This document shows positions 1 through 64,000 of a stretch of DNA of 64,000 nucleotides, in pieces. Within the stretch, counting starts at the first letter, position 1. Every line of letters starts with the position of its first letter. This DNA comes from Stutzerimonas stutzeri (GTDB lineage: Bacteria; Pseudomonadota; Gammaproteobacteria; Pseudomonadales; Pseudomonadaceae). Below the pieces are notes generated by a model. That model saw only the letters and a program-made list of their open reading frames with translations. It had not been told where the DNA came from and searched no databases. The position numbers and the translations under genes were made by a program. The stretch spans positions 1-64,000 of the forward strand of contig NZ_JAMOII010000014.1 of the NCBI RefSeq assembly GCF_024448985.1. Reading direction: 5' to 3'.

Positions 1-95
1 GCCGCGCCCGCCCCGTCATTCACCGAGGCATAATCGCGCATCAGCACGAATCGACTCGGCTCTTTGCTAAGAACGAACTTATCGGCCGACCCCAT
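1..95 (-). CDS. Partial N-terminus of an unidentified protein
   Basis: An ATG at 95-93 opens a frame that stays open to the window edge (about 31 codons, starting MGSADKFVLSKEP). GC-rich third positions are common in it and a GGAT stretch lies just upstream of the ATG. It would be divergent from the aldo/keto reductase gene, sharing a short intergenic region of about 36 bases. I do not recognise the family and the fragment is too short to judge. It could equally be a chance open frame. Confidence 0.35.
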   Translation of the reverse strand, partial: MGSADKFVLSKEPSRFVLMRDYASVNDGAGA

Positions 96-131
96 ATCCG
101 ATCCACAAACTAACAGACAAAGGGACTCCGC

Positions 132-1169
132 ATGGAACGGCGCCAACTTGGCCGCACCGAATTGAAAGTCAGCGCGCTGTGCCTTGGCAGCATGACCTGG
201 GGCGAACAGAACGATCAGGACCAAGCGTTCGCTCAGCTGGATCGCGCCAGAGCCGCAGGCATCAACTTCCTCGATACCGCCGAAATGTATCCAGTGCCGC
301 CGCGAGCGGAAACCTATGCCTCCACCGAGCGCTACATTGGCAACTATTTCAAAGCTCGCGGGAATCGTGCCGAGTGGATTCTAGCTAGCAAGATCGCCGG
401 ACCCGGCAATGGAATCAGTCACATCCGTGACGGCCAATTGAAGATGAACAGGCAGCACATCGTTGCGGCCCTCGATGCGAGCCTTCAGCGCCTGCAGACG
501 GACTGGATCGACCTGTACCAACTGCATTGGCCAGAACGCAGCACCAATTTCTTCGGCCAACTCGGTTACCGCCATCAGGATCAGGATTTTACGCCCATCG
601 AGGAAACGCTCGAAGCCCTGGACGAGCAGGTAAAGGCCGGAAAGATCCGCCACATCGGTTTGTCGAACGAAACACCCTGGGGCACGATGAGGTTTTTGCA
701 GCTCGCCGAAGCCAGAGGCTGGCCGCGCATCGTTTCGATCCAGAACCCCTACAACCTGCTCAATCGCACCTTCGAGGTCGGCCTGGCCGAGATGGCCATT
801 CGCGAACAATGCGGGCTGCTGGCCTACTCGCCCCTGGCTTTCGGCATGCTTAGCGGCAAATACGAACAAGGCGCTCGACCGGCCGGAGCGCGGATCACGA
901 TGTTCAGCCGCTTTGCGCGCTATACCAATCCCCAGTCGCAAGCCGCCTGCTCGCGGTATGTGGCGCTCGCCCGCGAGCATGGTTTGGACCCGGCCCAGAT
1001 GGCGCTGGCCTATGTCACGCAGCAGCCTTTCGTCACCAGTAACATCATCGGCGCCACGTCACTCGAGCAGCTGGAAAGCAATCTCGCCAGCGCCGAGTTG
1101 CGACTGTCAGCCGAGGTGCTTGAAGGCATAGAGGCGATTCACACCGAACAACCCAATCCCGCGCCCTGA
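132..1169 (+). CDS. tas: Tas-like NADP(H)-dependent aldo/keto reductase
   Basis: A cytoplasmic (beta/alpha)8-barrel oxidoreductase of 345 residues, the usual length for the Tas/YajO type of aldo/keto reductase. The catalytic tetrad is visible as Asp48 and Tyr53 (LDTAEMY), Lys87 (ILASKIAG) and His132 (LYQLHWPE). The glycine-rich nucleotide-binding region follows near the C-terminus (SNIIGATSLEQLESN). The ATG at 132 has an AGGGA ribosome-binding site at 121-125. E. coli Tas was found as a suppressor of a tyrosine-auxotrophic starvation mutant. The physiological substrate here is unknown, and the gene is not clearly in an operon. Confidence 0.88.
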   Translation: MERRQLGRTELKVSALCLGSMTWGEQNDQDQAFAQLDRARAAGINFLDTAEMYPVPPRAETYASTERYIGNYFKARGNRAEWILASKIAGPGNGISHIRDGQLKMNRQHIVAALDASLQRLQTDWIDLYQLHWPERSTNFFGQLGYRHQDQDFTPIEETLEALDEQVKAGKIRHIGLSNETPWGTMRFLQLAEARGWPRIVSIQNPYNLLNRTFEVGLAEMAIREQCGLLAYSPLAFGMLSGKYEQGARPAGARITMFSRFARYTNPQSQAACSRYVALAREHGLDPAQMALAYVTQQPFVTSNIIGATSLEQLESNLASAELRLSAEVLEGIEAIHTEQPNPAP

Positions 1170-1247
1170 GGAACACACAAAAGAGAACCAGAATATTGGT
1201 ATCGCCATGATCGCCAAACCCAGCCCGCAAAAGCGAAGAGCCCGAAC

Positions 1248-1940
1248 ATGATTGCCGCCGAACTGCTCGCACCATCCAGCCTTTTTCTGGGCTGGCTGCT
1301 TTATGCCGCCGGGCTGTTCTGGGCCTGCGCGCGGGCGCCCTGGGTGGAACTGTTCAGCGATACCCGGCGCCAGCATCTAGTGTTCGGCGCCGTTCTGGCG
1401 ATATTTCTACTTTGGCTAGTGCGTCGAGACTTCGATTCCGGGCTGTCCTTCCACTTCATCGGACTGACAGCCGTAACACTCTTGCTGGATTGGCCACTGG
1501 CGATCCTTGCCGCCTTCGTTGCCCAGCTTGGGCTGACCGTTACAGGCCATCAACAGCTGGTAGCGCTCGGCCTGAATGGCGTGCTGTTAGTGCTGATACC
1601 GGTGACAGTGACAGAGCTCTGCGCCATTGCCGTAGAACGCACCCAGCCGCGAAACCTTTTCGTCTACATTTTCTTTTCTGGGTTCTTTGCCGCCGGCCTG
1701 GCAGCGCTTTTTTGCATTCTGGCCGGACTGGGAATCCTGTTGATCGATGGTCGCTACCCAATGCCTCCCTGGCTGGAAGACTTTGCCGGCTACATCTGGC
1801 TGGTGATGTTTCCCGAAGCATTCATCAACGGAACCGTCGTCAGCGCTCTGGTCGTCTTCTATCCGGACTGGATGGAAACCTTCAACCGCAGCCGCTATTT
1901 GCAAGCGCCCTGGAAAGACGACGGCAACAAGCAGGCTTGA
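1248..1940 (+). CDS. CbiM-like energy-coupling-factor transporter permease family membrane protein
   Basis: A 230-residue, strongly hydrophobic protein with about six membrane segments, among them an N-terminal one near residues 8-25 and others near 45-60, 68-90, 105-125, 140-168 and 185-205. Similar Pseudomonas proteins are usually annotated as an energy-coupling-factor ABC transporter permease related to CbiM, which imports metal or vitamin ligands. No ATPase (CbiO) or CbiQ gene lies nearby, so it either works with a distant partner or alone. The substrate cannot be read from the sequence. The assignment rests on overall resemblance, not on a catalytic motif. Confidence 0.62.
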   Translation: MIAAELLAPSSLFLGWLLYAAGLFWACARAPWVELFSDTRRQHLVFGAVLAIFLLWLVRRDFDSGLSFHFIGLTAVTLLLDWPLAILAAFVAQLGLTVTGHQQLVALGLNGVLLVLIPVTVTELCAIAVERTQPRNLFVYIFFSGFFAAGLAALFCILAGLGILLIDGRYPMPPWLEDFAGYIWLVMFPEAFINGTVVSALVVFYPDWMETFNRSRYLQAPWKDDGNKQA

Positions 1941-1949
1941 GCCGCAGAC

Positions 1950-2144
1950 TCAATGCTGGCGAGGCGGCACGTCACCAGAAAAAAGATCATCTTCGAGCTC
2001 GTTGCCCCGAATCGCGTGCTCTTCCGACGCCCAGGCACCTAGATCGATCAGCTTACAGCGCTCGGAACAGAACGGACGATTCGAACTCTTCACGCTCCAC
2101 TCGACTGGCGCGCCGCAGGTAGGGCATTCAACAGTAGTACTCAT
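1950..2144 (-). CDS. yacG: DNA gyrase inhibitor YacG (zinc-binding)
   Basis: A 64-residue zinc protein. The start at 2144 gives [11 protein letters not shown]; a longer in-frame reading exists but lies inside coaE. The zinc ligands are Cys7-x2-Cys10 and Cys26-x3-Cys30, the YacG pattern. In E. coli YacG binds GyrB and inhibits gyrase DNA binding. The ATG overlaps the coaE stop (ATGA), so the two genes are translationally coupled, and the coaE-yacG order downstream of pilD is typical of Pseudomonas. The acidic C-terminal tail ([10 protein letters not shown]) is also normal for the family. Confidence 0.93.
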
Positions 2145-2749
2145 TCCTGACCTCCTCGCAACGTCAGATAAAAATTGTGCAACCGTTCCACCTCGGCTTT
2201 CAGCCAAGCCAGATCACGATCGTTGACCAGAACATCGTCGGCATGACGCAGACGCTCCTCGCGGCTGACCTGGGCCTTGATGATGGCTTGGATCTGCGCC
2301 TCGCTGGACTGATCTCGCCGGACGGCACGCTCGACCTGCACCGCTTCGGGCACATCAACAACCAGCACGCGGTCGACCTGACGATACTGGCCGGACTCCA
2401 CCAGCAGCGGCGATACCATGATGGCGTAGGGAGAGGTTGCCCGAGCGAGGTGGTCAGCGACTTCCTGGCGAATCAGCGGATGAAGTAATTCTTCAAGCCA
2501 CTTGCGCTGAGCCAGGTCCTGGAATATCCGCTCACGCAGCACCGCACGATCCAGACTGCCATCAGATGCAAGAACCGCCTCGCCGAAGCGCTCTGCGATC
2601 AGCCTCAACGCCGGCTTGCCAGGTTCCACCACCCAGCGCGCGGCATGATCGGCATCCACCCAGTGCGCCCCGAGCCGCCCGAATTCTTCCACCACAGCGC
2701 TTTTGCCGCTGCCGATACCGCCAGTCAAACCCAGCACCCATGGCTTCAT
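2141..2749 (-). CDS. coaE: Dephospho-CoA kinase
   Basis: Catalyses the last step of coenzyme A synthesis, the ATP-dependent 3'-phosphorylation of dephospho-CoA, in the cytoplasm. Length is 202 residues. The P-loop GGIGSGKS lies at residues 10-17 and is followed by the DADHAARW segment typical of CoaE. I prefer the ATG at 2749 over the GTG one codon upstream because it gives the usual N-terminus [11 protein letters not shown]. The gene follows pilD at 446 bases, a gap filled by REP repeats, so it may be read from the pil transcript or have its own promoter. Confidence 0.95.
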
Positions 2750-2901
2750 CACGCACCGCCCAGACCAGAAACGACGCGCAGTAGTAACGCCTGATCAGCG
2801 TGGATGCAAGTTGACGGTGCTCATGGACAGCAAAAATCGTGATCGATGCGGGCCTGCCTTTGGAATGAAGAATTGCGGGCTTCGAGCCGGCAACAAGCCT
2901 T

Positions 2902-2990
2902 TTCGCCGCGGGGCGCGCCTCCCACCGAAGCGGTATAGCGCGAGCCCTCTACGGATGAGCCGTTTTGTGGAAGGCCCGCCTCAGGGCGAA
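2902..2990. repeat. REP pair, GC-rich type (inverted)
   Basis: Two inverted copies of a repeat with the pattern TTCGCCGCGGGGCGCGCCTC (2902-2921 and onward) and its complement TGTGGAAGGCCCGCCTCAGG (2966 onward) lie about 40 bases apart in the 446-base gap between pilD and coaE. Related copies occur at 7165, 11096, 11834, 15434 and 17722. They resemble the REP/REPIN family of Pseudomonas intergenic palindromes. No coding sequence is seen in the gap. Confidence 0.75.
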
Positions 2991-3041
2991 ATGCTGTTCA
3001 CTTAGGCGTTTAGGCAAAGCACCACGGCAGATGGTCCCACC

Positions 3042-3119
3042 TGTAGGAGCGAGCTTGCTCGCGAAGCTTTTGCGTGGCCTGGGTTCGCGAGCAAGGACTC
3101 GGCGTCCCCCTCGCTCCTA
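3042..3119. repeat. REP pair, GTAGGAGCGAGC type (inverted)
   Basis: The sequence TGTAGGAGCGAGCTTGCTCG starts at 3042. An inverted, slightly longer copy (TTCGCGAGCAAGG... CTCGCTCCTA) ends at 3119. This is the classic Pseudomonas REP motif and it is a different family from the GC-rich REPs in the same window. It lies between coaE and pilD, downstream of pilD in the transcript direction, and could fold into a long hairpin that protects the 3' end of the pilD message. Confidence 0.8.
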
Positions 3120-3195
3120 CGAGGCAGCGGGGTTCGCTTACGATTGATCGCATTTACGCTCCGCGCCTGCCTCTCGGCAAGCACAACGCTCGGAT

Positions 3196-4059
3196 CTAGA
3201 ACCCGGCGAACTGCAAATAACTGGACGTGATCTGGTCACCCCAAAGCAGGGCGACCCAGCCAGCGATCGCCAGATAGGGCCCAAAAGGAATGGCCGTGCC
3301 GCTATCGGCCCTCTGCACACGCAGCATGATCGTGCCCAGCACGGCCCCGACAACCGACGACAGCAGAATGGTCAACGGCAAAACCTGCCACCCACCCCAG
3401 GCGCCGAGCATCGCTAGCAACTTGAAGTCGCCATAGCCCATGCCCTCCTTGCCGGTCACCAGCTTGAACAACCAGTACACGGACCAGAGGCTCAGATAGC
3501 CAGCAACCGCACCCCATACCGCATCAGGCAGCGTAGTGAACAAGCCGAACAGATTGACGAGCAATCCCAGCCACAGCAGTGGCAACACGATGGAGTCTGG
3601 CAGCAGCTGGTGATCGACATCGATCATGCTCATCGCCAGCAGCCCCCAGGTCAGCAGCAACATCGCTCCAGCCTGCCAGGTGAAGCCGAAATGCCAGGCG
3701 ACGTAGGCGGATAGCAGCCCGCACGCCAGCTCAACCAACGGGTAGCGCTTGCTGATCGGCGCCTTGCATGACGAACACTTGCCACGCAGCGCTAGCCAAC
3801 TCACCAATGGGATGTTCTCCCATGGCCGAATTTCGTGATCGCAATGCGGGCAATGGGAATGAGGGAGAACCAGATTGAACGTCGTGGCAGGCTCGCCAGG
3901 CAACTCGAGAAACTCACGAGCCTGAGCGCGCCAATCGCGCTGCATCATGATGGGTAGGCGGTGGATCACAACGTTGAGGAAACTGCCGACCAGCAGTCCC
4001 AACACAAACACGCAGAAAACAAAGGCCAGCGTGTTGCTGGCCAGAATTTGCACAATCAT
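3196..4059 (-). CDS. pilD: Type IV prepilin peptidase / N-methyltransferase PilD
   Basis: An inner-membrane aspartic protease of 287 residues that removes the short leader of type IV prepilins and pseudopilins and methylates the new N-terminal Phe. The cytoplasmic N-terminal zinc site is complete (Cys70-x2-Cys73, Cys95-x2-Cys98). The two catalytic aspartates are visible as Asp147/Asp149 in the MIDVDHQLLPD segment and Asp211 in the GYGDFK motif. About eight membrane segments follow the first one at residues 10-30. It sits 3 bases downstream of pilC in a pilB-pilC-pilD operon, so it would process the unusual short pilin encoded divergently at 7513. Confidence 0.97.
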   Translation of the reverse strand: MIVQILASNTLAFVFCVFVLGLLVGSFLNVVIHRLPIMMQRDWRAQAREFLELPGEPATTFNLVLPHSHCPHCDHEIRPWENIPLVSWLALRGKCSSCKAPISKRYPLVELACGLLSAYVAWHFGFTWQAGAMLLLTWGLLAMSMIDVDHQLLPDSIVLPLLWLGLLVNLFGLFTTLPDAVWGAVAGYLSLWSVYWLFKLVTGKEGMGYGDFKLLAMLGAWGGWQVLPLTILLSSVVGAVLGTIMLRVQRADSGTAIPFGPYLAIAGWVALLWGDQITSSYLQFAGF

Positions 4060-4062
4060 TCT

Positions 4063-5286
4063 TTAGCCGACCACGCTGCCCAGCTGGAAGATAGGCAGAT
4101 ACATCGCAATGATCAGGCCACCCACCAGCACGCCCAACACCGCCATGATCAGCGGCTCCATCAAGGTCGTAAGATTGTCGACCATGTTGTCCACCTCATC
4201 TTCATAGAAGCTGGCAACCTTATCGAGCATCTCATCCAGAGAACCCGATTCCTCACCAATTGCGGTCATCTGAATCGCCATTGAAGGGAAGACACCGGTA
4301 GTCCGCATGGAGAAGTTCAGCTGCACCCCGGACGAGACATCGTTGCGAATTTTGGCAACAGCATTGCGGAACACCACGTTACCGGTAGCACCCGCCACCG
4401 AATCCAGCGCATCAACCAGCGGCACGCCTGCAGCGAAGGTCGTCGACAGCGTCCGCGCATAACGCGCCACTACGGCTTTGTACAAGATGTCGCCGACGAT
4501 GGGCGTTTTCAGGAGCCCACGATCCAGCGCATCGCGGACTTTTTCCGAACGCTTGTAGCTATGCTTGAACAGGAGGGCGGCCGCAAACAAGCCGATCACA
4601 ACCAGATACCACCATTCCTGCAACCAACGCGAAAGCCCGACCACCATCTGTGTAAAGGCAGGCAACTCCGCACCAAACCCCTGGAACACGCTTTCAAATT
4701 GCGGCACTACCTTGATCAACAGAATTGCAGAAACGATGATCGCCACCACGATGACGGCAATTGGATAGGTCATTGCCTTCTTGATCTTTGCCTTTAGCTG
4801 CTCGGTCTTTTCCTTATAGGTCGCGACCCTGTCCAGCAAGGTTTCCAGCGCACCAGACTGCTCGCCGGATTCCACCAAGTTGCAATAAAGGTCATCGAAA
4901 TATTGCGGCTTTTTGCGCAGCGAACCGGCAAAACTGTTACCGGCGGCCACCTCCTGCTTCACCTCATCGACCAGCTTGCGCATGTTCGGATTGTCGAAGC
5001 CCTCACCGATGATGTCGAACGACTGCAACAACGGCACACCGGCCTTCATCATAGTCGCCATCTGCCGGGTGAACAGCGCGATGTCCATCGGCTTGATCTT
5101 CTTGCCCGCACTGAATAGCGAAACCGCCTTTTTACGCACCTTAAGCGGATTGATGCCCTGCTTGCGCAGTTGCGCCTTGATCAGCGCCGGGCTCTGGCCG
5201 GACAGCTCACCCTTGATCTTGCTGCCCTTGCGGTCAGTGCCTTCCCAGGTGAACACACTGGTTTTCAACGCTTTCTGCTGCGCCAT
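4063..5286 (-). CDS. pilC: Type IV pilus inner-membrane platform protein PilC
   Basis: The platform protein of the type IV pilus motor, 407 residues, belonging to the GspF/PilC family. Two repeated cytoplasmic helical domains (about residues 65-190 and 270-395) are each followed by membrane segments (near 170-192, 220-240 and 375-400). It couples the PilB ATPase to pilin insertion at the base of the pilus. It begins 2 bases after the pilB stop, so the genes are co-transcribed. The sequence is full length with nothing unusual in it. Confidence 0.97.
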   Translation of the reverse strand: MAQQKALKTSVFTWEGTDRKGSKIKGELSGQSPALIKAQLRKQGINPLKVRKKAVSLFSAGKKIKPMDIALFTRQMATMMKAGVPLLQSFDIIGEGFDNPNMRKLVDEVKQEVAAGNSFAGSLRKKPQYFDDLYCNLVESGEQSGALETLLDRVATYKEKTEQLKAKIKKAMTYPIAVIVVAIIVSAILLIKVVPQFESVFQGFGAELPAFTQMVVGLSRWLQEWWYLVVIGLFAAALLFKHSYKRSEKVRDALDRGLLKTPIVGDILYKAVVARYARTLSTTFAAGVPLVDALDSVAGATGNVVFRNAVAKIRNDVSSGVQLNFSMRTTGVFPSMAIQMTAIGEESGSLDEMLDKVASFYEDEVDNMVDNLTTLMEPLIMAVLGVLVGGLIIAMYLPIFQLGSVVG

Positions 5287-5288
5287 GG

Positions 5289-6995
5289 CTAATCCTTGGT
5301 CACGCGGTTGACTTCCTCCAGGCTGGTGATGCCGTGCATGGCTTTGACCAGACCCGAAAGACGCAAATCATTGAAGCCATCTTTGCGCGCTTGAATGGCG
5401 ATATCGATGGAATTCCCTTCCTCCATGATAAGCCGCTGTAGAGCAGGCGTGATTTTAACCACTTCATAAATACCGACACGGCCCTTATAACCGCCGTTGC
5501 AATTGTCGCAGCCCACCGGGCCGTAAAGCTGGAAAGTACCGATTTTGTTTTCCGGGATGCCTTCCTTCAAAAGCGCTTCCCGGGGCACCTCCACTTCTTT
5601 CTTGCAGCTCGGGCAGAGCTTGCGCGCAAGGCGCTGGGCAATGATCAAGTTGACCGAGGTTGCAATGTTGAAGGCCGGCACCCCCATGTTGCGCAGACGG
5701 GTCAGGGTTTCGGCAGCACTGTTCGTATGCAGCGTCGACATCACCATATGGCCGGTCTGCGCCGCCTTGATCGCAATCTCGGCGGTTTCAAGGTCACGAA
5801 TCTCGCCGACCATGATGATGTCCGGATCCTGACGCAAAAACGCACGCAACGCCTGGGCGAAATCCATGCCCTGGCGCGGATTGACGTTGACCTGATTGAT
5901 GCCTTCGAGGTTGATCTCCACCGGATCTTCGGCAGTAGAAATATTCACATCGATGGTGTTGAGGATATTCAGACCGGTGTACAGCGAAACCGTCTTACCA
6001 GAGCCGGTCGGGCCGGTGACCAGGATCATCCCCTGCGGCTGCTTCAGTGCCGCCATATAAAGTGCTTTCTGGTCTTCCTCATAGCCCAGCGCATCGATAC
6101 CCATCTTCGCGCTAGACGAATCGAGGATACGCATCACGATCTTTTCGCCCCACAAGGTGGGCAGGCTGTTGACGCGGAAGTCGATGGACTTGGTCTTGGA
6201 GACCTTCATCTTAATCCGACCGTCCTGCGGCTTGCGCCGCTCGGCAATATCCAGCGCCGCCATGACCTTGAGGCGCGCGGAAATCCGACTGACCAACTGA
6301 ACCGGCGGCCGCGCCACTTCGTGCAAAACGCCATCGGTACGAAAGCGCACCCGATAGGATTTCTCATAGGGTTCGAAGTGCAGGTCCGATGAGCCGCGCT
6401 TGATCGCATCGAGCAGCATCTTGTTGACGAAGCGCACCACTGGCGCATCGTCGGCCTCATTGTGCTCGCCTTCCTCTTTCTCGGTGGCGCCGCCACCCAT
6501 CTCGATATCCAGATCATCCAGATCGGAATCGGTCAGCCCATCCAGGGCCGTGCTGGCAGACTCGAAGAGTTTTTCGATGGCCTCGCCAAGCTTGTCATCT
6601 TCAACCAGCACCGACTCGACCGACAGCCCGGTATTGAACTGGATATCGCTGATGGCTTGGTGATTGGTTGGATCGGAAACGGCGACATACAGCTTATTAC
6701 CGCGCCGCTGCAGCGGAAGCACACGATGCTGGCGTACCAGCTTTTCGCTAACCAGGTCTTTAGGCTGGGCTTCCTTGTCCAGCGCACTCAGGTCGAAATA
6801 CGGAACCCCAAACTGTTCCCCCGCGACATCGACTATCGCTCGGCTTTTTAACAATTTGTTCTGTACCAGCCAGGAAACCAGCGGCACCTGATTACGCTGG
6901 GCCTGTTGTTGCGCCTGTAGCGCAATTTTCTCATCAAGCTGGCCGACCAATACCAACTGGCGCGCCAGACCGCCGAGGGGAGCATTTTCGTTCAT
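5289..6995 (-). CDS. pilB: Type IV pilus extension ATPase PilB
   Basis: The cytoplasmic hexameric ATPase that drives pilus extension, 568 residues, full length. An N-terminal MshEN-type domain (about 1-150) precedes the GspE core. Walker A is GPTGSGKT at 328-335, the Walker B/Asp-box region is DIIMVGEIRD at about 392-401, and the His-box is GHMVMSTLHTN at about 415-425. The zinc-binding tetracysteine is Cys461-x2-Cys464 and Cys496-x2-Cys499. An acidic stretch at about 155-185 links the two domains. It is first in the pilBCD operon and divergent from the pilin gene across 517 bases. Confidence 0.97.
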   Translation of the reverse strand: MNENAPLGGLARQLVLVGQLDEKIALQAQQQAQRNQVPLVSWLVQNKLLKSRAIVDVAGEQFGVPYFDLSALDKEAQPKDLVSEKLVRQHRVLPLQRRGNKLYVAVSDPTNHQAISDIQFNTGLSVESVLVEDDKLGEAIEKLFESASTALDGLTDSDLDDLDIEMGGGATEKEEGEHNEADDAPVVRFVNKMLLDAIKRGSSDLHFEPYEKSYRVRFRTDGVLHEVARPPVQLVSRISARLKVMAALDIAERRKPQDGRIKMKVSKTKSIDFRVNSLPTLWGEKIVMRILDSSSAKMGIDALGYEEDQKALYMAALKQPQGMILVTGPTGSGKTVSLYTGLNILNTIDVNISTAEDPVEINLEGINQVNVNPRQGMDFAQALRAFLRQDPDIIMVGEIRDLETAEIAIKAAQTGHMVMSTLHTNSAAETLTRLRNMGVPAFNIATSVNLIIAQRLARKLCPSCKKEVEVPREALLKEGIPENKIGTFQLYGPVGCDNCNGGYKGRVGIYEVVKITPALQRLIMEEGNSIDIAIQARKDGFNDLRLSGLVKAMHGITSLEEVNRVTKD

Positions 6996-7164
6996 CTAAA
7001 GTGCCCATAAAGGCTGGATAAATATCGCGCCCTTATAACGCAGTTCCAACGGTGAGCCAAACGCGCAGAAACAGAGTGGCAATTTTTGTCACTTGGTGAC
7101 TGGAAGAGCCGCTTTAACGATCAGCGGTACCCATCACAGCCTAACCACCTTGCCCCTTTCTCAT

Positions 7165-7190
7165 CGTGGGAGGCGCTCCCTCGCGGCGAA
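7165..7190. repeat. REP copy, GC-rich type
   Basis: The segment starts TCGTGGGAGGCGCTCCCTCG and matches, in inverse orientation, the REP motif at 2902 and 11096. A worn copy in the same orientation lies at 7314-7337. It sits in the spacer upstream of the pilin gene, outside the predicted sigma-54 promoter. Confidence 0.65.
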
Positions 7191-7449
7191 TAACCCAGCC
7201 ACGCACCGTTATAGAAACAAAGCCAGTTCACCGAGGCTGATTAACCGGCACAACATCCGTCTTCAAAGTCCCTACAACCCAAGCTTGGCGAGGGCTTCAA
7301 GCACAACCGGTTTTTTGGAAGGCACGCCCCGCCGCTAAAGCTCGCACTCAAAGCCCCTACTCCTGTCCCAAACACCGCCCCGGAACAACCGCAGGGAAAC
7401 GCGACCCAGCGCACAGCCCCATCTTTCCATCCGATCACCCAGCCTCGCC

Positions 7450-7465
7450 TGGCACAGAAGCTGCT
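7450..7465 (+). promoter_or_regulatory. Sigma-54 (-24/-12) promoter of the pilin gene
   Basis: TGGCAC at 7450-7455 and CTGCT at 7461-7465 match the -24 and -12 elements. The invariant GG (7451-7452) and GC (7463-7464) are separated by exactly 10 bases. Transcription would start near 7476, about 37 bases before the pilin ATG. Pseudomonas pilA genes are known to be sigma-54 dependent and activated by PilR, so the site supports this gene being the expressed major pilin. The activator site was not identified. Confidence 0.72.
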
Positions 7466-7512
7466 CCTACCATCAGCAGGTCCAACGACCTCACTAACAT
7501 AGGAGCTTTTCA

Positions 7513-7701
7513 ATGAAACTTCTTAAGAAGAAGCAAAAAGGTTTTACCCTGATCGAGCTGATGATCGTGATTGCAATTATTGGCATTCTGGCCGCCATCG
7601 CCATTCCGCAGTTCAACGATTACCGCGCCCGGGCTAACGATTCAGCAGCGAATGCTGACGTGAAAAACGCACAGACCGCCTACGCTTCGTCGATGAACTA
7701 A
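7513..7701 (+). CDS. pilA: Short type IV pilin consisting of the N-terminal helix only (PilA-N-like)
   Basis: A 62-residue prepilin. A 10-residue charged leader ([10 protein letters not shown]) is followed by the PilD site G|FTLIEL and the hydrophobic helix, giving a mature protein of 52 residues with Glu5 in place. Conventional Pseudomonas pilins are about 140-150 residues with a globular head; here the stop comes after the helix. Aromatic residues in the mature chain are Phe1, Phe24, Tyr27 and Tyr47. In length and composition it resembles Geobacter PilA-N. AGGAG at 7501-7505 is a strong ribosome-binding site. The next gene, 15 bases on, encodes a secreted protein that could supply the missing head. 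A frameshift is unlikely because that gene has its own signal peptide. Confidence 0.85.
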
Positions 7702-7716
7702 TTCGAGGTTAACGAG

Positions 7717-8190
7717 ATGATGATCAAGAAAAGTTTTGCCACTCTGACGGTAGTCGTTCTTGCAGCTACTTCGGGTATTACTTACGCCGCCGATAACACA
7801 GTAACTCGAATCAGCAGCGGCGTTTATGTAGAGAACACCGCAGCCGGCTGCTCGTTGCTGCGTGACCGCGTCACCGTCAACACCTCCACCGGTGTCACCA
7901 TGGTGTACAACTGTGTGACTGCTGCCTCCAAGGTGAACCTGGGTGCCTGCCATGCTTCGGGCAGCCAAAAGCCAACTACTGTTCGTTGCCAGAATGTCAG
8001 CGAAGAGGAAGGAGAAGTCGTCTATAACAATACGTCTTGCCAGGGGACTGACGAAGACGACACCTTTCAAATCAATGGGCGTCGCGCTTACGTTGCTTCC
8101 ACCACCGGTGGCTCTGTAGCCCAGGTTTCGCTGGAGGCGACAGAATGTTCTGAGGATTCGCTCGGTGCTTTGGCCACTGTAGCCAACTGA
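7717..8190 (+). CDS. Secreted six-cysteine protein, candidate pilin head partner (PilA-C-like)
   Basis: A 157-residue protein with a Sec signal peptide (MMIKKSFATLTVVVLAATSG, cleavage probably after the TYA near residue 24). The mature part is about 133 residues and contains six cysteines, enough for three disulfides, and many Thr, Ser, Val and Asn, as expected for a beta-rich extracellular domain. No known domain was recognised. It starts 15 bases after the short pilin, with GAGG at 7705-7708, and shares its promoter and terminator. By analogy with Geobacter, where a separate gene (PilA-C/Spc) gives the globular part of the pilin, I infer it binds the 52-residue helix. That role is not shown by any motif. 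Confidence 0.7.
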   Translation: MMIKKSFATLTVVVLAATSGITYAADNTVTRISSGVYVENTAAGCSLLRDRVTVNTSTGVTMVYNCVTAASKVNLGACHASGSQKPTTVRCQNVSEEEGEVVYNNTSCQGTDEDDTFQINGRRAYVASTTGGSVAQVSLEATECSEDSLGALATVAN

Positions 8191-8244
8191 GCCCTGTAGG
8201 GCAGGCGTAACCCCGCGGTTATCGACCGTTTGAGCGGCTCATAC

Positions 8245-8271
8245 AAAACCCCGCAACCATCGCGGGGTTTT
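8245..8271 (+). terminator. Rho-independent terminator after the pilin pair
   Basis: A perfect 10-bp stem (AAAACCCCGC at 8245-8254 with GCGGGGTTTT at 8262-8271), a 7-base loop and a following T-rich run. It closes the two-gene pilin unit 54 bases after the second stop and separates it from the ABC transporter operon. The A-tract on the other side means it could also work in reverse. Confidence 0.92.
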
Positions 8272-8448
8272 GTTTTCCCAGGTGATTGTCTACACGCAAT
8301 AAGCCGATAACCCCCTCACACGGAAATTGGCGTGCTTTAACCCACTCCAAAATCCTGTCGCATATTGCATCTAGCAGGCTGCCAGTTGGCCTTTCGGCGC
8401 GTTAAAATCGCTCCCAGTACCTTTAATCGTTATGGTCAGATAACCGCC

Positions 8449-9258
8449 ATGCTGCCTTCCTCCAACTTTTCAATCGGTCTGCGTCTGGCCTCGCGCGCGC
8501 GCTACGGCTGGCTGGCCAGCGGCTCGCTGCTGGTACTGACCCTCACGGTACTCATGGCTGCCCAGTTCAGCGGTCGCCAGCCCGCCACCGTGGCGCTGGA
8601 TATCGGCCTGTCGGTTATTCGCCTGCTATTACCTCTGGTACTGGTCCTAATGACCCAGGAGCTGCTGTCACGCGAGTTCGACCGCCGTTACTTTCTTAAT
8701 ACCCTTTCCTACCCTCACCCACGACATAACCTATTGCTGGGCCGTTTCGCGGCTGTTGCCTGCCTTACCATCGGTCTGCTGCTAGTGCTTGTCGCTGCGC
8801 TGGCGTTATTAGTCTGGTTTATTGCCCAAGGCTATTCGCCAGGCACGCCAGTAGCGCTGGACCATCACTATCTGATTACCATCGCCTTTATTGGCGTGGA
8901 TCTGCTGCTGCTCACTGTCGTAGCCTGCCTGCTGGCCGTGGTGGCCTCCACGCCCAGTTTCGTACTGATCGGCACCTTCGGCTTCATGCTGGTGGCGCGC
9001 TCGTTTGGCGCCATTGTCGAGCTACTGACCCGCAACACAGGAGTTGTGAGCGATGCCGATAGCTATCGCTCCGGAATCGGCCTGCTAGGCTATCTGCTGC
9101 CTGACCTCGGCGCGCTGGATGTGCGTATGATCGCCCTCTACGGAAAGATGGAACTGCTGCCCGCCGACTGGCCCTGGCTGCTGCTGTCGAACCTGACCTT
9201 TATGGTCGGCTTGCTGGCCCTTGCAGTCTGGGCTCTGCAGCGCAGGCGTTTCGCCTGA
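8449..9258 (+). CDS. ABC-2-type transporter permease, candidate PilI-like pilus accessory protein
   Basis: A 269-residue inner-membrane protein with six hydrophobic segments (about residues 22-42, 50-72, 98-128, 140-172, 178-200 and 240-262). The start at 8449 (MLPSSNFSIGLRL) is chosen because it lies just ahead of the first amphipathic stretch; 28 codons upstream are weakly coding. It heads an operon with the next two genes, with which it would form an ABC exporter. Myxococcus xanthus carries a comparable three-part ABC module, pilGHI, beside pilA that is required for pilus formation. By position this gene could be the PilI counterpart, but that is inference. Confidence 0.72.
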   Translation: MLPSSNFSIGLRLASRARYGWLASGSLLVLTLTVLMAAQFSGRQPATVALDIGLSVIRLLLPLVLVLMTQELLSREFDRRYFLNTLSYPHPRHNLLLGRFAAVACLTIGLLLVLVAALALLVWFIAQGYSPGTPVALDHHYLITIAFIGVDLLLLTVVACLLAVVASTPSFVLIGTFGFMLVARSFGAIVELLTRNTGVVSDADSYRSGIGLLGYLLPDLGALDVRMIALYGKMELLPADWPWLLLSNLTFMVGLLALAVWALQRRRFA

Positions 9259-9259
9259 T

Positions 9260-10090
9260 ATGCGCCCCGCTCTGCTTCTGGCCCTGGCGGGCTTCGCTCT
9301 GTTCGCCATCCTCGCAGCTTGGCGCGCCCAGCAGCCGGTGGTACTCACGCCACAACTGCTCACCGACCGCGTGGTAATCCCCGCCCCCCTGCTGGTCGCC
9401 CTGCACGGCGGTGACCGCTTCCTCGCTGCCGACCTGGAAACCATGCGGCTGGCGGCCACTGGTCTGGATGATCGCGGTGTGGATACCGGCTATCTGGTCC
9501 GCGCCCAACGCGAAGTCGCCCGCCTCAACGCCTGCCATGAAGACAACTACTATCTTGCCAACGGCCTGCTCACCTGGGGCGGCGCCGTCGAACAAGGCAA
9601 CGCGGTACTGCGCGCCGCCGTCGACTGCCGATTCTGGGATGAATTCCCGCCGTTCTTCTACGGCATAAATCTCTGGTTCCTCCAGCGCAAAAACGAGGAA
9701 GCCGCCCGCGTATTGGAAATGGCCGCGCAGCGTTCGACGGATAACACCGCCGTCATGCAAAGGATGGCGGTGATGCTGCGTACCGAACTGTTCGCCAATG
9801 ACCAACTGGCGCTTAACTATTTGAGTCACCAACGCGACAGCAGCACCGACCCTAGGCTCAAGGAGCTGCTCAACCTGCGCGTCATTCGCCTGCAGGGCCT
9901 GATCCAATTGCGCGAAGCGCAGCGCCAGTACGAAGGCGAACATGGGCCGCTGACGGACCTCCAGCTGTTAGTCGATCGAGGCATCCTCAATGAATTGCCA
10001 GCCGACCCGCTGCGCCTTGGTTATGAGTTGCGTGACGGATACATCGAACTAAGAAAACTGAAGATCGCCGGACTGGAGGAACAGCCTTGA
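9260..10090 (+). CDS. Membrane-anchored periplasmic helical-repeat protein of the ABC operon (PilG-like position)
   Basis: A 276-residue protein with an N-terminal anchor (MRPALLLALAGFALFAILAA) and a long periplasmic part. The middle (about residues 90-210) looks like tetratricopeptide-type helical repeats (YYLANGLLTWG, FFYGINLWFLQRKN, RSTDNTAVMQRMAVM). The end carries a segment, LVDRGILNELPADPL, of a kind seen in pseudopilin-like and pilus accessory proteins. The start at 9260 lies 1 base after the permease stop. I do not recognise a named family. Its place between a permease and an ATPase is that of an ABC accessory protein, such as PilG in Myxococcus. Confidence 0.65.
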   Translation: MRPALLLALAGFALFAILAAWRAQQPVVLTPQLLTDRVVIPAPLLVALHGGDRFLAADLETMRLAATGLDDRGVDTGYLVRAQREVARLNACHEDNYYLANGLLTWGGAVEQGNAVLRAAVDCRFWDEFPPFFYGINLWFLQRKNEEAARVLEMAAQRSTDNTAVMQRMAVMLRTELFANDQLALNYLSHQRDSSTDPRLKELLNLRVIRLQGLIQLREAQRQYEGEHGPLTDLQLLVDRGILNELPADPLRLGYELRDGYIELRKLKIAGLEEQP

Positions 10091-10983
10091 GCGCAGCCGT
10101 GGAATTCAAGGGTGTCAGCTATACCTACAAAGCCAAGGGCAAGCAGGTCCAGGCTGTGCGTGATGTCAGCTTCAGCCTGGCCGAAGGGGAGGTGTTCGGC
10201 TTCGTCGGCCCCAACGGCGCGGGCAAGTCCACCACCATCAAGATCATGCTGGACATCATCAATGACTATCAGGGCAAGGTGACGCTATACGGCACCGATG
10301 CACGCCAGGCCGAAGCCCGCCGGGGTATGGCCTATGTGCCGGAAGCGCCGGCTCTATACGACCAATTCACGCCGCTGGAAATCCTGCGCATGGGCATGTC
10401 CATGTACGGCATCAAACGCACCGATGCCGACACATGGTGCATGCAGTGGCTAGAACGTTTTTCCGTAGACGGCACCGGCAAGCGCCGTATGCGTGAGCTG
10501 TCCAAGGGAACCGCGCAGCGGGTCGCGTTGGCCCATGCGATGGCAGTCGAGCCGAAGCTGCTGATCCTCGACGAACCGCTCTCGGGCCTGGACCCGGTAG
10601 GCCGTAAGGACGTGGTCGATATCCTCAACGACTACAAGAAACAAGGCGGCGCGATTTTCTTCACCTCGCATGTGCTGCATGACGTTGAGCGTATCGCCGA
10701 CCGCTTCGGTTTCATCAACAAGGGGCAACTGGTGACCGTCCGGTCGCCGCGCGAATTGGCCGCCGAGCGTGCCGACTGCTTTATCCTGCGCTACCAGGCG
10801 GACCAACCCCTGGGGCATAACTGTGTCGCGCTGCGACCCGGCGAGTTCGAATGCGAGCTATCACAAGCCGAGCTACCCGCCGCCATCGCTCAACTCGGAA
10901 ACAATGGCGGCCATCTGCTGACCATTAAACCGGCCGTATCTCTGGAAACGGTATTCTTCCGCATCCTCGCCGACGCCTCTTAA
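10087..10983 (+). CDS. ABC transporter ATP-binding protein, candidate PilH-like
   Basis: A 298-residue ATPase of the CcmA/ABC-2 exporter type. Walker A is GPNGAGKST at about residues 40-48, the signature is LSKGTAQRVALAHAM near 138-152 (LSKGT replaces the usual LSGGQ), Walker B is LLILDEPLSGLDP near 157-169, and the switch His is in FFTSHVLHD near 193-201. The start is TTG at 10087, overlapping the previous stop as TTGA, with a GGAGG ribosome-binding site at 10075-10079. A C-terminal extension of about 90 residues follows the core. With the two preceding genes it forms one transporter. The substrate is unknown; proximity to the pilin suggests a role in pilus assembly or modification. Confidence 0.88.
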   Translation: MSAAVEFKGVSYTYKAKGKQVQAVRDVSFSLAEGEVFGFVGPNGAGKSTTIKIMLDIINDYQGKVTLYGTDARQAEARRGMAYVPEAPALYDQFTPLEILRMGMSMYGIKRTDADTWCMQWLERFSVDGTGKRRMRELSKGTAQRVALAHAMAVEPKLLILDEPLSGLDPVGRKDVVDILNDYKKQGGAIFFTSHVLHDVERIADRFGFINKGQLVTVRSPRELAAERADCFILRYQADQPLGHNCVALRPGEFECELSQAELPAAIAQLGNNGGHLLTIKPAVSLETVFFRILADAS

Positions 10984-11359
10984 AGTCTAGGCTGCCCTAA
11001 CAAAAGGGCACGGTGTGGCTTTGGTGTCTGTGGAGAGCCGATCCGATGCGATGCGATGCGAACTTTGAGGCTTTGCTAGCAGGCTATCGCCTGCTTTCGC
11101 CGCGGGGGAGCGCCTCCCACAAAAAGAGGTGCGGTGCGGGGCTTTGCTTTTGCTGGAGGGTGACGGGGCGAAGCATGCTTACAAGCCAGCTATAGCCGGA
11201 TGTCGATACGCTCGTTAGCTGTACTGCGACCCATGCTTTACGCTGCGTCACGCTGCGCGTCGTACGGCATCGGCTGGCCTTAGAGCCGCCTGCGGGCTAG
11301 CATCGCCCCCTCTGTGCCTGCAGACATACCGCAGGCAACACTAATTTTCAGGAGGAACC
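10984..11359. other. Intergenic region between the ABC operon and ytoQ
   Basis: This is 376 bases without a gene. It holds a small hairpin TGCCCT-AACAAA-AGGGCA (10993-11010, no T-run), three tandem GATGC units (11045-11059), one REP copy (11096-11120), and the leader of ytoQ ending in CAGGAGG. A conventional pilA locus in P. aeruginosa and P. stutzeri ends at a tRNA-Thr gene; I looked for one here and did not see it. Confidence 0.55.
11096..11120. repeat. REP copy, GC-rich type
   Basis: TTCGCCGCGGGGGAGCGCCT followed by CCCAC is the clearest copy of the GC-rich REP motif in the window. It marks the distal side of the pilin/ABC cassette. No inverted partner was found within 100 bases. Confidence 0.7.
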
Positions 11360-11800
11360 ATGCCCTTTACCGTTTACCTGTCCGGCGAAATCCATACCGA
11401 TTGGCGCGTTGAAATCGAGCGCGGCGCCAAGGCCGCCGAGCTGGATGTAGTCTTCACTTCCGCCGTAACGGATCACGAGGCCAGCGATGCCGCCGGCGAT
11501 TGCCTGGGCGCCGAGCCTAATGGGTTCTGGCGCGACCATAAGTCATCCAAGATCAACGCGATCCGCACCAAGACGCTGATCCAACAAGCCGATTTGGTGG
11601 TGGTGCGCTTCGGCGACAAGTACAAGCAATGGAACGCGGCATTTGACGCCGGCTACTGCGCAGCCTTGGGCAAGCCTTATGTCACGCTCCATGGCGACGA
11701 CATCGTGCATCCCCTGAAGGAAGTCGACGCAGCCGCCATGGCTTGGGCTACCACCACCGAGCAGGTGGTGGAGATTATTAGGTACGTGGTTCGCGACTGA
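11360..11800 (+). CDS. ytoQ: YtoQ family protein
   Basis: A 146-residue cytoplasmic protein matching the YtoQ family in length and sequence style (MPFTVYLSGEIHTDWR at the start, WNAAFDAGYCAALGKPYVTLH in the middle). The fold is probably a nucleoside 2-deoxyribosyltransferase-like Rossmann fold, judged from the YLSGEIH opening and the conserved D-AGYC region. The biochemical role is not established. AGGAGG about 10 bases upstream is a good ribosome-binding site. It is a single gene closed by the terminator at 11883-11910. Confidence 0.82.
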   Translation: MPFTVYLSGEIHTDWRVEIERGAKAAELDVVFTSAVTDHEASDAAGDCLGAEPNGFWRDHKSSKINAIRTKTLIQQADLVVVRFGDKYKQWNAAFDAGYCAALGKPYVTLHGDDIVHPLKEVDAAAMAWATTTEQVVEIIRYVVRD

Positions 11801-11833
11801 TAGCTGGCGATATCGGCAGGCTGATAGCCTACG

Positions 11834-11858
11834 TTCGCCGCGAGGGCACGCCTCCTAC
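11834..11858. repeat. REP copy, GC-rich type
   Basis: TTCGCCGCGAGGGCACGCCT followed by CCTAC lies between the ytoQ stop and the terminator. It is in the same orientation as the copy at 11096, so the two flank ytoQ as direct repeats. Confidence 0.65.
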
Positions 11859-11882
11859 ACAAGCAAAGCAACCGCCATAAAC

Positions 11883-11910
11883 AAAACGCCCTGCATCTGC
11901 AGGGCGTTTT
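11883..11910. terminator. Bidirectional terminator between ytoQ and cysNC
   Basis: AAAACGCCCTGCA pairs perfectly with TGCAGGGCGTTTT. There are A and T runs on both sides, so it can stop the converging ytoQ (+) and cysNC (-) transcripts. The inner pairs probably open to give a workable loop. Confidence 0.92.
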
Positions 11911-11925
11911 TGTTACCGCGACTTC

Positions 11926-13824
11926 TTAGATCGCACCACGCTGACGCAACAGATCAATGACCTGCTTGGCACCCTCTTCCACCGTCAGCGACTCGGTGTC
12001 GATCACCAGATCGGCATTGCCCGGCACATCGTAGGGGAAGGACTCGCCGGGAATGTTGTCATCACCAGCAGCATACAAGCCTTGCGGATCGCGTTGCTGA
12101 CAGGTCAGCGGCGAAGCTTGGACATAAACCGTGAGCAGGCGATCAGCACCTACCAACGCCTTGGCCTGTTCGCGACCTTCGGCATCCGGCGCGACGAATG
12201 CGGCCAATGTCAGTAGACCCGCCTCGTTGAACTGGCGTGCCACATGAGCGGCACGGCGCCAGTTCTCGGTGCGACCGGCGCGATCCTGCGGCAGACCCTT
12301 GTTCAAGTCGTGACGCAGGTTCTGGCCATCCAGTACGTAAACAGCCCGCCCCATGTCGAACAGCTTGCGCTCCACAGCGTAGGCCAGCGTGCTCTTGCCG
12401 GCACCGGACAGCCCGGTAAACAGCACAGTGGCAGGTTGCTGGCCAAAGCGGATCGCGCGCTCTTCGGTGGTCACGTGAGCCAGCGCACCGTGATGCCCGG
12501 TAGAACCATGAGCAAGCGGATCAGCGATGATCATGCCGGCACCTACGGTGCCGTTAGTGAGCCGATCGATGACGATGAATGAGCCAGTGGTGCGGTTCTG
12601 TGCGTAGCCATCCAGGGCAATCGGCGCATCCAGGCTGACCTTGACGCGACCGATTTCGTTGAGCTGCAGGCTGCTCGCCGCGCCATGCTCCAGAGTATTG
12701 ACGTCGACGCTATGAGTGATGCTGGCAATCGAGCCCGGCACATAGCTGGTGGCGCGCTTGATGTCGTATTTCTTGCCCGGCAGCATCGGCTCTTCGCCCA
12801 TCCATACGAGCATGGCCTCGAAGCCGTCGGCGATGCGTGGCTGGTTGTCGGCGTGAACCAGCATGTCGCCACGGGACACGTCGATCTCATCTTCCAGCGT
12901 CAGGGTAATCGCCTCGCCCGGCGTGGCCTGTTCCAGCTCGCCATCGAAGGTGACGATGGACTTGACCTTGCTGCGCTTGCCGGACGGTAGCACCGTCACC
13001 TCATCACCCTTGCGCACGATGCCACTGGCAAGCGTGCCGGCGAAGCCGCGGAAGTTGAGGTTGGGACGGTTGACGTACTGCACCGGGAAGCGCAGATCTT
13101 CGAAGTTGCGGTCGCCGGCAATCTCGACGCTTTCGAGAATCTCCATCAGCGACTGGCCTTCATACCAAGGCGCGCGCTCCGAGCGATTGACCACGTTGTC
13201 GCCCTTGAGCGCCGACATGGGCACGAAGTGCAGCGAAGTCGGTTGCAGATCGATGCGCTCGGCAAAGTTCAGGTAGTCCGCCTTGATGCGCTCGAAAACA
13301 GACTGGTCGAAGTCCATCAGATCCATCTTGTTGATGGCGACGACGATGTGCTTGATGCCCAGCAGCGAGGTGATGAAGCTGTGACGCTTGGTCTGGGTCT
13401 GCACGCCGTAGCGGGCATCGACCAGGATGATCGCCAGATCACAGGTCGAGGCGCCGGTAGCCATGTTGCGCGTGTACTGCTCATGACCGGGCGTGTCGGC
13501 GATGATGAATTTGCGTTTGGCGGTAGAGAAGTAGCGGTAGGCAACATCGATGGTGATGCCCTGCTCGCGCTCGGCCTGCAGGCCGTCGACCAACAGTGCC
13601 AAGTCCACGTCATCGCCGGTGGTGCCAGACTTTTTCGAGTCACGGGTGATCGCTTCGAGGTGATCTTCATAGATCATCTTCGAGTCATGCAGCAGGCGCC
13701 CGATCAGGGTGCTCTTGCCGTCGTCGACGTTGCCGCAGGTCAGAAAGCGCAGCAGTTCTTTGCGTTCGTGCTGGGCCAGGTACGCGAGGATGTCGGCGGA
13801 AATTAGGTCGGATTGGTGGCTCAT
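11926..13824 (-). CDS. cysNC: Sulfate adenylyltransferase large subunit fused to APS kinase (CysNC)
   Basis: A bifunctional cytoplasmic enzyme of sulfate assimilation, 632 residues. The N-terminal GTPase (CysN) drives APS formation by CysD: P-loop GNVDDGKS at 31-38, DTPGHE at 110-115, NKMD at 165-168. The C-terminal APS kinase (CysC) makes PAPS: P-loop GLSGAGKST at 471-479. The start at 13824 ([12 protein letters not shown]) has GGAG six bases upstream. An upstream in-frame ATG would read through repeat sequence and is rejected. Unusually, 482 bases separate it from cysD, filled by an inserted element. Its expression therefore depends on readthrough of that element or on a local promoter. Confidence 0.96.
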
Positions 13825-13835
13825 TGCATTCTCCG

Positions 13836-14298
13836 AGCTGGAAGCTGGAAGCTGGAAGCTGGAAGTAACAGCTCCTCGCATCGACAACTTGCGCTCTGCT
13901 AACAGTCTTTACGAATGGTTTGAATCAAACTGGACAGCATGGCGGCGATTTCGCGGGTTTCCTGGATACTGGGTCCTGCAAACTCTTCCGTTACGAAGCC
14001 TGCCTCGCGACCTATATAAAGTTGCGTTCGCAGTTCCGCACAGGAACCTTTGGCAATCAGCAAAAACCGTATTTTTTCCTTCGCTCCTCCCCTACTCATG
14101 CCTTCGGCAATATTGCTGGGAATTGATAAGCCTGAGCGAGTGATCTGGTCCTTGAAGCCTAATTCACAAAAACCACTCAGCTGTCGATACAAATTTACCG
14201 ACAGCCTTGCCGATCGCTTCCATACCTCCAACTTTTCGAAATCCATACAGCACTCCATGCTGCTTTCACTTCAAGCTTCCGGCTTCAAGCTTCAAGCT
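13836..14298. mobile_element. Heptamer inverted-repeat element enclosing a four-helix-bundle gene, inserted in the cysD-cysNC operon
   Basis: The left arm (13836-13865) is four tandem units of AGCTGGA plus AG. The right arm (14269-14298) is its near-complement, built of CTTCAAG/CTTCCGG units. The arms can pair over about 30 bases with roughly four mismatches, and the only gene between them is the 115-residue four-helix-bundle protein. The element begins 8 bases after the cysD stop and ends at the cysNC ribosome-binding site. The same left arm (32 bases identical) recurs at 56824-56855 in a hairpin without a gene. Intervening sequences in 23S rRNA of other bacteria also carry a gene of this protein family within a long stem, so I infer an insertion of that general kind. 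Mobility is not shown. Confidence 0.5.
13899..14246 (-). CDS. Four-helix-bundle protein of the S23 / 23S rRNA intervening-sequence (IVP) family
   Basis: A 115-residue cytoplasmic protein with the family hallmarks: N-terminal [12 protein letters not shown], the SIPSNIAEG motif near residues 42-50, and the [13 protein letters not shown] segment near 67-80. The start at 14246 is chosen because GGAG lies six bases upstream and family members usually begin MDFEKLEVW; a start four codons earlier is possible. Members form pentamers of helical bundles, occur in rRNA intervening sequences, and are related to the Avd protein of diversity-generating retroelements. The function is unknown. No reverse transcriptase or variable repeat is present here. 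Its lower GC content and position inside an inverted repeat suggest a late arrival. Confidence 0.85.
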
Positions 14299-14306
14299 AT
14301 CACTCG

Positions 14307-15224
14307 TTAAAAGTACCCCTGCCGCTTCTTCTCCTCCATCGACCCTGCGCCATCGTGGTCGATGACGCGGCCCTGACGTTCGGACGTGCGGGTCAGGAGC
14401 ATTTCCTGGATGATTTCGGGCAGGGTCGAGGCCGTGGATTCCACTGCACCAGTCAGCGGATAGCAGCCGAGGGTGCGGAAGCGGACCATGCGCTTTTCGA
14501 TGCGCGCCTTTTCTTCGTCGGTGAGGTGTTCGAGGATGCGCTCGTCGTCAATCATGATCAGGGTGCCGTTCTTCTCGATGACTTCACGCTCGGCAGCGAA
14601 GTACAGCGGTACGATCGGGATCTGTTCCAGATAGATGTATTGCCAGATGTCCAGCTCGGTCCAGTTCGACAAGGGGAAGACGCGGATGGATTCGCCCTTC
14701 TTCACGTTGCCGTTGTAGACATTCCACAGCTCGGGACGCTGATTTTTCGGATCCCAGCGGTGCTTGCTGTCACGGAAGGAGTAGACACGCTCCTTTGCAC
14801 GGGACTTCTCTTCGTCGCGGCGGGCCCCGCCGAAAGCAGCGTCGAAGCCGTGCTTATCGAGCGCCTGTTTGAGGCCCTCGGTCTTCATAATGTCGGTGTG
14901 CTTGGCGCTGCCGTGAGTGAACGGATTGATGTCCTGCGCGACGCCGTCTGGGTTGATGTGAGTGATCAGATCGAGATCCATCTCGGTGACCATCTTCTCG
15001 CGGAAACGGTACATCTCCTGGAATTTCCAACGCGTGTCGACGTGCATCACCGGGAACGGCAGACGACCGGGAAAGAAGGCCTTACGTGCCAGATGCAACA
15101 TCACGGCGGAATCCTTGCCGATGGAATAGAGCATCACCGGATTATCGAATTCGGCGGCCACTTCACGAATGATGTGGATGCTTTCCGCCTCCAGCTGTTT
15201 CAGATGCGTCAGTTTGTCGACCAT
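14307..15224 (-). CDS. cysD: Sulfate adenylyltransferase small subunit CysD
   Basis: The catalytic subunit of ATP sulfurylase, 305 residues. It makes adenylyl sulfate from ATP and sulfate with energy from GTP hydrolysis by CysN. The PP-motif [10 protein letters not shown] is at about residues 35-44, with the [16 protein letters not shown] segment near 127-142 of the PAPS-reductase-like fold. The C-terminus is the usual EEKKRQGYF. It is the first gene of the cysD-cysNC unit. The stop is followed after 8 bases by the first arm of the heptamer inverted repeat, which could act as a terminator or processing site. Confidence 0.97.
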
Positions 15225-15433
15225 TTCTACTCACGAATTTCCAGATGGACGGCCAGCACGGCCGGAAAGAAGGCGCAACTTTAGCACGGCACAAGATTCT
15301 AATCAGGCCGCTGCTTAGAACGAAATCGACTAAATTTATGCCTCGGCAACTGAAGGTAGAGCGGCCTAGCATTGCCAGATAACTCGGCTCTCCATGCCTG
15401 TGACTGAGCTTTTTAGCAGGCCGCTGGTCTGCA

Positions 15434-15513
15434 ATCGCGCCGAGGGCGGCCCTCCCCAAAAAACCCAAGCGCATACCGCACCGCTTGTTGTGGGAGGCCC
15501 GACGTCGGGGCAA
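15434..15513. repeat. REP pair in the cysD / NIF3 intergenic region
   Basis: A GC-rich REP copy at 15434-15457 (ATCGCGCCGAGGGCGGCCCT, then CCCC) faces an inverted copy at 15489-15513 (TGTGGGAGGCCCGACGTCGG). It lies in the 304-base gap between the NIF3-family gene and cysD, just after the NIF3 stop. The rest of the gap (15225-15430) should hold the cysD promoter, but I saw no clear -35/-10 pair or CysB site. Confidence 0.7.
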
Positions 15514-15528
15514 TTACTGCTGCTACAG

Positions 15529-16287
15529 CTAAGCAGGATTGGGACAATCGATGAAGCGATGCTCGACGGCAAACCGCTTCGCCAGGTAATCGCCGAGTGC
15601 CTGAACGCCGTAACGCTCTGTGGCATGGTGTCCGGCGGCAAAGAAGCTCAAGCCATTTTCACGCGCGATATGCACCGTGGGTTCCGAAACCTCCCCGGTT
15701 AGATACGCGTCGACACCCGCAGCGACGGCCTGATCGATATAGCCCTGGGCGCCGCCCGTGCACCAAGCGATGCGTCTGATCAGCTCTGAGCCTTCGATCA
15801 TCAGCGGTTCGCGTCCTAGCGCAGCCGTTACCCGCCGCATGAAATCGGCAGGCGCAAGCGGTACGTCGAGCGAGCCGACAAGGCCAACCGAGCGGGGGTT
15901 GTCGGGTTCCAGAGGCCCTTCGACGGTGAGACCGAGCAGCCTTGCCAACTGCACGTTGTTGCCCACTTCAGGATGCACGTCGAGCGGCAGGTGATAGGCA
16001 AGCAGGCTGATGTCATTGCTGAGCAGCGTCTTTAGCCGGCGCTGCTTGATGCCAACGACGCGCGGGTCTTCGTTCTTCCAAAAATAGCCGTGATGCACCA
16101 GCACTACGTCGGCCTGCGCCTCGACTGCGGCATCGAGCAGCGCCTGGCTGGCGGTCACACCGCTCACGATGCGGCTTACCTGCGACCGGCCCTCTACCTG
16201 CAAGCCGTTGGGGCAATAGTCGGCTATCTTGGCGACGTTCAGATAGCGGTCGGCTTCTTCGACCAGCGTGCTCAGCGCAACGGCCAT
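15529..16287 (-). CDS. NIF3-family dinuclear metal-centre protein (YbgI type)
   Basis: A 252-residue cytoplasmic protein of the NIF3/YbgI hexameric family. The metal-binding His pair is in VLVHHGYFW (His65, His66). The second cluster is AAGHHATERYG near residues 217-227. E. coli YbgI has been linked to cell-wall-related functions and the yeast homologue interacts with Ngg1, but the reaction is not settled. It is divergent from algW, its usual Pseudomonas neighbour. The ribosome-binding site AGAGG precedes the ATG at 16287. Confidence 0.93.
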   Translation of the reverse strand: MAVALSTLVEEADRYLNVAKIADYCPNGLQVEGRSQVSRIVSGVTASQALLDAAVEAQADVVLVHHGYFWKNEDPRVVGIKQRRLKTLLSNDISLLAYHLPLDVHPEVGNNVQLARLLGLTVEGPLEPDNPRSVGLVGSLDVPLAPADFMRRVTAALGREPLMIEGSELIRRIAWCTGGAQGYIDQAVAAGVDAYLTGEVSEPTVHIARENGLSFFAAGHHATERYGVQALGDYLAKRFAVEHRFIDCPNPA

Positions 16288-16417
16288 GCGTACATCCTCT
16301 TGGCAAATTCAGGGTCTCGGGCCGACTGCGGAGTACGGATGACTGCGCGATGAACGACCTGAAACGACATGGCTGAAACCACCTCACCGGCTCGGCGCAG
16401 AATCGCCATCGGCAAGG

Positions 16418-16445
16418 CTGCAATTCGCAGCCAGCTTCGTATAAT
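16418..16445 (+). promoter_or_regulatory. Candidate sigma-70 promoter of algW
   Basis: TATAAT at 16440-16445 is a perfect -10. CTGCAA at 16418-16423 is a weak -35 with 16 bases between them. The start codon of algW is about 58 bases downstream. Confidence 0.45.
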
Positions 16446-16502
16446 GCCGCCACCTTAAGGGGCGCAATCGCCCTCCGCAACCTGTCCGGATTTCTAATCG
16501 CG

Positions 16503-17660
16503 ATGTTCAATGCCCTGCGTTTTCTTGGCTGGCCGTTGCTGGTAGGCCTGCTCGTGGCCCTGCTGATCATTCAGCGTTATCCGCATCTGGTAGGTCTGAG
16601 TACCGAGCCGGAATATAAGCTGCGTCAGGCACCGCTTGTGGGCATACCGCAGCAAGGCCCTTATTCCTATGCCAATGCGGTCAGCGGCGCAGCACCAGCG
16701 GTAGCCAACCTCTACACCACTAAGGTGATCGACCGCTCCAGCCAGCCGCCGATGATCAAGGACGATCCGCTGTTCCAGCGATTCTTCAGTGACAACCTGC
16801 CACGCCAGCGCCGCATGGAATCAAGCCTGGGTTCCGCGGTGATCATGAGCCCCGAGGGCTATCTGCTGACCAACAACCACGTCACCGCCAATGCCGAGCA
16901 GATCGTAGTGGCCTTGCGCGATGGCCGGGAAACGCTCGCACGGGTCATCGGCAGCGATCCGGAGACGGACCTCGCGGTATTGAAGATCGACCTGGCGGAT
17001 CTGCCGGCCATCACCATTGGCCGCTCGGACAGCATCCGCATTGGCGACGTAACGCTAGCGATCGGCAACCCGTTCGGCGTCGGCCAGACAGTGACCATGG
17101 GCATCATCAGCGCCACCGGGCGGAACCAGCTCGGCCTCAACACCTACGAAGACTTCATCCAGACCGACGCAGCGATTAACCGCGGCAATTCCGGTGGCGC
17201 ACTGGTCGACACCGCCGGACACCTGATTGGCATAAACACAGCGATCATCTCCGAATCCGGCGGCTCGCAAGGCATCGGTTTCGCGATACCAGTGAAGCTC
17301 GCCATGGATGTGATGAAATCCATCGTCGAGCATGGCCAGGTAATTCGAGGCTGGCTCGGTGTAGAGGTGCAATCGCTGACTCAGGAACTGGCTGAATCCT
17401 TTGGCCAGGCAGGCCGGCCAGGAATAGTGGTCGCGGGGGTTTATCGGGATGGACCGGCTGAACGCGCCGGCCTGCGGCCAGGGGATCTGATCCTTAGCAT
17501 CGATGGGCAGCAGGCCAGTGATGGTCGCACCTCAATGAATCAGGTCGCGCGTGCGCGCCCGGGCGATGAGATCGATATCGATATTCTGCGCAACGGGAAA
17601 CCCCTGACACTTACTGCGGAGGTCGGCATGCGGCCTCCGGTTGAGCAGAGCCCGCAGTGA
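16503..17660 (+). CDS. algW: Periplasmic DegS-like serine protease AlgW
   Basis: A 385-residue envelope-stress protease with an N-terminal membrane anchor (residues 10-25), a trypsin-like domain and a single PDZ domain (about 285-375). The catalytic triad is His126 (TNNHV), Asp156 (ETDLAVL) and Ser230 (RGNSGGAL). In P. aeruginosa AlgW makes the first cut in the anti-sigma factor MucA after its PDZ domain senses misfolded outer-membrane proteins, releasing AlgU. One PDZ domain and the anchor separate it from MucD/DegP, which has two. The length is as expected, and it is transcribed alone, divergent from the NIF3 gene. Confidence 0.94.
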   Translation: MFNALRFLGWPLLVGLLVALLIIQRYPHLVGLSTEPEYKLRQAPLVGIPQQGPYSYANAVSGAAPAVANLYTTKVIDRSSQPPMIKDDPLFQRFFSDNLPRQRRMESSLGSAVIMSPEGYLLTNNHVTANAEQIVVALRDGRETLARVIGSDPETDLAVLKIDLADLPAITIGRSDSIRIGDVTLAIGNPFGVGQTVTMGIISATGRNQLGLNTYEDFIQTDAAINRGNSGGALVDTAGHLIGINTAIISESGGSQGIGFAIPVKLAMDVMKSIVEHGQVIRGWLGVEVQSLTQELAESFGQAGRPGIVVAGVYRDGPAERAGLRPGDLILSIDGQQASDGRTSMNQVARARPGDEIDIDILRNGKPLTLTAEVGMRPPVEQSPQ

Positions 17661-17721
17661 GTAATGTTGACCACTAGCGACCCGGGGCGCGCCTGAGTTC
17701 CGGACAGGCCTGCGGCCCGCA

Positions 17722-17795
17722 ATCGCCGCGAGGGCGCACTTCCACAGAGCCGGCGTGCACCTGCTGCATTCGTTGGAGGCCCGGCGCCGGGGCAA
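17722..17795. repeat. REP pair between algW and hisC
   Basis: A GC-rich REP copy at 17722-17745 (ATCGCCGCGAGGGCGCACTT) and an inverted copy at 17772-17795 (CGTTGGAGGCCCGGCGCCGG) lie between the converging ends of algW (+) and hisC (-). They may serve both genes as a transcript-end structure. Confidence 0.7.
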
Positions 17796-17852
17796 CAGGC
17801 TTAAGTGCACAAGATCGCCCAGTAATGCGCAAGCTCCCTATCGCTTGGTCGC

Positions 17853-18908
17853 TTAATCGATGCCTTTCAATGCATTGAGCAACGCCTGGTTCTGCTCCGG
17901 CGTGCCGATGGTGATCCGCAAGTACTGGTCGATTCGCGGTTGCTTGAAATGCCGCACGATGACGCCCTGCTCCCGAAGCCCTGCGGCGAGCTCGGCAGCG
18001 TCGCGCTGCGGATGACGGGCAAAGATGAAGTTCGCCGCCGACGGCAATACCTCGAAGCCCAGCGCCTGCATCGAACTCACCACCGCTTCGCGACTGGCGA
18101 TCACCTGCTGACAGGTCTGCTCGAAATAGTCGCGATCTTCGAATGCAGCCGCCGCCCCGGCGATGGCGATGCGGTCCAGCGGGTAGGAATTGAAGCTGTT
18201 CTTGATGCGCTCCAGTGCCTCGATCAGATCCGGATGCCCGACAGCCAACCCAACGCGCAGCCCTGCCAGTGAGCGGGCCTTCGACAGGGTCTGAGTGACC
18301 AGTAGATTCGGATAGCGATCCACCAGCGCAATGGCCGATGTACCGCCGAAATCGATATAGGCCTCATCCACCAGGACCACCGAATCTGGGTTCGCCTGCA
18401 GCAGCCTCTCGATCGCCTCCAGCGCCAGCAGGCACCCGGTTGGCGCGTTGGGATTGGGGAAGATGATGCCGCCGTTCGGCCGACTGTAGTCAGCCACGTC
18501 AATCTGGAACTGCGCATCCAGCGCGATGGCTTCGTAGTCGACCCCATAGAGCCCGCAATAGACCGGATAGAAGCTGTAGGTCACATCCGGGAACAGCAGG
18601 GGCTTGCCGTGCTGGAACAGGCCGTGAAAGGCGTGCGCCAGTACCTCGTCCGAACCATTGCCGACGAAGACCTGGCCCGGCTGCACACCGTAATAGTCAG
18701 CCACCGCCTGCTTGAGGTGTTCGCCGTTGGGATCGGGATACAGACGCAGGCTGTCGCCGATCTCCGCCTGCATCGCGGCAATGGCCTTTGGCGAGGGGCC
18801 GTAGGGATTTTCGTTGGTGTTGAGCTTTACCAGCTTACTTAGCTTCGGCTGTTCACCCGGCACGTAAGGCACCAGGTCTTTGACGAAGGGGCTCCAGAAA
18901 CGGCTCAC
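17853..18908 (-). CDS. hisC: Histidinol-phosphate aminotransferase
   Basis: A PLP enzyme of histidine synthesis that converts imidazole-acetol phosphate to histidinol phosphate, 351 residues. The PLP lysine lies in the [15 protein letters not shown] region. The Pseudomonas-typical N-terminus [14 protein letters not shown] follows a GTG start at 18908, supported by GAGGAA six to ten bases upstream. An apparent 38-residue extension would read through the heptamer repeat and is rejected. It follows hisD with an 80-base gap containing the hairpin at 18936-18987. Confidence 0.96.
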
Positions 18909-18935
18909 GGAAAATTCCTCGATGGTAGGGGCAGT

Positions 18936-18987
18936 GCTGGAAGCCTGAAGCCGGAAGAAAACGCTCAGTGCAGCTTCCAGCTTCGAA
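18936..18987. repeat. Heptamer hairpin between hisD and hisC
   Basis: GCTGGAAGCCTGAAGCCGGA and onward (18936-18957) pairs with CAGCTTCCAGCTTCGAA (18971-18987). On the transcribed strand it starts at the base directly after the hisD stop codon (18988-18990). It belongs to the same GCTGGAA/TTCCAGC family as the loci at 13836, 33784, 35944 and 56824. It may reduce readthrough from hisD into hisC. Confidence 0.7.
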
Positions 18988-20298
18988 CTATCTTTTAATC
19001 CGATATTCCGCACTGCGCGCATGCGCGGTCAGCGACTCGCCGCGCGCCAGCACCGAAGCGATCTTGCCCAGTTCGGAGGCACCCTCCGCCGAGCAGTTGA
19101 TGATCGACGAGCGCTTTTGGAAATCGTAAACGCCCAGCGGTGATGAGAAGCGCGCCGTTCCGGATGTCGGCAACACGTGATTCGGGCCGGCGCAATAATC
19201 ACCCAGCGCCTCGGCCGTGTAGCGCCCCATGAAGATCGCGCCGGCGTGGCGAATCTGTGGCAGCCACTGATCGGGGTCGGCCACGGAGAGTTCGAGGTGC
19301 TCGGGAGCGATGCGATTGGCGACATCGATGGCCTGCTGCATATCGGCGACCTGGATCAGCGCACCGCGACCCTGCAATGACGCTCGCGCTATTTCGTTGC
19401 GCTCGAGGCTTGGCAACAGACGGGAAATACTTTCCGCGACTTTGTCGAGGAACTCCGCGTCCGGGCTGACCAGAATCGATTGCGCGTCCTCGTCATGCTC
19501 GGCCTGGGAAAACAGGTCCATGGCAATCCAGTCAGGGTCAGTCTGGCCATCACAGACCACCAGAATTTCAGAGGGTCCAGCGATCATGTCGATCCCGACC
19601 TTGCCGAATACGTGGCGCTTGGCCGTGGCGACATAGATATTGCCGGGCCCGACGATCTTGTCCACCGGCGGCACGCTCTCGGTACCGTAGGCCAGCGCGG
19701 CGACAGCCTGGGCGCCACCGATAGTGAACACACGGTCGACCCCAGCGATGCAGGCAGCGGCGAGCACCAATTCGTTGATTTCACCGCGCGGCGTTGGCAC
19801 CACCATCACCACTTCCGGCACACCGGCAACCTTGGCCGGAATGGCGTTCATTAGCACAGACGAGGGATAAGACGCCTTGCCGCCCGGCACGTAGAGTCCC
19901 GCACGGTCGAGCGGCGTGACCTTCTGCCCCAGCACCGTGCCGTCGGCTTCGGTGTAGGTCCAGGAATCCTGTTTCTGCTTTTCATGATAGAGGCGGACCC
20001 GCTCGGCAGCAGCTTCCAACGCCTGACGTTGCGCCGGACTGATGCGCTCGAGCGCTAATTCAAGGCGCTCGCGTGGCAGGATCAGATCTGCCATGGAGGC
20101 CACTTCCAACCCATCGAAACGCTGCGTCAACTCGACCAGTGCCGCATCGCCGCGCTCGCGCACCGCCTTAATGATCTCCAGCACACGTTGGTTAACGCCG
20201 TCATCGGACACGCTTTCCCAGCTCAGCAGATGATCCAGGTGTCGCGAGAACTCGGGATCAGCGGCGTTGAGTCGGCGGATGTCGATGGGAGCGGTCAT
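18988..20298 (-). CDS. hisD: Histidinol dehydrogenase
   Basis: The last enzyme of histidine synthesis, a zinc- and NAD-dependent oxidation of histidinol to histidine, 436 residues. Family segments visible are [45 protein letters not shown] and the histidine-rich APEHLEL region. The start at 20298 ([12 protein letters not shown]) has GAGG seven bases upstream; an ATG four codons earlier is less likely. It is downstream of hisG in a murA-hisG-hisD-hisC series. The stop codon is abutted by the heptamer hairpin. Confidence 0.96.
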
Positions 20299-20429
20299 AA
20301 CGGGCCTCATGAGGAGTGCTGCGAAGCGGTTTGCAGGCGCCCGTAGATTAACAAGCCAACCGTGCGGGCACCTGAGAATTTAGGCTATGACACGAATAGG
20401 CGAGCCGGCTGTAGCAGCCCGGCGGACGA

Positions 20430-21059
20430 TCAGTTCTGCTGTTCGATCGCGTTCTGCAACGCATCGATCAGCGTTTGGATACGCGCATGCTGCATCTTCA
20501 TCGAGGCCTTATTGACCACCAGGCGCGAGCTGATCATGGCGATCAGCTCCTGCGGTTCCAGCCCGTTAGCACGCAGCGTGTTGCCGGTGTCGACCACGTC
20601 GATGATCTTGTCCGCCAACCCCACCAGCGGCGCCAGCTCCATCGAGCCATAGAGCTTGATGATGTCGACCTGACGCCCCTGCTCGGCGTAGTAGCGTTTG
20701 GCAACATTGACGAACTTGGTCGCAACGCGCAGCCGCCCTTGGGGCTCCGGCGCACCGACCTTGCCGGCTGTCATCAGCTTGCAGTTTGCGATTTTCAAAT
20801 CCAGCGGCTCGTACAGCCCCTGGCCACCGTACTCCAACAGCACGTCCTTACCGGCCACGCCAAGATCCGCCGCGCCATGCTCGACGTAGGTCGGCACGTC
20901 CGTGGCGCGCACGATTAGCAGACGCACGTCATCCTGTGTGGTCGGGATGATCAGCTTTCGGCTTTTATCCGGATTCTCGGTGGGCACGATACCCGCCGCT
21001 GCCAGCAGCGGCAGGGTGTCGTCGAGGATGCGGCCTTTGGAAAGGGCAATGGTGAGCAT
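20430..21059 (-). CDS. hisG: ATP phosphoribosyltransferase, short form
   Basis: The first committed enzyme of histidine synthesis, joining ATP and PRPP. At 209 residues it is the short HisG form, which lacks the C-terminal regulatory domain and needs the HisZ partner encoded elsewhere. The family signature runs through the [23 protein letters not shown] region (about 50-72), and the PRPP-binding [14 protein letters not shown] segment is near 155-168. It lies between murA and hisD, the usual Pseudomonas order. Confidence 0.96.
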
Positions 21060-21133
21060 GGACGGTTATTCCTTGAAGCCTGTTGATGGCGACCTTGGCG
21101 CAGGGCAGAGGCGAGCGAGCGCAGTCTCAGCCA

Positions 21134-21160
21134 AAGCCGCCGACTCAAGAGTGGCGGCTT
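21134..21160 (-). terminator. Hairpin between murA and hisG
   Basis: AAGCCGCC at 21134-21141 pairs with GGCGGCTT at 21153-21160, with three further inner pairs. It lies 18 bases after the murA stop. No T-run follows on the minus strand, so it is at best an attenuating or processing hairpin between the cell-wall and histidine genes. Confidence 0.5.
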
Positions 21161-21177
21161 CGACCCATTGCCGATAG

Positions 21178-22780
<1,603 letters not shown>

Positions 22781-22825
22781 GTTCAACCTCTATCGGCGCC
22801 GGACGCGCGCGGCCGGCCATCATAC

Positions 22826-22858
22826 AAAAAAGCCCGAAGGCTGCGAACCCCGAAGCCT
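22826..22858 (-). terminator. Terminator after the mla-psiE operon
   Basis: On the minus strand AGCC-TTCG-GGCT is followed by six T residues (plus-strand AAAAAAGCCCGAAGGCT at 22825-22841). A larger alternative stem uses AAGGCT and AGCCTT. It lies about 20 bases after the PsiE-like gene and before ibaG, which separates the mla operon from ibaG-murA. Confidence 0.75.
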
Positions 22859-22877
22859 TTCGAGCTGAAGCAGCCCA

Positions 22878-23360
22878 TCAATCGAGCGTCTCTGCCTCGC
22901 TGTTGCGCCGAGGTCGATGACGGCTACCCGCCTCTACCGCGGGAAATCTAGAAGATGCAAAGCGTACTACGAGAATCGCCACCGCCAGCAGCAGAATGGC
23001 CCCGGAAATATAGACAACTCCCATGTCTGGACGGTGATGATGCGAAACGTCCGAGATCAGCAAGCGAGTCAGCGCGGTTATTGCCACGTAGATAAGGAAG
23101 CGCACCGGCATGTGATTGGTTTTGAAGTAAATACCCACCATCGCGCCGAGTTCGAGGTAGATGAACAGCAACAGGATGTCGTCGACACTGATGCTGCCCT
23201 TTTCGATCATGCCCAGAAAGGCCACCAACCCGGCCCAGGCGGTGACCGCGCCGATGCCGAACAGCGCCAGGTAATGAAAGGTCTCGACCAGTAGATTACC
23301 CAGCGACTCGGCGACGGCATGCACCTTGCCGCGCGCCGCTTCTGCCCAGCGCAGTGTCAT
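22878..23360 (-). CDS. PsiE-family phosphate-starvation-inducible membrane protein
   Basis: A 160-residue inner-membrane protein with four hydrophobic segments (about 24-50, 62-82, 88-104 and 114-134), matching the PsiE family (YKTNHMPVRFLIYVAITALTR-like core). PsiE is induced by phosphate starvation in E. coli; its function is unknown. The start coincides with the mlaB stop region, so it is translated as the last gene of the mla operon. The tail is polar and basic. The link with lipid transport is only positional. Confidence 0.8.
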   Translation of the reverse strand: MTLRWAEAARGKVHAVAESLGNLLVETFHYLALFGIGAVTAWAGLVAFLGMIEKGSISVDDILLLFIYLELGAMVGIYFKTNHMPVRFLIYVAITALTRLLISDVSHHHRPDMGVVYISGAILLLAVAILVVRFASSRFPAVEAGSRHRPRRNSEAETLD

Positions 23361-23686
23361 CAGACCGCTCCTCTCGCTTCGTCAGCTAGCGAAAGGACGT
23401 CCAGCAGACCGGACACCCTGGCGATTTCCCGCATGTCGCTGGGCATGCCGGCGATGGTCACTTCGCGTCCTGATGAGATTGCGTCCCGCGTATAGGCCAG
23501 CAGCAGGGAAAGCCCAACGCTGCTGGATTTTTCCACCGATGAGCAATCGATCAGCAACGGCTGTCCTTTGGCACCACGGATCACGGCCTGACCAGCCCGA
23601 CGCAAGGCCGGCCCGGTCTGATAGTCAAGCACGCCAGAGAGCCGCAACTCACCGTTGGCGCCGCTTTCGACACGCCCTTCACTCAT
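23360..23686 (-). CDS. mlaB: MlaB-like STAS-domain protein
   Basis: A 108-residue cytoplasmic STAS-domain subunit of the Mla phospholipid transporter. It binds the MlaF ATPase and is needed for its stability and activity. The conserved loop DCSSVEKSSSVGLSLLLAY (about 49-67) contains the Ser/Thr position typical of the fold. The start at 23686 (MSEGRVES) overlaps the end of mlaC by 8 bases; a longer in-frame extension lies inside mlaC and is rejected. Confidence 0.93.
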   Translation of the reverse strand: MSEGRVESGANGELRLSGVLDYQTGPALRRAGQAVIRGAKGQPLLIDCSSVEKSSSVGLSLLLAYTRDAISSGREVTIAGMPSDMREIARVSGLLDVLSLADEARGAV

Positions 23687-24329
23687 CGCCTGTCGCCTGC
23701 TGGCCGGCCTCGGTGTCCTTGGCGCGCGCGACGACTTCGCCCCAGCCGTCGATGGTCTTGTCCAGATCACCACCATTTTTCTGCATGGTGTCGGCGAACT
23801 GGTCGCGGAACAGCTTGCCGATATTGATGCCGTTGATGATTACGTTGCGCACCCGCCATTCGCCGCCCTGATTGACCATGGTGTACGACACCGGATAGAT
23901 CTCACCCTGGCGACCGGTCACTTCCATACCAACGCTGGTGCGCTCGGCGTCCTGCTTGCCACTGGCCGGCAGCACTCGAATCTGCTGATTGTTGTATTCC
24001 AGCAGAGCGTTGCCGTAGAACTGCATAAGGCTGCGCTTGAAGTTTTCCTGGAAGCGGGTCATCTGCTCCGGGCTGGCGCTTCGCGAGTACTTCACGGTCA
24101 TGATGCTGCGCGAAATCCCTTCGGCATCGACCACCGGACCGAGGATATTGTTGAGGGACTCGTAAAAAGCATTCGGGTCCTGCCGGTACTGATCCTTATT
24201 GGCTTGGAGGTCGGCGAGCAACTCGTCGGTGGTCTTCTGGATCACTTCGTGAGCACTCGGGGCCGCCAGAGCCAGCATAGGCAGGGCGGTCAGCAATACC
24301 AGCAAACTGCGACGCAGGGCATTCATCAT
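23679..24329 (-). CDS. mlaC: Periplasmic phospholipid-binding protein MlaC
   Basis: A 216-residue periplasmic shuttle that carries phospholipids between the MlaA complex at the outer membrane and MlaFEDB in the inner membrane. The signal peptide is MMNALRRSLLVLLTALPMLA with cleavage after the LALA. The mature part has the MlaC/Ttg2D features (VIINGINIGKLFRDQFAD near the C-terminus). The ATG at 24329 is chosen because a GTG five codons upstream would lengthen an otherwise ideal signal peptide. It is in the mlaFEDCB operon. Confidence 0.95.
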   Translation of the reverse strand: MMNALRRSLLVLLTALPMLALAAPSAHEVIQKTTDELLADLQANKDQYRQDPNAFYESLNNILGPVVDAEGISRSIMTVKYSRSASPEQMTRFQENFKRSLMQFYGNALLEYNNQQIRVLPASGKQDAERTSVGMEVTGRQGEIYPVSYTMVNQGGEWRVRNVIINGINIGKLFRDQFADTMQKNGGDLDKTIDGWGEVVARAKDTEAGQQATGDE

Positions 24330-24340
24330 GGGGATGTACC

Positions 24341-24799
24341 TCACTCTTTATTGACCGAATTGAGCAAAAATTTGCCGATCAGATCTTCCAGCACCAAGGA
24401 AGACTGGGTATCGCGAATCGTATCGCCGTCACCCAGGGTTTCCTCTTCGCCGCCGACACTGATGCCGATGTATTTTTCGCCCAGCAGGCCGGCGGTCAGA
24501 ATCGACGCGGTGGAATCGATCGGCAGAATGTCGACGTCCTGCTGAACCTCCAGCGTGACACGCCCGGTATAGCTCTCACGATCCAGATCGATCGCCGTCA
24601 CCTTGCCGATCGTCACGCCGGCCATGGTTACCTTGGATCTGACACTCAGACCGGCAATATTGTCGAAATAAGCGTACAGCCGGTACGTTTCGGCGCTATC
24701 GACACTCAGGCCGCTGACCCGTAGCGACAGCAGGAGCAGGGCCAGGACGCCCGCCAAGAGGAACAGGCCAACACCAATTTCCAGGGTGCGGATACGCAT
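24341..24799 (-). CDS. mlaD: MlaD, MCE-domain lipid-transport subunit
   Basis: A 152-residue inner-membrane-anchored periplasmic protein with one N-terminal membrane helix (about 7-27) and a single MCE domain (about 38-115). It forms the hexameric ring that passes lipid between MlaE and MlaC. The start ATG at 24799 overlaps the mlaE stop as ATGA; a TTG one codon upstream is not used. The length is a little short of the E. coli protein (183), mainly at the C-terminus, which is common in Pseudomonas. Confidence 0.95.
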   Translation of the reverse strand: MRIRTLEIGVGLFLLAGVLALLLLSLRVSGLSVDSAETYRLYAYFDNIAGLSVRSKVTMAGVTIGKVTAIDLDRESYTGRVTLEVQQDVDILPIDSTASILTAGLLGEKYIGISVGGEEETLGDGDTIRDTQSSLVLEDLIGKFLLNSVNKE

Positions 24800-25596
24800 C
24801 AAAAATCTCCAAACATCAACGCGGTCAGAATAAAGTCGAGGCCGAGCACGGCCAGCGAGGCGTAGACCACCGTTCGGGTGGTAGCACGACTGATACCTTC
24901 AGAGGTGGGCTCGCAGTCATAGCCCTGGAACACAGCAATCCAGGTCACCACGACAGCGAACACCATGCTCTTGATAACGCCATTGAGCACGTCCGAAGTG
25001 AAGACAACACTGTTCTGCATATTGGCCCAGAACGAGCCTTCGTAGACGCCGAGCCAGTCCACGGCAACCATCGCACCACCCCAGATACCGACCACGTTGA
25101 AAATGACGGTCAGCAACGGCAGGGAAATGAAGCCGGCCCACAACCGTGGCGCGACGATGTATTTCAGCGGATCGACACCGATCATTTCCAGGCTGGACAG
25201 CTGCTCGGTGGATTTCATGTTGCCGATCTCGGCAGCCAACGCAGACCCGGCACGACCGGCAAACAGCAGCGCGGTAACCACCGGGCCCAGTTCGCGCAGT
25301 AGCGTCAGGGCGACCATCTGCCCCACCGCCTGTTCGGAACCGTAGCTGCTGAGAATGCTATAGCCCTGCAACGCCAGCACCATACCGATAAAGATGCCGG
25401 ACACCACTACGATCGCCAGCGACAGCACGCCAACCGAATAGAGCTGCCGGACCAGCAAAGAGAAACGGTTATCCAGCCCACTGGGACCGAACAGCGCGTG
25501 GAACAGGAACAACGTTGCGCGCCCCTGCGCGGCGACCACATTCATCCCGGCCTCGCCGAAAATTCGGACTCGCTCGATCAAAGAACGCTTACGCAT
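24799..25596 (-). CDS. mlaE: MlaE, permease of the Mla phospholipid transporter
   Basis: A 265-residue inner-membrane permease with an amphipathic N-terminal helix ([16 protein letters not shown]) and about five further membrane segments. The family motif [20 protein letters not shown] is near residues 98-117. The start at 25596 ([10 protein letters not shown]) overlaps the mlaF stop by 8 bases. A 21-residue in-frame extension lies within mlaF and is rejected. It functions with mlaF, mlaD and mlaB to keep phospholipids out of the outer leaflet. Confidence 0.95.
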
Positions 25597-26404
25597 CAGG
25601 GCCTCGCAACAAATCCTCGGCATAGGCCGGCGCCGGAAAATGAAAAGGCACCGGACCATCCGCCGCGCCTCGCATGAATTGCTGGATACGGGGGTTCACG
25701 GAATCGCGCAACTCGGCCGGCGTGCCCTGCCCCAGCACCTGCCCATCGCCGACCACATAGATGTAATCAGCGATGCTGGAGGTTTCAGCCAGGTCATGGG
25801 AAACCACGATACTGGTAATGCCCAGCGCATCGTTGAGCAGACGAATCAACTGCACCAGAACGCCCATGGCAATCGGGTCCTGACCGGCAAATGGCTCGTC
25901 GTACATGAGGATCTGCGGATCCAGCGCAATCGCGCGTGCCAAAGCCACACGGCGTTTCATGCCGCCGGATAGCTCGTCAGGCATCAGCTCGACCGCGCCG
26001 CGCAAACCCACCGCCTGCAGTTTCATCAGAACGATGTCGCGAATCATCTCTTCCGGCAGCTTTGTGTGCACCCGCAGCGGGAAGGCAACGTTCTCGAAGA
26101 CATCGAGATCAGTGAACAGCGCGCCGCTTTGGAACAGCACGCCCATTTGCTTGCGCATGTCGAACAGCTCGCGACGCGACAGTGTGGGCAAGTTGGTTCC
26201 GGCCACCCAGACTTCGCCGCTGGTCGGCTTGAGCTGAGCGGCGATCAGGCGCAGCAGCGTGGTCTTACCGCAGCCGGACGGGCCCATGATGGCCGTCACC
26301 TTGCCTCGCGGTATGACGATATCGACATTATTGAAAATGCTCCGCTCGCCGCGCTTGAAGGTGACCCCCTTCAGCTCGACGGCGTTAGCGTTGGCGGCGC
26401 TCAT
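25589..26404 (-). CDS. mlaF: MlaF, ATPase of the Mla phospholipid transporter
   Basis: A 271-residue ABC ATPase, the first gene of the mlaFEDCB operon. Walker A is GPSGCGKTT at about 41-49, the signature is [15 protein letters not shown] at about 145-159, Walker B is [13 protein letters not shown] near 165-177, and the switch His lies in IVVSHDLAE. The ...[11 protein letters not shown] form is typical of MlaF-type ATPases. It is divergent from kdsD across about 260 bases, in the conserved Pseudomonas arrangement. Confidence 0.96.
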
Positions 26405-26627
26405 CGGATCTCCTTGGATACGGTCTGCGAATCTGACGCCCTCCGTTGGTTCGGAGATACTTCACAGAGCCGTTTTGGCGGCGCGAACTATAGCACCGCG
26501 CCGAAAGCCTCCCAAGCCAGCGTCTGTATCGGCACATGAGCGAGCGCACATTCGTTCAGCTTGAGTTCAGCTTCGGACGCGACGATCCGCTTGAAAGCTT
26601 TTCGGTGAGCGGCGATGGGTTTGCCGC

Positions 26628-26633
26628 TATAAT
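26628..26633 (+). promoter_or_regulatory. Candidate -10 element upstream of kdsD
   Basis: TATAAT lies 32 bases before the kdsD start. No convincing -35 is found at the normal distance (the hexamer there is poor), so it may be an activator-dependent or chance match. Confidence 0.35.
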
Positions 26634-26664
26634 CCCGCGTTTTCATTCAGGCGATGAAACAGAC

Positions 26665-27639
26665 ATGAGTCAGAGCAGCCAGCTGATCGAGACTGCCCAG
26701 CGGACCATTCGCATGGAAATTGAAGCGGTCGAGCAACTCAAGACCCGCATCGATGAACAGTTCGTCAAGGCATGCGAGCTCATCCTCCAGTGCAAAGGCC
26801 GCGTCGTCGTGGTCGGCATGGGCAAGTCCGGACATATCGGTAGCAAGATCGCCGCCACGCTCGCCAGCACCGGAACCACTGCGTTCTTCGTTCACCCGGC
26901 CGAAGCCAGCCATGGCGACATGGGCATGATCACCCGCGACGACGTCGTTTTGGCCCTGTCTAACTCCGGCAGCACCAACGAGATTGTGACATTACTACCG
27001 CTGATCAAACGTCTCGGCATCACCTTGATCAGCATGACTGGCAATCCCGAGTCGGTGCTCGCAAAAGCGGCAGCGGTCAACCTCGACGCGAGCGTAGCCA
27101 TCGAAGCTTGCCCGCTAAATCTCGCTCCGACCTCGTCGACCACCGTCAGCCTGGTATTCGGTGACGCCCTGGCGATCGCCCTGCTCGAAGCGCGCGGATT
27201 CACCGCCGAGGATTTCGCCTTCTCGCACCCAGGCGGCGCGCTCGGCAGGCGGCTGCTACTCAAGGTCGAACACGTCATGCACGCAGACGACCGCCTGCCT
27301 CAGGTCAAGCGCGGCACACCACTGCGCGACGCATTGCTGGAAATGACCCAGAAAGGGCTCGGCATGACGGCGGTGGTGGAGGCCGACGGCAGTCTGGCCG
27401 GTATATTCACTGACGGCGACCTACGCCGTACGCTGGACAAGGGAGTCGACGTGCGTCAGGCCAGCATCGATCAGGTCATGACCATACACGGCAAGACCGC
27501 CAGCGCCGATATGCTCGCGGCCGAAGCCCTGAAAATAATGGAAGACAATAAGATCAACGCGCTGGTGGTGGTCGATGACAATGACCGACCTATCGGCGCG
27601 CTGAACATGCATGATCTGCTGCGCGCAGGAGTGATGTAA
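26665..27639 (+). CDS. kdsD: Arabinose-5-phosphate isomerase KdsD
   Basis: Converts ribulose-5-phosphate to arabinose-5-phosphate, the first step toward Kdo for lipopolysaccharide. At 324 residues it has an N-terminal SIS sugar-isomerase domain (about 40-180; GMGKSGHIGSKIAATLASTG and HPAEASHGDMG visible) and two C-terminal CBS domains (about 205-324). The start at 26665 (MSQSSQLIETA) is chosen over an upstream frame that overlaps the mlaF promoter region. It heads the kdsD-kdsC-lptC-lptA-lptB series. Confidence 0.96.
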   Translation: MSQSSQLIETAQRTIRMEIEAVEQLKTRIDEQFVKACELILQCKGRVVVVGMGKSGHIGSKIAATLASTGTTAFFVHPAEASHGDMGMITRDDVVLALSNSGSTNEIVTLLPLIKRLGITLISMTGNPESVLAKAAAVNLDASVAIEACPLNLAPTSSTTVSLVFGDALAIALLEARGFTAEDFAFSHPGGALGRRLLLKVEHVMHADDRLPQVKRGTPLRDALLEMTQKGLGMTAVVEADGSLAGIFTDGDLRRTLDKGVDVRQASIDQVMTIHGKTASADMLAAEALKIMEDNKINALVVVDDNDRPIGALNMHDLLRAGVM

Positions 27640-28161
27640 GTGAACGATCTACTGCGGCGCGCCCGTGACATTCGCCTGGCCATTTTCGATGTCGATGGCG
27701 TGCTCACGGACGGCAAACTGTACTTTCTCGTCGACGGCAGCGAATTCAAGACGTTCAACACGCTCGACGGTCATGGCATCAAAATGCTGATCAATTCCGG
27801 CGTACGCACCGCGATCATCAGCGGGCGCGAAACGCCCGTGGTTGAGCGCCGCGCACAGAACCTCGGCATCCAGCATCTGTATCAGGGACGCGAGGACAAA
27901 CTGGTGGTCCTCGATGAACTGCTCGCCGAGCTCGGGCTGGACTACGCTCAAGTGGCCTATCTGGGCGATGACTTGCCGGACCTTCCAGTGATCCGCAGAG
28001 TCGGCCTGGGAATGGCCGTCGCCAGCGCCGATGCCTTCGTCCGCGATCATGCTCACGGCGTAACCAGCGCCCGCGGCGGCGAAGGTGCTGCGCGGGAGTT
28101 CTGCGAACTGATCATGCGCGCCCAGGGCAGCCTCGACGCCGCCCAGGCCGCCTATCTCTAG
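27640..28161 (+). CDS. kdsC: 3-deoxy-D-manno-octulosonate 8-phosphate phosphatase KdsC
   Basis: A HAD-family phosphatase of 173 residues that makes Kdo from Kdo-8-phosphate. The catalytic motif FDVDGVLTDG is at about 15-24 (both aspartates present), with ISGRET for motif II and GDDLPDLPV for motif IV. The start is GTG at 27640, directly after the kdsD stop (27637-27639), so translation is probably coupled. It forms the usual capless tetrameric HAD subfamily. Confidence 0.95.
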   Translation: MNDLLRRARDIRLAIFDVDGVLTDGKLYFLVDGSEFKTFNTLDGHGIKMLINSGVRTAIISGRETPVVERRAQNLGIQHLYQGREDKLVVLDELLAELGLDYAQVAYLGDDLPDLPVIRRVGLGMAVASADAFVRDHAHGVTSARGGEGAAREFCELIMRAQGSLDAAQAAYL

Positions 28162-28169
28162 AGGTTCCA

Positions 28170-28742
28170 ATGCTGAGCAGAATCCGCCTCCCTGCCGTCC
28201 TGCTGCTGATCGCACTGTTATTGATCGCTGTCGGCTACTGGAACATTCGCCCCGAAAGCTTCATGCAGGAAGCCCCAGTGACACAGGGCGAGACATCGCC
28301 AATCGACTTTTACGTCATCAACTCGCGAACCGTGCAGTATCAACCGGATGGCAAGCGCAACTACGTGCTGCTTTCCGAGAAGGTCGAGCACCTTAAGGCC
28401 AGCGATGTCAGCCTGTTGACTCGCCCCGATTTACGCTCCTACCGGGGCTCCGAACAGCCGTGGCATGTCACCAGCGAGCGCGGAGAAGTGGGGCCGATGG
28501 GTGAGGAAGTCGAGCTGATCGATAACGTCAGGATCGAACGCAACGACGCCGAGGGACGTCCAACGATCGTCACCACCAGCCGGATGACTGTGCTCCCCGA
28601 GAAGGATTATGCCGAGACCCGCCAACCCGTTAGAATCGTCGCCGCGAACGGCGTGACGACCGCTACGGGCATGAAAGCGTATCTAGATGAAGGCAGGATG
28701 CTCCTGCTATCCAATGTAAGAGGCCAGCATGAGCTGCGTTAA
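28170..28742 (+). CDS. lptC: LPS export protein LptC
   Basis: A bitopic inner-membrane protein, 190 residues. One N-terminal membrane helix (about 8-25) anchors a periplasmic beta-jellyroll domain that takes lipopolysaccharide from LptB2FG and passes it to LptA. Segments typical of LptC are SPIDFYVINSRTVQYQPDG and the final [13 protein letters not shown]. It overlaps the lptA start by 14 bases. Confidence 0.94.
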   Translation: MLSRIRLPAVLLLIALLLIAVGYWNIRPESFMQEAPVTQGETSPIDFYVINSRTVQYQPDGKRNYVLLSEKVEHLKASDVSLLTRPDLRSYRGSEQPWHVTSERGEVGPMGEEVELIDNVRIERNDAEGRPTIVTTSRMTVLPEKDYAETRQPVRIVAANGVTTATGMKAYLDEGRMLLLSNVRGQHELR

Positions 28743-29277
28743 GACTCTCCCCCTCCTGATCGGCTTGAGCATCTTTCTGCTCGGCACGACCGCACATGCG
28801 CTTCCCGAAGACCGCAACCAGCCAATTCGTGTCCAGGCGGATACCGCGGAACTCGACGATCGACAGGGCGTGGCCGTATATCGCGGCGATGTGGTGATTA
28901 CTCAGGGCACCATGAAAATCACCGGCGATACGGTAACGATCACCCAGGATGAAAATGGTGATGTGGAGGTATTCACCTCTATCGGCAAGCCCGCCTACTA
29001 CGAGCAGAAACCTGCGGTAGACAAGGAAATCGTCAAGGCTTACGGCCTGACCATCCAGTATTTCGCAGCCAACGAGCGCATCGTCCTGATCGACCAGGCG
29101 AAAGTCGTTCAGGAAGGCAATACCTTCGAAGGCGAAAAGATCGTCTATGACACTCAGCGGCAGATCGTTAACGCCGGCCGTGCGACCGATACCGATGTCA
29201 CCACGCCGCGCCCGCGCGTGGACATGGTCATTCAGCCACGCAAGAAAGATCAGCCGGCAGCGGAGCAGACCGAGTAA
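28729..29277 (+). CDS. lptA: LPS transport periplasmic protein LptA
   Basis: A 182-residue periplasmic bridge protein with a signal peptide ending at THA (about residue 24), followed by an OstA-like beta-jellyroll. Characteristic stretches are [20 protein letters not shown] and [14 protein letters not shown]. LptA units stack to carry lipopolysaccharide across the periplasm to LptDE. It lies in the lptCAB operon, and its stop overlaps the lptB start (TAATG). Confidence 0.95.
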
Positions 29278-30002
29278 TGGCGACCCTCAAGGCCCAGCAT
29301 CTGGCGAAGAGTTACAAGAGCCGCCAAGTCGTGCGCGATGTAAGTCTGTCCATCGGAAGCGGACAGATCGTCGGTCTGCTGGGACCGAACGGCGCCGGGA
29401 AGACCACCTGTTTTTACATGATCGTTGGCCTGGTCAAGGCGGATCAGGGCCGCGTGCTGATCGATGAACAGGATGTCACGCATCTGCCCATGCACGGTCG
29501 CGCCCGGGCCGGCATCGGTTATTTGCCCCAGGAAGCCTCCATCTTCCGCAAACTATCGGTAACCGACAACATCATGGCGATCCTGGAAACTCGCAAGGAC
29601 CTCGATCGCAACGGACGTCAGCAAGCACTTGAAGGCCTCTTGCAGGAATTTCACATCCACCACATCCGCGACAGCCTCGGCATGAGCCTCTCGGGTGGCG
29701 AGCGTCGGCGCGTTGAAATTGCTCGCGCCCTGGCCACTGCGCCCAAGTTCATTCTTCTCGATGAGCCCTTTGCGGGCGTCGACCCCATTTCGGTCGGCGA
29801 TATCAAACAGATCATCCACCATCTCAAGGCAAAAGGCATCGGCGTACTCATCACCGACCACAACGTTCGGGAGACACTAGACATTTGCGAAACCGCCTAC
29901 ATCGTTAACGATGGTCAACTGATTGCCGAAGGTGACGCCGAGACGATCCTGGCTAATCAGCTGGTCAAGGAAGTTTACCTCGGGCACGAATTTCGCCTCT
30001 GA
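29277..30002 (+). CDS. lptB: LPS export ABC transporter ATPase LptB
   Basis: A 241-residue ABC ATPase that powers lipopolysaccharide extraction with LptFG. Walker A GPNGAGKT is at about 37-44, the signature [15 protein letters not shown] near 138-152, Walker [14 protein letters not shown] near 158-170, and the switch is in [10 protein letters not shown]. It is the last gene of the operon before rpoN, which starts 150 bases downstream; that order is conserved across Pseudomonas. Confidence 0.97.
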
Positions 30003-30026
30003 TGCCATTTATTTCCGCAGAGATGG

Positions 30027-30068
30027 TTGCCTAGGGCTAGGCAAAGGCTTCGTTGGCAGGCATATAAT
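30027..30068 (+). promoter_or_regulatory. Palindrome and -10 box upstream of rpoN
   Basis: TTGCCTA-GGGC-TAGGCAA at 30027-30044 is a perfect 7-bp inverted repeat with a 4-base spacer. A TATAAT box lies at 30063-30068. The palindrome falls where a -35 or operator would sit and is not followed by a T-run, so it looks more like a protein-binding site than a terminator. The binding protein is unknown. Confidence 0.4.
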
Positions 30069-30151
30069 TTGCTTACATTGGCGCCTGCCAGCGCCAGCGA
30101 AATCGGAACAGGCGCGGTTGCGCCGGCAAACAAGGTTCGAAGTCCTCTGCC

Positions 30152-31660
30152 ATGAAACCATCGCTAGTCCTGAAGATGGGCCAGCAGCTGACGATGACAC
30201 CGCAGCTGCAACAAGCCATACGACTGCTCCAGTTGTCCACGCTCGATCTCCAGCAAGAGATCCAGGAAGCGCTGGACTCCAATCCTATGCTCGAGCGTGA
30301 AGAGGACGGAGAGGACTTCGATCACTCCGACCCGATGGCCGAGTCGATCGAGAAGAAGCCGGAAAGCACACCGACCGAACAGAGCGAGCCTGACAATCAC
30401 TACGAGGAACCCATCAACACGGTGGAGAACCTCGAGGAAGGCGATTGGGGGGACCGCATTCCCGATGAGCTTCCGGTGGACACTGCCTGGGAAGACATCT
30501 ACCAGACGAGCGCCAGCAGCCTGCCCAGCAGCGATGATGACGAATGGGATTTCACCACCCGCACCTCAGCTGGTGAAAGCCTGCAGAGCCACCTGCTCTG
30601 GCAGCTCAATCTCGCACCGATGAGCGATACGGACCGCCTTATCGCCGCCACGTTGATCGATTGCATCAATCCTCAGGGTTATCTCGACGAAACCCTCGAA
30701 GAAGTACTCGATTCGTTCGATCCGGAGCTGGAAATCGAACTCGACGAGATCGAGGTGGTTTTGCGCCGCATTCAACAATTCGAACCGGCCGGCATCGGGG
30801 CACGAGACTTGCGCGAATGCCTGCTGTTGCAACTGCGTCAACTGCCGGAGCGAACCCCATGGTTAAGCGAGGCGGTGCGGCTGGTCAGCGAGCATCTGGA
30901 TATCCTCGGCAACCGCGACTACAGCCTGCTGATGCGCCGCATGAAGCTCAAGGAAGACGAACTGCGCCAGGTCATCGACCTGATCCAGACACTCAATCCT
31001 CGGCCCGGCTCGCAGATCGAAGCGAGCGAGCCTGAGTACGTCGTGCCGGACGTGATCGTGCGCAAGCACAATGGCCGCTGGCTGGTCGAACTCAACCAGG
31101 AGGCAATGCCCCGCCTGCGTGTGAACGCTCAATATGCGGGCTTCGTCAAACGCGCCGACGCCAGCGCCGACAACACCTTTATGCGCAATCAGCTGCAGGA
31201 GGCGCGCTGGTTCATCAAGAGCTTGCTCAGCCGCAACGAGACGCTGATGAAGGTCGCCACGCAGATCGTTGAACATCAACGCGGCTTCTTCGAGCACGGC
31301 GATGAAGCGATGAAACCGCTGGTGCTGCACGACATCGCCGAGGCGGTAGGCATGCATGAATCGACCATCTCACGGGTCACCACTCAGAAATACATGCACA
31401 CGCCACGCGGCATCTACGAGCTGAAGTACTTCTTCTCCAGCCATGTCAGTACGGCGGAGGGCGGCGAGTGCTCTTCTACCGCTATCCGGGCGATCCTGAA
31501 AAAGCTGGTGACCGCGGAAAACCCGAAAAAGCCATTGAGCGACAGCAAGATCGCTGGTTTACTGGAGGCACAGGGGATTCAAGTTGCACGCCGTACCGTC
31601 GCCAAATACCGCGAATCACTCGGTATCGCACCATCCAGCGAGCGTAAGCGGTTGATGTAA
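30152..31660 (+). CDS. rpoN: RNA polymerase sigma-54 factor RpoN
   Basis: The alternative sigma factor for -24/-12 promoters, 502 residues, full length. Region I is [20 protein letters not shown] and onward, the acidic region II is about 50-150, and the core-binding region follows. The RpoN box [10 protein letters not shown] is at about 475-484. It would transcribe the pilin promoter at 7450 in this same window. Gene order lptB-rpoN-hpf-ptsN-rapZ-ptsO is the conserved Pseudomonas block. Confidence 0.98.
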
Positions 31661-31728
31661 ATGTCAGGTCGATTTCTTCCGGTGACGGGTCATCCCGTCA
31701 ATCGCACGTGGCAAAAAGGAGATGCAGT

Positions 31729-32037
31729 ATGCAAACCAACATCACTGGACTTCATCTAGAAATCACAGAAGCCCTGCGTAACTACGTCGAAGAGAAATTC
31801 AGCCGACTGGAACGGCATTTCGATCGCATCATTGCCGTCCAGGTGATCCTCCAAGTCGAAAAACTCAAGCAAAAAGCCGAAGCCACACTGCACGTCGCCG
31901 GACGCGAGGTCGTCGCCAATGCCGAGCATGAAGACATGTACGCGGCCATCGATCTCCTTGCCGACAAGCTCGATCGGCAGCTCATCAAGCACAAAGAAAA
32001 ACAGCTCGACCACAACCAGGGTGCAATAGCTCGCTAG
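31729..32037 (+). CDS. hpf: Ribosome hibernation-promoting factor, short form
   Basis: A 102-residue short HPF/YfiA-family protein that binds the 30S subunit and makes inactive 100S ribosomes in stationary phase. Visible family features are the start MQTNITGLHLEITEALRNYV and the basic helix near KEKQL. The start at 31729 has GGAG six to eight bases upstream; a start seven codons earlier is not supported. A small TGACGGG-TCAT-CCCGTCA hairpin (31683-31700) lies between rpoN and this gene. Confidence 0.95.
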   Translation: MQTNITGLHLEITEALRNYVEEKFSRLERHFDRIIAVQVILQVEKLKQKAEATLHVAGREVVANAEHEDMYAAIDLLADKLDRQLIKHKEKQLDHNQGAIAR

Positions 32038-32043
32038 CCCATC

Positions 32044-32508
32044 ATGATCCGACTAGAAAACATCCTGACCCCCGCACGTTCCCTCGTGAACGTGCCGGGC
32101 GGCAGCAAGAAGCGCGTACTGGAACAGATCGCCAAGGTGCTTGGCCGAGACCTTCCAGATCTGGACTCTCAAACTATTTTCGAAAGCTTCATCGCCCGTG
32201 AAAAGCTCGGCTCGACCGGCTTCGGCAACGGGATCGCCATCCCTCACTGCCGCATGCCCGGCTGCACCTCGCCGCTCAGCGCGGTGCTGAGGCTGGATGA
32301 TCCGGTGGATTTCGATGCCATCGACGGCGCTCCGGTCGATCTGTTGTTCGTCCTGCTCGTGCCGGAAGCGGCGACTGACGAACACCTCGAGCTGCTTCGC
32401 CAGATCGCCAGCATGCTCGACCGCGAAGACGTTCGCGAGCGTCTGCGCCAGGCCAGAACGGGACAGGATCTGTATCAGACCGTCGTTGATATTCAGAGCG
32501 GCCACTAG
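32044..32508 (+). CDS. ptsN: Nitrogen PTS regulatory EIIA protein PtsN
   Basis: EIIA-Ntr, 154 residues, the end acceptor of the nitrogen phosphotransferase chain PtsP-PtsO-PtsN. The phosphorylated histidine is His68 (GIAIPHCR). It acts by binding partners such as potassium transport and kinase systems rather than by moving sugar. It begins 6 bases after hpf and is followed by rapZ. Confidence 0.96.
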   Translation: MIRLENILTPARSLVNVPGGSKKRVLEQIAKVLGRDLPDLDSQTIFESFIAREKLGSTGFGNGIAIPHCRMPGCTSPLSAVLRLDDPVDFDAIDGAPVDLLFVLLVPEAATDEHLELLRQIASMLDREDVRERLRQARTGQDLYQTVVDIQSGH

Positions 32509-32643
32509 CGGAAACCATCTCGCTGGCCCTGCGACGAGTGAGGAAAGAGACGTGTCCCTAACCTTGCACCAACCACCTCGACAGCACAGCGTGCAGCCAG
32601 GCTCATGCCAGCACGCTTGTATCCTGCCGGGCGTCGCGCCGCC

Positions 32644-33501
32644 ATGCGCCTGATCATCGTCAGCGGTCGCTCCGGGTCTGGCAAGAGCACCGCGCTCGAC
32701 GTGCTCGAGGACAACGGCTTTTACTGCATCGACAACCTTCCCGCGGGACTGCTGCCGGAACTGGCGGAACGGGCATTGCTGCATACGGAGCTGATACAGC
32801 CGCAGGTTGCGGTATCCATCGATGCGCGCAACCTGCCCAGCCAGCTGAAGCGTTTTCCCGAGCTGCTCGAAGAAGCCCGTGCCCGACATATCCAGTGCGA
32901 CGTGCTGTACCTCGACGCCGCAGACGAGACACTGCTCAAGCGCTTCTCGGAAACCCGCCGGCGCCACCCGCTGACCAACCAGAATCGTTCGTTGGCCGAA
33001 GCTATCCGTGACGAGGAGCTGCTTCTGGCTCCCATCATCGACCTCGCCGACCTCAAGGTCGACACGACGCATCTGAACCTCTATCAATTGCGTGACACGC
33101 TGAAGCTACGCCTGCTGAACAAGCCGGAACCGGGCACGGCGTTTCTCTTCGAGTCCTTTGGATTCAAGCGTGGGATGCCGGTTGATGCCGACCTCGTGTT
33201 CGATGTGCGCTGCCTGCCGAATCCGTACTGGAAGGCCGATCTGCGCGATTTTTCCGGGCTGGATCAGCCCGTCATCGACTATCTCGCTACACAAGCGGAT
33301 GTCGAAGAAATGATTCAAGACATCTTCGCCTATTTGAGCAAATGGCTTCCGCGCTTCGCCGCCAGCAATCGCGCCTATGTCACGGTTGCCATCGGCTGCA
33401 CCGGCGGGCACCACCGTTCGGTCTATCTGGCCGAGCGACTCGGCCAGGCGCTGCTCGAACCTTTGAAGAATGTCCAGGTACGCCATCGCGACCTGGCTTA
33501 G
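32644..33501 (+). CDS. rapZ: RNase adapter protein RapZ
   Basis: A 285-residue P-loop protein (GRSGSGKS at 8-15; Walker B-like region near DVLYLDA). The C-terminal RNA-binding domain carries the [13 protein letters not shown] segment. In enterobacteria it guides RNase E to the sRNA GlmZ to control glucosamine-6-phosphate synthase; in Pseudomonas the targets are less clear. The start at 32644 (MRLIIVSG) removes a 13-residue extension. It lies between ptsN and ptsO. Confidence 0.95.
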
Positions 33502-33509
33502 GACCCCAC

Positions 33510-33782
33510 ATGCCCTCGTGCGAAATCACCATCATCAACAAGCTGGGCCTGCATGCCCGCGCAGCCGCCAAGTTCGTCGGCGTCGCCAACCGGTTTCCCT
33601 GCGACATCCGCATTGGCCGTTGTCCTGCCACCCTCGTTGATGGCAAAAGCATCATGGCGGTCATGATGCTAGCCGCCAGCAAGGGCACCAACCTGCACCT
33701 GCACACCGAGGGCGAGCAGGAGCAAGAGGCAGTCGATGCGCTGATCGCACTGATCGAAGACTATTTCGAGGAAGGGGAATAG
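33510..33782 (+). CDS. ptsO: Nitrogen PTS phosphocarrier protein NPr (PtsO)
   Basis: A 90-residue HPr-like carrier that passes phosphate from PtsP to PtsN. The active-site His is in KLGLHARAAAKF (His16). The serine region is DGKSIMAVMML. The start at 33510 (MPSCEITIINK) is chosen because the longer frame runs inside rapZ. The stop at 33780-33782 is directly followed by the heptamer repeat array. Confidence 0.96.
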   Translation: MPSCEITIINKLGLHARAAAKFVGVANRFPCDIRIGRCPATLVDGKSIMAVMMLAASKGTNLHLHTEGEQEQEAVDALIALIEDYFEEGE

Positions 33783-33783
33783 C

Positions 33784-33930
33784 AAGCTGGAGGCTGGGGG
33801 CTGGAGGCTGGAGGCTGGAGGCTGGAGGCTGGAGGCTGGAGGCTAACAGTGTCGAGCCCGACCAACCCTTTTCAACTCCTAGCGTCAGGCTTACGGCTGC
33901 TTTTCCGTTCAGCTTTCCAGCCTCCAGCGC
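33784..33930. repeat. Expanded heptamer array and hairpin between ptsO and pmbA
   Basis: Eight consecutive 7-base units, mostly AGGCTGG, run from 33784 to 33839 right after the ptsO stop, with a partial ninth. An inverted arm, CAGCTTTCCAGCCTCCAGC, lies at 33910-33928. The array is a GGCTGGA variant of the AGCTGGA repeats found elsewhere and looks like a local tandem expansion, so its copy number may vary between strains. T-rich stretches after the right arm suit a terminator for ptsO. Confidence 0.75.
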
Positions 33931-33963
33931 TTTTATCGTCTTTTCGGTTTTTAGCCTGCCGCT

Positions 33964-35310
33964 TTAACTCCCCGCCACCTTCATTCGCTCGATCAGCACC
34001 GATCCCGTGTGAATGCTGCTACGCGTCTCAACATCGCAGCCGACCGCGACGATCTGGCGGAACATGTCGCGCAGATTGCCGGCGATAGTAACCTCCTGTA
34101 CCGGGAACTGAATCTCGCCATTCTCGACCCAGAAACCGCCAGCCCCGCGCGAGTAATCACCGGTTACCAGGTTCAAGCCCTGCCCCATCAACTCGGTGAC
34201 CAGCAAACCACGCCCCATACGGCGAATCAGTGCAGCCTGATCCTCATCCCCGTGGGTGACGAAAAGATTGTGCACGCCACCCGCATTGGCCGTGCTGGGC
34301 ATTCCCAGTTTGCGTCCGGAGTAGGTGCCCATCACATAGGAAAGCAGCTTGCCATTCTCGACGAAGGGTTTGGCGTAGGTCGCCAAGCCATCGCTGTCAT
34401 AGGCCGAACTGGCCAACCCGCGCAGCAGGTGCGGACGCTCGTCGAGGCTCAGCCACTCGGGAAACAGCGTTTGCCCCAGTGCATCTTCCAGATAGGAAGA
34501 CTTGCGATAGATGTTGCCGCCGGAAATCGCCGCGAGGAAATGCCCAAACAACCCAGTCGCCAGTTCCGAGGAGAACAGCACCGGAACGTCGCACGTCGGC
34601 ACGGGGCGAGCGCCGAGACGGCGAACGGCACGCTCTGCAGCACGACGACCGATCGACTCGGCAGAGGCCAGATCGCTGGCGACGCGGCTGACGTCATAGT
34701 GGTAATCGCGCTGCATCTGCCCGTCGGCCTCAGCGATCATCACGCTACTAAGGCTGTGCCGGGTACTGCAGTAGGCGCCGATGAAGCCATTGCTGTTGCC
34801 ATAGCCTCGGCACCCTTGATGGGTGCTCAGGCTGGTGCCGTCTGCATTGCGAATGCGCGAATCAGCCGCGAAGGCCGCCGCCTCGCAGCTCAAGGCCAAT
34901 TCCACCGCCTCGTCCGGCGCAATGCTCCAGGGATGGTAGAGGTCCAGGTCCGGCACATCCTTGGCCATCAGAGCAGGATCGGCGAGCCCAGCGAATTCGT
35001 CTTCCGACGCATGTCTGGCGATCGCCAGTGCCGCCGCCACGGTTTCGCGAATCGCCTCGTCGCCGCTGCCGGTGGTACTCGCCGAGCCCTTGCGCTGACC
35101 GACGTACAGCGTGATACCGAAGCCCTGATCACGATTGAATTCGACCGTTTCCACTTCTCGCTGACGAACCGTCGTCGACAGCCCCTGCTCCATCGAGACG
35201 GACACCTCGCAGGCACTGGCACCCTGGCGGCTCGCCTCTTCGATGATCTGCGCAATCCTGTCGCGCAATCCGGGTAACGCGTGCGGGCCTATCCCCTCAA
35301 CTTCACTCAT
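33964..35310 (-). CDS. pmbA: Metalloprotease PmbA (TldE)
   Basis: A 448-residue subunit of the TldD/TldE protease, which matures peptide antibiotics such as microcin B17 and degrades CcdA-type antitoxins. TldE-type subunits lack the zinc motif HExxxH, and none is seen here. The start at 35310 (MSEVEGIGPHALPGL) replaces an upstream in-frame ATG with no ribosome-binding site. The C-terminus SSIHTGSVLIERMKVAGS is typical. It is divergent from darP. Confidence 0.94.
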   Translation of the reverse strand: MSEVEGIGPHALPGLRDRIAQIIEEASRQGASACEVSVSMEQGLSTTVRQREVETVEFNRDQGFGITLYVGQRKGSASTTGSGDEAIRETVAAALAIARHASEDEFAGLADPALMAKDVPDLDLYHPWSIAPDEAVELALSCEAAAFAADSRIRNADGTSLSTHQGCRGYGNSNGFIGAYCSTRHSLSSVMIAEADGQMQRDYHYDVSRVASDLASAESIGRRAAERAVRRLGARPVPTCDVPVLFSSELATGLFGHFLAAISGGNIYRKSSYLEDALGQTLFPEWLSLDERPHLLRGLASSAYDSDGLATYAKPFVENGKLLSYVMGTYSGRKLGMPSTANAGGVHNLFVTHGDEDQAALIRRMGRGLLVTELMGQGLNLVTGDYSRGAGGFWVENGEIQFPVQEVTIAGNLRDMFRQIVAVGCDVETRSSIHTGSVLIERMKVAGS

Positions 35311-35416
35311 AAACACTCCAAGCATTGATTCGATCAAATCGCAGTCGCCAGCGCTCGGCTGAGCTGCGCAGCAAAGCTGCTGTTATCATGGCGGCATTTC
35401 CTACTGGACCAGCCCC

Positions 35417-35938
35417 ATGTCTGATATTTCCGATCTCGACGGCTTCGAGGAAAAAAGCAAAACCCAGGTCAAGCGCGAGCTTCATGCTCTGCAGGAGCTG
35501 GGTGAACGCCTCGCCACACTCAAGCCCGACGTGCTGGATCGCCTTCCTCTCACCGATGCGCTACGCAAGGCGCTGGCCGATGCGCCCAAGCACACGGCAA
35601 ACATCGCGCGTAAACGCCACCTGCAATACATCGGCAAGCTGATGCGCGACCAAGATATCGAAGGCATCCTGGCTCTGGTCGACCAGCTCGACGCCTCCAC
35701 CCGCCAGTACAACGAACGCTTCCACGCCTTGGAGCGCTGGCGTGATCGCCTGATCGCCGGCAACGATGAGACCCTCGAGGCATTCGTTACCGAGTATCCC
35801 GAAACCGACCGCCAGCAACTGCGCAGTCTGATCCGCCATGCCCAGCACGAAGCGGCGCGCAAAAAACCGCCAGCGGCCAGCCGCAAGATATTCAAGTACA
35901 TACGCGACCTCGATGAAACCAAGCGCGGCTTACGTTAA
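35417..35938 (+). CDS. darP: Dual-action ribosomal maturation protein DarP (YjgA)
   Basis: A 173-residue, highly charged helical protein of the DarP/YjgA family, which associates with late 50S precursors. Typical segments are [17 protein letters not shown] near the start, [11 protein letters not shown] in the middle and KYIRDLDET near the end. It lies between pmbA and tldD, the standard Pseudomonas order. The 3' end is followed at 6 bases by the left arm of a heptamer hairpin. Confidence 0.94.
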
Positions 35939-35943
35939 AGGCA

Positions 35944-35995
35944 GCAGCTAGAAGCTAGGGTAGCTCTCGACTTCAGGCTTCCAGCTTCAAGCTGC
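35944..35995. repeat. Heptamer hairpin between darP and tldD, overlapping the tldD stop
   Basis: GCAGCTAGAAGCTA at 35944-35957 pairs with the complement arm CTTCCAGCTTCAAGCTGC at 35978-35995. The right arm contains the tldD stop codon and last codons (…GCA GCT TGA on the minus strand). It lies between two converging genes and may terminate both. Confidence 0.7.
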
Positions 35996-37432
35996 CCCCG
36001 TCCCCCCCACCGTAATCCCGTCGATCTTCAGCGTCGGCTGTCCGACACCCACCGGCACCGATTGGCCGTCCTTACCGCAGGTGCCGACACCGCTGTCCAG
36101 TTCCAGGTCGGTACCGACCATCGACACCTTGTTCATCACATCCGGACCGTTACCAATCAGAGTCGCACCCTTCACCGGTGCGGTGATCTTGCCGTCTTCG
36201 ATCAGATAGGCCTCGCTAGTCGAGAACACGAATTTCCCACTGGTGATGTCCACCTGCCCGCCGCCGAGACTCGCACAGTAGATGCCCTTCTTCACCGAGC
36301 GGATGATCTCTTCCGGGTCGCTTTCGCCCGCCAGCATGTAGGTGTTGGTCATCCGTGGCATCGGAAGGTGCGCGTAGGACTCACGCCGCCCATTACCCGT
36401 AGGCGCAACGCCCATCAAACGCGCGTTGAGCTTATCCTGGATGTAGCCCTTGAGAATGCCGTTCTCGATCAGCGTGGTGCACTGGGTGGGCGTGCCCTCG
36501 TCGTCGACGCTCAGCGAGCCGCGGCGATGGGCCAGGGTGCCGTCATCGACGATGGTGCACAGTTTGGAGGCGACCTGCTGGCCGATCCGGCCGCTGTAGG
36601 CCGAACTGCCCTTGCGATTGAAATCGCCTTCCAGCCCGTGCCCGACCGCCTCGTGCAGCAACACGCCGGACCAGCCCGGCCCGAGCACGACGGGCAGGGT
36701 GCCGGCCGGCGCCGCCACGGCTTCGAGATTCACCAGCGCCTGCCTTAGCGCTTCGCGCGCATAGCCCATCGCGCGGTCTTCATTGAGAAAGTAGTCGTAT
36801 CCGGTACGCCCACCGCCGCCCTGCCCGCCGCGCTCACGGCGTCCGTTCTGCTCGACGATGACGCTGACGTTGAAGCGCACCAACGGGCGAATGTCGGCAG
36901 CCATGCCGCCGTCCAGTCCCGCCACCAGAACATGCTCCCAAACACCGGCCAGGCTCACCGTCACCTGCTTGATACGCGGGTCCAGCGACCGTGTCGCGAC
37001 GTCGATACGCTTGAGTAGCTCGACCTTTTCCGCCCGACCGAGCCCATCCAGCGGATTGTCCTGAACGTATAGCGGCGCGAAAGCCGCCTTCGACAGCACT
37101 TCGACACGGCCCTGCTCGCCACTGCGAGAGATCGAGCGGGCCGCTTCGGCTGCCTGGCGCAGCGCATCGGCAGTGATCGCGTTGCTGTAGGCGAAGCCTG
37201 TCTTCTCACCGGACAACGCCCGGACGCCCACGCCCTGCTCGATATGGAAACTGCCTTCCTTGACGATGCCATCTTCCAACACCCAAGACTCGGACACCTG
37301 GTCCTGGAAATACAAGTCCGCGCCATCGATGCCGGGGCCGGCCAGTTCGCCAAGCAAACCTGGCAGGTCATCGAGCCCCAGCCCACCCGGTGTCAGCAGT
37401 CGCTCGGTGACGGGTAACAACAGTTCACTCAT
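35987..37432 (-). CDS. tldD: Metalloprotease TldD
   Basis: The catalytic subunit of the TldD/TldE zinc protease, 481 residues. The zinc motif is His260-Glu261-x3-His265 ([12 protein letters not shown]). The start at 37432 ([13 protein letters not shown]) is chosen; a 92-residue in-frame extension overlaps the next gene and is rejected. The last codons and the stop lie inside a heptamer hairpin arm, so its C-terminus (…GGTGAA) may have been set by that insertion. Confidence 0.96.
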
Positions 37433-37434
37433 AT

Positions 37435-38280
37435 CTACTCCAAAGTGCCCGAGGCAATACGGGGCGCGCAGAATCGGCGATGACTCAGCACTGGCATGCG
37501 CTGGCGCGTCGCAGCCTGTTCGGCCGCATCCCGCTTGGCAATCAATGCCGCCTCGCCAGTTGCCTGCTCGCTCAACACGCGCCCCCAGAAATCCACGATA
37601 GACGAATGCCCGTGGGTCATTCGTCCGCCAGGGTGTTCGCCACCCTGGGCTGCAGCCAGCATATAGCATTGCGTCTCGATGGCCCGCGTACGTATCAACA
37701 TCTCCCAATGAGCCTGACCGGTCACCTCCGTAAAGGCCGAAGGAGCGCTGATCAACTCGGCACCGTCCAGACGCAACGCCGAGTACAGCTCGGCAAAACG
37801 CAGGTCATAACAGACGGTCATTCCCAGCCGCCCCACCGGCGTGTCGACTACCACCAGCCGCTCACCCCCCGCATAGTCGTCCGACTCACGGTAGCGGCCT
37901 CGCGCATCGCTGACATCGACATCGAACAGATGCAGCTTGTCGTAACGCGCAGCGCGCTGCCCCTGATCGTCGACGAGCAATGAACAGGCCCTGACCTTCG
38001 CTTGTGGCTGATCATCCGGCGGCAACGGCAACGTGCCGGCGACGATCCATAACCTGAGGTCACGTGCGGTCTGTTTCAACCACGGCAGTATCGGGCCGAC
38101 GCCCTCGGCTTCAGCCCTTCCGACTGCTGGTAGATCGGTCCGCCCCATGGCGGCGAAATTTTCCGGCAGCACCGCAAGCTTTGCCTCAGCCTCGGCGGCC
38201 CGTTCCAGCAGCCGCCTGGCAGTGGCGAGATTCGCCTGGATGTCGGCCTGACTGGTCATCTGGATAACGGCGAATGTCAT
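37435..38280 (-). CDS. Nitrilase-superfamily carbon-nitrogen hydrolase
   Basis: A 281-residue cytoplasmic amidase of the Nit1/Nit2-like branch. The catalytic triad is Glu40 (LPENFAAMG), Lys114 ([11 protein letters not shown]) and Cys157 (MTVCYDLRF). The YDKLHLFDV segment is typical of deaminated-glutathione or omega-amidase-type members, which repair damaged metabolites, but the substrate is not certain. It ends 2 bases before tldD and starts 38 bases after yhdP, so yhdP-nit-tldD form one unit. Confidence 0.9.
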
Positions 38281-38318
38281 GGGAATACTCTGGCGGCTTA
38301 GCCGCGTCGGAACGGTGT

Positions 38319-41300
38319 TCAGTTGGGTTTTTCGAAGGGCTTGTCGAAGGTGATCTTCGGCGATTGCCACGGGCCCTCGACCTTGTACTGAACGCTGGCG
38401 AAGCGGGCGACCTTGTCGCCCAGCAGCTTGTCGACGACGAACAGAGCACCGCCGATGGCCGGCGCGCCGACGATCAGCGCCGCCAGCGGCAGGTTGTTGC
38501 TGACCGGGAGCGTCACCAACAGCCTGGCGTCGATCTGATCATTGACCAGATCCAGCCGGCCATTGAGTTCGAGATTGCTCGACGGCCCGGTAACCGTCAG
38601 CGGCTGCGAGGTCGTGTAGATGCCATCGGCCGCAAGCAGTTCAGCCTCGATCCGATCGTAGCTCAGACCCTTGCCGAACAGATCGGAGAAATCCAGCCGC
38701 AGTCGTCGTCCGATCGAGTTGAAATTGAGCAGGCCAAAGACCCGCAGCGCCTGCGCCCCGCCGTCCACTTCGCGAAGTTGCCCGCTGCGCAGCCGGGCGT
38801 CGAGCCGGCCGGACAATCGATTCATACCGAAAAATGCCGGCGACCCCGGCCAATTGCCGTCCACGTCCAGACGAAAATCCTCGCTGGTCGTCGAGGGTGC
38901 GAAGCCCCAGGCCAGCAGCACATCCGCAAGATTCCCGCCTTCCAGCCGCCCCTTGTACCAGGTGCGCGAACCACTCCAACCGCCATTGCCGCCGATCCTC
39001 AGCCCCTTGAGGTTCAGATCAATATCGGAAAATGCCAAGCCATCGGTGGTAGGTCGCACCTTCAGCGACCAGGCACCCAGCGGCTCCTCGCCGCGCAGCA
39101 CTTCGGCCACGGCGATATCCATTGCCGGCAGCGCCTTGGGGTCAACGGCGGCCAGCGGATCACGCGGCTGCTCCTGTGGCTTGTTCGGGTCGGCTGCCGG
39201 AAGCCGTAAGCGTGAAAGGTCCAGCACGATGGGCTCGCCGTCGGTATTCGGCAGGCGAGCGCTCCCAGCGACCGTCTCGCTATTCAGGCCCAGCAACCAG
39301 CCGGTAGAAGCCGGCTGCAGCTCAATACCCAGGTTATCGATTTGCGTGCCAAAACCTTCAAAGGCGCCGATATCGAGTTGAACCGAACGCAGCATCGAAA
39401 CACCGGCCTCACTCTTTGACGTATCGCCATAGGATTCCAGCAACGCCTGCCATTCCCCTAGGTTCAGCTGTGGCACGCTACCGCGCACATGCAAGCCCTG
39501 ATCAGTACGCAGGTTTGCCGCAGCGCCGCCCAGCACCAGCTCACCGCCGCCCTCAGCCCAGTTGGTGCCCGGCGCGACGAAGGTCAGCGCCGCCAGCCTG
39601 TCGTGCCTAAGCGTGTACTGTTGGCGCTCACCGCCGAATGTCATCCGCAGCGTCGTGTCGCGCCGCTGCTCGGCAGGCTTGCCAAACGGCGCGGGAAGCG
39701 CCAGCACGGCGCCTAGCAGCGAAGAATCAACCTGCAGTTGGCTACCTTCGCTTCCCACGAAAAGATTCAGCCGGAGCGGTAACCTTCCAGATACCGGCAA
39801 GGCTTGTTCGATTTCGCCCCACGCCAGCAGCTGCTGCACCGCCACGGTACCCGACGCCTCGATTCGCGTGGAGGGTTTGCCCGCCTCACCAGTAGCAGTA
39901 GCCTTTCCCTGCACTTGACTACCCAGCGTGCGTCCTCGGAACGCTTTAGCACTGAAGCCCCGCTCGCTGTCATAGCGAAACTCGCCCGCCAACGCTTCGA
40001 GCTGGAGCTTCGCCTGCGTAATCGAAAGCGAAGCATCAGTGCTGGAAAAATCGGCAATCACCTGGGGGCGGCCGTCCCCGCCCAGCGGAATATCCAGTCG
40101 CAGCGAGCCACTCAAGGGGCCCTCACCGCGCCAGCCGGCGAACAGCTCGGCGGTGCCGATCGGTGCCACTTGCATCACGGTAAGCGCGTCCCGCAGATGG
40201 CCGTCCACCTGACCCTGAATATTCAACCGCGGCGGAGCGGTGTGGCCCAACGGGATGTCTGCCGTGGCGTCATGCACACGGCTGTCGAGCATGCGCGCTT
40301 CGGCAAGCCGTACCCGCACGCCACTGTTCTCGATCAGTACCTCGCCACGTCCTTCACGCAACACCGGCCAGCCAGGTTGGAATGCGAGTTCGGCATCCTT
40401 CACGTTGAAATACAGGCTGAGGCTGCGGGCGTTATCGTCAGCGCTTTTACCCAACGCACCCTGATACTGGAAATAACCCTGTTCCACGATACCGCCGCGT
40501 ATCGCCGTGTTCAGCCATTCGCTCAATGCGGGGCTCAACGCGGGTGAACGTGTCGGCAAGTATTTCTGCTTGTAGTGAGCATCGCCGTCGCGGATGCCGA
40601 CCCGCAGGTCCATATAGTCTTCAGCCGCTGGATCACGCATCAGGCGGATCAGGAAATCGCCAGCGATGCGCCCTTCGTCTCCATCGATCTGCAGATAGGG
40701 CGCGGCAAGCGTGAAGGCCTGGTCATCAAGCGTCCAGCGCAGGCTGCCGCGGGCGCGAGGGTAATCCCAGCGTTCCGAAAACAACTCGGCCAGATGCAGG
40801 CTGAAGTCATGGTTATCGAAACGCAGCTCACCGCCGGCAAGATCACCCTCCGCCGCGCCACTGACATTGCGCGCACCCGGTATCCACTTATGCGCAGCGA
40901 TGCTGACCTCATCGAGGTTAGCGGTGAAGGCCAGCCGCTCAGCACCGGGCGCGGCCGGGCGGTAGTCGAGTTGCAGATTGCGCAATGTTCCGCTGGGAGC
41001 CAGACCAAGCAGATACTCGGTGGCTACTTCGGGCAGTTCGACTCCGGCATGCACCAGCGCCGCTACCGGCGCTATGGCGATGTGATCGGCCTGCAGGCGC
41101 CAGCGATCCTCGGCAATGTTCTGCTGGAGCACCACCGCCGTCTCCCGCCAGCGAGCTTCTTCGAAGGTGAACGCCAGACCATCGAGGTGCAAGCGATAGC
41201 CTTCGCTCACGCGGTCGAGATAAGCATTTATCGCCAGATCCTGAATCTGCACCGGCTCACGTTGCGATTGCCCCACCTGCAATGCCGGCGCGTTCATTCG

Positions 41301-42119
41301 GATCACCGCGCGGGACACACTCTGGTCACGCCAGTCTAGCCATACCTCTCCGCCGGCCTGTAGCTGTGCGAGGTTCCAATTGCCGGTCAGGCTTTTCGGA
41401 ATCCAGGCAGCCCAATCGCTCTGTGGAAGGCTGGCGTAGAGTTCGGCCTCACTGGCACGCCAGTCATTCGCCGCGACGCGCGCCTGGGCACGCAGACTCA
41501 AGGGTTGGCCATCCGGTAACAGCAAGCGGCCGTCCAGACGCAGCTTCTCGCTCTCGGTGCGTAATTCTAGATTGGCATAGGTCAGCGTCAGTGGCCCCTC
41601 GGCATGCGCCTCGAACGTTATCTGGCTGTCCAGAAGCCTGAGACGCCGAATCTTCTGCAGCTCGGCCAGAAGCTTTTGCAGGTCCATGGGGCTTTGCTCG
41701 GCTCGCTCGGGCAACCCATCGACACGCCATTTGCCTTCGGCGCTCTGCACCAGGCTCAGGTGCACGCCGGTGAACTCCACTGCGTTGAAGTGCAACTGAC
41801 GAGACAGGAGGCTCGCGACCACGTCCGGCACCAGCGTCAGGCGATCCAGCCGCACCGCCGCATCGCCCGCGCCCAGAATCACATCCTGCGCCAGCAACTG
41901 CGGTGCAAAACCATCCCAGCGGCCTTCCACCTTTCCGAGCGCCACCGGCATGTCCAGCAACTCATGCGCCTTGTCCTGAACCTCCAGACGGTACTCCGCG
42001 ACCAGCGGAACCAGCTGACGACCGAGACTCACGTAGAGCGCCAGCAGCATCAGGCCGATCGCGCCCAACCAAAGGCAACGACGCAGGAAAACGAGAACCA
42101 CCGCCAGCAACCGACTCAT
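38319..42119 (-). CDS. yhdP: YhdP-family AsmA-like envelope protein
   Basis: A 1266-residue protein with one N-terminal membrane helix (about 12-32) and a very long periplasmic beta-rich domain, matching the YhdP family by length and C-terminal DUF3971/AsmA-like region. YhdP, with TamB and YdbH, carries phospholipids from the inner to the outer membrane in E. coli. The end NLPLAALIVGAPAIGGALFV is typical. The reading is unbroken. Long antisense open frames within it are artefacts of GC-rich codons. It follows rng and precedes the nitrilase gene. Confidence 0.94.
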   Translation of the reverse strand: MSRLLAVVLVFLRRCLWLGAIGLMLLALYVSLGRQLVPLVAEYRLEVQDKAHELLDMPVALGKVEGRWDGFAPQLLAQDVILGAGDAAVRLDRLTLVPDVVASLLSRQLHFNAVEFTGVHLSLVQSAEGKWRVDGLPERAEQSPMDLQKLLAELQKIRRLRLLDSQITFEAHAEGPLTLTYANLELRTESEKLRLDGRLLLPDGQPLSLRAQARVAANDWRASEAELYASLPQSDWAAWIPKSLTGNWNLAQLQAGGEVWLDWRDQSVSRAVIRMNAPALQVGQSQREPVQIQDLAINAYLDRVSEGYRLHLDGLAFTFEEARWRETAVVLQQNIAEDRWRLQADHIAIAPVAALVHAGVELPEVATEYLLGLAPSGTLRNLQLDYRPAAPGAERLAFTANLDEVSIAAHKWIPGARNVSGAAEGDLAGGELRFDNHDFSLHLAELFSERWDYPRARGSLRWTLDDQAFTLAAPYLQIDGDEGRIAGDFLIRLMRDPAAEDYMDLRVGIRDGDAHYKQKYLPTRSPALSPALSEWLNTAIRGGIVEQGYFQYQGALGKSADDNARSLSLYFNVKDAELAFQPGWPVLREGRGEVLIENSGVRVRLAEARMLDSRVHDATADIPLGHTAPPRLNIQGQVDGHLRDALTVMQVAPIGTAELFAGWRGEGPLSGSLRLDIPLGGDGRPQVIADFSSTDASLSITQAKLQLEALAGEFRYDSERGFSAKAFRGRTLGSQVQGKATATGEAGKPSTRIEASGTVAVQQLLAWGEIEQALPVSGRLPLRLNLFVGSEGSQLQVDSSLLGAVLALPAPFGKPAEQRRDTTLRMTFGGERQQYTLRHDRLAALTFVAPGTNWAEGGGELVLGGAAANLRTDQGLHVRGSVPQLNLGEWQALLESYGDTSKSEAGVSMLRSVQLDIGAFEGFGTQIDNLGIELQPASTGWLLGLNSETVAGSARLPNTDGEPIVLDLSRLRLPAADPNKPQEQPRDPLAAVDPKALPAMDIAVAEVLRGEEPLGAWSLKVRPTTDGLAFSDIDLNLKGLRIGGNGGWSGSRTWYKGRLEGGNLADVLLAWGFAPSTTSEDFRLDVDGNWPGSPAFFGMNRLSGRLDARLRSGQLREVDGGAQALRVFGLLNFNSIGRRLRLDFSDLFGKGLSYDRIEAELLAADGIYTTSQPLTVTGPSSNLELNGRLDLVNDQIDARLLVTLPVSNNLPLAALIVGAPAIGGALFVVDKLLGDKVARFASVQYKVEGPWQSPKITFDKPFEKPN

Positions 42120-42164
42120 ACGGATACGCTCCGCTCATCCGAGCCCGGATGGCCAGGCTTGCAT

Positions 42165-42536
42165 CTAGGGTCTGTTCCGGTTTCGTCACGGCCGCGACGG
42201 AGCCGGTTTTTGCACGAGACAAGGCCGCGCCCGCACCCGGCGGGCTTGCGGTTTTCACTCCATCCATGGAGATCGCACGAGTCGCGCAGTTTGGTCGTTC
42301 CAAATAAGCGACGAGAAACGCCGTATCGCACAAAAACCGGCCCGTCCCTACGGGTTGCGCGGCAAATCTCGCCATGCGGCGTTGCGGGACTTGGTAAGGG
42401 AGCAACCATTACCTGCGCCCCGCGCGATCCACATGGATGTGGTGAATGCAGCAGGCCCGCCGGGAGCGGGCGCTGCCTTGCCTGGCGAGATTTGGCGCAG
42501 CAACGCGGCTCGCAGCGAAACGGCAACAGACCCTAG
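42165..42536. repeat. 372-base imperfect palindrome with CTAGGGTCTGTT ends, between yhdP and rng
   Basis: The element begins CTAGGGTCTGTTCCGGTTTC at 42165 and ends with the inverse AACAGACCCTAG at 42536. The two halves stay alignable in inverted orientation for roughly 120 bases, sharing stretches such as GCGCCCGC-CCCGGCGGGC and CATCCATG. It fills nearly all of the 417-base gap and stops exactly at the rng stop codon (42537-42539). It carries no transposase or credible gene; the open frames in it are palindrome artefacts. It looks like a miniature inverted-repeat element or a structured RNA. Confidence 0.65.
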
Positions 42537-43994
42537 TCAGAGCAACACCACGTCGTACTGTTCCTGGGAATACATGGTCTCGACCTGGAACTTGATCGAG
42601 CGTCCAATGAAGCTCTCGAGATCGGCAACGTTTCCCGACTCCTCGTCGAGCAACCGGTCGATGACCTTCTGGTTCGCCAGCACCCGATAGCCTTCGGGCT
42701 GATAGGCGCGGGCCTCGCGAAGAATCTCGCGGAAAATCTCGTAGCAGACGGTCTCGGGGGTTTTCAGCTTGCCGCGTCCCTGGCAGCACATGCACGGCTC
42801 GCACAGCACCTGCTCAAGGCTCTCGCGCGTACGCTTGCGCGTCATCTGCACCAGCCCCAGCTCGGTGATGCCGATGATGTTGGTCTTGGCGTGATCGCGC
42901 TCCAGCTGCTTTTCCAGCGTGCGCAGGACTTGGCGGCGGTGCTCTTCGTCTTCCATGTCGATGAAGTCGATGATGATGATCCCGCCGAGATTGCGCAGCC
43001 GCAGCTGACGCGCAATGGCGGTGGCGGACTCGAGGTTGGTCTTGAAGATGGTTTCCTCGAGGGTGCGATGGCCGACGAAAGCACCGGTATTCACGTCGAT
43101 GGTGGTCATCGCCTCGGCCGGGTCGATGATCAGGTAACCACCGGACTTGAGCATGACCTTACGCTCGAGCGCCTTCTGGATTTCGTCCTCAACGCTGTAC
43201 AAATCGAATATCGGTCGCTCGCCTGGGTAATGCTCCAGGTGTTCGCTCAGCTCGGGCATCAGCTCATCGACGAACTGGCTGACTTTCTGAAAATTTTCGC
43301 GCGAGTCGATGCGGATCTTCTCGATACGCGGATTGACCAGATCACGCAGGGTGCGCATGGCCAGCGACAGATCCTCATAAATGATCGTTGGCGCGCCGGC
43401 GGTTTTCATCTGCCCGTCTATCTGCTGCCACAAGCGGCGCAGGTAGCGAATGTCCATTAGAATTTCATCGCTGCCGGCACCTTCAGCGGCGGTGCGCAGG
43501 ATGAAGCCGCCGGTCTCCTTGATGCCTTCAGCCGCGACGCACTCGGCCACCACCTGTTTGAGACGATCCCGCTCGGCCTCGTCTTCGATGCGAAGTGAAA
43601 TGCCGACATGGCTGGTTTTGGGCATATAGACCAGATAACGCGAAGGGATCGACAGCTGCGTAGTCAGACGGGCGCCCTTGGTGCCGATCGGGTCCTTGGT
43701 GACCTGCACGACCAGCGCCTGCCCCTCATGAACCAGCGCGCTGATGGGCTCGACCGCATTACCTTCCCGGCTGGAAATTTCCGATGCATGGATGAAGGCC
43801 GCGCGCTCCAGTCCGATGTCGACGAACGCCGCCTGCATGCCGGGGAGCACGCGGACCACCTTGCCTTTGTAAATATTGCCGACGATGCCGCGGCGCTGAG
43901 TGCGCTCGACATGCACCTCTTGTAGGACACCGTTCTCCACCACCGCCACCCTCGACTCCATGGGGGTGATGTTCATCAGAATTTCTTCGCTCAT
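42537..43994 (-). CDS. rng: Ribonuclease G
   Basis: A 485-residue endoribonuclease of the RNase E/G family that matures the 5' end of 16S rRNA and degrades some mRNAs. An S1 RNA-binding domain lies at about 38-128 and the DNase I-like catalytic domain follows, with metal-binding aspartates in the IIIIDFIDMEDEEHR region (Asp near 303 and 346). The zinc-link cysteines are in EPCMCCQGRG. It has no long C-terminal scaffold, which separates it from RNase E. It is transcribed from the mreBCD-maf-rng side. Confidence 0.96.
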   Translation of the reverse strand: MSEEILMNITPMESRVAVVENGVLQEVHVERTQRRGIVGNIYKGKVVRVLPGMQAAFVDIGLERAAFIHASEISSREGNAVEPISALVHEGQALVVQVTKDPIGTKGARLTTQLSIPSRYLVYMPKTSHVGISLRIEDEAERDRLKQVVAECVAAEGIKETGGFILRTAAEGAGSDEILMDIRYLRRLWQQIDGQMKTAGAPTIIYEDLSLAMRTLRDLVNPRIEKIRIDSRENFQKVSQFVDELMPELSEHLEHYPGERPIFDLYSVEDEIQKALERKVMLKSGGYLIIDPAEAMTTIDVNTGAFVGHRTLEETIFKTNLESATAIARQLRLRNLGGIIIIDFIDMEDEEHRRQVLRTLEKQLERDHAKTNIIGITELGLVQMTRKRTRESLEQVLCEPCMCCQGRGKLKTPETVCYEIFREILREARAYQPEGYRVLANQKVIDRLLDEESGNVADLESFIGRSIKFQVETMYSQEQYDVVLL

Positions 43995-44083
43995 TGTTGT
44001 TCTCGGCCGATGGGCGGGTGAACCAGCCGAAGCTGACGAGTTGGCTCGATTCTAACGGCATACGCCTTCAAGCCACAGGGCTG

Positions 44084-44245
44084 TAGTGGCCTGTGTGGCT
44101 AGTTCAATGAGTCAATTTCGGCGCCTGAGGCCCTGATACTGCGTTGCCGCTCCTCACCATAGCCAGCTACGACTCGTCGCAGCGCCTTGCCTCAGGACCT
44201 CTGGCGTCCGAATTTGAGTTAAGCAACTAGCCGTACAGGCCACTA
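44084..44245. repeat. 162-base palindrome with AGTGGCCTGT ends between rng and maf
   Basis: TAGTGGCCTGTGTGGCTAGT at 44084 onward is repeated in inverse at the other end, ACTAGCCGTACAGGCCACTA (44226-44245). The arms continue through TCAATTTCGG-CGCC versus its complement. The last three bases form the maf stop codon (TAG on the minus strand). No gene lies within. It is distinct in sequence from the 372-base element but alike in layout. Confidence 0.65.
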
Positions 44246-44833
44246 GGCGGAGCTTTTAGCCCAATACTCGATCCCGCGCGTGCCGAGCAGTTGCGCCGTT
44301 TCGCATAACGGCAGCCCGACCACGCCCGAGTAGCTGCCCTCCAGGGCGCTTACGAAGACCGCTCCCCAGCCCTGAATGGCATAGCTGCCCGCCTTGTCCT
44401 GCGGCTCGCCGCTGGCCCAATAGGCCTCGGCCTCCTCCGGTCGAATGGTTCGAAAGCGCACCTTGCTGGTAACCAGTTGCACCACGCAACCCGACGGGCT
44501 GGCCAGTGCGACAGCGGTCATCACCTCATGCTCGCGGCCAGACAGCGCCAGCAGTGTTTTCAGCGCATCGGCCTTGTCTGCCGGTTTTCCGAGGATCTGC
44601 TGGTCCAGCACAACCGTGGTATCGGCACCCAGCACGCAGGCCGAGGCGTCGTCGAGCAATGCCAGGCCCGCCACGGCTTTCTCCCGGGCCAGACGCTTGA
44701 CATATACGTCTGGCGGCTCTGCTGGATCAGGGGTTTCATCGATGGCGACCGAGAGGACGGAAAATGGAACGCCGATCTGCATCAGCAGTTCACGGCGGCG
44801 CGGTGAGGCGGAGGCGAGAAACAAGGTCGGCAT
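44243..44833 (-). CDS. maf: Maf-family nucleoside triphosphate pyrophosphatase
   Basis: A 196-residue cytoplasmic Maf protein (YhdE type) that hydrolyses dTTP/UTP or modified nucleotides. The opening [12 protein letters not shown] and the GADTTVVLD and [13 protein letters not shown] segments are family hallmarks. The start at 44833 ([12 protein letters not shown]) removes a 50-residue in-frame run-on. The mreD-maf-rng order is standard. The stop codon coincides with the edge of the palindrome at 44084-44245, so the last residues (AKSSA) may be shaped by it. Confidence 0.95.
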
Positions 44834-44915
44834 GCCAGCTCCTATGGTACGAGCGAAGCAGATTCGCAGGTCCAGACCATGCTCGGAAGCATCCCCAGAG
44901 CCGAGCGTCTGCAGC

Positions 44916-45404
44916 TCAGTAGACGTTGAAACGCCGCCGCGCCCATTGCAGAGCGACGAAGACCCAGGGCCAGAGCAAGGCACTGACCGGCACGGGTATG
45001 AGAAACAGAAGCGTCGGAGGGCGGTTGCCCGTCAGCGTATTGAGCCACAACTGCACCAGCTGCCCGATTCCGAGAATCACCATCAGCACCAGACTCTGCT
45101 GCAGCAAGGGGAACATCCGCAGACGTTGCTGCAGGCTCAGCACCAGAAAGGTGATCAGGATCAGCGGCAAACCGTTCTGCCCCAGCAAGGTGCCGGACAG
45201 GACATCGAGCATCAAGCCGAAGAAGAACGCCGCCGCCATACCGCCACGATGCGGCAGGGCAATTGCCCAGTAGGCGATGAACATGCCGAGCCAGAGTGGA
45301 CGCGCTAGCCCGAAGCTCTCTGGCATGGGCGCTACGCTGAGCAGCAGCGCCAGCGCCAGCGATAACCAGATGACCCAGCCGTTGTTGTGTCGTCCGCTGA
45401 TCAT
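44916..45404 (-). CDS. mreD: Rod-shape-determining protein MreD
   Basis: A 162-residue inner-membrane protein with five or six hydrophobic segments (first at about 10-26), part of the elongasome with MreB, MreC, RodA and PBP2. It overlaps the mreC stop by 4 bases (ATGA). Sequence is weakly conserved in this family; the call rests on position, length and topology as well as the [17 protein letters not shown] stretch typical of MreD. Confidence 0.94.
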
Positions 45405-46366
45405 CGCCGCTCCTCACCATTCGGCGGTGCTGCGCTCGGCACAGTCGGGGCGGCATCGGGCGTTTGCGCTTCGGATTCAGCTTCGGCGGGAGCAGGCGTT
45501 GCTGATTCGCCTGAACTGGCCGCCTCGCGATCCGCTGTCTCCTGCGCCTGCGCTGCGTCGGTAGCACGTTCTTCTGGCGTTCGCGAATCGCTGAAGACCA
45601 GCAGTAGATAGCGGCTGCGGTTGAGCATGGCGGTGGGAATGGCCCGGACGATCAGGAAGGGTTGGCCGGAGCCGCGCACCACTTCGGTGACCTGAGCGAC
45701 CGGATATCCACTGGGAAAGCGCTGCCCCAACCCGGAACTGACCAACAAATCGCCTTCCTTGATATCAGCCGTCTCGGCGACGTGACGCAACTCCAGGTAG
45801 TCCGGGCTACCGGTGCCGACCGCAATGGCTCGCAAACCGTTACGGTTGACCTGTACCGGAATGCTGTGGGTCACGTCCGTCAGCAATAGCACTCTGGCGG
45901 CATAAGGCATCACTTCGACGACCTGCCCCATCAAGCCACTGGCGTCTAGCACCGGCTGACCAAGAAACACCCCGTCACGCTCGCCCTTATCGACCAGGAT
46001 GCGGTGCGTGAAAGGATTGGGATCGAGCCCGATCAGTTCACCGACGATTACCTTGTCGTCGACCAGCGCGGCGGAATTGAGCAGCTCGCGCAATCGCACG
46101 TTTTGCTCGGTCAGCGTCGCCAGCTTCTGCAGGCGCCGCTGCATCAACAACGCTTCGGCCTTGAGCTTCTCGTTCTCGGCGACCAGGCTGGTACTGCTGG
46201 TAAGCTGCTCCGTGGCCCGCTGCCACGTTCGCACTGGCAAATCGGCTAGCCAGTAAAAGGGCGTCAGCACTAGCCCCATCTGGCTGCGCAAGGGTTTGAG
46301 CGTTTCGAAACGTGCGTCCACCACCATCAACACGACACAGAGCACGGCAAGCACCAGCAGGCGCAC
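45401..46366 (-). CDS. mreC: Rod-shape-determining protein MreC
   Basis: A 321-residue bitopic protein: one N-terminal membrane helix, a coiled coil (about 55-95) and a periplasmic beta-barrel domain (about 105-260) that binds PBP2. The C-terminal 60 residues are low-complexity, rich in Ala, Glu, Pro and Thr, and vary between species. It lies between mreB and mreD. Confidence 0.96.
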   Translation of the reverse strand: MRLLVLAVLCVVLMVVDARFETLKPLRSQMGLVLTPFYWLADLPVRTWQRATEQLTSSTSLVAENEKLKAEALLMQRRLQKLATLTEQNVRLRELLNSAALVDDKVIVGELIGLDPNPFTHRILVDKGERDGVFLGQPVLDASGLMGQVVEVMPYAARVLLLTDVTHSIPVQVNRNGLRAIAVGTGSPDYLELRHVAETADIKEGDLLVSSGLGQRFPSGYPVAQVTEVVRGSGQPFLIVRAIPTAMLNRSRYLLLVFSDSRTPEERATDAAQAQETADREAASSGESATPAPAEAESEAQTPDAAPTVPSAAPPNGEERR

Positions 46367-46417
46367 TCCGAGCAGGGGTCCTTTGGCGAATAGTGGTTTG
46401 ATCGACGGATCCTCTCA

Positions 46418-46490
46418 GCTGCAGGCTTCAAACTAAACGCGACAAGCCGAGAGCAGGGCCAACCCCGCTTTCGGCTTGCGCTTGGAGCTT
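46418..46490. repeat. Hairpin between mreB and mreC (degenerate heptamer family)
   Basis: CAAGCCGAGAGC at 46443-46454 pairs with GCTTTCGGCTTG at 46467-46478 (12 bp, one G.T pair). Outer pieces AGCTGCAGGCTTCAAAC and GCTTGGAGCTT recall the GCTTCAAGC/GCTTGGAGC heptamers of the other loci. It begins 14 bases after the mreB stop, so it could lower mreCD expression relative to mreB, a ratio known to matter in other bacteria. Confidence 0.55.
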
Positions 46491-46504
46491 ACCGACGTGT
46501 GGGA

Positions 46505-47855
<1,351 letters not shown>

Positions 47856-48143
47856 ATGGCGCTTGAACGCTCCGAGGTGGAAAAGATCGCTCATCTGGCC
47901 CGCCTGGGTCTGAATGAAGACGACCTGCCCCGCACCACCGAGACCCTGAACAACATACTCGGCCTGATCGACCGCATGCAGGCCGTCGACACCAACGGTA
48001 TCGAGCCGCTGGCCCATCCGCTGGAAACCCACCAGCGCCTGCGTGCCGATGAAGTTACCGAAGCCAACCAGCGCGATACCAACCAGGCGATCGCACCGGC
48101 CGTGGAAGACGGACTGTATCTGGTCCCACGGGTAATCGAGTAA
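47856..48143 (+). CDS. gatC: Aspartyl/glutamyl-tRNA amidotransferase subunit C
   Basis: A 95-residue wrapping subunit of GatCAB, which converts Glu-tRNA(Gln) and Asp-tRNA(Asn) to the amide forms. The family opening [12 protein letters not shown] and the ending [11 protein letters not shown] are present. The start at 47856 ([11 protein letters not shown]) has GGAG upstream. Its stop overlaps the first possible gatA start (TAATG). Confidence 0.97.
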
Positions 48144-48157
48144 TGAAGGACGCCGAC

Positions 48158-49609
48158 ATGCATCAACTGACCCTCGCCGAGATCGCCCGCGCCCTGGCCG
48201 ACAAGCGTTTTTCCGCCGAAGAGCTGACTCGCTCGCTGCTCGAGCGCATCCAGACGCTCGACCCGCAACTGAACAGTTTCATCACCTTGACCGAAGAGCA
48301 GGCCATTGCCCAGGCTCAGGCGGCCGATGCACGTCGCGCCAATGGCGAGAATGGCGCGCTGCTGGGTGCGCCGATCGGTCACAAAGATCTTTTTTGTACC
48401 CAGGGGGTGCGTACCAGCTGCGGCTCGAAGATCCTCGACAGTTTCAAGTCCCCCTATGACGCTACCGTCGTCGAGCGACTCGCCGCAGCCGGAGCAGTTT
48501 CGCTGGGCAAGCTGAACATGGACGAATTCGCCATGGGCTCGGCCAACGAATCGAGCTTTTATGGCGCGGTGAAAAACCCTTGGGACCTGACCCGCGTGCC
48601 GGGCGGGTCCTCCGGCGGATCGGCCGCTGCGGTGGCGGCGCGCCTGATTCCCGCCGCGACCGGTAGCGACACGGGCGGCTCGATCCGCCAGCCCGCCGCA
48701 CTGACCAACCTCACCGGAATCAAACCTACCTACGGACGGGTGTCGCGCTGGGGCATGATCGCTTATGCCTCCAGTCTCGATCAGGGCGGCCCGCTGGCCC
48801 GCACCGCAGAGGACTGCGCGCTGATGCTCGGAGCCATGGCCGGCTTCGACCCGAAAGATTCCACCAGCGTCGACCAGCCGCTGGACGATTACCTCGCCAC
48901 CTTGAACCAGCCGCTCTCCGGCCTGCGCATCGGCCTGCCGAAAGAATACTTTGGCGAAGGCCTCGACCCCAAGATCGCCACTGCGGTAATGGCGACGGTG
49001 GAAGAGCTGAAGAAACTCGGCGCTACGGTGAAGGACATCAGCCTGCCGAACATGCAGCACGCCATCCCTTCCTATTATGTGATCGCGCCCGCCGAAGCCA
49101 GCTCCAATCTGTCGCGCTTCGATGGCGTGCGTTTCGGTTATCGCTGCGAGAATCCATCGGATCTAACCGACCTCTACAAGCGGTCGCGCGCCGAAGGTTT
49201 CGGTGACGAGGTCAAGCGCCGGATCATGGTGGGCACCTATGCATTGTCCGCCGGCTACTACGATGCCTATTACCTGAAGGCGCAGAAGATTCGTCGCCTG
49301 ATCAAGAACGACTTCGTTACTGCATTCGAGGAGGTGGATGTCATTCTCGGCCCGACCACGCCGAACCTGGCCTGGAAGCTCGGCGAAAAGAACGCCGATC
49401 CGGTCTCGGCCTATCTGGAAGACATCTACACCATCACCGCCAACCTCGCCGGCATTCCGGGTCTGTCCATGCCGGCCGGTTTCATCGACGGCCTGCCGGT
49501 GGGCGTGCAACTGCTGGCGCCGTACTTCCAGGAGGCGCGCCTGCTCAACGTGGCGCATCAATATCAGCAAGTCAGCGATTGGCACCTGCGCGCCCCGGCC
49601 GGATTCTGA
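48158..49609 (+). CDS. gatA: Aspartyl/glutamyl-tRNA amidotransferase subunit A
   Basis: The amidase subunit of GatCAB, 483 residues from [11 protein letters not shown]. The Ser-cisSer-Lys triad is present: Lys76 (IGHKDLF), the cis-Ser in [11 protein letters not shown] and the nucleophile Ser in [13 protein letters not shown] chose the ATG at 48158 because AAGGA lies at a normal distance before it and family members begin there. A start at 48143, overlapping gatC, would add five residues. Confidence 0.96.
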
Positions 49610-49620
49610 GGAGATTGAAG

Positions 49621-51066
49621 ATGCAATGGGAAACCGTGATCGGGCTGGAAATTCACGCACAGCTCTCGACCCAATCGAAGATTTTCTCCGGTAGCGCCAC
49701 CACTTTCGGTGCCGAACCCAACACTCAGGCCAGTCTGGTTGATCTGGGCATGCCCGGCACGCTGCCGGTGCTCAACGCCGAAGCCGTGCGCATGGCCTGC
49801 AAATTCGGCCTGGCGATCGATGCCGAGATTGCCGAGAAGAACGTGTTCGCGCGTAAGAACTACTTCTACCCTGACCTCCCCAAGGGCTATCAGACCAGCC
49901 AGATGGACCACCCCATCGTCGGCAAGGGTTTTCTCGACATCACCCTGGAAGACGGCACCACCAAGCGCATCGGCATCACCCGCGCCCATTTGGAAGAGGA
50001 TGCCGGCAAGAGTCTGCACGAAGACTTCCACGGCATGAGCGGTATCGACCTGAACCGCGCCGGTACGCCGCTGCTGGAAATCGTCTCTGAGCCGGACATT
50101 CGTTCGGCCAAGGAAGCGGTGGCTTACGTGAAGGCCATGCACTCGCTGGTGCGCTACCTGGGCATCTGCGATGGCAACATGGCCGAGGGTTCGCTGCGCT
50201 GTGACTGCAACGTCTCGGTACGGCCCAAGGGCCAGGCCGAGTTCGGTACTCGCGCCGAAATCAAGAACGTCAACTCCTTCCGCTTCATCGAGAAAGCCAT
50301 CAATCACGAGGTGCAGCGCCAGATCGAACTGATCGAGGACGGCGGCACGGTGGTTCAGGAAACTCGCCTATACGACCCGAACAAGGACGAGACGCGCTCT
50401 ATGCGCAGCAAGGAAGAAGCCAACGACTACCGTTACTTCCCCTGCCCCGACCTGCTGCCGGTGGTGATCGAGCAGAGCTTTCTCGACGATATCCGCGCCA
50501 GCCTGCCGGAACTACCGGTACAGAAGCGCGAGCGCTTCCAGCGCGAATTCGGCCTATCCGCCTATGACGCCGACGTCCTGGCTGCCAGCCGCGAACTGGC
50601 CGATTACTTCGAGCAGGTCAATGCAACCTGCGGCGATGCCAAACTGTCGGCCAACTGGGTGATGGGCGAGCTGTCCAGCCTGCTCAACAAGGATGGGCTG
50701 GAGATCGACCAGTCACCGGTATCCGCCGTACAGCTGGGCGGCATGATCCTGCGCATCAAGGACAACACCATCAGCGGCAAGATCGCCAAGATGGTGTTCG
50801 AGGCCATGGCTGCCGGCGAAGGTTCGGCTGACGAAATCATCGAGAACAAAGGCCTCAAGCAAGTGACCGACTCGGGTGCTATCGAGGCGATGCTGGACGA
50901 GGTGCTAGCGGCCAATGCCGAGCAAGTCGAGCAGTACCGCGCCAGCGACGAAGCCAAGCGCGGCAAGATGTTCGGCTTCTTCGTCGGGCAAGCGATGAAG
51001 GCATCGAAAGGCAAGGCCAACCCCGGCCAGGTGAACCAACTGCTCAAACGCAAACTCGAGGGCTGA
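49621..51066 (+). CDS. gatB: Aspartyl/glutamyl-tRNA amidotransferase subunit B
   Basis: The kinase and tRNA-binding subunit of GatCAB, 481 residues. Family features are the start [15 protein letters not shown], the [16 protein letters not shown] loop, [17 protein letters not shown], and the tail [18 protein letters not shown] site at 49610-49613 precedes the start at 49621. A hairpin at 51075-51098 follows the stop. Confidence 0.97.
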
Positions 51067-51074
51067 AGCGACGG

Positions 51075-51098
51075 GGCGGGCCTGTAATCGGGCTCGCC
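51075..51098 (+). terminator. Hairpin after gatB
   Basis: GGCGGGCC at 51075-51082 pairs with GGCTCGCC at 51091-51098 (one G.T pair) with an 8-base loop, followed by TCGTTTC. It lies 9 bases after the gatB stop and probably terminates gatCAB. Confidence 0.6.
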
Positions 51099-51224
51099 TC
51101 GTTTCGCTATTGACCACAACGCACGAAACGTTGAACGGCTGCCCCGCTTGACGCTCAAAGCCTTTCGCGGCCAGAAGCAATCCGCTGGCCGGTATCTGAC
51201 CATTCCGCTGAGAAGGATTGGCTC

Positions 51225-51608
51225 ATGCGTACCAGACCGCTGCTTGTTCCACTGCTGCTCGCCCTGATCGGCGGCTGCGCCGAAGACCAGAGCAACGACC
51301 AGAAAGTCGAAAGCACTTTCACCCAGCAGGGCAAGGCCTCCTATTACGCTCGTAGCTTTCATGGCGAGCAGACCGCGAGCGGCACGATCTTCAATCAGAA
51401 CGAACTGGTCGCCGCGCACCAGACCCTGCCATTTGGCACGCAGGTGAAGGTGACCAATCTGGAGAACGGCAAAAAGGTAACGGTGCGTATCGTCGACCGA
51501 GGTCCGTTCAAGCCAGGACGCATCATCGACCTGTCGCGGGTCGCGGCCGGCAAGCTCGATCTGCTCGAAGACGGTGTAGCCAACGTCGAAATCGAAACAG
51601 TCGACTGA
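51225..51608 (+). CDS. rlpA: Short RlpA-like lipoprotein (double-psi beta-barrel only)
   Basis: A 127-residue predicted lipoprotein. The lipobox LIGGC puts the lipidated Cys at residue 18. A double-psi beta-barrel domain (about 38-127) follows with the RlpA segments ASYYARSFHGEQTASG, FNQNELVAAHQTLPFGT and VRIVDRGPF. Canonical P. aeruginosa RlpA is a septal lytic transglycosylase of about 340 residues with a C-terminal SPOR domain; this protein lacks SPOR. It therefore may have the same activity without septal targeting. The conserved catalytic His and Asp of the barrel look present. Confidence 0.85.
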   Translation: MRTRPLLVPLLLALIGGCAEDQSNDQKVESTFTQQGKASYYARSFHGEQTASGTIFNQNELVAAHQTLPFGTQVKVTNLENGKKVTVRIVDRGPFKPGRIIDLSRVAAGKLDLLEDGVANVEIETVD

Positions 51609-51640
51609 GGGGCTTAAGCGCCCAATCACATGGAGTTCGG

Positions 51641-52726
51641 ATGAGTTTGATGATAGTCGCCTATCTCATTGGCGGATTGATATTGCTGGTGCTGGGCGCC
51701 GAAGCCTTGGTGCGCGGCGCCTCGCAGCTTGCGGCACGCTTCGGTATCTCGCCGCTGATCATCGGCCTGACCGTCGTCGCGTTCGGCACCAGCGCGCCGG
51801 AAACGGCTGTCAGCGTTCAAGCCGCCATGAGCGGCAGCGGCGACATCGCGGTCGGCAATGTTATCGGCAGCAATATCGCCAACATCCTGTTGATTCTCGG
51901 ACTGTCCGCGCTAGTGGCGCCGCTGCTGGTGTCGCGCCAACTGGTTCGCCTTGATGTGCCAGTGATGATCGGCGCCGGCGTATTAACCTTCGCCCTTGCC
52001 TGGAACGGCCGCGTCAGCCGCCTGGACGGCTGCATTCTGCTGGTGTTTCTGCTGCTCTATACGGCGTTTCTGATCATTGCCAGCAGGCGCGAGAAAAAGC
52101 GCGAACGGCTCGACGAGTTCGCCATTGAATACGGCCCTGCAGGCCAGCCGAAACCACTCGGCTGGCTGATCCAATTGTCGATGGTACTGCTCGGGCTGAT
52201 CCTGCTGGTGGCAGGTTCGAATCTGCTGATTGACGGCGCGGTAGCTCTGGCAAGGGCACTGGGCTTGTCGGAACTGGTAATCGGCCTTACGGTGATTGCA
52301 GTCGGCACGTCCATGCCTGAGCTAGCGACCTCCCTGCTAGCGGTGTATCGGGGGCAACGCGATATCGCCGTCGGCAACGTCGTCGGCAGCTGCATCTTCA
52401 ACTTGTTATTAGTACTTGGCGCCGGAGCTGTGGTATCGGCTGAAGGCCTATCGATTTCCCCCAATGCCCTGGCCTTCGATTTCCCCGTCATGCTCGCCGT
52501 ATTTGGTGCCTGCCTACCGATCTTCTTTTCGGGGTACCGGATCAATCGCTGGGAGGGCGCCATGTTTTTCGGCTATTACCTGGCATACACGCTCTATCTT
52601 GTGATGTTTTCCACCGGCCTGCCGTCCATCGACCTGTTACGCCACGCAATGACTTGGTACGTATTGCCCTTGACCGCCATGACGCTTTTCGTGATCTTTC
52701 TGCGCGCCTGGAAACACCAACGCTGA
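51641..52726 (+). CDS. Calcium/sodium antiporter (CaCA family), copy 1
   Basis: A 361-residue inner-membrane exchanger with ten hydrophobic segments in two inverted halves. The first alpha repeat reads GTSAPETAVSVQAA and GNVIGSNIANILLILG; the second reads GTSMPELATSLLAV and GNVVGSCIFNLLLVLG. The second repeat thus has Cys where the family has Asn (GSNIFN), a substitution in the ion-binding region. The next gene is a close paralogue with the normal Asn. Its role in calcium or sodium export is inferred from the family (YrbG/ChaA-like). Confidence 0.9.
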   Translation: MSLMIVAYLIGGLILLVLGAEALVRGASQLAARFGISPLIIGLTVVAFGTSAPETAVSVQAAMSGSGDIAVGNVIGSNIANILLILGLSALVAPLLVSRQLVRLDVPVMIGAGVLTFALAWNGRVSRLDGCILLVFLLLYTAFLIIASRREKKRERLDEFAIEYGPAGQPKPLGWLIQLSMVLLGLILLVAGSNLLIDGAVALARALGLSELVIGLTVIAVGTSMPELATSLLAVYRGQRDIAVGNVVGSCIFNLLLVLGAGAVVSAEGLSISPNALAFDFPVMLAVFGACLPIFFSGYRINRWEGAMFFGYYLAYTLYLVMFSTGLPSIDLLRHAMTWYVLPLTAMTLFVIFLRAWKHQR

Positions 52727-52755
52727 GCCAACCCTTCCTCCTGGAGCAACCATTC

Positions 52756-53847
52756 GTGTCCCCGATGACGTTCGTCTACTTGATAGCTGGCCTGGTGCTT
52801 CTCGTTGCCGGTGCCGAAGTGCTGGTACGCGGCGCGGCCAAACTGGCAGCACAGTTCGGCATCCCCCCGCTGGTCATCGGCCTGACCGTCGTGGCCTTCG
52901 GTACCAGTGCGCCTGAAACCGCGGTAAGTATCCAGGCATCACTGAACGGTAGCGGCGACATCGCCATTGGTAACGTACTCGGCAGCAATATCGCCAACGT
53001 TCTGCTGATTCTCGGTATGACCGCGCTGGTCGCGCCGCTGATCGTCTCTCGCCAGCTGATCCGCCTCGACGTACCGATCATGATTGGCGCCAGCCTAGTC
53101 ACCTACGCCCTGGCCTGGGACGGCTCGTTAAGCCGCCTCGATGGCGCCCTGCTGTTCACCGCGGTCGCCAGCTACACCGTGTTTTTGATTATCAGCAGCC
53201 GCAAAGCTAATGCGGCCGCAACCGCACATGATGAGTTCGCCAAGGAATTCGGTCTCGACGCGCAACCAAAACCCTATGCCAGCCTTATTAACGCTGGTCT
53301 GGTCGCTGCGGGCTTGGTCCTGTTGGTGGTGGGCTCCAACTTCCTAGTGGAGGGCGCCGTGTCTCTGGCCCGCGCACTGGGCTTGTCGGAACTGGTGATC
53401 GGCTTAACGGTAATTGCCATCGGCACCTCGCTTCCCGAACTAGCCACCTCGATACTCGCTGCCATTCGCGGTGAACGCGACATCGCCGTAGGTAATATCG
53501 TCGGCAGCAATATCTTCAACCTGCTCTGCGTATTGGGGCTGGCCTCGCTGGTGTCACCGGAGGCGATCACTGTAGCTGCCAGCGCGTTGGCCTTCGACTT
53601 CCCGGTAATGATCGCGGTGGCGCTGGCGTGCCTGCCCATCTTCTTCACCGGCTACGCCATCGACCGCTGGGAGGGCTTGCTGTTCCTCGCCTATTACGTG
53701 GCGTATACGGTGTATCTGGTGATGGCCAGCACTGAACGTCCATTTGCCGAAACCTTTGGCGATGCGATGATCGGCTATGCCTTACCACTGACCGCAGTGA
53801 CGTTACTAGTTATCGCCAGCCGGGCCTGGAAGAAACAGAGCCAATAG
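52756..53847 (+). CDS. Calcium/sodium antiporter (CaCA family), copy 2
   Basis: A 363-residue exchanger and tandem paralogue of the preceding gene. Both alpha repeats are canonical (GTSAPETAVSIQAS with GNVLGSNIANVLLILG; GTSLPELATSILAA with GNIVGSNIFNLLCVLG). The GTG at 52756 is chosen because GGAG at 52743-52746 suits it; an ATG three codons on is possible. A 34-residue in-frame extension overlaps copy 1 and is rejected. The pair looks like an old duplication, given roughly half-identical sequences. Confidence 0.9.
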   Translation: MSPMTFVYLIAGLVLLVAGAEVLVRGAAKLAAQFGIPPLVIGLTVVAFGTSAPETAVSIQASLNGSGDIAIGNVLGSNIANVLLILGMTALVAPLIVSRQLIRLDVPIMIGASLVTYALAWDGSLSRLDGALLFTAVASYTVFLIISSRKANAAATAHDEFAKEFGLDAQPKPYASLINAGLVAAGLVLLVVGSNFLVEGAVSLARALGLSELVIGLTVIAIGTSLPELATSILAAIRGERDIAVGNIVGSNIFNLLCVLGLASLVSPEAITVAASALAFDFPVMIAVALACLPIFFTGYAIDRWEGLLFLAYYVAYTVYLVMASTERPFAETFGDAMIGYALPLTAVTLLVIASRAWKKQSQ

Positions 53848-53881
53848 ATCGATAGCGGCCCCTGCACACCTGCAAGCGGAC

Positions 53882-53912
53882 CGGCCTGGAAGCAAAGCTG
53901 GGCTTCAGGCCG
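53882..53912. terminator. Hairpin between converging antiporter and bactofilin genes
   Basis: CGGCCTGGAAGC at 53882-53893 pairs with GCTTCAGGCCG at 53902-53912 with one bulged G. It lies between two genes that end toward each other. No T-run is present, so termination would rely on the hairpin alone or on Rho. Confidence 0.5.
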
Positions 53913-53927
53913 CGCGGCTCACTCGAC

Positions 53928-54353
53928 TCAACCTTCGCGAGCCTGAGACCGCGGCAGCTCAAAAACCTGCGCGGTCTCTTCTTCATCACTCATCCGGCTG
54001 AGCGTGCCGTCGACCACGGCGCCGTTTTCCATGCTCAATTGACGGTAGCGGATATTCCCGCACACCCGCGCGTTGGAATGCAGTTCGAGCAAATGCTCGA
54101 CCACCAGATCGCCAACGATGACGCCGTCGATCAGCGCATCGTAACTGCTGACATTACCCTCGATCCGGCCATCGGCACTCAATGCCAGCAGGCTGTGCGT
54201 TCCAGGCTTGTGGCAGACGTTGCCTGTCACCGTGCCGCTGATTTTCAGCCCTTCCTCGAATGCCATATCGCCGGCCAGCGAGACATTGCCGGAAATCAGA
54301 CTGGAGAACTGGTCGACGGCGACTTTCGGCGCCGGCTTCTTCTTGTCGAACAT
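53928..54353 (-). CDS. Bactofilin (polymer-forming cytoskeletal protein)
   Basis: A 141-residue protein with the beta-helical bactofilin domain (about 20-115) of short repeats such as GTVTGNVCHKPG, DGRIEGNVSSYD, DGVIVGDLVVE and SNARVCGNIRYRQ. A polar N-terminal tail is usual, and MFDKKKPAPKV could contact the membrane. Bactofilins polymerise without nucleotides and place cell-wall enzymes. Here it is downstream of a M23 peptidase gene and a coiled-coil membrane gene in the same direction, matching the bactofilin-peptidase pairing known in shape control. Confidence 0.9.
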   Translation of the reverse strand: MFDKKKPAPKVAVDQFSSLISGNVSLAGDMAFEEGLKISGTVTGNVCHKPGTHSLLALSADGRIEGNVSSYDALIDGVIVGDLVVEHLLELHSNARVCGNIRYRQLSMENGAVVDGTLSRMSDEEETAQVFELPRSQAREG

Positions 54354-54368
54354 TTTTGATCCTCGGTA

Positions 54369-54725
54369 TTAACGGGCTTTCTTCTGCTGGCGGAAAAAAG
54401 CCAGGTCTGTCTGCAGCCGCTCGATTTGTTCGGACAGCTTGGCGATGCGCCCGAGCAATTGCTCCTGCGTCGCTTCGGCTTCCTGGCGTTGCAGCCGACG
54501 CTGCTCGAGCGCATCCCGGAGCGCCTGATTTTCAATGTCCAGCGCAGCGACCTGCTCCTCGTAGGCGCCATGCTCGATAACGCGCAAATAGAGCAGCGCG
54601 CCAATTACGCACAGCATCGCGACGATCAACCAGAGCCACGAACGCGAGCTACGCCGGGCTTGTAAACGATGCTCGGAACGTAGCAGCTCGCGGGTATCGA
54701 GCGTTCTAGTCTTGAGCCTGAACAT
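54369..54725 (-). CDS. Membrane-anchored coiled-coil protein between an M23 peptidase and a bactofilin
   Basis: A 118-residue protein with a basic cytoplasmic N-terminus (about 1-28), one membrane helix (SWLWLIVAMLCVIGALLYLR, about 29-48) and a C-terminal coiled coil (about 55-112, ALDIENQALRDALEQRRLQ and onward). It resembles the DUF6776-type proteins seen beside peptidases in Pseudomonas, but I cannot assign the family with certainty. It overlaps the peptidase gene by 20 bases and ends 15 bases before the bactofilin. It likely bridges the two. Confidence 0.72.
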   Translation of the reverse strand: MFRLKTRTLDTRELLRSEHRLQARRSSRSWLWLIVAMLCVIGALLYLRVIEHGAYEEQVAALDIENQALRDALEQRRLQRQEAEATQEQLLGRIAKLSEQIERLQTDLAFFRQQKKAR

Positions 54726-55686
54726 CGCTGTCCCGCTCTAGATCGCCAAGGGCGAGGAAGCGCTGAGGATCGACGAATCGCCCCTTGTGCAGCACCTCGA
54801 AATGAAGATGCGGACCAGTAGAGCGCCCGGTGGAACCTACCGCCCCGATCCGCTGCTCAGGCGTTACCACATCGCCCGCGCGCACGTGCAGACGCGATAG
54901 ATGTGCGTAGCGAGTCACCAGCCGATTGCCGTGATCGATTTCCACCAGCTTGCCGTACGCGCCGCGATTGCCGGCAAAGCTCACCCGACCACCCGCCGCA
55001 GCGACTACATCGGAACCGGAGCGCAACGCGAAATCTACGCCGGAATGGAAGGCTGGTTGCTTTCTGAACGGATCGATACGGTTACCGTAGGCCGATCCCA
55101 AGCGCGCCTCGCCGACAGGGCGGCGGGACGGAATCGCCATGAGCGCCGCGTTGCGTTCTGCCACACGCTGAAGCATGCCGTCCAACAACACACGCATGCA
55201 GTGCGCCGACGTCTCGGTGCGCTCCAGATCGTCGAGCGATACGCTGCCGACCTCCAATGTCAGCTCACTCGAGCATCCTCGTGGCGGTAGCAGCACGCCG
55301 CCCTGCCCTTCGCTGACACGAGCCGGCTCCGGCGCCAGCAAGGGCAGCAGGGCTGGATCGAGTGCCGAAAGTTGCTGGCTCAGAATACGCTGCTCACCGA
55401 GCATGTCCTGCAATGCGAGCACATCGGCTTCGATGGATTTCAGCCGACCCACCACTTTTCCGACACGCGCAATAGCGAAGCGATCTTCGCTCCCAAGGGC
55501 TACCTCTTCCTGACTCGCGGCCTCACGCTGGGGCTCTAGATCCCGTCCGATCCAAATGCCACCGGCAAAGGTTCCGAGATTGAGGAGCAGCAGCAACGCC
55601 AGACCTGGACCGAACAGGCGGTGCTGGTTGACGACGCGATTGGCATCACGCGTTAGCGAACGGCTCGAAGGTGTGAAAAACGACAT
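54706..55686 (-). CDS. M23-family peptidase with membrane anchor
   Basis: A 326-residue envelope protein with a single N-terminal membrane helix (about 26-48), a coiled-coil-like stalk (about 60-110) and a C-terminal LytM (M23) domain (about 195-315). Zinc ligands His and Asp are in HSGVDF, and the catalytic HxH is in GPHLHFEV. All are present, so it should be an active peptidoglycan endopeptidase rather than a dead activator like EnvC. The ATG at 55686 has GAGG seven bases upstream; a TTG two codons earlier is less likely. Confidence 0.9.
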   Translation of the reverse strand: MSFFTPSSRSLTRDANRVVNQHRLFGPGLALLLLLNLGTFAGGIWIGRDLEPQREAASQEEVALGSEDRFAIARVGKVVGRLKSIEADVLALQDMLGEQRILSQQLSALDPALLPLLAPEPARVSEGQGGVLLPPRGCSSELTLEVGSVSLDDLERTETSAHCMRVLLDGMLQRVAERNAALMAIPSRRPVGEARLGSAYGNRIDPFRKQPAFHSGVDFALRSGSDVVAAAGGRVSFAGNRGAYGKLVEIDHGNRLVTRYAHLSRLHVRAGDVVTPEQRIGAVGSTGRSTGPHLHFEVLHKGRFVDPQRFLALGDLERDSDVQAQD

Positions 55687-55860
55687 CGTCAATCCTCAGA
55701 AAACAAGGCGGCCCGCACTGATAGAAACGCCATCGACCGTCCGAGGCAATGTGACGGAAACCGGTGTTTTTTTCTGAGGCCTATTGAGCGATTACGACTA
55801 TTCCGCTGAATTTCTTAAGCTGGGAAAGAGGACATCGATCACAACACGGGCAAGCGGCGC

Positions 55861-56802
55861 CTAGAGCCACCCCAGCCAGCCTAGCAATAACAGCCCGAGG
55901 TTGATGCTCAGCGCAGCCATCAATGTGGTGATCACGATGATGATCGCCGCTAGCTGATGATTGGCGTTGACCGCTCGCGCCATGACGAAGCTTGCCGAAG
56001 CCGTAGGACTGGCGAAGTACAGGAACAGGATGCCCAGCTCCGCGCCGCGGAAGCCGACCAGCCAAGCCCCCGCTGTAGCCAGCGCGGGAAGCCAGACCAT
56101 CTTCATCAGACTCGCGCTGATGGCCATGCCGCTGCTCTCGCGCAGGACCGAAAGCGACAGCGTGCCGCCGATGCAGATAAGCGCCAGCGGCAAGGTCATC
56201 TGTGCAAAATACTGCCCGGAAGTCATCAACCAGTCCGGCAGCGGAATCTGCAAATAGGCAAAGGGGATGGCCGCCGTCACGCCGATGATCAACGGATTGC
56301 GCAGGATGCTGAGCAGGATCGATCCAGCACTGGCGCGCGCGCCTGGGCTGTAGATCGCCAGAATCAGCGCCGACAAGCTGTTGTAGAGCAGTATCACCAC
56401 GCCCGCCAGAACACCGCCCAGCGACAGACCGTAATCGCCATAAAGACTGGTTGCCAGCGCCAGGCCGACGATACCGTTATTGCCGCGAAACGCGCCCTGA
56501 ACGTAGACGCCACGATCGGCATGCGGACAACGCCAGAGCGCCCAGGCCCAGGCGAGAAAGAAGGTCGTGACAGTGGCGATGACGTAATAGATCAGCAGGC
56601 TCGGCTGCAACGCCGCATCCAGATCGGCCTTGATGATCGAGATGAACAGCAGAGTCGGCATGGTGGCGTTGAATACCAGCGCCGATGCCGTCTGAATGAA
56701 CGCAGCGTCAATCCAGCCCAGCCGCTTAAGCGCTATACCGACGAACAACATGACGAACACCGGGGCGGTAACGCCCAGGGTCTGAACGGCAACGGAAAGC
56801 AT
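55861..56802 (-). CDS. Auxin-efflux-carrier-family (AEC) transporter
   Basis: A 313-residue inner-membrane protein with ten hydrophobic segments and the AEC/MdcF domain. Family members export or import small carboxylates or auxin-like acids; the substrate here is unknown. Typical stretches are FVMLFVGIALKRLGWID near the start and RGNNGIVGLALATSLYG in the middle. It is transcribed away from the roxR side, and its start is just beyond the heptamer hairpin. Confidence 0.85.
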   Translation of the reverse strand: MLSVAVQTLGVTAPVFVMLFVGIALKRLGWIDAAFIQTASALVFNATMPTLLFISIIKADLDAALQPSLLIYYVIATVTTFFLAWAWALWRCPHADRGVYVQGAFRGNNGIVGLALATSLYGDYGLSLGGVLAGVVILLYNSLSALILAIYSPGARASAGSILLSILRNPLIIGVTAAIPFAYLQIPLPDWLMTSGQYFAQMTLPLALICIGGTLSLSVLRESSGMAISASLMKMVWLPALATAGAWLVGFRGAELGILFLYFASPTASASFVMARAVNANHQLAAIIIVITTLMAALSINLGLLLLGWLGWL

Positions 56803-56823
56803 GATAGGCTCGATCGCTTAAAA

Positions 56824-56922
56824 GCTGGAAGCTGGAAGCTGGAAGCTGGAAGTATGGATTGCCCCAAGCGCGTCGAGAACCGCCGAACGGCTCGCTTGCG
56901 CTTCAAGCTTCAAGCTCAAGGC
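56824..56922. repeat. Heptamer hairpin between roxR and the AEC gene
   Basis: The left arm is four AGCTGGA units (56824-56851), and the 32 bases 56824-56855 are identical to 13836-13867 in the cys operon. The right arm is CGCTTCAAGCTTCAAGCTCA (56900 onward). The arms lie about 48 bases apart with no gene between them. On the minus strand it starts 7 bases after the roxR stop and would follow roxR as a terminator-like structure. Confidence 0.75.
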
Positions 56923-56929
56923 TGCCTTT

Positions 56930-57490
56930 CTACCGCCTTACCGGACGCTTCTGCAGTTTGCGCTGCAAGGTCCGCCGGTGCATACCCAGTGCGCGCGCCG
57001 TGGCGGATATGTTGCCGTCGTGCTCGGCCAGTACGCGTTGGATATGCTCCCACTGCAGGCGATCAACCGACATCGGATTTTCCGGTACCAGCGTGTCCAA
57101 ATCGGCATGTTTGGAAAGCAACGCGGCGAGCACATCGTCAGCATCGGCGGGCTTGCACAGGTAATTGCAGGCGCCACGCTTGATGGCCTCGACCGCAGTG
57201 GCGATGCTCGAATAGCCGGTGAGGATGAGCACCTTCATTTCCGGGTCCAGCTCAAGCAATTTGGGCAGCAGCACCAAACCGGAATCGCCATCCATCTTCA
57301 GGTCCAGCACCGCGTAGTCAGGGAGCTCCTGCTTGGCCATCTCCAGGCCTTCTTCAGCCGACCCGGCGATGCTGACCTGCAAACCACGACGGCTCATGGC
57401 CCGCGCCATGACACGGGTGAATGTGGGATCGTCGTCCACCAGCAGCAGATGAGGCTGATCTTCGCCGTCGTGCTGCAACTCTTCAGTCAT
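56930..57490 (-). CDS. roxR: Redox response regulator RoxR (RegA/ActR family)
   Basis: A 186-residue two-domain regulator. The receiver domain has the acidic pocket LLLVDDDPTF and the phospho-acceptor Asp63 (YAVLDLKMDG), with Lys in LTGYSS-linked position. A short linker leads to a Fis-type helix-turn-helix (GNISATARALGMHRRTLQRK, about 160-180). RegA/RoxR proteins control respiratory oxidases and redox genes. It follows roxS at 27 bases, so the pair is an operon. The stop is followed by a heptamer hairpin. Confidence 0.94.
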   Translation of the reverse strand: MTEELQHDGEDQPHLLLVDDDPTFTRVMARAMSRRGLQVSIAGSAEEGLEMAKQELPDYAVLDLKMDGDSGLVLLPKLLELDPEMKVLILTGYSSIATAVEAIKRGACNYLCKPADADDVLAALLSKHADLDTLVPENPMSVDRLQWEHIQRVLAEHDGNISATARALGMHRRTLQRKLQKRPVRR

Positions 57491-57517
57491 GCTTGCATTC
57501 CTCGCGTTAGTGTCACG

Positions 57518-58777
57518 TCAGGTTCTGGCCCGCACCGAGCCATGCGGCAGGCGCAACTCGGTGAGGGTGCCACCTTCTTCGTGATTGTAGAGCTTCACCG
57601 TACCACCAGCGCGGGTGACGCTGGCCTGGCTCAGGAACAAGCCGAGACCGAACCCCTTGCCTTTGGTCGTAATGAAAGGTCGACCGATCTGTTCGGCGAT
57701 TGCCAGCGGTACACCGGCGCCATGATCGCGAATGGTCAGCTTGATCCACTGCGCATCCCAATCCAGGCGAATATCCAGATTATCCGGGCTGGCATCGGTG
57801 GCGTTGTTCAGCAGGTTGAGCAGCGACTGCCCTAGATCAGCCGGCGGCATCAAGCGCGGGGGCGTACCCTTGCCCATGCACTGAAAGCGGAAGGTGGCCT
57901 CCGGGTGCATCAGATGCCAGCGCTGCAATACCGACTCGACCCATTCACGCGCCGTCTGTTCGACGACAGCCTGCCGGCGATCCGCCTCCGCGGCACGCAC
58001 CAGCTGACGCAGGCTTTCCTTGCACAGCTGAACCTGCGATTGCAGCAACGCCAGATCCTCGTTCAACTGAGGTTGCTGGTAATCCTGTCGCAACTCCTTG
58101 AGCAGCACGCTCATGGTCGCCAGCGGCGTCCCCAGCTCGTGCGCCGCTCCAGCTGCCTGCGTTGCCACGGCGAGCAATTGCTGATCGCGCATGCTTTCTT
58201 CTCGGCGCTGGGCCTGAAACTGTTCCTGGCGCCTCAACTGCTCGGCCATGCGCGCCACGAAAAACGTAATCAACGCGGCGGCCAGCGCGAAGCTCAACCA
58301 CATTCCGTAAACTAGCAAAGTTGTGCGGTCAACTGGCGGCACGATGACTGGGTCGTACCACACCAGCATCAGCGTGTAGCCCGCAAGCGCCAGGCCGGAC
58401 AGCACGACCGAGTACAGCCACGGCAGGGTCGCCGCAGCGATAGTCAGCGGCACCAGGTAGTAGGAAACGAACGGATTGGTCGAGCCGCCCGAGTAGTACA
58501 GCAACGCGCTGTGAATCAGCAGGTCGGCAGCCAGATGAACCGCGTATTCGAGCTCGGTCACCGGCCAGGGCCCACGCAGCCGCAGCGCGGTGCCCAGGCA
58601 GATCAGCGCCGAGACGGCCAGTGTGACGCCCAGATGAAACCACGGCAGCCCGAACATTTGAGTGGCATAGGCGAGCCCCACCGCGCCCGCCTGCGCGGCG
58701 AGCACGAGGATGCGGATCAGAGTAAGTAGCCGTAGATTCTGGCGACTGGCTGAAAGCAGGTGAACGGATGCGTACAT
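57518..58777 (-). CDS. roxS: Redox-sensing histidine kinase RoxS (RegB/PrrB family)
   Basis: A 419-residue membrane sensor with six membrane helices in the first 175 residues. The quinone-binding motif GGSTNPF is at 97-103. The H-box His213 (GAAHELGTPLATM) is the phosphorylation site, and Cys252 sits where the RegB redox cysteine would lie. The ATP-binding G-box (GFGLGLFL) is near 385. The start at 58777 (MYASVHLLSASR) is chosen; a 25-residue in-frame extension has no ribosome-binding site. It signals quinone-pool state to roxR. Confidence 0.93.
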   Translation of the reverse strand: MYASVHLLSASRQNLRLLTLIRILVLAAQAGAVGLAYATQMFGLPWFHLGVTLAVSALICLGTALRLRGPWPVTELEYAVHLAADLLIHSALLYYSGGSTNPFVSYYLVPLTIAAATLPWLYSVVLSGLALAGYTLMLVWYDPVIVPPVDRTTLLVYGMWLSFALAAALITFFVARMAEQLRRQEQFQAQRREESMRDQQLLAVATQAAGAAHELGTPLATMSVLLKELRQDYQQPQLNEDLALLQSQVQLCKESLRQLVRAAEADRRQAVVEQTAREWVESVLQRWHLMHPEATFRFQCMGKGTPPRLMPPADLGQSLLNLLNNATDASPDNLDIRLDWDAQWIKLTIRDHGAGVPLAIAEQIGRPFITTKGKGFGLGLFLSQASVTRAGGTVKLYNHEEGGTLTELRLPHGSVRART

Positions 58778-58878
58778 GGACTCTCCAACGGAGTCGCGAG
58801 TATAACCAAGGCGCCCGAAAGACAGCCCTTCGTGCGGCAACGCGACGCACAAAAAACTGCATCGCGCCGCTCAAGGTC

Positions 58879-59051
58879 TAACAAGCTGTTGAAAAACGTT
58901 GGCGAGACAGTCAAGACAAGGCGGAGAAACGGACCGGGCTCGCGCTCGAGTTACGAGTTCGTAGATGAGTATTTCGACCGGACTGGCGATCTGTAACGCT
59001 GGTTCGATGCGGCCGGCCAGGCAACGCAGATAGTTTCCTAACAGCCTGTTA
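58879..59051. repeat. 173-base palindrome with TAACA-GCTGTT ends upstream of the SIMPL gene
   Basis: TAACAAGCTGTTGAAAAACG at 58879 onward is mirrored by AACAGCCTGTTA at 59040-59051. Between are conserved-looking stretches AGACAAGGCGGAGAAACG and GTAGATGAGTATTTCGACC. Similar elements occur in many gammaproteobacteria near gene starts. It occupies most of the 320-base roxS / SIMPL-gene gap (58778-59097). No gene is seen in the gap. Confidence 0.65.
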
Positions 59052-59097
59052 AAGTCTCTGCGCCGCACCACTGGTGCCATCGAACTCAGGAGCCGTC

Positions 59098-59793
59098 ATG
59101 TTCGTATCCGTAACCCGCAGCGTCGCACTGCTGGCCTCTATCACTTGCCTCTCGGCTGTCGCCGAGGAGCAACACTACAACCAGATTTCTCTGCGCGCCG
59201 AGGCCACCAGCGAAGTGGCGCACGATCGCATGCATGTCACGCTTTACAGCGAGGCCCAGCACGAGGATCCGGCGCAGTTGGCCGCGCAGACGACCGAAGC
59301 CATGAACAAAGCTTTGCAGCGTGCGCGCTTGGCGAAAGGCATCGTCGTCAGCCAGGGCAGCCGCAGCAGCTATCCGGTCTACGAAGAAAAAGGGCAGCAG
59401 ATCACCGCCTGGCGCGAGCGCGCCGAGTTGCGCCTGGAAAGTGGCGATTTCGCCGCGCTGTCCAAGCTTACCGGTGAGCTGATGCAAGACCTCAAGATGG
59501 GCAGCATGCAATTCAGCGTCTCCGACGCCATCCGTAAACAGAACGAGGACGCCTTGCTGAAGGATGCCGTCGCGGCCTTCCGCGCCCGCGCACAGTTAGC
59601 CACCGAAGCGCTCGGCGGCGGCGATTACAAGATCGTCAGCCTTAATCTGAACAGTAGCGGCCGTTACCAACCTGAAATGATGCGCAGCGTGGCGATGAAA
59701 AGCATGGACGCCATGCCTACCCCCGATATAGAGGCCGGCACCCGTCAAATCAGCATTGACGCCGACGGCGTGATCGAAGTGCAGATGCCCTGA
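59098..59793 (+). CDS. Periplasmic SIMPL-domain protein
   Basis: A 231-residue secreted protein of the SIMPL (DUF541) family. The signal peptide is about 22 residues (MFVSVTRSVALLASITCLSA and onward). The repeat-like opening ISLRAEATSEVAHDRMHVTL and the ending GTRQISIDADGVIEVQMP are typical. Family members form oligomeric periplasmic structures of uncertain role, some in oxidative-stress defence. The start at 59098 has CAGGAG at 59088-59093. Confidence 0.88.
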   Translation: MFVSVTRSVALLASITCLSAVAEEQHYNQISLRAEATSEVAHDRMHVTLYSEAQHEDPAQLAAQTTEAMNKALQRARLAKGIVVSQGSRSSYPVYEEKGQQITAWRERAELRLESGDFAALSKLTGELMQDLKMGSMQFSVSDAIRKQNEDALLKDAVAAFRARAQLATEALGGGDYKIVSLNLNSSGRYQPEMMRSVAMKSMDAMPTPDIEAGTRQISIDADGVIEVQMP

Positions 59794-59991
59794 GCCAGTG
59801 GGAAATCTGACGCCTCCTCTGGCAAACCAGCCGAGGGGGCCGTTGCAAACGGGGCGGGCTAGTAGACGGCGCACCCTATCGCAACCCTGCTAAACAATTT
59901 GATACACACTCGCAAAGCCCGACGGCGCAAGGCGCGCAGCCTTGCAGCCTCGACTCGGCAGCGATTTGCCGTCACGACATCATTTCAAACC

Positions 59992-60010
59992 GTTATCGCG
60001 AATCACTATC
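59992..60010 (+). promoter_or_regulatory. Candidate Fur box upstream of the TonB receptor
   Basis: On the minus strand the site reads GATAGTGATTCGCGATAAC, agreeing with 12 of the 19 bases of the Fur consensus. It lies 41 bases before the receptor start. It is a moderate match, but its place before a siderophore-receptor gene supports iron control. Confidence 0.5.
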
Positions 60011-60050
60011 ATGCGCGCCAAATAATGCTTCTAACAAAGGATCTCAGCGC

Positions 60051-62279
60051 ATGTACGCCCCGTTCACTCGCTCAGCACTGGCCGTAGCCTTGCTCGGCTG
60101 CAGCTTCCATACGTTTGCCGACACCAGCCCAGTTACGCTGAGCGACACAGTGGTCAGCGCCTCGGGTTTTGAGCAGAAGATTACCGAGGCTCCGGCGAGC
60201 ATCAGTGTAATCAGCAACGAAGAGCTCCGGACTAAGCGTTACAGCAACCTCGCCCAGGCGCTGGACGAAGTGGAAGGAGTCGACATTCGCCAGGGCACCG
60301 GTAAAACCGGCGGCCTGGATATCAGCATGCGTGGCATGCCCAGCGACTACACTCTGATACTGATCGATGGGCGCCGTCAGAACACTGCCGGAAACGTTAC
60401 CCCCAACGGTTTCAACGAAACCCGTACAAGCTTCATGCCGCCGCTGTCAGCTATCGAACGCATCGAAGTGATCCGTGGCCCGATGTCCACACTCTACGGT
60501 TCGGATGCAATGGGAGGCGTGGTCAACATCATTACTAGAAAAGTAGCTGACAAATGGGGCGCTGCGGTCACGCTGGACCATACTTTTCAGGAGGACAGCG
60601 ATTATGGCGACACCAGCAGCACCAGCGTCTACGCCAGCGGCCCACTCGCTGAAGGATTACTCGGCCTGGCAGTGCGCGGGAGTTTCTATGATCGTGAAGA
60701 GTCGAACCTGACCTTCGATAACGACTCGACCGTAAGCAAGCGCGGCGCTTCTCCAGTCGAAGGCCGCAACTACAACATCGGGACCCGCCTCACCCTGACC
60801 CCTCACGATGATCACGATTTCGCTCTGGATTTCGAACGCGGCCGGCAAGTTTACGAGAACGACAACTGTCAACTGGGCACCCTCGATGGCAAGGCTTCGA
60901 CCGGCAGTAATGCCGTAGCTGGCTGCGCCGCAGACGACCCGACCAACATCAGCGGCTATCAGGATCAGCTACGTTTCGAGCGCGATCAATTCGCTCTCAG
61001 CCACACCGGACGGCTGGGCTTCGGCACCCTGGACAGCAGCATCACCTACAACCAGACCGAAACTATCGGCCGTACCATTCCCGGCACCCTTGGTGTGCCG
61101 TACGACGCGCCCTATCAAGCCATCATCGGTGGCGAGGATCGGGAGCTCGAATCCACCGACCTGGTTTTCGACACCAAGCTCGTCGCGCCTCTAGGCGACA
61201 ACCATATCCTCACCGTGGGTGGTCAGTACTGGGACGCCGAAGTGACCGATGGCGTCGCAGGAGAAGATTTCGCACAGAAATCCTGGGCACTCTTCGTCGA
61301 AGATGAGTGGCGGCTGCGCCACGATCTGGCGCTCACCCTTGGTGCACGTTACGAGGATCACGAAGCGTTTGGTGGTCACATCAGCCCGCGCGCCTATCTC
61401 GTCTGGAACACGACAGACAGCTGGACGATGAAAGGCGGTGTCAGCAAAGGCTACAAGACTCCGACACTCAACCAGTTGCATGACGGAATCAGCTCGATCA
61501 GCGGCCAAGGCCAGAATGTTTCGTTCGGCAATCCGGACCTGGACCCGGAAGAATCGACCAACACCGAGTTCGGCGTGTACTACGACAACCTTTCGAACTT
61601 CAACGCCAACGCGACCCTGTTCCATACGAAGTTCAAGGACAAGATCGATACCGGCCCAAGCCAGGCAAATTGTTTTTTCCCCGACTCGCCTAATCAGCCA
61701 GGCTGCGTGAGCTATGGCCCGGGTTACCAGCAGGAGTTCTTCTCGCAGGACATCAATATTGGCGAGGCCCGGATCCGCGGCTTCGAGCTGGCTGGCAAAT
61801 GGGCGTTCGCTCCAACTTGGAGCGTGAGCGCCAACTACACCTATACCGACAGCGAGCAAACTACTGGGGCAGACAAGGGCGCACGCCTGACCAATACACC
61901 TATGCACATGGCGTTTGCCCGCCTGAGCTGGCAAGCGACCGATCAGCTGAACCTTTGGTTCAAGGGTGAATACCGCGGTGAGCGTGCGCGCTTCAACCAG
62001 CGCTACGCAACCCTGACGAACGCTAACAGACAGGTAATCGACGCCGCGGGCGACCTCGAAGCCTACGAGGTTTTCCATCTGGGAGGCTCATACAAAGCCA
62101 CGCAAAACCTGACGCTCAATGCCACTATCTACAACCTCTTCGACAAGGACTTTACCACCGGCACCTATTACAACAATGGCGCAAGCTGGGTCTCCGACTA
62201 TGCACAGATCGGTCGCGGCACCGACGGCGTCATCGAAGAAGGCCGCCGCCTCTGGCTGTCCGCCGACATCACGTTCTGA
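60051..62279 (+). CDS. TonB-dependent siderophore receptor
   Basis: A 742-residue outer-membrane receptor. The signal peptide ends near residue 24 (TFA), then a TonB-box-like VTLSDTVVSA (about 27-36), a plug domain (about 45-160, with the RIEVIRGPMSTLYGSDAMGG hallmark) and a 22-strand barrel ending in the canonical C-terminal Phe (LSADITF). Similarity in style is to the FepA/CirA/PirA catecholate group. It heads a cluster with PepSY, DUF2271 and DUF4198 genes that probably handles the imported iron. Substrate cannot be read from the sequence. Confidence 0.9.
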   Translation: MYAPFTRSALAVALLGCSFHTFADTSPVTLSDTVVSASGFEQKITEAPASISVISNEELRTKRYSNLAQALDEVEGVDIRQGTGKTGGLDISMRGMPSDYTLILIDGRRQNTAGNVTPNGFNETRTSFMPPLSAIERIEVIRGPMSTLYGSDAMGGVVNIITRKVADKWGAAVTLDHTFQEDSDYGDTSSTSVYASGPLAEGLLGLAVRGSFYDREESNLTFDNDSTVSKRGASPVEGRNYNIGTRLTLTPHDDHDFALDFERGRQVYENDNCQLGTLDGKASTGSNAVAGCAADDPTNISGYQDQLRFERDQFALSHTGRLGFGTLDSSITYNQTETIGRTIPGTLGVPYDAPYQAIIGGEDRELESTDLVFDTKLVAPLGDNHILTVGGQYWDAEVTDGVAGEDFAQKSWALFVEDEWRLRHDLALTLGARYEDHEAFGGHISPRAYLVWNTTDSWTMKGGVSKGYKTPTLNQLHDGISSISGQGQNVSFGNPDLDPEESTNTEFGVYYDNLSNFNANATLFHTKFKDKIDTGPSQANCFFPDSPNQPGCVSYGPGYQQEFFSQDINIGEARIRGFELAGKWAFAPTWSVSANYTYTDSEQTTGADKGARLTNTPMHMAFARLSWQATDQLNLWFKGEYRGERARFNQRYATLTNANRQVIDAAGDLEAYEVFHLGGSYKATQNLTLNATIYNLFDKDFTTGTYYNNGASWVSDYAQIGRGTDGVIEEGRRLWLSADITF

Positions 62280-62296
62280 GCCAACAGTGTGACGCT

Positions 62297-62326
62297 GATG
62301 AAGCCGGGGTTTACTCCGGCTTCATC
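62297..62326 (+). terminator. Perfect 11-bp hairpin after the receptor gene
   Basis: GATGAAGCCGG pairs with CCGGCTTCATC around an 8-base loop, 17 bases after the stop. There is no T-run. It may end the receptor transcript or trim it from the genes behind. Confidence 0.6.
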
Positions 62327-62441
62327 GCATTAGGATCAGCTGCCTGCCTCGAGACGCGAATGTATGCCATTGGTAAATCTTTAGCGTTTGAAAGATCAAG
62401 CGCCCTAGAATCCGCCATTCCTTCACACGACAAGGACCACC

Positions 62442-63035
62442 ATGCACCTCTGGCTCGGCACGCTCCGCCAATGGCACTGGATCAGCTCTGCGCTGTGCCT
62501 GGTTGGCATGTTGCTGTTCGCGGCCACGGGGATCACGCTCAACCATGCCGCGCAGATCGAGGCGCAACCCAGGGTGACCGAGCGCCAGGCCGAGCTGCCA
62601 CAGGCTCTGCAAAGCCAGCTGTTGTCCCAGACGCCTGAAGCCGGACTCCCCGATGCGCTACGTCAGTGGCTCGAGAGTGAACTGAGCATCGACCTCTCCG
62701 ATCGCGACGCCGAATGGTCTGACGGCGAACTCTACATCGCACTGCCCCGCCCCGGCGGCGACGCCTGGCTGAGCCTTACGCTGGAAAACGGCGAACTGCT
62801 GTACGAGTCCACCGATCGCGGCTGGATTTCCTACCTCAACGACCTGCACAAGGGCCGCAACACCGGCACCGCCTGGAGCTGGTTCATCGATATCTTCGCG
62901 GCAGCCTGTGTGGTCTTCAGCCTTACCGGACTGTTGCTACTGCAGCGTCACGCCAGTGGCCGGCCGACGACCTGGCCGCTGGTCGGGGCCGGGTTGGTTA
63001 TCCCGCTGCTGCTGGCGCTGCTTTTCATTCATTGA
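62442..63035 (+). CDS. PepSY-domain membrane protein of the iron cluster
   Basis: A 197-residue protein with an N-terminal PepSY-associated membrane helix (about 8-38, with WISSALCLVGMLLFAATGIT), a periplasmic PepSY-like part and two C-terminal helices (about 145-163 and 175-196). Such short PepSY proteins occur beside siderophore receptors and are thought to act in ferric-siderophore reduction. The His residues in the helices (His12, His34) could bind heme, which is inferred, not shown. It precedes the DUF2271 gene by 9 bases. Confidence 0.85.
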   Translation: MHLWLGTLRQWHWISSALCLVGMLLFAATGITLNHAAQIEAQPRVTERQAELPQALQSQLLSQTPEAGLPDALRQWLESELSIDLSDRDAEWSDGELYIALPRPGGDAWLSLTLENGELLYESTDRGWISYLNDLHKGRNTGTAWSWFIDIFAAACVVFSLTGLLLLQRHASGRPTTWPLVGAGLVIPLLLALLFIH

Positions 63036-63044
63036 GGATCTGCC

Positions 63045-63554
63045 ATGCGAAAGACCCTGCTGTTGCCCCTTGCCCTGCTCAGCGCGCCGCTGATGGCCGC
63101 CGAGCTGAAAATCGAGGTGGAAATTCCTCGTCTGCAGGTTGCCGAATATCACCGCCCCTATGTGGCACTGTGGCTGGAGCAACCGGACAAGAGCCATGTC
63201 GCCAACCTTGCCGTCTGGTACGACCTCAAGCTCAAGGACAACGAGGGCGAAAAATGGCTCAAGGACATGCGCGAATGGTGGCGACGTAGCGGTCGCAGCC
63301 TGGACATGCCAGTGGACGGCGTCAGCGCCGCGACCCGCGCAGTCGGTACTCACAGCCTGAGGTTCACCGACGACAGCGCACCTCTCAACGACCTGCCTGC
63401 GGGCGAATACCGCCTGGTGGTGGAAGCCGCGCGTGAAGTCGGCGGGCGCGAACTGCTGCGCCTGCCGTTCAGCTGGCCGCCGGAAAAAACCGAAACGCAT
63501 CAGGCCCAGGGCGAAAGCGAACTGGGCGCCATCACCCTCGAACTGACCCATTGA
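63045..63554 (+). CDS. DUF2271 periplasmic protein
   Basis: A 169-residue secreted protein. The signal peptide is MRKTLLLPLALLSAPLMAAE with cleavage near residue 18-19. The family features IEVEIPRLQVAEYHRPYVALWLE and the WPPEKTET C-terminal part are visible. Function unknown. DUF2271 genes are commonly beside PepSY and DUF4198 genes in iron-uptake clusters, as here. Confidence 0.85.
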   Translation: MRKTLLLPLALLSAPLMAAELKIEVEIPRLQVAEYHRPYVALWLEQPDKSHVANLAVWYDLKLKDNEGEKWLKDMREWWRRSGRSLDMPVDGVSAATRAVGTHSLRFTDDSAPLNDLPAGEYRLVVEAAREVGGRELLRLPFSWPPEKTETHQAQGESELGAITLELTH

Positions 63555-63570
63555 CCCAAGGAAGCCCAGC

Positions 63571-64000
63571 ATGAAACCGATGATCAAATGGACCGCCCTG
63601 GCCCTGGCCGTTTGCCTGCCACTGTCCGCACAGGCCCATCGCGCCTGGATGCTGCCCTCGGCCACGGTGCTGTCCGGCGAAGACCCATGGATTACCGTGG
63701 ACGCAGCCGTCTCGAATGACCTGTTCTATTTCGAACATTTTCCTTTGCGCCTGCAGGGCATCGGTCAACTCGATCAGGCTCCGGCTGGCGGCCCGCCCGG
63801 CATGCGTCCACGTCCGGCTGCGCAACTGCAAGTGATCGCGCCGGATGGCTCCGCCGCACAGCCGGAGAACGGCAGCATTGGCCGCTATCGCAGCACCTTC
63901 GATGTGCATCTAACCCAGAAAGGCACCTACAAGCTGGCGGTCGCCAATAACGGCCTGGTTGCGCGCTGGAAAGAAAATGGCGAAACCCGCCGCTGGATGG
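63571..64000 (+). CDS. DUF4198 periplasmic protein (partial, runs off the window)
   Basis: The first 143 codons of a secreted protein: signal peptide MKPMIKWTALALAVCLPLSA with cleavage near the AQA, then HRAWMLPSATVLSGEDPWIT, the DUF4198 opening. Family members (related to NikM-like metal-handling proteins) are found in metal and iron uptake loci. The gene starts 16 bases after the DUF2271 stop in the same operon. The rest lies beyond the window. Confidence 0.85.
   Translation, partial: MKPMIKWTALALAVCLPLSAQAHRAWMLPSATVLSGEDPWITVDAAVSNDLFYFEHFPLRLQGIGQLDQAPAGGPPGMRPRPAAQLQVIAPDGSAAQPENGSIGRYRSTFDVHLTQKGTYKLAVANNGLVARWKENGETRRWM

Follow-up and report, generated by a model that had tools for sequence, protein, structure and literature searches.

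The major pilin of this Stutzerimonas stutzeri genome is probably a two-chain subunit that works like PilA-N/PilA-C of Geobacter, a reading for which the sequence comparisons suggest a probability of about 0.7. The window (the whole stretch of DNA that was analysed, 64,000 nucleotides) represents contig C14 of genome G000, which is 4.23 Mb in size and 99.98% complete. At the pilA position two open reading frames of 62 and 157 amino acids (7513-7701 and 7717-8190) lie on the same strand, with 15 bases from the stop of the first to the start of the second. The genes, their coordinates and the gap are as given in an earlier note on this DNA, and its placing of the pair divergent from pilB, pilC and pilD agrees with the Pfam and NCBIfam matches of these three genes. 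The features of the locus are as follows.

3196..4059, minus strand: pilD, prepilin peptidase (Pfam A24_N_bact and Peptidase_A24)
4063..5286, minus strand: pilC, pilus platform protein (Pfam T2SSF)
5289..6995, minus strand: pilB, assembly ATPase (NCBIfam TIGR02538, 860 bits, cut-off 675.65)
7450..7465, plus strand: sigma-54-like promoter element TGGCAC-N5-CTGCT (from the sequence)
7513..7701, plus strand: short pilin, PilA-N-like, with a leader of 10 and a mature part of 52 amino acids (PF07963, PDB matches, alignment)
7717..8190, plus strand: putative secreted six-cysteine partner, PilA-C-like (signal peptide at about 7717-7788, by eye)
8243..8276, plus strand: likely terminator after the pair, a 12-bp hairpin with a T-rich 3' arm (-20.4 kcal/mol)

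The pair was said to have its own sigma-54 promoter and a terminator, and candidates for both are present. The sigma-54-like element has counterparts 62-67 nt before the start in 21 of the 27 other split loci and upstream of the gene in 41 of 50 full-length loci, both being raw counts without a control for chance. The hairpin at 8243-8273 is a strong one and a likely terminator; it was absent from the output of a simple terminator scan.

The first gene encodes only the N-terminal helix. Its product stops at mature residue 52, so the conventional type IVa layout, with helix and globular head in one chain, is not found in it. N_methyl (PF07963, 47.9 bits) was the sole Pfam family above cut-off, and the top three PDB matches were all geopilin domain 1 chains (4.4e-18 to 1.5e-15). 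The best NCBIfam match, typeIV_PilA_Myxo, reached 61.4 bits against a cut-off of 400; a 150-amino-acid pilin of the same genome scores 59.9 on this model, much like the short pilin, and the match is therefore uninformative on descent. The mature length is 52 residues in all 28 aligned split pilins, the window included, in agreement with the helix-only pilin of 52 residues described before.

A sequencing error creating the stop at 7699-7701, named in the earlier note as a possible refutation, was rejected because all 28 pilins end at mature residue 52 and the partner is present in all 27 other loci. It is also extremely improbable that the locus is a decayed pilA with a broken frame, neither product of which works in pili. 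Decay would suit the window and 10 of the 26 other loci with a computed gap, where the two frames are in register, but in the remaining 16 they are not, a pattern that a point stop does not explain. The constant mature length, the signal sites kept in most partners and the pair kept in 27 of 27 loci also argue against decay, which is refuted as far as sequence can do so.

In seven of 32 loci a script detected another short pilin, with 52-53 mature residues, 3' of the partner (L034, 6533-6712; L036, 7409-7591; L038, 6994-7176; L146, L147, L150 and L151). Four further loci with such a gene (L032, L033, L035 and L041) were identified by tblastn or by reading of open reading frames. The script found none in the window.

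The second gene encodes a protein with cysteines at positions 45, 66, 78, 91, 108 and 144. Its N-terminus has a hydrophobic stretch and an A-x-A site, recognized by eye and kept in most relatives, so that the separate signal and six cysteines attributed to this protein are both recovered, the former as a predicted signal peptide. All 27 other split loci have the partner gene 3' of the short pilin; 17 of these loci were found via the partner and 10 without it. The latter constitute an unbiased test of the pair, and all ten have the partner. Partners in L136 and L162 were read from ORF lists. The partner is also present in seven of seven named loci, three of these records being repeats of loci among the 27. 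The pair thus recurs in relatives, and its absence from related strains, raised in the earlier note as an objection, was not observed.

The 25 aligned partners of the six-cysteine type have a mean column identity of 36%, compared with 78% among the split pilins; a conserved helix with a variable partner is what is expected of pilus core and surface. The cysteines 45, 66, 78 and 144 are invariant in this alignment. A two-cysteine version of the partner is found in three Stutzerimonas genomes (G227, G231 and G189), and more distant Gammaproteobacteria have shorter partners with 2-3 cysteines. Six partners of the short type and the six-cysteine family have a common core motif (hhalign E 6.9e-06, probability 84.5%, 42 columns). 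In one Stutzerimonas genome (G015, locus L042) tandem partner copies, 5920-6393 and 6463-6900, follow a single short pilin.

The partner appears from its sequence context to occupy the place of PilA-C, and a shared descent with PilA-C is plausible. Pfam gave nothing at cut-off for the partner, and nothing usable was obtained in the NCBIfam and single-sequence PDB searches. A partner profile including the signal peptides had a single PDB hit at E<=10, the Geopilin domain 2 protein 9egp_B (0.0019). With the signal peptide removed the profile had no PDB hit at E<=10, and the hit at 0.0019 is therefore partly caused by the signal peptides. An hhalign comparison of the partner with the mature part of 9egp_B gave E 0.038 with a probability of 1.4% over 35 columns. 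As a yardstick, most of 9egp_B was used as query and found the domain 2 chain of 7tgg only at 0.016, showing that weak similarity is usual in the geopilin domain 2 family. In the same search the unrelated designed protein 6ren scored 0.0028, above the true family member 7tgg, and E-values of such size are thus unsafe here. The mature stretch of 9egp_B that was seen contains no cysteine. In the AlphaFold2 model (pLDDT 82.6) the partner consists of an all-beta domain and a C-terminal helix; Foldseek gave 0 matches for this model at E<=0.001 and no PilA-C or pilin in the best 50 of 75. A second model, of a two-cysteine partner, had a mean pLDDT of 47.5. The PDB profile search with the two-cysteine alignment gave only an unrelated hit (0.34), and comparison of this alignment with the 9egp_B stretch gave E 0.21.

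The PilA-N/PilA-C locus of Geobacter sulfurreducens (GSU1496/GSU1497; PDB 6vk9 and 7tgg) likewise encodes a short class III pilin without a head and has the partner gene directly downstream. A signal peptide of its own, deduced from a 124-residue entry as against a mature chain of 104 residues, is a further likeness of the Geobacter partner to that of Stutzerimonas. PMC11046646 describes the Geobacter subunit as a heterodimer of 61 and 104 residues, and according to a 2026 review the filament contains equal amounts of both chains and conducts poorly (PMC12954529). The mature helix is shorter in Stutzerimonas, 52 as opposed to 61 residues, and the partner is longer, with about 133 predicted mature residues and six cysteines as opposed to 104 residues. 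Unlike the Geobacter locus, the split locus of Stutzerimonas is found in a gammaproteobacterial host and is divergent from pilBCD. The likeness to the Geobacter arrangement proposed in the earlier note is therefore retained for the conserved pair and for the geopilin domain 1 relatives of the short chain, but is weak for the partner, whose homology to geopilin domain 2 was not confirmed without the signal peptide.

A full-length pilA elsewhere in the genome would have been a competing candidate for the major pilin. PF00114, the full-length pilin family, had no match across G000. The PF07963 search gave 11 pilin-like starts, consisting of the one in the window, five on contig C10 and five on contig C12. 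The five on C12 are part of a GspG/GspH block. Four of those on C10 belong to a block that also contains PilV (above the NCBIfam cut-off) and an open reading frame of 1479 amino acids, for which the label PilY1-like is our own reading. The fifth, the 150-amino-acid pilin with a mature length of 144, is located on the opposite side of the PilY1-like frame; none of the models matches it by name, and its position suggests that it is the minor pilin PilE. G000 has nothing else of this kind at a pilA locus besides the split pair.

Counted in favour of a two-chain major pilin are the geopilin domain 1 matches, the conservation of the pair, the lack of a PF00114 match, the fixed length of 52 residues, the core motif of the partners and a correlation of distances. 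The last was obtained for 26 loci, in which distances among short pilins and among partners correlate beyond the control given by the ABC-ATPase (partial r 0.61, reached in 0 of 2000 permutations, which ignore relatedness). Counted against it are the 150-amino-acid pilin, the loss of the 9egp_B hit without the signal peptide, the 6ren hit and the lack of a Foldseek match. If the major pilin is of this kind, the 52-residue chain would be processed by PilD and polymerised by PilB and PilC to form the core of the filament. The partner would be exported by Sec and acquire disulfides in the periplasm as it folds to a small beta domain, which would then bind the exposed outer half of the helix and serve as a surface head, as PilA-C does in Geobacter.

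Two other roles of the partner would leave the filament headless. It is rather unlikely that the short pilin forms a bare filament and that the partner acts on it in the periplasm as a chaperone or stabiliser, leaving before or after assembly. Such a periplasmic role would agree with the signal peptide and the conserved cysteines, and work cited in PMC5174107 calls the Geobacter partner essential for the stabilisation of PilA, but the partner is far more variable than the helix, which is unusual for the chaperone of a near-invariant client, and the filament of Geobacter is described as containing the analogous chain in equal amount (PMC12954529). A role as a low-abundance tip or adhesin component has a clearly smaller probability. 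The high variability, cysteine content and secretion of the partner fit such a role, as do the tandem copies in G015; against it, the partner gene of the window follows the major-pilin gene after 15 bases, in which no promoter-like site was found, and the genome already has a minor-pilin block of the PilV/PilY1 type.

The sequences give little support to conduction by the two-chain subunit proposed here. The earlier note had pointed to aromatic residues at mature positions 1, 24, 27 and 47, and these are present (F1, F24, Y27 and Y47). The definition of an e-pilin involves extra aromatics along the helix beyond positions 1, 24 and 27. In 22 of the 28 split pilins these three are the only aromatics, and in the window Tyr47 is the only addition. 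Phenylalanine or tyrosine at positions 1, 24 and 27 was also seen by eye in the full-length pilins of the genus, and these positions are therefore generic and no Geobacter signature. Position 47 is not conserved, being tyrosine in the window only and phenylalanine in two of 28. Position 32 is asparagine in 25 of 28, including the window, and tyrosine in three (G227, G231 and G189), a residue also found there in the geopilin alignment. A stack of aromatic helices forming an electrically conductive e-pilus could draw on these three tyrosines and on the resemblance of the short pilin to Geobacter PilA-N, but the generic aromatics, the asparagine at position 32 and the description of the two-chain pilus of Geobacter itself as poorly conductive (PMC12954529) make it highly improbable. 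The suggestion of a conductive short pilin is not supported.

The pilA locus was read in all 56 Stutzerimonas genomes. The split form was found in 20, the window included, and only full-length pilA, with mature lengths of 126-170 residues, in the other 36. PF00114 had matches in 36 of the 56 genomes. Of the full-length genomes 35 of 36 matched, the exception (G031) having a full-length pilA by reading; of the split genomes 19 of 20 had no match, the exception being the fragmented G249 (73% completeness, 510 contigs), which has both split and full-length pilA. The conventional PF00114 pilins of Stutzerimonas and Pseudomonas share with the split form the locus divergent from pilBCD, the type of sigma-54-like element and the N-terminal helix. 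They differ in being one chain, of 124-185 mature residues in 50 full-length loci, rather than two. A second full-length pilin at or near pilA was observed in five full-length Stutzerimonas: L096 (G172), L123 (G148), L095 (G204), L104 (G103) and L119 (G072).

Outside the genus 21 further Pseudomonadaceae loci were read. Six of these were found via the partner and are split by selection, while two of the 15 chosen without knowledge of the partner are split (G197 and G163). The pair was also found beyond Pseudomonadaceae, in G421, belonging to another family, and in one Chromatiales MAG. The partner search result of 18 of 298 is an undercount, as within the genus it reached 11 of the 19 other split genomes. 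A contig-wide scan with the single partner sequence gave 28 pattern matches and no relative, while scanning with six closer relatives yielded 8 loci. Profile A1 had four hits in 369 genomes of the class. Two candidates were rejected: L152 (Muribaculaceae, E 1e-4), one of the 8 loci, which had no pilin on the strand read and was treated as chance, and G655 (E 7.5e-4, 42 columns within a frame of 347 amino acids), one of the four profile hits, for which 3.1 kb of the plus strand contained no pilin.

A three-gene ABC-transporter module is located behind the pair in the window.

8449..9258, plus strand: ABC-2-type permease (PF12679, 27.8 bits, cut-off 27.2)
9221..10090, plus strand: protein of 289 amino acids with no Pfam or NCBIfam match, which marks split-pilin loci
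10087..10983, plus strand: ABC transporter ATPase (PF00005, 102.2 bits)

At least one of the three was found with tblastn in 26 of the 27 other split loci, the exception being G124, and none in the 50 full-length loci, of which L097, L106 and L124 are shorter owing to contig ends or the stretch taken. The E-value limit of tblastn was 1e-3 for 17 split loci, while the remaining 10 and the full-length loci were searched at 1e-5. Both the 289-residue protein and the ATPase occur in all seven named loci, three of these records being duplicates of loci among the 27. The linkage was also tested in reverse: a search for the 289-residue protein in 369 genomes of the class gave eight with a match. Six of the matches are outside Stutzerimonas. 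In five of these, the 11-12 kb fetched include a pilin with 51-52 mature residues, which in two cases lies 3 to 5 kb away from the 289-residue protein; the sixth, G629, is at a contig edge and no short pilin was found there. The forward and reverse searches agree, and the linkage of module and split pilins is thus two-way. The module is a likely dedicated partner of the split pilin and would probably assist either the head, in its export, folding or loading, or the assembly of such pili. In Myxococcus xanthus the ABC genes pilGHI are directly 3' of pilA. Such genes are described in pilus clusters of Myxococcus and Desulfuromonadales (PMC6060248), to which the split locus is similar in having an ABC transporter gene set.

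The comparison with G225 (L167) indicates where the locus departs from that of a close relative. G000 and G225 have 99% identical CysNC, encoded about 1 kb beyond the cassette, yet G225 has a full-length pilA with no ABC module at that locus. In steps of 500 bases, identity was 0.93-1.00 up to position 4000 and 0.70-0.83 over 4001-6866, comprising the 5' end of pilD, pilC and pilB. There was no DNA match over 6867-11272, and identity was 0.88-0.97 beyond 11272, with some stretches unaligned.

4001..11272, no strand: putative exchanged segment relative to G225 (L167), from the DNA identity comparison

A block of about 7 kb thus differs between close relatives, as exchange would leave, and the cassette seems to be exchangeable. 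The block would replace the ordinary one-gene pilA and be exchanged between species. Identity to the PilB of the window is 86-96% in 16 of the 19 remaining Stutzerimonas with a split pilin and 79-81% in those with full-length pilA, a pattern that fits cassette exchange. PilB is still different in G124 (58%) and G198 (64%), and the split contig of G249 has a part of PilB at 84%.

The expectation of a new pilin design in a pseudomonad was borne out in part. Short pilins in pseudomonads are already known, Pseudomonas being named among the taxa with truncated pilins in a 2016 paper that describes partner genes for Geobacter genomes (PMC5174107). The conserved pair, the ABC linkage and the cassette swap were not found in print: among the matches listed, as represented by titles and abstract starts, there was none on Stutzerimonas split pilins and none combining Stutzerimonas, pilin and truncated. 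Structures of two-chain pilins are known from Geobacter, in which their significance is entangled in the nanowire dispute. An exchangeable split pilin beside one-chain sister species would permit a direct test, outside this controversy, of what splitting does to assembly, twitching, DNA uptake and phage binding. More tentatively, and with the odds against it, the split loci could represent a distinct gammaproteobacterial class of pili, in which head and stem are made separately, the head is handled by a three-gene ABC system, heads diversify on a near-invariant stem of 52 residues and the block is traded for ordinary pilA, for example under pressure from pilus-binding phages.

The pilA/ABC cassette of the window is flanked by a 32-nt inverted repeat, 88% complementary, at 7159-7190 and 11096-11127. 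This repeat may be a REP-like element or a mark of the edges of exchange.
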